Below, piece after piece: positions 1-32,920 of a stretch of DNA of 32,920 nt (positions are counted from its first letter, which is position 1; each line of letters opens with the position of its first letter). The notes beneath the pieces are model-generated. The model searched no databases. It had not been told where the DNA came from and was given only the letters and a program-made list of their open reading frames with translations. Source of the stretch: Thermoleophilia bacterium (GTDB taxonomy: Bacteria; Actinomycetota; Thermoleophilia; Gaiellales; Gaiellaceae); the NCBI GenBank assembly GCA_023382435.1, contig JAHDVS010000032.1, positions 1 through 32,920 on the forward strand. The letters are read 5' to 3'. The translations under genes were made by a program, and so were the position numbers.

Positions 1-1773
1 GTTGACGATCGTGATCTCGCCGCCGCCGACGAGCTTCTTCGACTTGACGAGCGAGAAGTCCGGCTCGACCCCGGTTGTATCGCAATCCATCATGAATGAG
101 ATCGTGCCGGTCGGCGCAAGAACGCTTGCCTGCGCGTTGCGGAAACCGTGCGCCTCGCCGAGGTCGAGCGCGTCGTCCCACGCCTTCCGGGCGGCAGAGA
201 GCAGGTCGGCGGGGACCGCGTGCGCGTGCTCGATGTTGCCGACGGCGGCGCGGTGCTTCGCGACGACGCCGAGCATCGCGGCCGCGTTCGGCCGGTAGCC
301 GGCGAACGGGCTCATGCGGGCCGCGATCTCGGCCGACTTGCGATACGCGCGGCCGGTCATCAGCGCCGTGATCGCGGCCGCGTATGCGCGGCCCTCGTCG
401 GAGTCGTACGGGAGCCCGCGCGCCATCAGCAGCGCGCCGAGGTTCGCGTAGCCGAGGCCGAGCTGGCGGTAGGCCCTCGCGTTGCGCTCGATCTCGGGTG
501 TCGGGTAGCTCGAGTAGCCGACGATGATCTCCTGCGCGAGGAAGATCGTGTCGACGGCGTGCTGGAACGCCTCCACGTCGAACTCGCCGTCCTCGCGGCG
601 GAACTTCATCAGGTTCAGCGAGGCGAGGTTGCACGCGGAGTCGTCGAGGTGCATGTATTCGGAGCAAGGGTTCGACGCGTTGATGCGCCCCGAGTTCGGC
701 GTCGTGTGCCACGCGTTGATCGTGGTGTCGTACTGCACGCCCGGGTCGGCGCACTGCCAGGCTGCCTCGGCGATCTGATGGAGCAGGCTGCGGGCCCTCG
801 TGGTCGAGAGCACGGTTCCGTCGGTGCGCGCCGTCAGGCTCCAATCCCCGTCGTCGCGCGCGGCCTCCATGAACGCGTCCGTGACGCGAACCGAGTTGTT
901 CGCGTTCTGGTACTGGATCGACGCCCAGTGTGGCGAGTCGAGCGACATGTCGTAGCCCGCGGCCGCGAGCACCCGCGCCTTCTCCTCCTCGCGGGCCTTG
1001 CACCAGATGTACTCCTCGATGTCGGGGTGGTCGACGTCGAGGACGACCATCTTCGCCGCCCGACGCGTCTTGCCGCCCGACTTGATCGTGCCCGCCGACG
1101 CGTCGGCGCCGCGCATGAACGAGACCGGCCCGGACGCGTGGCCACCCTTCGAGAGCTGCTCTTTCGACGAGCGCAGCCGCGAGAGGTTGACGCCCGCGCC
1201 GGAGCCGCCGCGGAAGATCATCCCCTCCCGGCGGATCCAGTCGAGGATCGACTCCATCGAGTCGTTGACCGAGAGGATGAAGCACGCGGAGCACTGGGGC
1301 CTCTCCTCGAAGCCGACGTTGAACCAGACCGGGGAGTTGAACGACGCGAGCTGGTTGGCGAGGATCGCCTTCAGCTCGGCGCGGAACGCCTCCGCGTCGC
1401 CGTCGTCGGCGAAGTAGCCGCCCTCGACGCCCCAGCCGGTGATCGTGTCGACGACCCGGCCGATCATCTGCTTCACGCTCGACTCGCGCTCAGGCGAGCC
1501 GAGCCTGCCGCGGAAGTACTTCTGCGCGACGATGTTCGTGGCGGTCTGCGACCAGAACCGCGGGAACTCGACGCCGCGCTGCTCGAACGCCGGACCGTCC
1601 TTGCCAGGGATCAGCGCGTCGCGGACCTCCCACTCGACCTCGTCGAAGGGATCGCGGCCCGGGATCGTGTAGTAGCGGCTGACGCTGCACGTGCGCGCCG
1701 GATCGGCGACGCTGTTGCGCAGTTCATCGTCCGCCATTACGGGTGCATGCTGTGTCCGATCCACGGCCGACAT
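1..1773 (-). CDS. nrdJ: Adenosylcobalamin-dependent (class II) ribonucleotide reductase, 5' part (3' end outside window)
   Basis: Reduces ribonucleotides to deoxyribonucleotides for DNA synthesis, using a B12-derived radical. The 591 visible codons cover the N-terminal region and most of the catalytic barrel. The active-site triad is in NPCSE (N368, C370, E372), followed by the DDSACNLASLNL stretch typical of NrdJ. An earlier redox cysteine lies in the PQCSACF segment, and an APTGTISFMMDCDTTG stretch lies near the window edge. The ATG at 1773 has a strong GGGGAGGAG ribosome site 6-7 bases upstream. The gene is broken only by the window edge. It lies 149 bp downstream of the LytR_C gene on the same strand. 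I see no cobalamin riboswitch in that short gap. Confidence 0.97.
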   Translation of the reverse strand, partial: MSAVDRTQHAPVMADDELRNSVADPARTCSVSRYYTIPGRDPFDEVEWEVRDALIPGKDGPAFEQRGVEFPRFWSQTATNIVAQKYFRGRLGSPERESSVKQMIGRVVDTITGWGVEGGYFADDGDAEAFRAELKAILANQLASFNSPVWFNVGFEERPQCSACFILSVNDSMESILDWIRREGMIFRGGSGAGVNLSRLRSSKEQLSKGGHASGPVSFMRGADASAGTIKSGGKTRRAAKMVVLDVDHPDIEEYIWCKAREEEKARVLAAAGYDMSLDSPHWASIQYQNANNSVRVTDAFMEAARDDGDWSLTARTDGTVLSTTRARSLLHQIAEAAWQCADPGVQYDTTINAWHTTPNSGRINASNPCSEYMHLDDSACNLASLNLMKFRREDGEFDVEAFQHAVDTIFLAQEIIVGYSSYPTPEIERNARAYRQLGLGYANLGALLMARGLPYDSDEGRAYAAAITALMTGRAYRKSAEIAARMSPFAGYRPNAAAMLGVVAKHRAAVGNIEHAHAVPADLLSAARKAWDDALDLGEAHGFRNAQASVLAPTGTISFMMDCDTTGVEPDFSLVKSKKLVGGGEITIVN

Positions 1774-1922
1774 CGTGAAGCTCCTCCCCAAAGACTACGT
1801 TGTGCGTTCGAGTACCCCGGTCGCGGGGGCGAACTGCGCAAGGTAGCGCGGGGATCGGACGGACACGGTCGGGCCGCCAGATTACCGCAGCATGCAGGGA
1901 ATTTTTGCTGTCGGAGACGGAG

Positions 1923-2468
1923 CTAGGCGCCGACGACGAGCACGAGCTTCGCTCCGCGAAGCTGGGAGGCGCGCAGCCCGTCGAGCGGCACTGCCCGACC
2001 GGGCTCGAGGCCGAGGTCGCGGGCGAGGCGAAGGGCCTCGCCGCGGAGGCCCGGGCGGTACATCACGATCGTCCGGGGGAAGTCCCGCCGCGACGCGTCC
2101 GCGGCGGCGGTGACCGGGTAGCGCAGCTCCCGCACGCGCTCGGCGGCGGCGGTCGCGGCGCCCGGGACGCCGTTCCCGTTCAGGACGAGCACCGCGGTCT
2201 CGGCGCGCGTCAACTCGGCCACGCCGGGCTCAGCGGCGGGTGCGGCCGCCGGGGGCTTCGTCTCCTCCGCCTTCGCCGTCGCGGGCGCGGCGGCGGGTTT
2301 CGACGCGGCGTCGTCGGCGAACGGCTTGGCGACGAACGCGAGCGCGATCACGACGAGCGCGACGAGCTCGAGCGCGGCGATCCCGCCGCTGACGAGCGCG
2401 GCCCGGCGCCAGCGCGAGGGGGCCTCGGGGTAGGAGAAGGATGCGAGCGCCGGAGCGGGAGCGTCCAC
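1923..2468 (-). CDS. Membrane-anchored protein with LytR C-terminal (LytR_C) domain
   Basis: A 181-residue protein with a short cytoplasmic N-terminus and one hydrophobic segment at about residues 25-47. A long Ala/Pro/Lys-rich linker follows (about 50-80). The C-terminal domain at about 88-178 opens with AVLVLNGNGVPGAA, the pattern of the LytR_C family often found behind cell-wall LytR-CpsA-Psr domains. Here the catalytic LCP domain is absent, so the protein is a stand-alone anchored LytR_C, probably acting at the cell envelope. The precise role of such proteins is not known to me. The start is GTG. The gene follows the epimerase gene by 21 bp and is probably co-transcribed with it. Confidence 0.8.
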   Translation of the reverse strand: MDAPAPALASFSYPEAPSRWRRAALVSGGIAALELVALVVIALAFVAKPFADDAASKPAAAPATAKAEETKPPAAAPAAEPGVAELTRAETAVLVLNGNGVPGAATAAAERVRELRYPVTAAADASRRDFPRTIVMYRPGLRGEALRLARDLGLEPGRAVPLDGLRASQLRGAKLVLVVGA

Positions 2469-2489
2469 GGTCGCGTGAGTTCGCCGCGG

Positions 2490-3410
2490 CTAGGGCCGCT
2501 CCTTCTCGAGCACCCACCCCCACGTGGCGCGTAGCCCGTCGTCGAGGGAGACGGCGGCCCGGAACCCGAGCTCGCGCTCTGCGAGGGCGGGGTCGAGCAC
2601 GCTGCGGGCCAGCTCGCCCTCGCGCGGGGGCACGTGCGTCGCGGGGCCGTCGACGCCGGTGACGCGGCGGCACGCGTCGAGCAGCTCGAGCACCGAGGTG
2701 GCGCTGCCCGTGCCGACGTTGAACACGCCGCCCCGCCGCCCGGCGGCCGCGAGCGTCGCCCGCACGACGTCGCCGACGAACACGTAGTCGCGCTCTTGGC
2801 TCCCGTCTCCGAAGACCGTGGGCGCGCCCCCGCTCGCGAGCAGGCCGAGGAAGATCGCGACCACCCCGGCCTCCCCGTGCGGGTCCTGGCGCGGCCCGTA
2901 GACGTTGCCGAACCGCAGCGCGACGTGGCCCGCGTCGTAGAGGCGGTTGTAGGTCGCCAGGTACTCCTCGGCCGCGAGCTTCGCGGCGCCGTAGGGAGAG
3001 AGCGGCTGTCTCGGGGAGGTCTCCGGCGCCGGTCGCTCGCACTCCCCGTAGATTGCCCCGCCGGTGGACGCGAGCACGACCCGGGTGCCCGCTCGCCGGG
3101 CGGCCTCGAGCACCCGCAGCGTGCCGAGCACGTTGACCTCGCAGTCGAAGTCCGGCCGGGCGACCGACACGCGCACGTCGGCTTGGGCGGCGAGGTGGAA
3201 GCAGACGTCCGGTCGCACCCGCGCAAACAGCGCGCCGACGGCCTCCCCGTCGCGAACGTCGCCGACGACGAGCTCGGCCCGGCCGTCGACGTTCTCCCGG
3301 CGACCGCTCGCCAGGTTGTCGAGAACCGCGACCCCGTCGCCCCGCGTGAGGAGCGCGTCCACGACGTGCGAGCCGATGAAGCCCGCGCCTCCGGTCACGA
3401 TCGCCCGCAC
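2490..3410 (-). CDS. NAD-dependent sugar-nucleotide epimerase/dehydratase (UDP-glucose 4-epimerase type)
   Basis: A 306-residue extended short-chain dehydrogenase that should epimerise or dehydrate a nucleotide sugar for envelope polysaccharide. Visible motifs are the NAD-binding GGAGFIGSH at residues 7-15, HLAAQADVRVSV, the catalytic YGAAK (YxxxK), and RFGNVYGPRQ behind it. The C-terminal part carries the substrate-binding GDGSQERDYVFVGDV stretch. Length and motifs match actinobacterial GalE-like proteins, but specificity cannot be read from sequence. The start is GTG, only 8 bp from the divergent carboxypeptidase start, so promoters must lie inside coding sequence. LytR_C and nrdJ follow on the same strand. 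Confidence 0.88.
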   Translation of the reverse strand: MRAIVTGGAGFIGSHVVDALLTRGDGVAVLDNLASGRRENVDGRAELVVGDVRDGEAVGALFARVRPDVCFHLAAQADVRVSVARPDFDCEVNVLGTLRVLEAARRAGTRVVLASTGGAIYGECERPAPETSPRQPLSPYGAAKLAAEEYLATYNRLYDAGHVALRFGNVYGPRQDPHGEAGVVAIFLGLLASGGAPTVFGDGSQERDYVFVGDVVRATLAAAGRRGGVFNVGTGSATSVLELLDACRRVTGVDGPATHVPPREGELARSVLDPALAERELGFRAAVSLDDGLRATWGWVLEKERP

Positions 3411-3418
3411 GGGCGCCT

Positions 3419-4417
3419 ATGGTACTGACCGTGAGAGTCCGCCGGCCCCTGGCTCTCCTCGCGGTGCTGGTCGCCGCAGGCCTCAGCGTCGGCCTCCCGC
3501 TCGCTCTCGGAGGCGACGACGAGCCGAGGGGCCAGGGCCTGCCGGCGCCGGCCTCGTCGGCGGGCGCCGCCGAGGCCTCGACCGGGCCGGAGGCGACCGC
3601 CCCCGCGACCGAGGGGCCCGCGGCCGAGCAGGCGCAACGGCCGCTCTACTACGGCCCGGAGGCGCGGGACGCCCGTTTCGAGCCGAGGCTGAGCGCCCGC
3701 GCCTACATCGCGATCGACCCCGACACGGGGCAGATCCTCGTCGCCAGGCACGAGCGCCAGCGGCTCCCGGTCGCGTCGCTGACGAAGATCATGACCGCGC
3801 TGCTCGTGATCGAGGCGGGCGAGCTCGGCAAGAAGGCGCAGGTGCCCGCCGAGGCGGTCCGGGTCGAGCCGAACCTCGAGGGGCTCCGCGCGGGGCGCTG
3901 GTACGTGCGCAAGCAGCTTCTCTTCTCCGCGCTGCTCGAGTCGACGAACGACACGGTCGAGGCGCTCGCCCACGACGCCGGCGGCGGCTCGGTCAGCCGC
4001 TTCTACCGGCTGATGAACGAGCGGGCGCGCGCTCTCGGCATGACCGACACCGCGTATCGCAGCGCGTCGGGGCTGAACGACGACACGAACCTCTCGAGCG
4101 CGCGCGACCAGGCGCTCGTCGCGCGGGAGGCGCTCGAGAACGCGGTCTTCGCCTCGATCGTGCGCACGCGCGTCAAGCGGGTCTCCTGGCCGCCGCCGAC
4201 GTATGCCAAGGAGTGGGTGAACCACAACAAGATGCTGTGGACGTACGAGGGCACCTACGGCGTCAAGACCGGCTACACGACCCGGGCGGGCGGCTGCCTC
4301 ACGGTGGCCGTGCGCCGGGGCGGGCATTCGGTGATCGCGGTCGTCCTCGGCTCCGACGACATCTGGGCGGACATGCCACGGCTTGTCGACGAGGCGTTCG
4401 CGCGCCTCGAGAGCTGA
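3419..4417 (+). CDS. D-alanyl-D-alanine carboxypeptidase (peptidase S11, penicillin-binding protein)
   Basis: Trims the terminal D-alanine from peptidoglycan stem peptides outside the membrane. The 332 residues begin with a signal-like hydrophobic stretch (about 8-30), then an Ala/Pro-rich linker to about residue 75. The S11 domain has all three active-site motifs: S120-L-T-K123 (SxxK), S175-T-N177 (SxN) and K283-T-G285. The C-terminal beta-rich DacA extension is lacking, and the protein ends soon after the KTG motif, as in short actinobacterial members. No clear ribosome site precedes the ATG at 3419. A GTG at 3431 is an in-frame alternative. The start lies 8 bp from the divergent epimerase gene. 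Confidence 0.92.
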   Translation: MVLTVRVRRPLALLAVLVAAGLSVGLPLALGGDDEPRGQGLPAPASSAGAAEASTGPEATAPATEGPAAEQAQRPLYYGPEARDARFEPRLSARAYIAIDPDTGQILVARHERQRLPVASLTKIMTALLVIEAGELGKKAQVPAEAVRVEPNLEGLRAGRWYVRKQLLFSALLESTNDTVEALAHDAGGGSVSRFYRLMNERARALGMTDTAYRSASGLNDDTNLSSARDQALVAREALENAVFASIVRTRVKRVSWPPPTYAKEWVNHNKMLWTYEGTYGVKTGYTTRAGGCLTVAVRRGGHSVIAVVLGSDDIWADMPRLVDEAFARLES

Positions 4418-4430
4418 CGGCGAGGAGCGC

Positions 4431-5177
4431 TCAGCGAGCGGCCGGCCCGAAGAGGTCGGCACTCGTGCGCCCGATCGCAGCCGCGAACGCGTCCTCGAGC
4501 ATCGTGAAGTGCTCGTCGAGGACGCCGGCCAGCTCGGCGGCGTCGCCGCGGCGCATCGCCTCGAGTTGGCGCACGTGCACGGCGAGCGTCCGCTCGTCCT
4601 GCCCGAGCCCGCCCGAGTAGGAGTCGCGGATCGCGGCGAGGTCGCGCACGACGCCGCGCATCGCCGCCTGGAGCGTCTGGTTGTGCGAGGCCCGGACGAC
4701 CGCGCGATGGAACATCGCGTCCGCTCGCATCACCATCGCCCGGTCGCCGAGATGGGTGCGGAGCAGGCCGATCGAGCGCTCGATCTCGCCGAAGTCGTCC
4801 CGGGTCGCGACCGCGGCGGCGAATTCCGTGATCGCCGTCTCGAGCACGCGGCGGCCGCGCAGGACGTCCACGATGAACCCTTCCTCGAGCGCGACCGCGC
4901 CGAGGATCGCGTCGGACGGGATCAGGTCGGAGGCGACGAAGATCCCGCCGCCCTTCCCCTGCCGCACCGTCAGGAGGCCTGCCCGCTCGAGCACGCGCAG
5001 CGCCTGGCGCAGCGTCGGCTTCGAGATCCCGAGCTGGGTGGCCAGGTCGCTCTCGCTCGGGAGCTGGTCGCCCCGGCCGAGCCGGGCTCGTTCGATCGCC
5101 TCGACGATGTTCTCGATCGCCGCCTCGAACGTGCGCGTGGTCTGGATCGGCTGCGTGAACGTCGGGCCGGCGCGCAT
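4431..5177 (-). CDS. GntR/FadR family transcriptional regulator (FCD domain)
   Basis: A 248-residue DNA-binding regulator. The winged helix spans about residues 17-82, with QLPSESDLATQLGISKPTLRQALRVLE as the GntR signature; the longer form is described in pieces here because residues 39-65 are continuous. An alpha-helical FCD effector domain follows (about 95-235), with an FHRAVVRASHN stretch that in this family contributes metal or ligand histidines. FCD regulators usually repress catabolic genes until an organic acid or acyl-CoA binds. The gene lies 38 bp behind the DRE-TIM enzyme gene on the same strand, so it is the natural candidate regulator for the island. Inverted repeats at 6479-6496 and 10298-10311 are possible operators. 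Confidence 0.92.
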   Translation of the reverse strand: MRAGPTFTQPIQTTRTFEAAIENIVEAIERARLGRGDQLPSESDLATQLGISKPTLRQALRVLERAGLLTVRQGKGGGIFVASDLIPSDAILGAVALEEGFIVDVLRGRRVLETAITEFAAAVATRDDFGEIERSIGLLRTHLGDRAMVMRADAMFHRAVVRASHNQTLQAAMRGVVRDLAAIRDSYSGGLGQDERTLAVHVRQLEAMRRGDAAELAGVLDEHFTMLEDAFAAAIGRTSADLFGPAAR

Positions 5178-5215
5178 TGCGGCCCACTCTAGGAGACCGC
5201 TCGCGGCGAGCGCGC

Positions 5216-6466
5216 CTATGCTGCCGCGCCCCGGGCGAGGATGCCCATGATCTCGCGCTCCTCGAGCACGTGGTCGGAGGCCTTCGCCACCGCGAGGATC
5301 CGCTCCAGCGTCGGCCCGTCGTGGGGGAGCCCGCGCGCGTCGAGCCAGGCGACGACGTTCGCCTGCCCGCTCATCGGGCCGACCGTGATCGTCTGCTCGC
5401 GCCCGCAGTCGGCCGCCGGCACGCTCGAGTAGACGCGGTCGGCGAGCCAGGCGTCGCCGCGGCGGAGCGCCTTCAGGATCGCCGAGGCGTGCACCCCGGT
5501 CGAGGTCTGGAACGCGTCTTCGCCGATCACCGGGTAGTTGCAGGGGATCGGGACGCCAAGCGCGTCGGCTGCGGCCCGGCAGTAGGCGGGCAAGGTCCGC
5601 AGGTCGCGCTCGATCCAGCCGAGCAGCTTCAGGTTGACGAGCAGGACGTCGAGCGGCGTGTTGCCCGCTCGCTCGCCGATCCCGAGCGCGCAGGCATGGA
5701 TGCGATCGACGCCCTCGGCGAGCGCGACCAGCGAGTTGATCACGTCGAGGCCGCGGTCGCGGTGGCCGTGCCAGTCGATCCGCACGTCCTCGCCGGAGCC
5801 GGCGACCACCCCGTGGATGAAGCGCACGAGGTTGCGCACCCCCCACGGCGTCGCGTGCCCGACGGTGTCGGCGAGGCAGATGCGGGTCGCGCCGGATTCG
5901 ATCGCGGTCGTGTAGAGGGCGCGCAGGTCCTCGGCGCGCGCGCGGGTCGTGTCCTCGGTCACGAACATCACGTCCAGGTCGAGGCTGCGGGCGAGCCCGA
6001 CCGCCTGCTCGGTCGTCCGGAGCAGGAAGTCGAGGTCCCAGCCCTCGGCGTACTGGCGGATCGGGCTCGAGCCGAGGAAGATGTGGGCGGCGATGCGCAC
6101 GCCGGAGCGCTGCTGCGCCTCGGCGATCGGCTCGATGTCGGCGGCGGTCGTCCGTCCGGCGCAGTTCGGCCAGATCGAGAGTCCGGCCCGGCCGATCTCC
6201 CCGGCGAGCGCGACGACGTCCGCGAGCGCCTGGGGGCCGGCGCCTGCGTAGCCGATGTTGGCGGCGTCGATCCGGAGCGCCTCCATGTGGTGGAGCAGCT
6301 CGAGCTTGCGCTCGAGCGGCGGGTGACGGACAGAGGGGCTCTGCAACCCGTCCCTGAGCGTCTCGTCGTTCAGCTCCACGGGCCGGGGCGGCGCCGGCGT
6401 GCCGGCAACGGCGTTCCAGTCGTAGAGGAGCGCCTCCTCCCGGCCGTGCCCGTTCGCGTCGCTCAC
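5216..6466 (-). CDS. DRE-TIM metallolyase: 2-isopropylmalate/homocitrate synthase-like or HMG-CoA-lyase-like enzyme
   Basis: A 416-residue protein whose TIM barrel starts near residue 30 with NDETLRDGLQSP, the signature of enzymes that join an acyl-CoA to a 2-oxoacid or cleave such products. A metal-binding H233-G-H235 and the GIGERAGNTPLD motif follow. The C-terminal leucine-sensing domain of true LeuA is absent, and the family's usual HxHN/HxHD reads HGHRD here. Leucine synthesis is therefore unlikely. The genes around it suggest a catabolic 2-alkylmalate-type reaction. The GTG at 6466 was chosen because a full AAGGAGGT ribosome site (6474-6481, minus strand) sits 7 bases upstream. It is transcribed with the gntR gene and divergently from the PAS-LuxR gene. 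Confidence 0.88.
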   Translation of the reverse strand: MSDANGHGREEALLYDWNAVAGTPAPPRPVELNDETLRDGLQSPSVRHPPLERKLELLHHMEALRIDAANIGYAGAGPQALADVVALAGEIGRAGLSIWPNCAGRTTAADIEPIAEAQQRSGVRIAAHIFLGSSPIRQYAEGWDLDFLLRTTEQAVGLARSLDLDVMFVTEDTTRARAEDLRALYTTAIESGATRICLADTVGHATPWGVRNLVRFIHGVVAGSGEDVRIDWHGHRDRGLDVINSLVALAEGVDRIHACALGIGERAGNTPLDVLLVNLKLLGWIERDLRTLPAYCRAAADALGVPIPCNYPVIGEDAFQTSTGVHASAILKALRRGDAWLADRVYSSVPAADCGREQTITVGPMSGQANVVAWLDARGLPHDGPTLERILAVAKASDHVLEEREIMGILARGAAA

Positions 6467-6478
6467 CGTTCCGACCTC

Positions 6479-6496
6479 CTTGACCAGCCAGTCAAG
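6479..6496. promoter_or_regulatory. Inverted repeat, candidate operator of the DRE-TIM gene
   Basis: Perfect arms CTTGAC and GTCAAG are separated by six bases. The repeat overlaps the ribosome site of the DRE-TIM gene by three bases. It resembles the repeat at 10298-10311: read from each gene, both contain TGGTCAA preceded by a TGAC arm. Binding by the linked GntR protein is inference. A leader-RNA hairpin is the alternative. Confidence 0.4.
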
Positions 6497-6589
6497 AACC
6501 AGGATCGCGGAGGCGCCCGACGAGTTCAATCCGGCGCCCGCATCACTTCGCTGGTGTCCCTGCATCATGGGCCCGCCCGATCTGAGAGA

Positions 6590-6606
6590 AAAAGAGTTTC
6601 TCTTTT
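6590..6606. promoter_or_regulatory. A/T-rich inverted repeat in the divergent DRE-TIM / PAS-LuxR intergenic region
   Basis: AAAAGAG and CTCTTTT form perfect 7-bp arms around TTT, in one of the few A/T-rich patches of the window. It lies 46 bp before the PAS-LuxR start and about 120 bp from the DRE-TIM start. The position suits an operator or activator site, perhaps for the LuxR-type protein itself. No convincing -35/-10 pair could be assigned. Confidence 0.35.
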
Positions 6607-6652
6607 GGTACAGTGCGAGAAATCCAGCGGCGCGAGTCTCCGGAGGATCGCG

Positions 6653-7324
6653 ATGGCAGCGCTCGAAGAGCTGATACGGGAACCGGTCGACGTCCTCGAC
6701 CTGCTCGGCCGGACGGCGGACGGGATGGTGGCGGTCTCGCCAGGCGGGGCGATCCTCGCCTGGAACCCCGCCGCCGTCGATCTGCTCGAGCACGAGGAGG
6801 CCGACGTGATCGGGCGCCCTTGCCACGAGGTGCTCGCGTTCGCCGATCGCTGCGGCAATCTCGTCTGCAGCGCGTTCTGCGCCGGCTGCCGGCCGGCCGA
6901 GCAGGACGAGCTCGTCGGGAGCCGCGACGTCGTCACGCGCTCGCGGTCGGGGCGCGCCGTCTGGCTGTCGGTCTCGACGCTCGTCCCGCCCGCCGCGGTG
7001 CGCGGCTACTGCCGGGTCGTCCACTTCTTCCGCGAGGTCGCGCTGCCGCCGGAGCTCGAGCGGCTCGTCGCCGACCGGATCCGGCCCGCCGAGGCGCCGG
7101 CCGAGGCCGTTGACGCCGGGGGCGCCGCCGCCCTCGCGACCCTGACCCCGCGGGAGCGGGAGATCCTCGGGTTGCTCGCCGATGGCCTCGATACCCGCGC
7201 GATCGCCGCCGAGCTCGTCGTCTCGCAGGCGACGGTGCGAAACCACGTCCAGAACATCCTCGGGAAGCTCGGCGTGCACAGCCGCCTCGAGGCGGTCGTG
7301 CTGTTCGTCCGCCACGTCGCCTGA
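6653..7324 (+). CDS. PAS domain / LuxR-type helix-turn-helix regulator with a cysteine-rich PAS
   Basis: A 223-residue regulator with a PAS sensor at about residues 12-125 and a LuxR HTH at about 158-220 (LTPREREILGLLADG, then SQATVRNHVQNILGKLGV). The PAS carries five cysteines in a 23-residue span: C57, C67, C72, C76 and C79. Such a cluster could bind a metal, an iron-sulfur cluster or respond to redox, but that is inference. There is no receiver domain and no kinase neighbour, so it probably senses a signal directly. The ATG at 6653 has GGAGG seven bases upstream. It is transcribed away from the DRE-TIM gene and probably controls the island. Confidence 0.88.
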   Translation: MAALEELIREPVDVLDLLGRTADGMVAVSPGGAILAWNPAAVDLLEHEEADVIGRPCHEVLAFADRCGNLVCSAFCAGCRPAEQDELVGSRDVVTRSRSGRAVWLSVSTLVPPAAVRGYCRVVHFFREVALPPELERLVADRIRPAEAPAEAVDAGGAAALATLTPREREILGLLADGLDTRAIAAELVVSQATVRNHVQNILGKLGVHSRLEAVVLFVRHVA

Positions 7325-7344
7325 GCCTCGCCCCGGAGGGCCAG

Positions 7345-7365
7345 ACATGTCCCGCCCGGGCATGT
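7345..7365. terminator. Hairpin just after the PAS-LuxR gene
   Basis: ACATG and CATGT arms enclose a CCCG/CGGG inner stem with one bulged base. It begins 21 bp after the PAS-LuxR stop, in the convergent gap before the PrpF-like gene. There is no T-run, as is common in very GC-rich genomes, so termination is only a possibility. Confidence 0.35.
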
Positions 7366-7380
7366 ACCCGTTGGGGCGAC

Positions 7381-7393
7381 GGGGTCAGACCCC
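7381..7393. repeat. GGGGTC-type palindromic repeat, copy 1
   Basis: GGGGTCAGACCCC is an odd-length palindrome with six-base arms. It is the reverse complement of the two copies at 7466-7491. This short palindrome type is common between genes in many bacteria, to my recollection. Confidence 0.6.
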
Positions 7394-7461
7394 GGGGCGC
7401 GGCCCGCGCCGCAAAGCGTCGACGCAAGCGGCTTCTCGCCCGGGATCTAAGTCACCCCGTA

Positions 7462-7495
7462 TCAAGGGGTCTGACCCCGGGGTCTGACCCCTTGA
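7462..7495. repeat. Tandem GGGGTCTGACCCC pair forming a 34-bp near-perfect inverted repeat (possible bidirectional terminator)
   Basis: Two abutting copies of GGGGTCTGACCCC (7466-7478 and 7479-7491) are flanked by TCAA and TTGA, giving 17-base arms with a single mismatch pair. The hairpin lies between convergent genes and could end transcription from both sides. It also looks like a REP-type dispersed repeat. No REP-associated transposase is present in the window. Confidence 0.6.
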
Positions 7496-7538
7496 CACGG
7501 CCACCGCGGACATATGCGGACGGCCCGACGCGGTTCCC

Positions 7539-8672
7539 TCAGCCCGCCCAGGCGCCGCGCTGCACGTACGCGGTGCCCTCGGCGAGGCGGCGGGCGGTGC
7601 GGGCGTAGGCGGCCTGCTCGACTTCCCAGCCGCCCGCCGTCTCGCGCACGCGCGTCCAGATCGGCAGCACGCCGCTCGGGTGGCCGATCGCGATCGGCTC
7701 GCCGGCCGCCGGCAGCGCGGCCGCCGCCGCCACGACCGTGCCCGGGAGCAGCGCGGCGACCGCGGTCGTGACTCCGACCGTGCCGGGGTAGGCCTTGTGG
7801 GGCGACGGGGGGCGGCCGCCGACGACGCGGGCGACCAGGCTCAGGTTCGCTGCGGCGACGGGAGAGCCGTCGAGCGCCGCGTAGGGCGCGGGCGGAGCGA
7901 CCGCGACCGGCACCGGCACGAGCGAGCCCTCCGGGAGCCCGATCCGCCGCGCGGCGGCGTCCTTGACCGCATCGAACGCCCTGAGCGTCTCCGGCACCAG
8001 CTCGGCCGGCAGCTCCGTGCCGCGTAGCCCGAGCGCGCCCGCCGCGAAGAACACAGACAGGTTGCCGATGTCGACGATGCTCGCCGTGATCTGTCCGATG
8101 CCGGGCACGTCGAGCGTGTCCGTCGCCGAGCCGGACGGGAGGAGCGACCCGGTCGCGCCGCCGACGGTCGGGGCGTAGTCGAGCAGGATCGGCGCGCCCG
8201 TCCCCGGGACGCCGTCGATGGCGAGGTCGCCCTCGACCGCCGGCTCGCCCTCCTCGAGCGGCACCTCGGCCACGAACACCGAGTGCGTGTTCGTGTTGTG
8301 GATCCTGACCGAGACGCTGTCGCCGTCCGGGCGCACGAAGCCCTCCTCGATCGCGAACACGCCCACAGCCGCCGAGCAGTTGCCGCAGTTGATGGCGTAG
8401 CTCACGTGCGGCTCGGAGACCGAGACCTGGGCGAACGTGTAGTCGACGTCAGCGTCCCCACGCGTGGGTGGCCCGATGATCGCGAGCTTGCTCGTCAGGA
8501 TGTCGGCGCCGCCGAGCCCGTCGATCTGCCGCGGGTCCGGGCTGCCGAACAGGGCGAGGATCACCCGGTCACGCGCCTCCGGCTCCGCCGGGAGGTCGCT
8601 CTCGCGCAGGAAGACGGCCTTGCTCGTCCCCCCGCGCATGAGCACGAAGCGGATCGGGACCTGCCGTGCCAC
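7539..8672 (-). CDS. PrpF-like isomerase (PrpF / methylitaconate isomerase / 4-oxalomesaconate tautomerase family)
   Basis: A 377-residue protein of the PrpF family, which shifts a double bond in unsaturated di- and tricarboxylates. It begins MARQVPIRFVLMRGGTSKA, followed by GSPDPRQIDGLGGADILTSK, and has the cysteine segment NCGNCSAAVGVFA of the first half. The HPSGVLPIWTRV stretch marks the C-terminal half. Known members include PrpF (methylaconitate isomerase working with AcnD), Mii of nicotinate fermentation and a gallate-pathway tautomerase. The LeuCD-like hydro-lyase in the same island would suit such a partner. The start is GTG, 7 bp after the thiolase stop, so it is the last gene of the DUF35-thiolase-PrpF unit. 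Confidence 0.88.
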   Translation of the reverse strand: MARQVPIRFVLMRGGTSKAVFLRESDLPAEPEARDRVILALFGSPDPRQIDGLGGADILTSKLAIIGPPTRGDADVDYTFAQVSVSEPHVSYAINCGNCSAAVGVFAIEEGFVRPDGDSVSVRIHNTNTHSVFVAEVPLEEGEPAVEGDLAIDGVPGTGAPILLDYAPTVGGATGSLLPSGSATDTLDVPGIGQITASIVDIGNLSVFFAAGALGLRGTELPAELVPETLRAFDAVKDAAARRIGLPEGSLVPVPVAVAPPAPYAALDGSPVAAANLSLVARVVGGRPPSPHKAYPGTVGVTTAVAALLPGTVVAAAAALPAAGEPIAIGHPSGVLPIWTRVRETAGGWEVEQAAYARTARRLAEGTAYVQRGAWAG

Positions 8673-8679
8673 GCTGCCC

Positions 8680-9819
8680 CTACCGGACGAGGATCTGGAC
8701 GGTGCAGGCCGCGCCCTCGACCCCGGCGGCCTTGCCGCCGCGGCAGTGGGCGAGCCCGACCTTCGCGCCCTCGATCTGGCGGTCGCCCGCCTCGCCGCGG
8801 AGCTGGCGCACGATCTCGACCACCTGCGCCACGCCGGTCGCGCCGAGCGGGTGACCCTTGCCGAGCAGCCCGCCGCTCGGGTTCACCGGCAGCCGGCCGC
8901 CGAGCGACGCCTCGCCGCGCTCGACCGCGTGCAGGTAGCCGCCGCGCGGAAACAGCTCGCAACCCTCGACCCGGAGCGCCTCCGCGATCGAGAAGCAGTC
9001 GTGCACCTCGGCGAGGCTCACGTCCCCCGGGCCGACCCCCGCCCGCTCGTAGGCGTCGCGGGCGGCCGCGTTCGTGAGCGGCTCGAACGTCATCGAGACG
9101 GGCTCCGGATCGACGGTCCCCGTACGCAGCGAGGAGGCGGCGAGCCGCACCCCGCGCCCGTTCAGCCGCCGCGCCGCCGCCGCGCTGCAGAGGATCGCCG
9201 CGGCGCCGCCGTCCGTCACCGGCGAGCAGTCGAGCTTGCCGAGCGGCTCTGCGATCGGGCGGGCCCCGAGCACCTGCTCGACCGTGACCGCTTCCTGGAA
9301 CTGCGCCATCGGGTTGCGCGCCGCGTTCGCCTTGTTCTTGACCGGGATCAGCGCGAGCTGCCGGCGCGTCACCCCGTAGTCCTCGAAGTAGCGGGTCGCC
9401 CGCATCGCGTAGATGCCGGGCATCGTCAGCCCGACCGTGGCCTCGACGTCGTCCGGGTCCGGCGTGAGCGCGCCCTGGAAGCGGGAGGTGAGATGCTCGA
9501 CGCCGAGCGCGAGCACGACGTCGTGCTCGCCGGCGCGGATCGAGAGCGCCGCTTCCCGGATCGAGACCGCGCCGCTCGAGCAGACGTTCTCGACGTTCGT
9601 GAGCGGGATCCCGGCGAGGCCGATGTGCGCGAGCACCCGCTGGCCCATCGCCATCCCCTGGAAGACGTGGCCGCAGTAGGCGCCCTCGATCTGCCTGGGC
9701 TCGATCCCCGCGTCGCGGATCGCTTCGAGCGCCGCCTCCGCGCCGAGGTCGGTCGCGTCGCGGTCCGGGTGCTTGCCGAACCGTGTCATCCCGACGCCGA
9801 GCACGTAGACGTCGCTCAC
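8680..9819 (-). CDS. Thiolase family acetyl-CoA acetyltransferase (SCP2-thiolase-like)
   Basis: A 379-residue thiolase-fold enzyme expected to cleave or form a 3-ketoacyl-CoA. The nucleophilic cysteine is C80 in ENVCSSGAVS, and GKGHPLGATGVAQ near the C-terminus gives the conserved histidine region. This subgroup, with an EVHDCFSIAEA stretch, usually works with a DUF35 protein, and one is encoded directly upstream. The GTG at 9819 overlaps the DUF35 stop by four bases (GTGA), indicating translational coupling. Likely role: the last CoA-dependent cleavage of the island's pathway, with substrate unknown. Confidence 0.9.
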   Translation of the reverse strand: MSDVYVLGVGMTRFGKHPDRDATDLGAEAALEAIRDAGIEPRQIEGAYCGHVFQGMAMGQRVLAHIGLAGIPLTNVENVCSSGAVSIREAALSIRAGEHDVVLALGVEHLTSRFQGALTPDPDDVEATVGLTMPGIYAMRATRYFEDYGVTRRQLALIPVKNKANAARNPMAQFQEAVTVEQVLGARPIAEPLGKLDCSPVTDGGAAAILCSAAAARRLNGRGVRLAASSLRTGTVDPEPVSMTFEPLTNAAARDAYERAGVGPGDVSLAEVHDCFSIAEALRVEGCELFPRGGYLHAVERGEASLGGRLPVNPSGGLLGKGHPLGATGVAQVVEIVRQLRGEAGDRQIEGAKVGLAHCRGGKAAGVEGAACTVQILVR

Positions 9820-10169
9820 GAGCCCTCCCCCACCGGGCGGAAGCGGAAGCCGAGCTGCTCGTCGGGCTCGAGCTCGACCTCCATCCCGATCCGGGCCTCG
9901 CCCGCGAGCTGGCCGAGCACGCGCACGCCCTCGGGCAGGTCGACATAGACGAGCGTGTACGGCGTCTCGAACGCCGGCGCCGACTGGTGCACGACCGTGT
10001 GGGTGTAGACCGTCCCGCGCGCCGACAGGGGTGCCTCCTCGAGCTTGCCGAGGCAGCGGGAGCAGACCTGGCGGGGCGGGAAGAACGCCGCCCCGCAGGC
10101 CGGGCAACGGCTGCCGGTCAGCAGCGCTGCGACGCCCGCGGCGGGCGCAGGCTCCCCTGCGGTGGTCAC
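9816..10169 (-). CDS. DUF35 / OB-fold zinc-ribbon protein, thiolase partner
   Basis: A 117-residue protein with an N-terminal rubredoxin-like zinc ribbon (C22, C25, C36, C39) and a C-terminal OB-fold (about residues 48-112). These are the two halves of the DUF35 family. Such proteins bind acyl-CoA enzymes, typically SCP2-type thiolases or hydratases, and are needed for their activity or substrate channelling. It overlaps the thiolase gene by four bases, which supports a complex. The start is GTG with no strong ribosome site. It is the first gene of its unit and faces the CoA-transferase gene across 135 bp. Confidence 0.9.
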   Translation of the reverse strand: MTTAGEPAPAAGVAALLTGSRCPACGAAFFPPRQVCSRCLGKLEEAPLSARGTVYTHTVVHQSAPAFETPYTLVYVDLPEGVRVLGQLAGEARIGMEVELEPDEQLGFRFRPVGEGS

Positions 10170-10215
10170 GCCGTAAGGCTCGCGCAGGCTGACCGCCGGG
10201 TCAACCCGTTCGCTT

Positions 10216-10255
10216 CATCATTCCCCGTGATGCATTCGCGCCAGGGCGAATGATG
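10216..10255. promoter_or_regulatory. Nested inverted repeats in the divergent DUF35 / CoA-transferase promoter region
   Basis: Outer arms CATCATTC (10216-10223) and GAATGATG (10248-10255) are perfect. An inner pair, CATTCGC (10233-10239) and GCGAATG (10246-10252), shares the right arm. The site is about 47 bp before the DUF35 start, which is a good place for an operator or activator site. Which regulator binds is unknown. Confidence 0.45.
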
Positions 10256-10297
10256 CGGCCGCCCGGTTGTCCCGCGCGGGACGTGCCGCGAGACTTC

Positions 10298-10311
10298 TGA
10301 CCAGATGGTCA
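10298..10311. promoter_or_regulatory. Inverted repeat over the CoA-transferase start codon, candidate operator
   Basis: TGACCA and TGGTCA form perfect arms around GA, and the gene's ATG lies inside the right half. No ribosome site precedes this ATG, so the transcript may be leaderless. A repressor here would then cover the transcription start. It resembles the repeat at 6479-6496. Confidence 0.4.
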
Positions 10312-11534
10312 AACAGCTCGGATCGGCACTCGAGGGCGTTCGCGTGCTCGACCTCTCACAGGGGGCGGCGGGCCCGACCTGCGCAATGCTGCTCGGCGAC
10401 CTCGGGGCGGAGGTCGTCAAGGTCGAGCCGCCCGGCGGCGAATGGGGGCGAGGGCTCGGGCCCCCATTCGTCGGTGGGGTCGCCGCGGCGTTCCTGGGCA
10501 TGAACCGCAACAAGCGCAGCCTCGTCGTCGATCTCAAGCAGGAGGCCGGCCGCGACGTCGTGCTACGTCTCGCCGACAGAAGCGACGTCTGCCTGGAGAG
10601 CTTCCGCCCGGGCGTCGCCGATCGCCTCGGGATCGGCTACCAGGCCCTGGCGGAGCGCAACCCCCGGCTCGTCTACTCGGCCGTGTCCGCATTCGGCCAG
10701 GCGGGCCCGTGGCGCGACCTCCCAGGCGTCGATGGCGTCGTCCAGGCGGTCAGCGGGATCATGAGCGTCACCGGCTCGGCGGACGGGCCGCCGGTCAAGG
10801 TCGGTGTCCCCGCGGCGGACATGACCGGCGCTTTCTTCGCCGTCCAGGCGATCCTCGCCGCGCTCCTCGCCCGCGAGCGCACCGGCGTCGGCCAGCGCGC
10901 CGACGTCTCGCTCCTGCGCTCGCTGCTCGCGTTCCAGGTCGTGCCGCTCTCGATGTTCATGGCGAGCGGCGAGCCGCCCGGGCGCCAGGGGAGCGCGGCC
11001 CCCTACGCCGCCCCCAACGAGGCCTACCCGACCGCCGACGGTCACGTGATGGTCGCCGCCTACACGCCGGAGCGCTGGCCGTGCCTCTGCGAGGCGCTCG
11101 GCCGTCCCGCGCTCGCGGACGACCCGCGCTTCGACACGAACGAGAAGCGCGTCACCGGGCGGGCCGCCCTGCGCGCCGAGCTCGAGCCGCTCTTCGCCGC
11201 CCGCACGACCGCCGCCTGGGTCGAGACCTTGCGGGCCGCGGATGTTCTCTGCGCCCCCTTGCTCGACTACCCGGGCGTGCTCGCCGAGGAGCAGGTCGCC
11301 GAGGCGGGCGCGCTCTGCACCACCATCCACCCCGAGCTCGGGCCGCTGCCCGGGATTGCGAGCCCGCTCGAACTGTCGGCCACGCCGGCCCGGCCCCAGC
11401 GCCCGCCGCCGCACCGGCCGGGCGAGCACTCGGCCGAGCTGCTCGCGGAGCTCGGCTACGCAAGCGACGAGATCGACGCCCTGCTCGCCGCCGGCGCCGT
11501 CCAGGACGCCGGTCGCACGGTGGCGGCGGCCTGA
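10305..11534 (+). CDS. CaiB/BaiF (class III) CoA-transferase
   Basis: Moves CoA from a donor thioester to a carboxylic acid, and is the likely activation step of the island. The 409 residues show the family order: [14 protein letters not shown] near the N-terminus, [28 protein letters not shown], then D172 in [13 protein letters not shown]172 is the expected catalytic aspartate by alignment with the family. Length is typical. It is the first of six plus-strand genes with gaps of 17, 16, 2, about 190 and 31 bp. The substrate cannot be told from sequence. Confidence 0.93.
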
Positions 11535-11551
11535 AGGAGGATGGCGAGACC

Positions 11552-12337
11552 ATGGAGCAACCGATCCTGTGGACGACCGAGGGCGCCGTCGGCGTCGCGA
11601 CCCTGAACCGGCCCGAGGCGCTGAACGCGATCACGGTCGGGATGCTCGAGGAGCTCGAACGCGCCCTCGACACGGCCGAGGGCGACGCCGGCATCCGCGC
11701 CGTCGTGCTCGCCGCGAGCGGCGAGAAGGCGTTCTGCGTCGGCGCCGACCTCAAGGCCCGCGCGCAGGAGTACGACGACGGCTCGGGGATCGACCCGCTC
11801 GCGGCGGCCGTGCACCGCGTCTTCCGCCGCCTCGAGCGCCTCGAGCGGCCGACGATCGCGGCGATCCACGGCTACTGCCTCGGCGGCGGGCTCGAGCTCG
11901 CGCTCACGTGCGACCTGCGCGTCGCCGCCAACAGCGCCCAGTTCGGGCTGCCGGAGGCACGGGTCGGGAGCATGCCCGGGGCGGGCGGGACGCAGCGGCT
12001 GACCCGCCTCGTCGGCCCGTCGCGGGCGAAGGAACTGATGTTCACGTGCGAGCGGATCGACGCGGCCGAGGCGCTGCGCCTCGGGCTTGCAAATAGGGTC
12101 GTCCCGGCCGCCTCGCTGCTCGCGGAGGCGACGGCGCTCGCCGGCTCGATCGCCGAGAAGGCGCCGCTCTCGCTGCGCAAGATCAAGGAGTCGGTCGACC
12201 GCGCCCTCGACAGCCCGCTCGACGAGGGGCTCGAGTTCGAGCGCTCCTGCCACGCGTTCCTCCGCGACACCGAGGATCGCCAGGAGGGAATCAGGGCGTT
12301 CGTGGAGAAGCGCGCGCCCGTCTTCGTCGGGCGCTGA
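11552..12337 (+). CDS. Enoyl-CoA hydratase (crotonase family)
   Basis: A 261-residue crotonase-fold enzyme. Both catalytic glutamates of true hydratases are present: E115 in GGGLELAL and E135 in FGLPEARVG. The oxyanion-hole segments AFCVGADLK and HGYCLGGG are also present, and PGAGGTQRL follows. It should add water to a 2-enoyl-CoA made downstream of the CoA-transferase. The ATG at 11552 is preceded by GGAGG with an 11-base gap. Another ATG at 11541 is out of frame. Confidence 0.94.
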
Positions 12338-12353
12338 GAAAGGAGCGGAGCGG

Positions 12354-13106
12354 ATGCAGGTGCAAGACCGGGTTGCCGTCGTCACGGGCTCGGGGCAGGG
12401 GATCGGCGCGGCGATCGCGGCGCTCCTCGCTGCCCGTGGCGCGAAGGTCGCCGTCAACGACGTGGCAGCGGAGCGCGCGGAGGCAGTCGCCGCCGAGCTC
12501 GCCGCGGTGGGGGGGACGGCGATCGGCGTCGCAGCGGACGTCGGCACCGCCGCCGGCGCCGAGGCCCTGATCGGGCGGGCGGCCGAGGAGTGGGGCCGGG
12601 TCGAGATCCTCGTCAACAACGCGGGCATTGCCCGCGACGCGTGGCTGACGAAGATGAGCGAGGAGGACTGGGACGAGACGCTGCGCGTGAACCTGAAGTC
12701 GCAGTTTCTCTGCTGCCGCGAGGCCGCCCGGCACATGCAGGAGCAGCGCTTCGGCCGGATCGTCAACATTGCCTCGCGGGCGTGGCTCGGCAACCCAGGC
12801 CAGGTCAGCTACTCGGCCTCCAAGGGCGGCGTCGTCAGTCTCACCCGCACGCTCGCGCTCGAGCTCGCTCGCTTCGAGATCACGGTCAACTGCGTCGCGC
12901 CCGCGCTCGTCGACACGCCGCTCTTCCGACAGCTCAAGGACGAGATCCAGGAGCGCCTGATCAAGACCGTGCCGCTGAAGCGAATCGGCACGCCCGAGGA
13001 CATCGCCCAGGCCGTGCTCTCGTTCGCCTGCGACGAGGCCTCCTACGTGACCGGTCAGGTCCTGTACGTCTGCGGCGGCCGCAGTCTCCAGAGCCCGGCG
13101 ATGTAG
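12354..13106 (+). CDS. Short-chain dehydrogenase/reductase (FabG / 3-hydroxyacyl-CoA dehydrogenase type)
   Basis: A 250-residue classical SDR with the cofactor motif TGSGQGIG (residues 11-18), NNAG and the catalytic Y153/K157 in YSASK. An aspartate at the end of strand 2 (VAVNDV) suggests NAD rather than NADP. After the hydratase it would oxidise a 3-hydroxyacyl-CoA to the keto form for the thiolase. The ATG has AAAGGAG 8 bases upstream. It is followed after only 2 bp by the LeuC-like gene. Confidence 0.93.
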   Translation: MQVQDRVAVVTGSGQGIGAAIAALLAARGAKVAVNDVAAERAEAVAAELAAVGGTAIGVAADVGTAAGAEALIGRAAEEWGRVEILVNNAGIARDAWLTKMSEEDWDETLRVNLKSQFLCCREAARHMQEQRFGRIVNIASRAWLGNPGQVSYSASKGGVVSLTRTLALELARFEITVNCVAPALVDTPLFRQLKDEIQERLIKTVPLKRIGTPEDIAQAVLSFACDEASYVTGQVLYVCGGRSLQSPAM

Positions 13107-13108
13107 CG

Positions 13109-14377
13109 ATGGGCCTGACGCTCGCGGAGAAGGTGCTTGCGCGCGCCTCCGGGCGCGACGAGGTGCGGCCGGGCGAGTTCGTCGTCGCCTCGATCGATCT
13201 CGCGCTCGTGCACGACATCTTTGCCGCGGACGTGTTCCGCCACCTCGTCGAGCTCGGCGTCGAGGAGCTGTTCGACCCCGACCGCGTAGTCATCGTGCTC
13301 GACCACCTCGTGCCGGCCCCGTCCGAGGCCGCCGCGGCCGCCCATCGCACGATCCGCGAGCACGTCGAGCGCTTCGGGATCTCCTCCTTCTACGACGCCG
13401 GGGCCGGGATCTGCCACCAGCTCCTGCCCGAGCGCGGCCACATCACCCCGGGCGCGCTCGTGGTCGGCACCGACTCGCACACGACCACGCACGGCGCGCT
13501 CGCAGCGGCCGGCACCGGGATCGGCACCTCCGAGATGGTGTACGCGCTCGCGACCGGGAAGCTCTGGTTCCGGGTGCCGCCGACGATCCGCTTCGAGCTG
13601 ACCGGGGCGCTCGCACCGATGGTGGCCTGGAAGGACGTGATCCTCGCGCTCGCCGGGCGCCACGGCGACGACGTCGCCCAGTACAAGGCGGTCGAGCTCG
13701 GCGGGCCGGCCGCGAGCTCGGCGAGCATCGCGAGCCGCCTCACCGTCTGCAACATGGCGGTCGAGATCGGCGCCAAGTTCGGCTTCTTCGCCGCGGACGA
13801 GGCGGCCCTCGCCTACCTGGCCGAGCGGGGCCACGAGGGGCTCGAGCCGTTCGGCCCCGACCCGGACGCCGAGTACGAGGCCGTGCACGGGTTCGACCTC
13901 TCGTCGCTCGAGCCGCAGGTCGCGCTCCCCTCCGCGGTCGACAACGTCGAGCCGATCGGGCAGGTCGAGGGCACGCGGATCGACCAGGCCTTCATCGGCT
14001 CCTGCACGAACGGCCGCCTCGAGGACCTCGAGGCGGCGGCCGCGATCCTGCGCGGGCGGCAGGTCCACCCGGGCGTGCGGCTGCTCGTCGCCCCGGCCTC
14101 CCGCGCGGTCTTCCAGGCCGCCGTGCGCTCGGGGGCGATCCAGGCGCTCGCCGACGCCGGCGCCTCCGTGCTCCCGCCCGGCTGCGGGCCCTGCTTCGGC
14201 GGCCACGGCGGCCTGCTCGGACCGGGTGAGCGCTGCATCGGCACCCACAACCGCAACTTCGTCGGGCGGATGGGGAGCGCCCGGGCGGAGATCTTCCTCG
14301 CCTCTCCGCAGACCGTCGCGGCCTCCGCGCTCGCGGGCGCGATCGCCGACCCGAGGAAGGTCGGCGGGCGTGGCTAG
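13109..14377 (+). CDS. LeuC-like large subunit of an aconitase-superfamily hydro-lyase
   Basis: A 422-residue protein of the 3-isopropylmalate dehydratase / homoaconitase / dimethylmalate dehydratase large-subunit family. The 4Fe-4S ligands C299 (GSCTNGR), C359 and C362 (GCGPC) are all present, as is the substrate and histidine region VVGTDSHTTTHGAL. It isomerises or hydrates a hydroxydicarboxylate together with the LeuD-like subunit. The length fits the shorter archaeal-type LeuC. The setting among CoA-ester enzymes and a PrpF-like isomerase, without leuB, argues for catabolism rather than leucine synthesis. Its TAG stop lies at the edge of a 182-bp palindromic element that separates it from leuD. 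Confidence 0.92.
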   Translation: MGLTLAEKVLARASGRDEVRPGEFVVASIDLALVHDIFAADVFRHLVELGVEELFDPDRVVIVLDHLVPAPSEAAAAAHRTIREHVERFGISSFYDAGAGICHQLLPERGHITPGALVVGTDSHTTTHGALAAAGTGIGTSEMVYALATGKLWFRVPPTIRFELTGALAPMVAWKDVILALAGRHGDDVAQYKAVELGGPAASSASIASRLTVCNMAVEIGAKFGFFAADEAALAYLAERGHEGLEPFGPDPDAEYEAVHGFDLSSLEPQVALPSAVDNVEPIGQVEGTRIDQAFIGSCTNGRLEDLEAAAAILRGRQVHPGVRLLVAPASRAVFQAAVRSGAIQALADAGASVLPPGCGPCFGGHGGLLGPGERCIGTHNRNFVGRMGSARAEIFLASPQTVAASALAGAIADPRKVGGRG

Positions 14378-14554
14378 CGCGGCGTCTCACCGCGTTGCGC
14401 TGGAGACGCGGGGGAGGTGTAGGGGCGGGACCTGTCCCGCCCGAGACGATGCGGGCAGCGGGAAACGGGGCGGGTTGCGGGCCGGACAGGTCCGGCCCCT
14501 ACGCCGTCGCAGCCGATCGCGGCCGGCGCTTTGCGGTGGAACGGTATGAGAGGC
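14373..14554. repeat. 182-bp palindromic element between leuC-like and leuD-like genes (copy 1)
   Basis: The element matches the reverse complement of 22727-22907 end to end, at roughly 90 percent identity and almost without gaps by eye. It opens with GCTAGCGCGGCG, which includes the leuC-like stop codon, and ends near GGTATGAGAGGC. Each half contains a hairpin built on TAGGGGC(G/C)GGACCTGTCC (14420-14441 and, inverted, 14480-14501). The outer ends also resemble each other inverted, so the whole is one long imperfect palindrome, like a MITE or BIME. No protein is encoded in it. Confidence 0.85.
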
Positions 14555-14566
14555 GGCACTGACGCC

Positions 14567-15049
14567 GTGATCGCCGGTCGCGTCTGGCGCTTCGGCGACG
14601 ACGTCTCGACCGACCTGCTCTCCCCCGGCGAGTACGCGATCGCGCCGCTCGAGGTGCGAAAGCAGCACTGCCTCGAGTCGCTCAACCCGGTATTTCCGCG
14701 CGCGGCCAGTGCCGGCGACCTCGTCGTGGCCGGCAGCAACTTCGGCTGCGGCTCGAGTCGCGAGACCGCCCCGGAGAACCTGAAGGCGCTCGGGATAGCG
14801 TGCGTCGTCGCCGACTCGTTCGCCCGGATCTTCCTGCGCAACGCCGTCGCGATCGGCCTGCCCGTGCTCTCCTGCCCGGGCGCGTCGGCGGCGTTCGCCG
14901 ACGGGGACACGGCCGAGGTCGACCTCGGCGAGGGCACGCTCCGCCACGCCGGCACCGGCGTCGTGCTCCGCGGCGAGCCGCTGCCGCCCGAGATGCGCGA
15001 GATCCTCGCCGCCGGCGGGATCCTGGTCGTCCTGCGCGCGGGCGGCTGA
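14567..15049 (+). CDS. LeuD-like small subunit of an aconitase-superfamily hydro-lyase
   Basis: A 160-residue partner of the LeuC-like protein. The family signature GRVWRFGDDVSTD opens the protein and GSNFGCGSSRE holds the conserved swivelling-domain site. After STD the sequence reads LLSPGEYAIAPLEV instead of the IIPARYL usual in LeuD. This is the loop that contacts the substrate side chain in the family, so a different substrate is likely. The GTG at 14567 gives the usual N-terminal length. An ATG at 14546 and a TTG at 14531 are in-frame alternatives but fall inside the palindromic element. Confidence 0.88.
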   Translation: MIAGRVWRFGDDVSTDLLSPGEYAIAPLEVRKQHCLESLNPVFPRAASAGDLVVAGSNFGCGSSRETAPENLKALGIACVVADSFARIFLRNAVAIGLPVLSCPGASAAFADGDTAEVDLGEGTLRHAGTGVVLRGEPLPPEMREILAAGGILVVLRAGG

Positions 15050-15080
15050 CACGGCGCCCCCGGCGTGATTCGATAGGCGC

Positions 15081-17258
15081 GTGGCGCGCGACCCCAGGCA
15101 CGACGTTCTCTTCGAGCCGGTGCCGATCGGCGCGAGGACGCTGCGCAACCGCTTCTACAAGACTCCGCACTGCTCGAGCTTCGGCTCGGACTGGCCGGGC
15201 ACGCAGGCGCATTTCCGGGCGCTGGCGGCCGAGGGCGGCTGGGCGGCGGTCTCGACCGAGTACTGCTCGATCCACCCCTCGAGCGACGGCCACCCGAGCG
15301 TCGGCGCGCGCCTCTGGGACGCCACCGACGTCGCCAACCTCGGCCTCATGTGCGACCTCGTGCACGAGCACGGCTCGCTCGCCGGGGTGCAGCTCTGGTA
15401 CGGAGCCGCGCACGCGCGCAACTACGAGAGCCGCATGCCGGCGGCCGGTGTCTCGCAGGTCCCGAGCGACTACCTGTTCGTCCAGTCCTGCTACGAGCTC
15501 GACCTCGACGGGATCCGGGAGCTCCAGCGCTGGTACGTCGATGCGGCGTGCAGGGCCCGCTCGGCCGGGTTCGACATCGTCAACGTCTACGGCGGCCACG
15601 GCTACCCGATCACCTACCAGTTCCTCGACCCCTACTACAACCGGCGCAGCGACGAGTACGGCGGCTCGTTCGAGAACCGCGCCCGCTTCTGGCTCGAGAC
15701 GATCGAGCTCGTGCGCGAGGCGGTCGGTGACGACTGCTCGATCGCCGTGCGCACCTGCATCGCGCCGCTGCGCGAGGGCGGCCTGGCCGAGGAGGAGGCG
15801 CTCGCGTTCATCGAGCTCGCCGATCACCTGGTCGACCTCTGGGACCTCCAGATCGGGGGTGTGATCGGCGAGTGGGGCGAGGACTCGCTCTCCTCGCGCT
15901 TCGGCGCCGAGAACTACCAGCGTCCGTGGATCGAGAAGGCGCGCGCGCGCACGGCGAAGCCGCTCGTCGGTGTCGGGCGCTTCACGAGCCCTGACACGAT
16001 GGCCGCGATGGTGCGAGACGGGCTCCTCGACGTGATCGGCTCGGCGCGCGGCTCGATTGCCGACCCCTTCCTGCCCCGCAAGATCGAGGAGGGGCGGCTC
16101 GACGACGTCCGCGAGTGCATCGGCAACAACGTGTGCGCTGCCCGCTACATGCAGCGGGCTCTGCTCATCTGCACCCAGAACGCGACCGCGGGCGAGGAGT
16201 ACCGCCGCGGCTGGCACCCGGAGCGCTTCACGCGCGCCGCCAACGCTGACTCGGACGTGCTGGTCGTCGGCGCCGGCCCGGCCGGGATGGAGTGCGCGCG
16301 CGTGCTCGGCGAGCGGGGCCTGCGCCGCGTTCACCTCGTCGATGCGGCGGGCGAGCTCGGCGGCGCGCTGCGCTGGGTGACCGGGCTCCCGGGCCTCGGC
16401 GAGTGGGCGCGGGTCGTCAACTACCGCCGGATCCAGCTCGACAAGCTCTCGAACGTGGAGCTCGTTCCCGGCACCGCCCTCGACGCCCGTGCCGTACTCG
16501 ACTACGGCGCCGACCTCGTCGTCGTCGCGACCGGCTCGCGCTGGGCCGCCGACGGTCTCAGCGGCACCACCCACCGGCCGCTCCCGGGCGCCGGCCCGGG
16601 GCTCGCGCACGTCCTCACCCCGGAGGACGTGCTGGTGCGGGGGCTCGAGCCACCGGGCGAGCGGGTGCTCGTCTACGACACGGACGGCTACTACATGGGC
16701 ATCTCGCTCGCGGAGAAGCTCGCCCGCGAGGGCAGGCGCGTGACGTTCGTGACGCCGTTCGCCCAGATCTCCCCCTACAGCACGTTCACGCTCGAGGCGC
16801 CGCGGCTGAACCGGCTCCTGCGCTCGCTCGGCGTCGAGCTGCTCGCCGAGCACCTGGTCGAGCGGATCGAGCCGGGCCGGGTCGGCGGCTGCCACGTGTA
16901 CGCGCCCGACCGGCCGCTTTCGTGGGAGGCCGACGCGGTCGTGCTGGCGACGCAGCGCGTGTCCGAGGACGCGCTCTGGCGCGGGCTGCGCGCCGCCGGC
17001 GACGCCGTCCGTGACGCCGGCATCCGCGGCCTCTACCGGATCGGCGACTGCGTCGTGCCCCGTCTCGTCGCCGATGCCGTCTTCGACGGCCACCGGCTCG
17101 CGCGCGAGATCGACACGGACGACCCGGCGACGCCGCTGCCGTTCATCCGCGAGAACCGCGTGCTCGGCGCGAGCTCCGAGGATTACGACGGGACGCTCCG
17201 CACGCGCCCCTCCGGGGACTACGTGCCGAGCTCCCGACGTAGGAGGGGCGGGTCATGA
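15081..17258 (+). CDS. Trimethylamine-dehydrogenase-like flavoprotein (FMN barrel plus FAD/NAD-type domain)
   Basis: A 725-residue protein closely following trimethylamine dehydrogenase. It opens ARDPRHDVLFEPVPIG and keeps C31 (RFYKTPHC, the cysteine that bonds FMN), Y61 in STEYCS, the VYGGHGY active-site stretch and LVDLWD. It also keeps CTQNATAGEEYRRGWHPE and VVGAGPAGMECARVLGERG of the nucleotide-binding part. Two features differ. The iron-sulfur motif reads C346-I-G-N-N-V-C352 and then C364, so the second ligand cysteine is asparagine. The tryptophan after this motif is Y356. It may oxidise an amine or reduce an enoyl substrate. The GTG start has no clear ribosome site. The C-terminal RRRRGGS tail is encoded partly by a palindrome. 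Confidence 0.88.
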   Translation: MARDPRHDVLFEPVPIGARTLRNRFYKTPHCSSFGSDWPGTQAHFRALAAEGGWAAVSTEYCSIHPSSDGHPSVGARLWDATDVANLGLMCDLVHEHGSLAGVQLWYGAAHARNYESRMPAAGVSQVPSDYLFVQSCYELDLDGIRELQRWYVDAACRARSAGFDIVNVYGGHGYPITYQFLDPYYNRRSDEYGGSFENRARFWLETIELVREAVGDDCSIAVRTCIAPLREGGLAEEEALAFIELADHLVDLWDLQIGGVIGEWGEDSLSSRFGAENYQRPWIEKARARTAKPLVGVGRFTSPDTMAAMVRDGLLDVIGSARGSIADPFLPRKIEEGRLDDVRECIGNNVCAARYMQRALLICTQNATAGEEYRRGWHPERFTRAANADSDVLVVGAGPAGMECARVLGERGLRRVHLVDAAGELGGALRWVTGLPGLGEWARVVNYRRIQLDKLSNVELVPGTALDARAVLDYGADLVVVATGSRWAADGLSGTTHRPLPGAGPGLAHVLTPEDVLVRGLEPPGERVLVYDTDGYYMGISLAEKLAREGRRVTFVTPFAQISPYSTFTLEAPRLNRLLRSLGVELLAEHLVERIEPGRVGGCHVYAPDRPLSWEADAVVLATQRVSEDALWRGLRAAGDAVRDAGIRGLYRIGDCVVPRLVADAVFDGHRLAREIDTDDPATPLPFIRENRVLGASSEDYDGTLRTRPSGDYVPSSRRRRGGS

Positions 17259-17266
17259 CCCGCCCC
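17245..17266. repeat. Perfect 22-bp palindrome containing the flavoprotein stop codon
   Basis: Arms GGGGCGGGTCA and TGACCCGCCCC abut without a loop, and the flavoprotein's TGA lies at the centre. The CCCGCCCCTACG ending is shared with the 182-bp elements at 14373 and 22727. It probably also helps stop transcription between the convergent genes. Confidence 0.7.
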
Positions 17267-17283
17267 TACGGGGAATGAGCTGC

Positions 17284-17304
17284 GGGCGGGGCAGGGCCCG
17301 CCCC
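17284..17304. terminator. GC-rich hairpin at the end of isocitrate lyase
   Basis: GGGCGGG (17284-17290) pairs with CCCGCCC (17298-17304), and the next bases CTACG again match the ends of the dispersed elements. The aceA stop codon (17304-17306, minus strand) touches the stem. There is no T-run. Together with 17245-17266 it fills the 45-bp convergent gap. Confidence 0.5.
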
Positions 17305-18560
17305 TACGCGAACTGCTCCTGCTCGGTCGAGCCCTGGAGCGCGAGCGTCGAGCCGGTGCCCCCGGTGACCGTCTCGAGCACCGCGTCGAAGTAGCCGGCG
17401 CCGACCTCGCGCTGGTGCTTCGTGGCGGTGTAGCCGAGCTCTTCGAGGGCGAACTCGCGCTCCTGGAGGCGGACGTACGCGGCCATGCCCTCGTCCTGGT
17501 AGGCGTGGGCGAGCTCGAACATCGAGGCGTTGTTCGCGTGGAAGCCGGCGAGCGTGATGAACTGGAACCGGTAGCCGAGCTCGCCGAGCTCGTCCTGGAA
17601 CGCGGCGATCTCCGCGTCCGAGAGGTGCCGGCGCCAGTTGAACGAGGGCGAGCAGTTGTACGCGAGCGGCTTGCCGGGGAACCGCTCGTGGATCGCGGCC
17701 GCGAACTCGCGGGCCTCGCCGAGGTCCGGCGTGGACGTCTCGCACCAGACGAGATCGGCGTAGGGGGCGTAGGCGAGCCCGCGCGCGATCGCAGAGTCGA
17801 GCCCGCAGCGGATGCGGTAGAAGCCCTCGGGCGTCCGCTCGCCGGTCGTGAACTCCTCGTCGGCTGCGTCGACGTCGCTCGTGAGCAGCTTCGCGGCGAG
17901 CGCGTCCGTGCGGGCGACGATCACGGTCGGCACCTCGAGGACGTCGGCCGCGAGCCTGGCGGCGACGAGCGTGCGCACGAACTGGCTCGTCGGGACGAGC
18001 ACTTTCCCGCCGAGGTGGCCGCACTTCTTCTCGGAGGCGAGCTGATCCTCGAAGTGCACGCCGGCCGCGCCCGCCTCGATCATCGACTTCATCAGCTCGA
18101 ACGCGTGCAGCGGCCCGCCGAAGCCGGCCTCCGCATCCGCGAGGATGGGGGCGAGCCAGCGCGAGTGGCCCGGGCCGTTACCGTTCTGGGAGCCGCCGAG
18201 GCCCTCCGCGTGCTCGATCTGGTCGGCCCGCAGGAGCGCGTTGTTGATGCGCTTCACGAGCGCGGGGACGCTGTTGACCGGGTAGAGGCTCTGGTCGGGA
18301 TAGGTCTGCCCGGAGAGATTAGCGTCGGCCGCAACCTGCCAGCCCGAGAGATAGATCGCCTTCGCGCCCGCCTGCACCATCTGGACGGCCTGCGCGCCGG
18401 TCTGCGCGCCGAGCGCCCGCACGAGCGGGCCCTCGGCGATCAGGCGCCGAAGCCGGGTCGCGCCGAGTCGGGCGATCGTGTGCTCGACGAGGACCGACCC
18501 GCGCAGCCGCTCGACCTCCCCATCCGTGTACGGCCGTACGATCTCGCCCTGCTCGCGCAT
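17304..18560 (-). CDS. aceA: Isocitrate lyase
   Basis: Cleaves isocitrate to glyoxylate and succinate in the glyoxylate shunt, letting cells grow on acetate or fatty acids. The 418 residues carry the active-site signature KKCGHLGGK with catalytic C180, preceded by HFEDQLASE. The N-terminal [15 protein letters not shown] stretch and the NCSPSFNW segment are typical of bacterial AceA. The ATG at 18560 follows GGAGG nine bases away, and this start gives the usual length. No malate synthase gene is in the window. The gene is divergent from a GntR regulator, with GGATCC-centred repeats between them that probably control it. Confidence 0.96.
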
Positions 18561-18606
18561 CTCCCTCGACCTCCCGTTTCCTCTTGGTGTGTACCGGTCT
18601 CGATCC

Positions 18607-18646
18607 CCGTCTGGATCCCGTTCTCTCCTATTTGGATCCGAGACGG
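18607..18646. promoter_or_regulatory. GGATCC-centred inverted repeat upstream of aceA, candidate GntR operator
   Basis: CCGTCTGGATCC (18607-18618) pairs with GGATCCGAGACGG (18634-18646), with one bulged base. The right half reads TTTGGATCCGA and resembles the site at 18684-18694. TTGGATCCAA-like palindromes suit FCD GntR proteins, and one is encoded next door. Confidence 0.45.
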
Positions 18647-18683
18647 AGACTAACCGGCGATTCCGGGCGCAGTATTGCACATG

Positions 18684-18694
18684 TTGGATCCGAA
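18684..18694. promoter_or_regulatory. TTGGATCCGAA site between aceA and gntR
   Basis: TTGGATCCGAA is a near-palindrome sharing TTGGATCCGA with 18632-18641. It lies 66 bp before the gntR start, so it may mediate autoregulation. Binding is inferred from position and repetition only. Confidence 0.4.
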
Positions 18695-18760
18695 ATGGAA
18701 GGTTGTGCATCCAGCGAGTGAACCCCCGCCGGGGAGGGGGTCAGTAGACTCGCGGGAAGC

Positions 18761-19498
18761 GTGCCGACCGAGAGCACCAAGGCCGACGAAGTCGCGCTGA
18801 TTCTCGAGGACGAGATCGTCTCGGGAGCGCTCGAGCCAGGCATCGTGCTGCGCCAGGAGCAGCTGTCGGAGCGCTTCGGCGTCAGCCGGACGCCGATCCG
18901 CGAGGCCTTGCGCCGGCTCGCGGCCCTCGGGCTCGTCACTTTCGTCCCCAACCGTGGCGTGCGCGTCCAGGCGCTCTCGCGCGAGGAGCTCCGCGAGGCT
19001 TTCATGGTGCGGGCGGAGCTCGAGGGCCTGGCCACCGAGATCGCGGCGTCCCGCATCACCCCCGAGGATCTCGCCGCGCTCGACGAGGCGGAGCGGAAGT
19101 TCTCGACGCTCACGGCCGAGCTGCGCCGTCGCGCGCTCGACAACGGCCGGCAGGATCCCGGACTGTTCGGCGAGTGGATGCGCGCGAACCACGCCTTCCA
19201 CGACGTGATCTACGGTGTAGCCCAGGTGCCTCTGATCGAGCGCGTGGCGAAGAGCGCCCGTCGCACGTTCATGGGCCAGACGATCTGGACCGGGCGGGCA
19301 GAGCTCGACGAGCTGTACGCGAAGAACGAGCTCCAGCACCGCGCGATCCGCGAGGCTCTGGCCGCGGGGAGCGTGGCCGGGGCGAGGGCGCTCGCGCGCG
19401 AGCACGTGCTGGCCTCGGGGCGCCTGATCGAGGCGGTGCTCGAGCAGGTAGGCGGCGCCCCCGACGCCAGCGAGCGTCGTCTGCGCGAGCCGGCCTGA
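18761..19498 (+). CDS. GntR family transcriptional regulator (FCD domain), probable aceA regulator
   Basis: A 245-residue regulator with a winged helix at about residues 8-72 (LRQEQLSERFGVSRTPIREA followed by LRRLAALGLV) and a helical FCD ligand domain to about 230. NHAFHDVIY and the late REH segment supply the usual metal-site histidines. The GTG at 18761 is the only sensible start. It is transcribed away from aceA and shares a 200-bp control region with repeated TTGGATCC motifs, so control of the glyoxylate shunt is the natural inference. Its end is 6 bp from the convergent metW stop. Confidence 0.92.
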   Translation: MPTESTKADEVALILEDEIVSGALEPGIVLRQEQLSERFGVSRTPIREALRRLAALGLVTFVPNRGVRVQALSREELREAFMVRAELEGLATEIAASRITPEDLAALDEAERKFSTLTAELRRRALDNGRQDPGLFGEWMRANHAFHDVIYGVAQVPLIERVAKSARRTFMGQTIWTGRAELDELYAKNELQHRAIREALAAGSVAGARALAREHVLASGRLIEAVLEQVGGAPDASERRLREPA

Positions 19499-19504
19499 GC
19501 CGGG

Positions 19505-20101
19505 CTACGAGCGGGCGAGCGCGTAGGCGGCGCCCGCGGCGATCAGGTTCGCCCACGCCGCCCCGGGGCCCCGCAGCGGGCGCCCGTCGAGTGAGAGCAG
19601 CACCCGCCGGCGCACGGCGATCCGTTCGCGGGCGAACAGCCGCTCGAGATCGGCGATCGTCGCCAGGTGGATGTTCGGCGTGTCGTACCAGGCGTGAGGC
19701 AGCGCCGGCGAGGAGGGCATCCGACCGCGGAAGACGAGGTCGGCGCGCAGGCGCCAGTGGCCGAAGTTCGGGATCGAGACGATCCCCTCCCGGCCGACCC
19801 GCATCACCTCGCGCAGCACCTCGAGCGGGTGGCGGGTCGCCTGGAGCGTCTGGGAGAGCACGACGAGGTCGAAGGTGCCGTCGCCGAAGTCGGCGAGGCC
19901 CTCGTCGATGTCGGACTCGATCACGGGCACCCCCCGCTCGATGCAGCCGAGCACGTCGTCGGCGCGGATCTCGACCCCCATCCCGGCGCAGCCCCGGTCG
20001 CGCATCAGGTGCTCGAGCAGCGTCCCGTCGCCGCAGCCGAGGTCGAGCACCCGGCTGCCCGGGGGAACGAGGCCCGCGACGACGTCGAGGTCGGGGCGCA
20101 T
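19505..20101 (-). CDS. metW: MetW-type methyltransferase-fold protein of methionine synthesis
   Basis: A 198-residue protein with the SAM-binding motif VLDLGCGDGTLLEHL near the N-terminus, DLVVLSQTLQATRHP and FGHWRLRADLVFRGRMP, all hallmarks of MetW. MetW is required with MetX for homoserine acylation in bacteria that carry the pair. Its exact chemistry is not settled to my knowledge. Its ATG overlaps the metX stop by one base (TGATG), indicating translational coupling. Confidence 0.92.
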   Translation of the reverse strand: MRPDLDVVAGLVPPGSRVLDLGCGDGTLLEHLMRDRGCAGMGVEIRADDVLGCIERGVPVIESDIDEGLADFGDGTFDLVVLSQTLQATRHPLEVLREVMRVGREGIVSIPNFGHWRLRADLVFRGRMPSSPALPHAWYDTPNIHLATIADLERLFARERIAVRRRVLLSLDGRPLRGPGAAWANLIAAGAAYALARS

Positions 20102-21264
20102 CAGCGGCCGGTCGCGTCCCGGTAGGCGCGCCGCAGGAACGCGGCGATCGTGCGGTGGTACTCGGGGACGGCGAGCAGGAAGGAGTCGTGGCCGTGCGGC
20201 GAGGCGATCTCGCGGAACGTGACCGGCACGTCGTTTGCGATCAGCGTGCGCACGATCTCGCGCGAGTGTGCGGTGTCGAAGCGCCAGTCCGTGTCGAACG
20301 AGAGCACGAGGAAGCGCGTGTGGACGTCGGCCAGCCGACGCGCCGCCTCGCCCGGGTCCGGGAACGGGTCGAAGTAGTCCATCACCCGGCTCAGGTACAG
20401 GTAGGAGTTCGCGTCGAAACGCTTGAGGAAGCTCTCGCCCTGGTACTGGAGGTAGCTCTCGACCTGGAAGTCGACCTCGAGCCCGAAGCGCGGCTCGTCG
20501 CCGCCCTGGATCCTGCGGCCGAACTTCTCGCCCATCCCCCGCTCCGAGAGGTAGGTGATGTGCGCCATCATCCGGGCGACCGAGAGGCCGACGTCGGGAC
20601 GCCGCCCCGTGTCGTAGTAGTCCCCGTCCGCGAAGTCCGGGTCGCGCATGATCGCCTCCCGGGCGACGGCGGAGAACGCGATGTTCTGGGCGCTCAGCCG
20701 CGCTGAGGCGCAGACCGGGATCGCTGTGGCCAGCTCTTCGGGCGCGTCGATCGCCCACTGGAGGGCCTGCATGCCGCCGAGCGAGCCGCCGATCGCCGCG
20801 AGCAGCCTCTCGATCCCGAGGTGGCGGGCGAGCGCGCGGTGCACCCGCACGAGGTCGGAGACGGTGAAGAGCGGGAAGCGCAGCCCGTACGGGCGCCCCG
20901 TGACCGGGTCGGGCGAGGACGGGCCCGTCGTTCCCTGGCAGCCGCCGAGCAGGTTCGCGCAGACGACGAAGTAGCTCTCCGTGTCGAGCGGCTTGCCTGG
21001 CCCGATCAGGTTGTCCCACCAGCCGCGGTGGGTCGGATCGCCGTGGTGGCCGGCCGCGTGCGCGTCGCCGGTGAGCGCGTGGCAGATGAAGACGGCGTTG
21101 GCGCCCCGCGCGTCGAGCTTCCCGTAGGTCTCGTACGCGACCTCGACCGGCGCGACGGTCGCGCCCGAGTCGAGCACGAGCGGGCTCGCCTCGTCGAAGA
21201 GGACGACCCGCGTCGTCCCGACGAGCCCGACCGACCCTGCCGCCGACTCCGTCGCCGTCGCCAT
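20101..21264 (-). CDS. metX: Homoserine O-acetyltransferase (MetX)
   Basis: Acylates homoserine, the first committed step of methionine synthesis. The 387-residue alpha/beta-hydrolase has the nucleophile S161 in GGSLGGMQ, the LLGGCQGTTGPSS segment, the acid in SFDTDWRF and the histidine in SPHGHDSF. Whether it uses acetyl-CoA or succinyl-CoA cannot be decided by eye. The downstream sulfhydrylase partner (MetY) fits O-acetylhomoserine. Genes run metY, metX, metW on the minus strand, with an 86-bp gap after metY. Confidence 0.95.
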   Translation of the reverse strand: MATATESAAGSVGLVGTTRVVLFDEASPLVLDSGATVAPVEVAYETYGKLDARGANAVFICHALTGDAHAAGHHGDPTHRGWWDNLIGPGKPLDTESYFVVCANLLGGCQGTTGPSSPDPVTGRPYGLRFPLFTVSDLVRVHRALARHLGIERLLAAIGGSLGGMQALQWAIDAPEELATAIPVCASARLSAQNIAFSAVAREAIMRDPDFADGDYYDTGRRPDVGLSVARMMAHITYLSERGMGEKFGRRIQGGDEPRFGLEVDFQVESYLQYQGESFLKRFDANSYLYLSRVMDYFDPFPDPGEAARRLADVHTRFLVLSFDTDWRFDTAHSREIVRTLIANDVPVTFREIASPHGHDSFLLAVPEYHRTIAAFLRRAYRDATGR

Positions 21265-21350
21265 GGCGCCAGCCTAGATGAGTGATTCCGTGTTGGTGGT
21301 CATCGGCGGTGAGGTGGCGGCCCGGGGTGTCGAGTTGCCAGTTGCGCCAT

Positions 21351-22649
21351 CTAAACCGAGACCTCCGCGCGCGCCTTCGCGAGAGCGCCGTCCAGGTCGG
21401 CGAGAATGTCGTCGACGTGCTCGATCCCGACCGACAGCCGCACCATGTCCTGGGTGACGCCGGCCGCGTCGAGCTCCTCGTCGTCGAGCTGGGAGTGCGT
21501 GGTCGTCGCGGGGTGGATCGCGAGCGACTTGGCGTCGCCGATGTTGGCGAGGTGGGAGAACAGCTCGAGTGAGTCGATGAAGCGCCGGCCCGCCTCGCGG
21601 CCGCCGTCGATACCGAACGTGACGAGCGCGCCGTAGCCGCCGGCGAGGATCCGGCTCGCGACCTCGTGGTGCTCGCTCGACGGGAGGCCGGGGTAGGTGA
21701 CCCAGCGCACCTGCGGGTGCTCGTCGAGGTGGCGGGCGACGGCGAGCGCGTTCTCGCAGTGGCGCTCCATCCGCAGCGGCAGCGTCTCGAGCCCCTGGAG
21801 GAGCAGGAACGCGTTGAAGGGCGAGAGCGCGGCGCCCGTGTTGCGCAGGAGCACCGTGCGGACGCGGCCGATGTAGGCGGCGGGGCCGAGCGCCTCCGCC
21901 CAGACGACGCCGTGGTAGGAGGGGTCGGGCTGCGTGAGCCCGGGGAAGCGTTCCGCGTGCGCCGTCCAGTCGAAGCGGCCGGAGTCGACGACGACGCCGC
22001 CGATCGAGGTGCCGTGGCCGCCGATGAACTTCGTCGCCGAATGGATCGCGACGTCGGCGCCGTGGTCGAAGACGCGGCAGAGGATCGGCGTCGCGACGGT
22101 GTTGTCGACGACGAGTGGCAGGCCGGCCGCGTGGGCGGCGGCCGCCCACGCGGGGATGTCGACGACGTTGAGGCGGGGATTGCCGATCGTCTCGGCGAAG
22201 ACGAGCCGCGTCTTCTCGTCGGCGAGCCGGGCCACGTCCCCGGGCTGCTCGGGGTCGGCGAAGCGGACCTCGATCCCGAACTGGGGCAGCGTGTGCGCGA
22301 ACAGGTTGTAGGTGCCGCCGTAGAGGGTCGAGACCGCGACGATGTTGTCGCCGGTACGGCAGACGTTCAGGATCGAGTACGTGACGGCTGCCTGGCCTGA
22401 CGCGAGCGCGACCGCCGCGATCCCGCCCTCGAGCGCGGCCACGCGCTGCTCGAGCACGTCCCAGGTCGGGTTCATGATCCGCGTGTAGATGTTGCCCGGC
22501 ACTTCGAGGGCGAACAGGTCGGCCGCGTGCTGGCTGTCGTCGAAGACGTAGGACGTCGTCTGGTAGATCGGCACCGCTCGCGCGTTCGTCGTCGGGTCCG
22601 GTGTTTGCCCGCCGTGCAGGGCGATCGTCTCGGGGCGTGGCTCGCTCAC
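21351..22649 (-). CDS. metY: O-acetylhomoserine sulfhydrylase (MetY)
   Basis: Converts O-acetylhomoserine and sulfide to homocysteine using pyridoxal phosphate. The 432 residues carry the PLP lysine K207 in [11 protein letters not shown], the [10 protein letters not shown] segment and [10 protein letters not shown] near the phosphate-binding site. Length fits MetY rather than the shorter MetB. The GTG at 22649 follows GGGAGG with a short gap. It is the first gene of the metYXW unit. Its upstream region is A/T-rich for about 40 bp and then runs into the palindromic element at 22727-22907. I recognised no SAM riboswitch there. Confidence 0.95.
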
Positions 22650-22726
22650 CCGCGTCCTCCCAATACTTTGATTTGTAAAGCGACTTCGGTAGTTGTAGCG
22701 GATCCGCCGGGCGGACGCCAGGGTGG

Positions 22727-22907
22727 CCTCTCACACCGTTCAACCGCAAACCGCCGGCCGGGATCGGTCGCGACGGCGTAGGGGCCGGACCTGTCCGGCC
22801 CGCGACCCGTCCCGTTTCCCGGTGCTCGCATCGTCTCGGGCGGGACAGGTCCCGCCCCTACACCTCCTCTGCGTTTCCGGTGCAACGTCGTGAGGCGCCG
22901 CGCTAGC
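22727..22907. repeat. Palindromic element between metY and hemH (copy 2, inverted relative to 14373-14554)
   Basis: Read on the minus strand it begins GCTAGCGCGGCG, containing the ferrochelatase stop codon, and ends near GGTGTGAGAGGC. It matches copy 1 over its whole length, with scattered substitutions. The two internal hairpins are at 22777-22800 and 22837-22862. The element lies between hemH and the metY promoter, so it may end hemH transcription. Confidence 0.85.
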
Positions 22908-23964
22908 TCGGGAGGCAGCAGCCGGGCGGGCAGACGTCGTAGAAGGGGCCGTCGCGGCCGAGCGCGCGGCGCGGGAGGCCCGGCTGGAGCCGCTCCTGCA
23001 CGAGCTCCCGCACCATCGCGACGAACGCGGGGTGCGTCCCGGCCGTGCCCGCTCGCGCGAAGCCGAGCCCGAGCTCCGCGGCCAGCTCGCGGGCCTCGAC
23101 GTCGAGGTCGTAGATCACCTCCATGTGGTCGGAGACGAACCCGGCGGGCGCCACGACCACGTCCTCGACGCCGCGCGCGGCCAACTCGCGCAGGTGGTCG
23201 AGGATGTCCGGCTCGAGCCACGGCACTTGTGGCGGGCCGCTGCGGCTCTGGTAGACGACCCGGTAGTCGGTCGCTTCGGCGCTCTCGGCGACGAGCCGAG
23301 CGGTCTCCGCGAGCTGGCGCTCGTAGCGCGAGCGCCGGGCCATCGCGAGCGGGATCGAGTGGGCCGTGAACGCCACGTGCGCACGTGCGCGGCGCTCGGC
23401 GGGCAGCCCGGCGAGCGCTTCCCGGAGACGGTCGGCGTTCGCCTCGACGAAGCCGGGGTGGTTGTAGAAGACGCGGGTCTTCAGTACCTCCGGGGCGGCG
23501 GGGCCGACCTCGGCCTGCGCGGCGCAGATCGCCTCGCGGTAGAGGCGGCAGCCGGCGTAGCTCGAGTAGGCGGAGGTGACGAACGCGAGCGCTCGCTCGA
23601 CCCCGTCCGCCGCCATCTCCCCCAGCGTGTCGGCGAGGAACGGGTGCCAGTGGCGGTTGCCGAGGTAGACCGGGACCCCGATCCCGTGGGCGTCGAGCTC
23701 GGGCCGGAGCTCAGCGACGAGTGCCCGGTTCTGCGCGCCCAACGGGCTGACCCCGCCGAAGCGCTCGTAGTGGTGGGCGACCTCCTCGAGCCGCTCCCGC
23801 GGGACGTCCCGTCCGCCCGTCACCTGCTCGAGGAAGGGCAGCACGTCGTCCGGCCCCTCGGGGCCTCCGAACGAGACGACGAGGAGCGCATCGAAGTGTC
23901 CGTCGGGGTAGCGCGTCTCGAAGCCGTCCGCGGGCGGCTTCGGGTGGTCGAGGCTGCCCGTCAC
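22903..23964 (-). CDS. hemH: Ferrochelatase (probably coproporphyrin ferrochelatase)
   Basis: Inserts Fe2+ into a porphyrin. In Actinobacteria the substrate is normally coproporphyrin III, which is then decarboxylated to haem. The 353 residues begin DALLVVSFGGPEGPDDVLPF after a short leader. They carry LGNRHWHPF, SAYSSYAGCR and the FTAHSIP histidine motif. Four cysteines, C139 in YAGCR and C345/C349/C350 at the extreme C-terminus, correspond to those holding a [2Fe-2S] cluster in the mycobacterial enzyme. The GTG at 23964 overlaps the MFS stop by four bases. The stop codon lies at the edge of a palindromic element. Confidence 0.93.
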   Translation of the reverse strand: MTGSLDHPKPPADGFETRYPDGHFDALLVVSFGGPEGPDDVLPFLEQVTGGRDVPRERLEEVAHHYERFGGVSPLGAQNRALVAELRPELDAHGIGVPVYLGNRHWHPFLADTLGEMAADGVERALAFVTSAYSSYAGCRLYREAICAAQAEVGPAAPEVLKTRVFYNHPGFVEANADRLREALAGLPAERRARAHVAFTAHSIPLAMARRSRYERQLAETARLVAESAEATDYRVVYQSRSGPPQVPWLEPDILDHLRELAARGVEDVVVAPAGFVSDHMEVIYDLDVEARELAAELGLGFARAGTAGTHPAFVAMVRELVQERLQPGLPRRALGRDGPFYDVCPPGCCLPS

Positions 23965-25187
23965 TCCTCGGCCACGGTAGCAACCGCGACCGGCGCTCCC
24001 ACGGCGCCGCGCTCGGGTGGAAGCCGGGCAGCGAGCAACCAGCCGAGGGCGGTCACGCCGACGAGCACCCACAGCACCGCTGTCAGCCCGGTCGTGTCGG
24101 CGAGCACGCCGAGCAGCGCGACCGTGCCCGCGCCGATCCCGATCGCGAGCCCGAGCACGACGCCGGCGGCGAGGCCCAGGTAGCCGGGGAGCGCGTTCTG
24201 GGCGATCACGACGAGCGGGTAGAAGTTCATCCCCTCGACGAAGCCGATCGCGCCCATGACGAGGAACATGCCCGTGACGCCGACGAACGGGAGTGCGAGC
24301 GCGAGCGGCACGCTGAGCGCGAGCGACCAGACGACGACGGGGCGGAACCCGTAGCGGTCGGCGAGCCGTCCGCCGACCAGCGTGCCGGCGGCGCCCGTGA
24401 CGAGCATCGTCGCGACCGCGGCGTTGCCGACCGCCTCCGTGGACGCGAGCTCGGCGATCACGTAGAGCGGCACGAACGCCTGGAGCCCGAAGCCGACGAT
24501 CGCTCTCGTCGTCGCCGCCCCGGAGGCGAGCCCGAACGGGCGCCACTCGTTGCGCTCGGCCTGTCCGGGCAGCACGGTGGCGGTTCCCTTCGCGGGACGG
24601 AAGCGGTCGAGGTAGCGCATGCTCGCGAGCACCGCGAGCCCGGAGCCGAGGATGACCGCCGCCACGATCGGGGTGCCGCGCAGGCCGAACGTGAGCACGA
24701 CGGGCGTCATCAGGATCGGCCCGAGCGCGAACCCGACCGTTCCGCCGACCGCGAACACGCTCATCCCCGAGCCGCGCCGCGTCGCCGAGACGTGGCTCGC
24801 GAAGCGCACGGCCTCGGGGTGGAAGGCGGCGACCCCGAAGCCGCCCGCGAGCAGGAACGCCGCGGTGCCGGCGTAGCTCTCGACGAGCCCCGCCCCGGCC
24901 AGCCCGACCCCGGCGACGAGCAGCCCGACGGGCATCAGCCAGCCCGCCCGCACGCGGTCGGCGAAGATCCCGAGCAGCGGCTGGAGCAGCGAGGAGCCGA
25001 GGCTCGCCATCAGAAACAGCGTTCCCGCAGCCGCGTACGAGTAGCCGCGGTCGCGGATCAGGAACGGGAGCAGTGCGGGCACGCTTCCCTGGAACAGGTC
25101 GGCCGCGAGATGCCCGGTCGAGAGCACGGCGATCCCGCGCCGGTCGACGCCGGCGGGGAAGAGCGCCCGGAGCGCCCGCTCGCGCAC
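23961..25187 (-). CDS. Major facilitator superfamily transporter (fosmidomycin-resistance-like)
   Basis: A 408-residue membrane protein with about twelve hydrophobic segments. It opens STGHLAADLFQGSVPALLPF and continues with YSYAAAGTLFL, the pattern of the Fsr (fosmidomycin resistance) branch of the MFS. A GGRLADRYGFRP loop marks the second half. It is probably an efflux pump for small polar compounds, with true substrate unknown. The start is GTG at 25187. The 4-base overlap with hemH suggests one transcript, but no functional link is obvious. Confidence 0.87.
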   Translation of the reverse strand: MRERALRALFPAGVDRRGIAVLSTGHLAADLFQGSVPALLPFLIRDRGYSYAAAGTLFLMASLGSSLLQPLLGIFADRVRAGWLMPVGLLVAGVGLAGAGLVESYAGTAAFLLAGGFGVAAFHPEAVRFASHVSATRRGSGMSVFAVGGTVGFALGPILMTPVVLTFGLRGTPIVAAVILGSGLAVLASMRYLDRFRPAKGTATVLPGQAERNEWRPFGLASGAATTRAIVGFGLQAFVPLYVIAELASTEAVGNAAVATMLVTGAAGTLVGGRLADRYGFRPVVVWSLALSVPLALALPFVGVTGMFLVMGAIGFVEGMNFYPLVVIAQNALPGYLGLAAGVVLGLAIGIGAGTVALLGVLADTTGLTAVLWVLVGVTALGWLLAARLPPERGAVGAPVAVATVAEE

Positions 25188-25259
25188 CGTCGCACCCTAG
25201 CGACTGCCGGGGGCGCTACCCCGCGCCTGCCACGGGCGGCGGGGCTGCGAGCGAGGTCT

Positions 25260-25679
25260 CTACCCGGGAGCGCCGTCCGGCACGAGGCCGAGCTGCTGCA
25301 TCATCGCCATTGCGTCGAAGACGCCCCAGTGCTCGTGCGCGAGCCCGTCGGCGCCGAAGCGGATGATGTCGATCGCCTGCACGTCCATGCGCTTGCCGGT
25401 CGCCGGCATGCCCATGAACTCGCCCGTATGCGTCCCGGTGACCCTGACGCGCGCGACGACCTTGTCGCCGCTCGCGAGGATGTCCTCAGCATCGAAGCGC
25501 AGGTCGGGGAAGGCCGCCATGAACATCCCGAAGAACTCCCTGACGCCCTCCCTCGTCGGCTCGAGCCCGGGCGTCTCCTCGTGCTCGACGAAGTCGCCCG
25601 CCAGCACCGACTCGAACCCGTCGAGATCGCCGGCGTTGATCACGTCGTACATCCTTCGTATCGCTGGCTCGTGATCCAT
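25260..25679 (-). CDS. SnoaL-like / ester-cyclase-like polyketide cyclase family protein
   Basis: A 139-residue alpha+beta-barrel protein of the NTF2-like SnoaL group. It starts MDHEPAIRRMYDVINAGDLDGFE and has FVEHEETPGLEPTREGV, then GTHTGEFMGMPATGKRM. Members hydrolyse, isomerise or merely bind small hydrophobic molecules. Nothing here identifies the ligand. The GGGGGAG stretch before the ATG (25683-25689, minus strand) is a good ribosome site. It stands alone, divergent from the ImmA/IrrE gene. Confidence 0.85.
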   Translation of the reverse strand: MDHEPAIRRMYDVINAGDLDGFESVLAGDFVEHEETPGLEPTREGVREFFGMFMAAFPDLRFDAEDILASGDKVVARVRVTGTHTGEFMGMPATGKRMDVQAIDIIRFGADGLAHEHWGVFDAMAMMQQLGLVPDGAPG

Positions 25680-25904
25680 CGTCTCCCCCTTTGCTCGTTG
25701 GCGAAGGGATTGTACGGCCCGGCCGGGCGCGGGCTCAACCGGCGGGGCGGGGGCGGCGTGTGGCCGTGCCTACGCGGCGGTGAGCCGCCGCGTCTTCGCC
25801 GCGCTCGCCGCCGCACTGCCGCTCCCGCCGCGGCCGGAGCCCGCGGAGCCGGACGAGATCGACCGCCTGTTCACCGGCGGCCATTGAAGATCGCGCCGCG
25901 AACC

Positions 25905-26483
25905 ATGACAATTGGAGACGTGCCCGGTCCGGTCACGGATCCACGCGCCGCCGAGCTCCTCGCCCGCCACGGGGAGCTGTTCGGCGGCTCCGCCGTGCCC
26001 GTCCCTGTCGAGTCGATCGCCGAGGACATGCTCGGCCTGCGGATCGCCGAGTCGGACGGCCTCCCCGTCTCGGGACTCCTGCTCCCGCGCGAGCGGGAGA
26101 TCTGGCTGAACGCCGCCGAGGCCCGCCAGAGCGCCGGCCGCCGCCGCTTCACGATCGCCCACGAGCTCGGCCACTGGGTCTGCCAGGTCCTCGAAGGCCA
26201 CCGCGCCCCGATCTACTGCCGCCAGGCCGCGATCCACCCGGCCGCGGACGCCGAACTCCAGCAGGGTGTAGGGGCCGGACCTGTCCGGCCCGCGACGACC
26301 CCGCCACTCGAGCGCGAGGCGAACGTCTTTGCCGCCGAGCTCCTGATGCCCGAGCCAGCCGTAAGAAGCGCGTTCTCCCCGGACGACTCCGTCGAGGCGA
26401 CGGCGACCCGATTCGACGTGTCCCAGGAGGCCATGCGCTGGCGGCTCTTCAACTTCGGCCTGGTCGGGGAGCGGCCGGCGTGA
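25905..26483 (+). CDS. ImmA/IrrE family zinc metallopeptidase with an in-frame repeat insertion
   Basis: A 192-residue protein with the zinc motif HELGH (residues 86-90) in FTIAHELGHWVCQ and a later LEREANVFAAELLMP stretch, where E138 is the likely third ligand. A DVSQEAMRWRLFNFGL tail follows. Family members cleave phage-type repressors or act in toxin-antitoxin and stress switches. Usually an HTH partner is encoded just upstream, but none is seen here. Residues 121-131 (GVGAGPVRPAT) are encoded by a 30-bp copy of the palindromic repeat family, placed between the two zinc-ligand segments. The ATG at 25905 was chosen; an in-frame GTG at 25920 is the alternative. Confidence 0.88.
   Translation: MTIGDVPGPVTDPRAAELLARHGELFGGSAVPVPVESIAEDMLGLRIAESDGLPVSGLLLPREREIWLNAAEARQSAGRRRFTIAHELGHWVCQVLEGHRAPIYCRQAAIHPAADAELQQGVGAGPVRPATTPPLEREANVFAAELLMPEPAVRSAFSPDDSVEATATRFDVSQEAMRWRLFNFGLVGERPA
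26267..26296. repeat. 30-bp palindromic repeat core inserted in frame in the ImmA/IrrE gene
   Basis: The sequence TGTAGGGGCCGGACCTGTCC plus GGCCCGCGAC is the same core as 22778-22806 of the element between metY and hemH. It is exactly ten codons long and keeps the reading frame. Confidence 0.8.
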
Positions 26484-26487
26484 AGAG

Positions 26488-26697
26488 CTACGCGCCCGCT
26501 GCGGGGCCGAGCTTCTCCGGGTCGATCGCCACGCGCTCGCGCTCCTCGTGCCAGACCTCGAGGCCGCCGGCCGCGCCCGGCTCCGCCGCGGCGAACCGAA
26601 GCAGCGCCGCCTCGGCATCCGCGAACGTCTCGAACTCGCCGAGGAAGTTCCGCGAGGCCCGGTCGAGCAGAACGTACGGCCTCTCACCCACGCTCAT
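26488..26697 (-). CDS. Small hypothetical protein (69 residues)
   Basis: An unrecognised 69-residue protein starting MSVGERPYVLLDRASRNFL. The pattern is a beta-hairpin (YVLLD, NFLGEF), then an alanine-rich helix (DAEAALLRFAAAE), then a strand (LEVWHEE). This resembles short actinobacterial proteins that describe a residue-counting 'EAEA' helix after a beta-hairpin, whose function I do not know. It is supported by its GC3 pattern and because it fits exactly between the ImmA/IrrE stop (5 bp away) and the helicase start. The ribosome site is weak. Confidence 0.55.
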   Translation of the reverse strand: MSVGERPYVLLDRASRNFLGEFETFADAEAALLRFAAAEPGAAGGLEVWHEERERVAIDPEKLGPAAGA

Positions 26698-26765
26698 CAC
26701 ATTGAACCACCCGTTCGAGCAGGACGCCGGGCGCGGCCGCGAGCGAGTCCGGCGCGTCGGGACGT

Positions 26766-26779
26766 CCGAGTACTCTCGG
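26766..26779. promoter_or_regulatory. Short inverted repeat just before the SNF2 helicase start
   Basis: CCGAG and CTCGG arms enclose TACT and end 3 bp before the ATG. It could be an operator controlling the defence-like genes, or chance. Confidence 0.2.
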
Positions 26780-26781
26780 CC

Positions 26782-30311
<3,530 letters not shown>

Positions 30312-30315
<4 letters not shown>

Positions 30316-31991
30316 CCGACGCGGAGGTGCGGGAGGCGATCGAAGGCGGCGAGACGTTCACGGTCGAGTTCAAAGGCGAGGAGAGCGAGCCGATCAACGA
30401 TCGGGAGCTCATCGAGACGGTGGTCTGTCTCGCGAACGGCGACGGCGGGACGCTCCTAATCGGTGTTGAGGACGATGGTCGGGTCACCGGTGCGCGTCCT
30501 CGTCACGAGGCGGGGACCACAGATCCGGATCGACTGAAAGCACTCATCGCGAACAACACGGAGCCTCCCGTTCGGGTCGAGGTAGACCTCATCGCGGTCG
30601 ATGGTGAGATGGTTCTTGCGATCGGCGTTCCCAACGAAGCGCGAGCCGTCGGCACAAGGGATGCGCGATACATCCGACGGGCGCTCGGGGGTGACGGTCG
30701 ACCCGCCTGCATCCCGTTGCACGCCACCGAGATGCTGGCACATCAGATCGAGCGCGGAGCGGTCGACTACGCGGCTCTGGAGATTCCCGAGGCTCGCTGG
30801 GAGGATCTCGACCCGCTCGAGTTCGAGCGACTTCGCCGGTTGATTCGGGAGAGCGGTGGCGATGACGCGCTTACCGAGCTCTCCGATGCGGAGATCGCAA
30901 AGGCGCTCGGTGTCGTCGTCGCGAACGGCGAGATCCGATCGATCCGGGCGGGCGCGCTACTCCTGTTCGGTCGTGAGAAGGCGCTTCGACGCTTCTTGCC
31001 GACTCACGAAGTCGCTTTCCAGGTGTTGAGCGGAACTGACGTCGAGGTCAACGACTTCTTCCGGTGGCCGCTCTTCCGGGTCGCCGACGAGCTGCTCTCG
31101 CGGTTTCGCGCGCGAAACACCGAGGAGGAGATCCAATCGGGGTTGCTGAGGATCGGGATCCCGGAGTACCCGGAAGCCTCGTTCCGGGAAGCCGTGGCCA
31201 ACGCGCTTGTCCACCGGGACTACACTCGCCTTGGCGCGGTGCATGTTCAGTGGCAGGACGCCTCGCTTGAGATCAGCAACCCGGGTGGGCTTCCGGCCGG
31301 GATCAACCTCGACAACCTCCTGGTTGCTCCCCCGAGACCGCGCAACCCGATCCTCGCGGATGCCTTCAAGCGGGCGGGCCTGGTCGAGCGCACAGGCCGC
31401 GGGGTAAACCGGATCTACGAGGGCCAGCTGCGGTACGGCCGCGGTGCGCCCGACTACTCACGGTCGACGTGGGAGGACGTCGTCGTCGTCCTTTCCGGCG
31501 GTCAAGCGAACCTGGCGCTCACCCGGTATGTGGTCGAGCAGGCCCAGGCAGGCCGGCCGCTCTCGCTCGAGGCCCTGATTATCGTCAACGAGTTGATCCG
31601 AGAACGCCGTGTGACAACCGCGCACGCGGCGACGCTCTTCCAGCGGGATGAGAGCACGGCTCGCCAGCTCCTCAACCGACTGGTCGATCGGGGACTCCTC
31701 GAGGCACGAGGCGAGGCGCGGGGCCGAACCTACCACCTGTCCGCTGCGGCGTATCGGGCTATCGGGGAGGACGTGGCATACGTTCGCGTCCACGGCTTCG
31801 AGCCTCTCCAGCAGGAGCAGATGATCCTGAGCTACGTTGACGCCCACGGGCAAATCACTCGTGGGCAGGCAGCCGAGCTCTGTCAAGTCGCGCCTCGCCA
31901 GGCCAGAGCAGTGCTTAAACGACTGGTAGCGCGAGGAGAGCTTCGTCTCATCGGTCAGAGACGTCGTGCCCGCTATGAACGCCCGTCCTAA
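30312..31991 (+). CDS. AlbA_2 (Schlafen-like) DNA-binding protein with HATPase_c_4 and winged-helix C-terminus
   Basis: A 559-residue protein. The AlbA_2 domain occupies about residues 8-130, with ETFTVEFKGEES and VCLANGDGGTLLIGVEDDG as hallmarks. The HATPase_c_4 region follows at about 290-380, with FREAVANALVHRDY and EISNPGGLPAG. The last 150 residues contain two winged-helix-like repeats (RRVTTAHAATLFQRDEST and GQITRGQAAELCQVAPRQA). Such proteins accompany defence systems or act as regulators, and some are annotated as RecG-like. It starts at a GTG within the helicase stop (GTGA overlap). Third positions are visibly less G/C than in its neighbours, suggesting later gain. Confidence 0.9.
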
Positions 31992-32023
31992 GTTATGACA
32001 TCGTGGTCAATGCCTTGATGCGT

Positions 32024-32036
32024 AAGTTCAAAACTT
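32024..32036. promoter_or_regulatory. A/T-rich inverted repeat before the DUF1156 methylase gene
   Basis: AAGTT and AACTT flank CAA in a 100-bp gap that is far richer in A/T than its surroundings. The gap suggests a separate promoter for the methylase, but no clear -35/-10 pair can be named. Confidence 0.3.
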
Positions 32037-32091
32037 TGAGCACCGGGCCAAACCAGGTGCATACGTGCGTTCGCCTTCAGCCGGATTCGCC

Positions 32092-32920
<829 letters not shown>

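Follow-up and report, generated by a model that had tools for sequence, protein, structure and literature searches.

A 183-bp unit separates a leuC-like gene from a leuD-like gene in the window (the whole 32,920-nt stretch of DNA that was analysed). This unit is very probably a nested, non-autonomous mobile element, composed of an IS630-type MITE as the outer shell and a REPIN as the inner core, that spread in trans and split leuC from leuD. The initial annotation had described a foldback unit of 182 bp at positions 14373-14554. Such a unit exists, but family alignment sets its edges at 14377 and 14559 (+ strand). The annotation also took it for a MITE-like foldback moved by an enzyme acting in trans. 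This fits the data, although it missed that two elements are nested, with IS630-type outer ends and REPs as the inner hairpins.

A dispersed family of composite elements

The composite is a dispersed family, with about a dozen long copies and many fragments in its own genome (an assembly of 2.73 Mb in 79 contigs, 96% complete). There are 40 scored matches in this genome, 12 of them with E<=1e-29, and these rule out a simple two-copy duplication. The second copy in the window is inverted (22721-22903, - strand) and lies after a ferrochelatase-like gene that ends, with TAG, at the edge of the copy. Self-comparison of the window paired 14373-14564 with 22716-22907 (192 nt, 89% complementary), and BLAST aligned the two copies over 182 nt at 90% without gaps, confirming the inverted, nearly gap-free copy 8 kb away that had been annotated. 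The proposal that the unit belongs to a dispersed family and is not a lone duplication also stands, both because there are more than two copies and because the stems carry compensatory changes (see below).

The aligned unit begins with TA-GCGCGGC(G/C)TCTCATGACGTT..., followed by GTAGGGGCGGGACCTGTCCCGCCC, a spacer (36 bp between the REPs in the window copies) and the inverted partner REP, and it ends with ...AACGTCATGAGAGGCCGCGC-TA. In the genome, the complete unit with two ends and two REPs is present seven times (L001-L006, L012). Four further copies combine the REP pair with a single end (L007-L010), and two consist of the pair without either end (L011, L014). Others have an end with one REP or none (L013, L015, L016, L017, L019, L021, L038, L039). 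No long copy of the composite was found in the 60 relatives searched, and short hairpin matches were present in only 4 of the 60. As annotated, there is no transposase nearby: none was detected among the window ORFs scanned with Pfam.

The outer shell

The outer shell is a MITE with terminal inverted repeats and a TA target duplication. Its ends, which adjoin the target TA and read G[CT]GCGGC[CG]TCTCATGACGTT, are inverted and span approximately 20-22 bp. At leuC-leuD, the left terminal inverted repeat, GCGCGGCGTCTCACCGCGTT (14377-14396, + strand), was placed by the end pattern and the family consensus, and the right repeat (14540-14559, - strand) contains an ATG at 14546. These inverted outer ends had been recognized in the initial annotation, and in this copy each has 3 mismatches to the family consensus. 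The left TA duplication (14375-14376) also provides the first two bases of the leuC stop, TAG (14375-14377), and the expected right TA duplication (14560-14561) reads TG, one change. One TA is altered in each of the two window copies (TG in one, CA in the other). The end pattern had 14 matches in the genome versus 1 for the reversed control, and it occurs in 4 of 129 genomes of the order and 8 of 399 genomes of the class (own included), all in one family and with 0 control matches. Shell elements are 54 to 194 bp long and non-coding, with inverted ends of 20-22 bp.

The check for target-site duplications that the annotation had suggested gave a positive result. TA is present at both edges of 11 family elements, three in the same genome (L003, L004, L006) and eight in relatives (L202, L204, L206, L210, L211, L214, L216, L218). 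Loci with shell ends were fetched by a pattern that contains TAG, so among these elements only the second edge is free of bias. The inferred empty targets of these 11 elements are CTAG in seven cases and TTAG, GTAG, CTAC and GTAC in one case each. The seven CTAG targets would also be expected of a MITE from a different DDE family, one whose target duplication is the 4 bp CTAG, and MITEPsy1 is described, in the relevant passages of PMC3189936, as targeting CTAG or YTAA, with duplication. However, the other four sites (L006, L204, L206, L214) differ outside the TA, and the edges of the elements there are still G and C. Thus, the G and C beside the TA are part of the element and the duplication comprises TA alone, which explains the constant edges at non-CTAG sites without mutations. 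In addition, the transposase fragment that neighbors the shell end is from IS630. We consider a CTAG-duplicating MITE very unlikely.

The link between the shell and IS630 consists of one scored fragment and of short protein tail remnants in two further genomes. A frame in G028, a relative in the same family, matches DDE_3 (E 8e-8) and NCBIfam transpos_IS630 (E 2e-12, below the cut-off, as the frame is a fragment), and this IS630-family fragment stops 44 nt within a perfect shell end. A 257-bp TA-flanked element in G106 and a single end in G093 both keep remnants of the same IS630 protein tail (53% over 36 residues and 81% over 16 residues, respectively); two further loci, L268 and L269, had no match to it. 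No complete IS630 transposon with both shell ends was found. The composite's own genome had 0 matches to PF13358 and 0 to the G028 fragment.

Shells occur without REPs, and targets occur without shells. The shells of G104 are bare 54-bp hairpins between two TA, with no REP (L204, L206, L216, L218), and a DNA fold of one of these hairpins was much more stable than the folds of its shuffled sequences (z -9.5). The composite's own genome also has a REP-free shell (L038). The seven genomes of the genus to which G104 belongs yielded two clear empty sites for family elements. At the first, G102 (contig C89) reads TTCTAGCCGGAG, and G104 (C90) has ...CTCCTAG, the 54-bp element and CACTAGCCGGGAA. At the second, G104 (C306) reads GACTAG, and G029 (C2) carries a 159-bp element. 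The more diverged G078 (C36) is also empty. In G104 we also observed a second high-copy palindrome family (GTGGGGTGTCCCGC...GCGGGACACCCCAC) directly adjoining the shell family (L214 and further matches).

Could the unit instead be a functional RNA or a terminator at gene 3' ends, conserved in place and immobile? Many copies lie directly after stop codons, and the RNA fold of the window element is stronger than that of 200 of 200 shuffles (z -4.96). However, orthologous sites can be empty, the neighbors differ at each copy, Rfam had 0 matches in the window, and the ends are limited to 8 of 399 class genomes (own included) in a single family. An immobile RNA or terminator is, in our view, extremely improbable.

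The inner core

The inner core is a GTAG-type REP pair, that is, a REPIN: palindromes of 20-40 bp, tagged with GTAG at one end and inverted at a fixed spacing. Pattern matches place one REP, GTAGGGGCGGGACCTGTCCCGCCC, at 14419-14442 (+ strand) and its head-to-head partner, GTAGGGGCCGGACCTGTCCGGCCC, at 14479-14502 (- strand). These are the two internal hairpins (GGACCTGTCC/GGACAGGTCC) that the initial annotation had correctly pointed out. The REP pattern has 149 matches with at most 3 mismatches in the genome versus 0 for the reversed control, with self-symmetrical sites scored on both strands. Among the matches listed (100 of 149), at least 46 have at most 1 mismatch and there are at least 13 head-to-head pairs spaced 59-60 bp apart. 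All 13 of these listed pairs combine one CC..GG REP with one CG..CG REP; seven lie between two shell ends, four beside one and two beside none. In this genome, the listed matches with 2 mismatches also include many examples of another REP subtype, GTAGGGGCGGGTCATGACCCGCCCCTAC, that is symmetrical throughout.

The REP stem is maintained through compensatory change. Across 77 distinct contexts from the loci fetched, one variable position of the stem pairs C-G 45 times and G-C 30 times and is mismatched twice, and a second stem pair is A-T in 64, T-A in 9 and something else in 4.

REPs are also found elsewhere in the window. Two REP variants in tandem (17246-17307, - strand) lie between convergent OYE-like and isocitrate lyase-like genes, and the latter takes its TAG stop from the GTAG at 17304-17307. 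A lone REP (26268-26291, + strand) lies within an open reading frame that matches PADLOC capP (E 6e-24), in its M78 (ImmA/IrrE) peptidase domain. Judged by eye, the REP region (26265-26310) adds about 16 residues and no stop to this frame and looks like an in-frame intragenic REP. Beside the ImmA-like gene, at 26548-31991, there is an HmaA-like SNF2/DEAD helicase (PADLOC 1613 bits) and then a Schlafen-AlbA_2 protein, and this region at the end of the window is a probable defence island.

The GTAG tags and the head-to-head REP pair raise the alternative that all 183 bp are a single REP-type element (a BIME or REPIN) moved by a RAYT, with the outer palindrome representing extended arms. The genome does contain three Y1/RAYT-like genes (L031, L032 and L033, of which L031 is truncated). 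The two that were tested match NCBIfam REP_Tyr_transpos (E 8e-16 and 3e-21), both below the model cut-off. A Y1 match is present in 77 of 101 genomes of the family. However, the flanks of the genome's own Y1 genes carry other palindromes (inverted GGGGTCAGACCCC-type repeats at L033, another palindrome at L032), and we set aside the genome's own RAYTs as movers of the composite. No RAYT flanked by the composite's REP was found among the three Y1 genes and 30 RAYT loci of the family that were examined; one stray GTAGGGGC near one RAYT gene is not a flanking REP pair. The REP-associated RAYT/Y1 link that the initial annotation had put forward was not borne out at these loci. A RAYT flanked by the same REP is typical of GTAG REPs but is not required. 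Also contrary to a single REP-type element, the outer ends occur REP-free (the 54-bp TA-flanked hairpins of G104, and L038), and an IS630 fragment lies beside outer ends. It is therefore highly doubtful that the entire unit is one REP-type element.

Stop codons

Most copies in the genome have, as their left edge, a TAG that terminates a long reading frame. The frames that end at copies include leuC, the ferrochelatase-like gene and, named by eye from their C-termini with no search, an enoyl-CoA-hydratase-like frame and a cytochrome-c-like frame. The MITE starts with G, so a copy that enters the TA of a TAG stop restores that stop and leaves the upstream protein as it was. At the insertion point of both clear empty sites, the native stop is already TAG.

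We regard the association with stop codons as mostly explained by the CTAG target, since CTAG is rare and often a stop in a genome of 72% GC, and we rejected a stop-codon preference as a separate property. Frames of at least 200 codons end at 8 of 11 CTAG ends of elements versus 15 of 31 other CTAG sites. When ends were grouped by hand, with a qualifying frame having at least 200 codons or being cytochrome-c-like and with four weak element ends taken out of the controls, 13 of 16 elements had at least one end at a qualifying frame, versus 12 of 27 other CTAG sites (Fisher p 0.026). Enrichment at stop codons beyond the CTAG target itself is weak.

The leuC-leuD junction

The LeuC-like large subunit gene (13109-14377, + strand, start chosen by eye) is in the aconitase / 3-isopropylmalate dehydratase family, and its TAG stop is at the edge of the element. 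The LeuD-like small subunit gene (14546-15049, + strand) has a candidate start at ATG 14546, in the right inverted repeat, and an alternative at GTG 14567. Matches to Pfam Aconitase (E 1e-100) and Aconitase_C (E 1e-16) flank the palindromic unit, so its annotated position between these two genes is real. NCBIfam places LeuC and LeuD in 3-isopropylmalate dehydratase / homoaconitase subfamilies, with no equivalog cut-off passed. The nearest LeuC relatives among named genomes are from actinobacterial MAGs (72%).

The annotation's premise that leuC and leuD normally abut or overlap holds among near relatives: of the 22 relatives whose LeuC is at least 60% identical, 20 have a leuD start that overlaps the leuC stop, mostly 5 nt before the stop. 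An adjacent leuD is present in 59 of 80 LeuC relatives, where the gap from the leuC stop to LeuD residue 1 is at most 96 nt; in the window it is 189 nt. A GTG at 14370-14372 (+ strand), 5 nt before the leuC stop and where most near relatives start leuD, is probably a vestige of the former leuD start codon. In the window, GTG-GC-TAG is still present at the left edge of the element and (TG)ACGCCGTGATC at the right edge, and these edges, if joined, would give the overlapping start GTG GCT (A/G)AC GCC GTG ATC. From the retained edges and the overlap in relatives, we infer that the element probably split a leuC-leuD overlap and removed leuD's own start.

The junction without the element would read ...GGCTA-ACGCC... 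(or TG for TA), in full ...GTGGCTAACGCCGTGATC... (or TGA for TAA), and the stop and start would overlap. leuD now probably starts at ATG 14546, in frame and inside the element. Coupling of leuC and leuD may have been lost, and expression of leuD may be affected. A leuC-leuD site without the element was not found among the 60 relatives searched, which included no genome of the same genus. LeuD relatives within the family are at most 47% identical.

Order of events

REP-free shells (G104, L038) and a shell-free REP pair (L014) both occur. Since each part is found without the other, the shell and the REP pair are separable. The simplest order has the shell first and the REP pair second. A shell MITE of the IS630 family (Tc1/mariner type) would have spread with an IS630 transposase supplied in trans, inserting into TA and duplicating it. 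A REPIN would then have entered one shell copy, and the composite would have spread further. The reverse order is also possible, and L038 may have lost its REP pair. At leuC-leuD, insertion would have split the overlapping stop and start, with leuC keeping its TAG stop and leuD taking a new start, ATG 14546, from the right inverted repeat. We infer both the order of these events and which enzyme moved the leuC-leuD copy.

We speculate, with considerable reservation, that the composite might be a two-engine element, with a RAYT-type REPIN inside an IS630 MITE, in which the shell acts as a stop/start cassette that rebuilds TAG on entry and supplies an ATG on exit. If there are two engines, the REPIN would gain spread via a second transposase. 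If the shell is a stop/start cassette, the element could enter overlapping gene junctions in operons with little harm. A case with occupied, REP-free and empty states bears on how REP dimers came to lie within larger palindromes. It shows a small transposon settling in a stop codon with the protein unaltered, and it offers a test of REPIN hitch-hiking on another transposon.

Comparison with known systems

We found no published description of an IS630-type MITE that carries a REP pair, judged by titles and abstract openings. What is new here is the identity of the shell, the REP-free and empty states and the rebuilding of stop codons; the composite is a variant of known mobile DNA and not a new kind.

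A similar composite, a GTAG REP dimer within a longer palindrome, is known from Anabaena variabilis. In the relevant passages of Di Nocera et al. 2013 (PMC3733652), GTAG-15 REP dimers are described inside long palindromes with the ends TATAG..CTATA. These passages state that REP-free target palindromes were not found in A. variabilis, and they report REP dimers embedded in larger palindromes without investigating them in detail. In contrast, REP-free shells are present here in the composite's own genome as well as in relatives, and we link the shell to IS630. The same passages report that the ends of GTAG REPs often provide TAG stops, that REPs are also found inside genes, and that GTAG repeats occur in Proteobacteria, Cyanobacteria, Chloroflexi and the PVC group.

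REPINs, as outlined in the parts of PMC3116915 that define them, are inverted REP doublets with a fixed spacing that behave as a unit and can be excised. The REP pair described here differs in that it is nested in an element with terminal inverted repeats and has no cognate RAYT among the loci examined. RUP of Streptococcus pneumoniae, which a review (PMC2229807) treats together with IS630-Spn1, is small, has IS630-like ends, uses targets that contain TA and is moved in trans, according to the section on it. The composite differs from RUP in sequence, its targets are often TAG stops that are rebuilt, and it carries a REP pair, whereas none is mentioned for RUP in that section. Lastly, MITEPsy1 is presented in those passages of PMC3189936 as a 100-bp MITE, possibly related to IS5, with a CTAG target and a 4-bp duplication. 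It has the CTAG target in common with the shell, but the duplication is 4 bp in MITEPsy1 and TA here.

Follow-up and report, generated by a model that had tools for sequence, protein, structure and literature searches.

The ImmA/IrrE-type peptidase gene of the window (i.e., the whole stretch of 32,920 nucleotides analysed here) embeds an exact, in-frame copy of a 24-nt palindromic repeat, GTAGGGGCCGGACCTGTCCGGCCC, which is a GTAG-tagged REP; very probably, it is a single REP that was spread by a RAYT and landed in a tolerant loop of the peptidase. The features on which this reading is based are listed in Table 1.

Table 1. Coordinates of the peptidase gene, of the REP family members in the window and of the RAYT-like genes of the same genome (positions without a contig prefix refer to the window).
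Feature	Position	Strand	Remarks
ImmA/IrrE-type (Peptidase_M78) gene, 192 aa	25905-26483	+	PF06114 match, 6.1e-16
HELGH motif, residues 86-90	26160-26174	+	Translation and homologue alignment
32-nt stretch, 97% match to the REP at 22775-22806	26265-26296	+	Repeat family D8
GTAG-tagged REP, exact 24-nt copy	26268-26291	+	In-frame VGAGPVRP, residues 122-129
EREAN motif, residues 136-140, conserved downstream segment	26310-26324	+	Homologue alignment
MITE-like unit with head-to-head REP dimer (14419-14442 +, 14479-14502 -)	14374-14562	.	Ends approximate
Second MITE-like unit with head-to-head REP dimer (22778-22801 +, 22838-22861 -)	22719-22906	.	Ends approximate
Two further family members	17242-17307	-	One at 17284-17307
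RAYT-like gene	C23:13873-14328		NF047646 match and MPNHVHG motif
RAYT-like gene	C27:24687-25181		NF047646 match and MPNHVHG motif

The protein encoded by the host gene belongs to Peptidase_M78 (PF06114, 58.8 bits against a cut-off of 22) and has IrrE (3dte) among its relatives of solved structure. Its nearest homologues begin at the equivalent of GTG 25920, which suggests that this codon, rather than ATG 25905, is the true translation start. Both the HELGH and the EREAN motifs are intact, and they are invariant or nearly so across the aligned homologues; from what we know of the IrrE family, the EREAN segment presumably bears the third zinc ligand. The same genome harbors an intact second paralogue sharing 70% identity with the peptidase (C35:20463-20975). 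Moreover, a short stretch at G000:C51:11831-11917 (L096), 72% identical to residues 1-29 of the peptidase, may be a piece of yet another paralogue.

Reading from ATG 25905, residues 121-131 are GVGAGPVRPAT, with neither a stop codon nor a frameshift, as the earlier note had reported. That note was also right in recognizing these residues as an in-frame copy of a repeat, the tagged REP being 24 nt long rather than the 29-30 nt assigned to the palindrome core. It had further proposed an alignment of the homologues, with the residues to be regarded as ancestral if most homologues carried them: VGAGPVRP is missing from all 29 homologues, which range from the C35 paralogue to other families of the class, and was again missing when 21 of the 29 were realigned in a second alignment. 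The homologues from the named genome collection are labelled Gaiellaceae or Actinomycetota, which points, short of proof, to a similar lineage for the window, and the contig scan of this collection retrieved no peptidase homologue closer than about 60%. The nearest homologue outside the genome under study (G017) shares 67% identity, and its genome has no copy of the REP family at up to two mismatches. The 150 relatives compared include none of the same genus, and the homologues are too distant to fix the exact empty site.

The AlphaFold model (22-row alignment) has a pLDDT of at least 90 for 137 of the 192 residues. Since it is confident throughout except for residues 1-6 and 107-129, the latter with a pLDDT below 50, the insert is predicted to fall within a disordered loop that separates HELGH from EREAN, in agreement with the surface loop that had been expected between HELGH and the third-ligand segment. 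An assembly artefact was also considered; a chimeric join is very unlikely, because both flanks of the repeat encode one homologous protein in the correct order.

The repeat family comprises 108 strand hits in the 2.73 Mb genome (up to three mismatches), while the reversed-pattern control gave none; in the window, seven core copies were found within three mismatches versus 0 expected from 100 shuffles. The peptidase copy is predicted to fold into an 8-bp stem with a 4-nt loop next to the unpaired GTAG foot (-10.3 kcal/mol, z -4.36). This foot is present in the peptidase copy and in most family members, and the CGTC tag that characterizes RPE-4/6 was not found. Family members occur as single REPs, as perfect 28-bp palindromes with a double foot, and as dimers, in which two REPs stand head to head on either side of a conserved spacer, about 60 bp apart, start to start. 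Many dimers are in turn embedded in a MITE-like unit of ~190 bp whose terminal inverted repeats are imperfect. The window contains two of these units: they are the intergenic elements in which the same core had been noticed, correctly, the correction being that each of them holds two head-to-head REPs. Their terminal inverted repeats are near CTAGCGCGGC[C/G]TCTCA[T/C]GACGTT, and the CTAG end at 14374 provides the TAG stop for the ORF at 12590-14377. The distribution of the family is patchy, with copies (up to two mismatches) in the genome under study and in six out of 150 relatives.

Two RAYT-like genes, whose products share 57% identity, are surrounded by REPs of the family. Their scores with NF047646 (REP-associated tyrosine transposase, NCBIfam), 55 and 58 bits, are under the cut-off of 80, and the matches with Pfam Y1_Tnp are weak or absent. 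Downstream of the HUH motif, both genes harbor in-frame REPs in one and the same loop; the genes with the REPs around and inside them lie at C23:13763-14351 (L105 and L168) and C27:24600-25536 (L104 and L173). Two relatives (L169 and L171) have other GTAG REPs in the post-HUH loop of the RAYT, and a third one (L170) has an empty site there. The NH[IFV]H and WQ motifs, together with the in-frame REPs, correspond to those of RAYT subclass 2.4, according to a comparison of motifs rather than to a tree. Three further Y1_Tnp hits (C51, C22, and C18) had no adjoining REP of the family in the stretches read.

The position of the copies was surveyed for 71 elements, i.e., the listed hits (a few hits with three mismatches were left out), in about 205 kb of DNA fetched around them; each element was scanned individually, and coding regions were judged from a codon-usage score and not from annotation. 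Only three out of the 71 elements are read through inside a coding frame, namely those of the peptidase and of the two RAYT genes, whereas the same criterion placed 65% of positions drawn at random from this DNA inside genes. Hence, intragenic copies are strongly depleted, and the family is mainly extragenic. The search for other coding copies, as well as for the reading frame they use, had been recommended in the earlier note: the C27 copy uses the phase GTA GGG, read in the GTAG direction, just like the peptidase copy, and the C23 copy is read antisense.

Furthermore, of 97 GTAG feet, 21 terminate the upstream coding frame with their TAG, the figures for the other two phases being 2 and 0. 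In the window, the foot of the minus-strand REP at 17284-17307 gives the TAG stop of an isocitrate lyase gene (17304-18710, minus strand). Single palindromes or dimers lying between convergent genes provide the TAG stop for both of them at C1:62413 (L002), C19:10833 (L091), and C7:21634 (L100). Two candidates for intragenic copies were rejected on inspection: the C7:21634 dimer, whose two feet are the stops of the two convergent genes, and C27:29652, whose TAG ends the gene, which looks like GAPDH.

As to the origin of the insert, the REPs of this family would most likely owe their spread round the genome to RAYTs (Y1/HUH transposases), enzymes acting on single-stranded REP hairpins, which they cleave and rejoin at the GTAG foot. 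One copy would have entered the peptidase gene at the variable loop that lies between its HELGH and EREAN motifs, and it would have survived there on account of a stop-free phase, a preserved frame, and a flexible peptide placed away from the catalytic motifs. We infer that the insertion was RAYT-mediated, that it was neutral, and that it may be recent; the peptide encoded by the REP is probably without function.

According to the literature, the mobile unit is believed to be the dimer and not the single REP, and for this reason the peptidase copy may be the remnant of a dimer. This variant of the explanation, in which the gene received a REP dimer or a whole ~190-bp MITE-like unit and then lost most of it, keeping one REP with a few codons beside it, can be advanced only tentatively. 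The loop of the peptidase is about 15-17 residues longer than that of the nearest homologues, and the REP explains only 8-11 of them; however, the length of the loop ahead of EREAN naturally varies among homologues, even in those without repeats. Just after the core stand five bases, GCGAC, which recur among the exact copies in the dimer at 22778 alone, and the GGT ahead of the core is usually seen with the other REP in the dimers, but the shared flanks amount to a few bases, the likeness to the neighbouring 22778 dimer consisting of five matching bases only. Some lone copies in the genome retain spacer sequence (e.g., C1:23616), whereas others are free of it (C9:48464, C30:29574, and C45:13600).

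The insertion might instead have crippled the peptidase, so that the gene would be an early pseudogene, still open owing to its recency. The REP bears no mutation with respect to the family consensus, and the intact paralogue could cover the function; nevertheless, the frame is open, the coding scores are high on either side of the insert (0.44 and 0.36), the motifs are preserved, and the insert falls in a loop predicted to be disordered, all of which makes this scenario unlikely. Even less credit can be given to a functional role of the peptide, or of a hairpin in the mRNA, for instance in tuning the translation or the stability of the peptidase. Such a role would fit with the retention of this copy in a gene, nearly all the others being extragenic, but all 29 homologues do without the residues encoded by the REP, and the peptide is predicted to be disordered; if it were true, this lineage would have recruited a mobile palindrome as a functional component of a protein. 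Finally, an ancestral coding sequence resembling the repeat by chance can be practically dismissed, being refuted as far as the present tests go: nothing was found in its favor, 24 out of 24 bases match the family with 0 matches expected in shuffled sequence and the residues occur in no homologue.

The insertion of a single REP, which remains the preferred reading, can be compared with the systems described so far. The parallel drawn in the earlier note was with the Rickettsia palindromic elements (RPEs), which are likewise palindromic repeats found in frame in unrelated genes; this parallel has to be abandoned in favor of the GTAG/RAYT class, since RPE-4 and RPE-6 are CGTC-tagged, whereas the element described here has a GTAG tag and shares its genome with RAYT-like genes. 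To our knowledge, there is no dedicated transposase for RPE-4 and RPE-6. A search of an incomplete collection of papers for RAYT, REPIN, and Actinobacteria together retrieved nothing.

REPINs (Bertels and Rainey 2011, PMC3116915) resemble this family in that the repeated unit is a pair of head-to-head REPs separated by a conserved spacer; unlike them, the peptidase copy is single, and many dimers of this genome lie within a larger MITE-like unit. Quentin et al. 2018 (PMC6006769) described the RAYT/TnpA_REP subclass 2.4, with in-frame REPs inside the transposase gene and double-foot REPs. The C23 and C27 genes carry in-frame REPs as well, but their Y motif is YIVENP/YVAENP instead of YIxNNP, and the main finding of the present work concerns a peptidase and not a transposase.

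The closest correspondence is with the GTAG REPs of Di Nocera et al. 2013 (PMC3733652). In that paper, which deals with 24 families, in-frame GTAG and CGTC REPs are catalogued in many genes, GTAG feet are noted as a source of TAG stops for flanking ORFs, and insertions in loops are argued to be possibly neutral. The REPs described there and those of this genome share the GTAG foot, the GC-rich stem, the short loop, the head-to-head dimers, the mostly extragenic location, the use of the foot TAG as an ORF stop, and the translation of some copies within ORFs. The hosts named there are Proteobacteria, Cyanobacteria, Chloroflexi, and the PVC group, with no mention of Actinobacteria, whereas the host lineage considered here is actinobacterial. 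Since both GTAG REPs in frame and REPs inside RAYT genes have already been published (PMC3733652, PMC6006769), the novelty implied in the earlier note does not stand: the peptidase insert is a case of an already described kind, in which only the Gaiellaceae-like Actinomycetota host and the target gene appear to be new. A Gaiellaceae-like actinobacterial lineage, as a host, and an ImmA/IrrE gene, as a target, thereby join the known process of the translation of REP insertions, and the genome-wide counts show how the insertions are sorted, most being extragenic, many ending genes at the TAG of the foot, and very few being read through.
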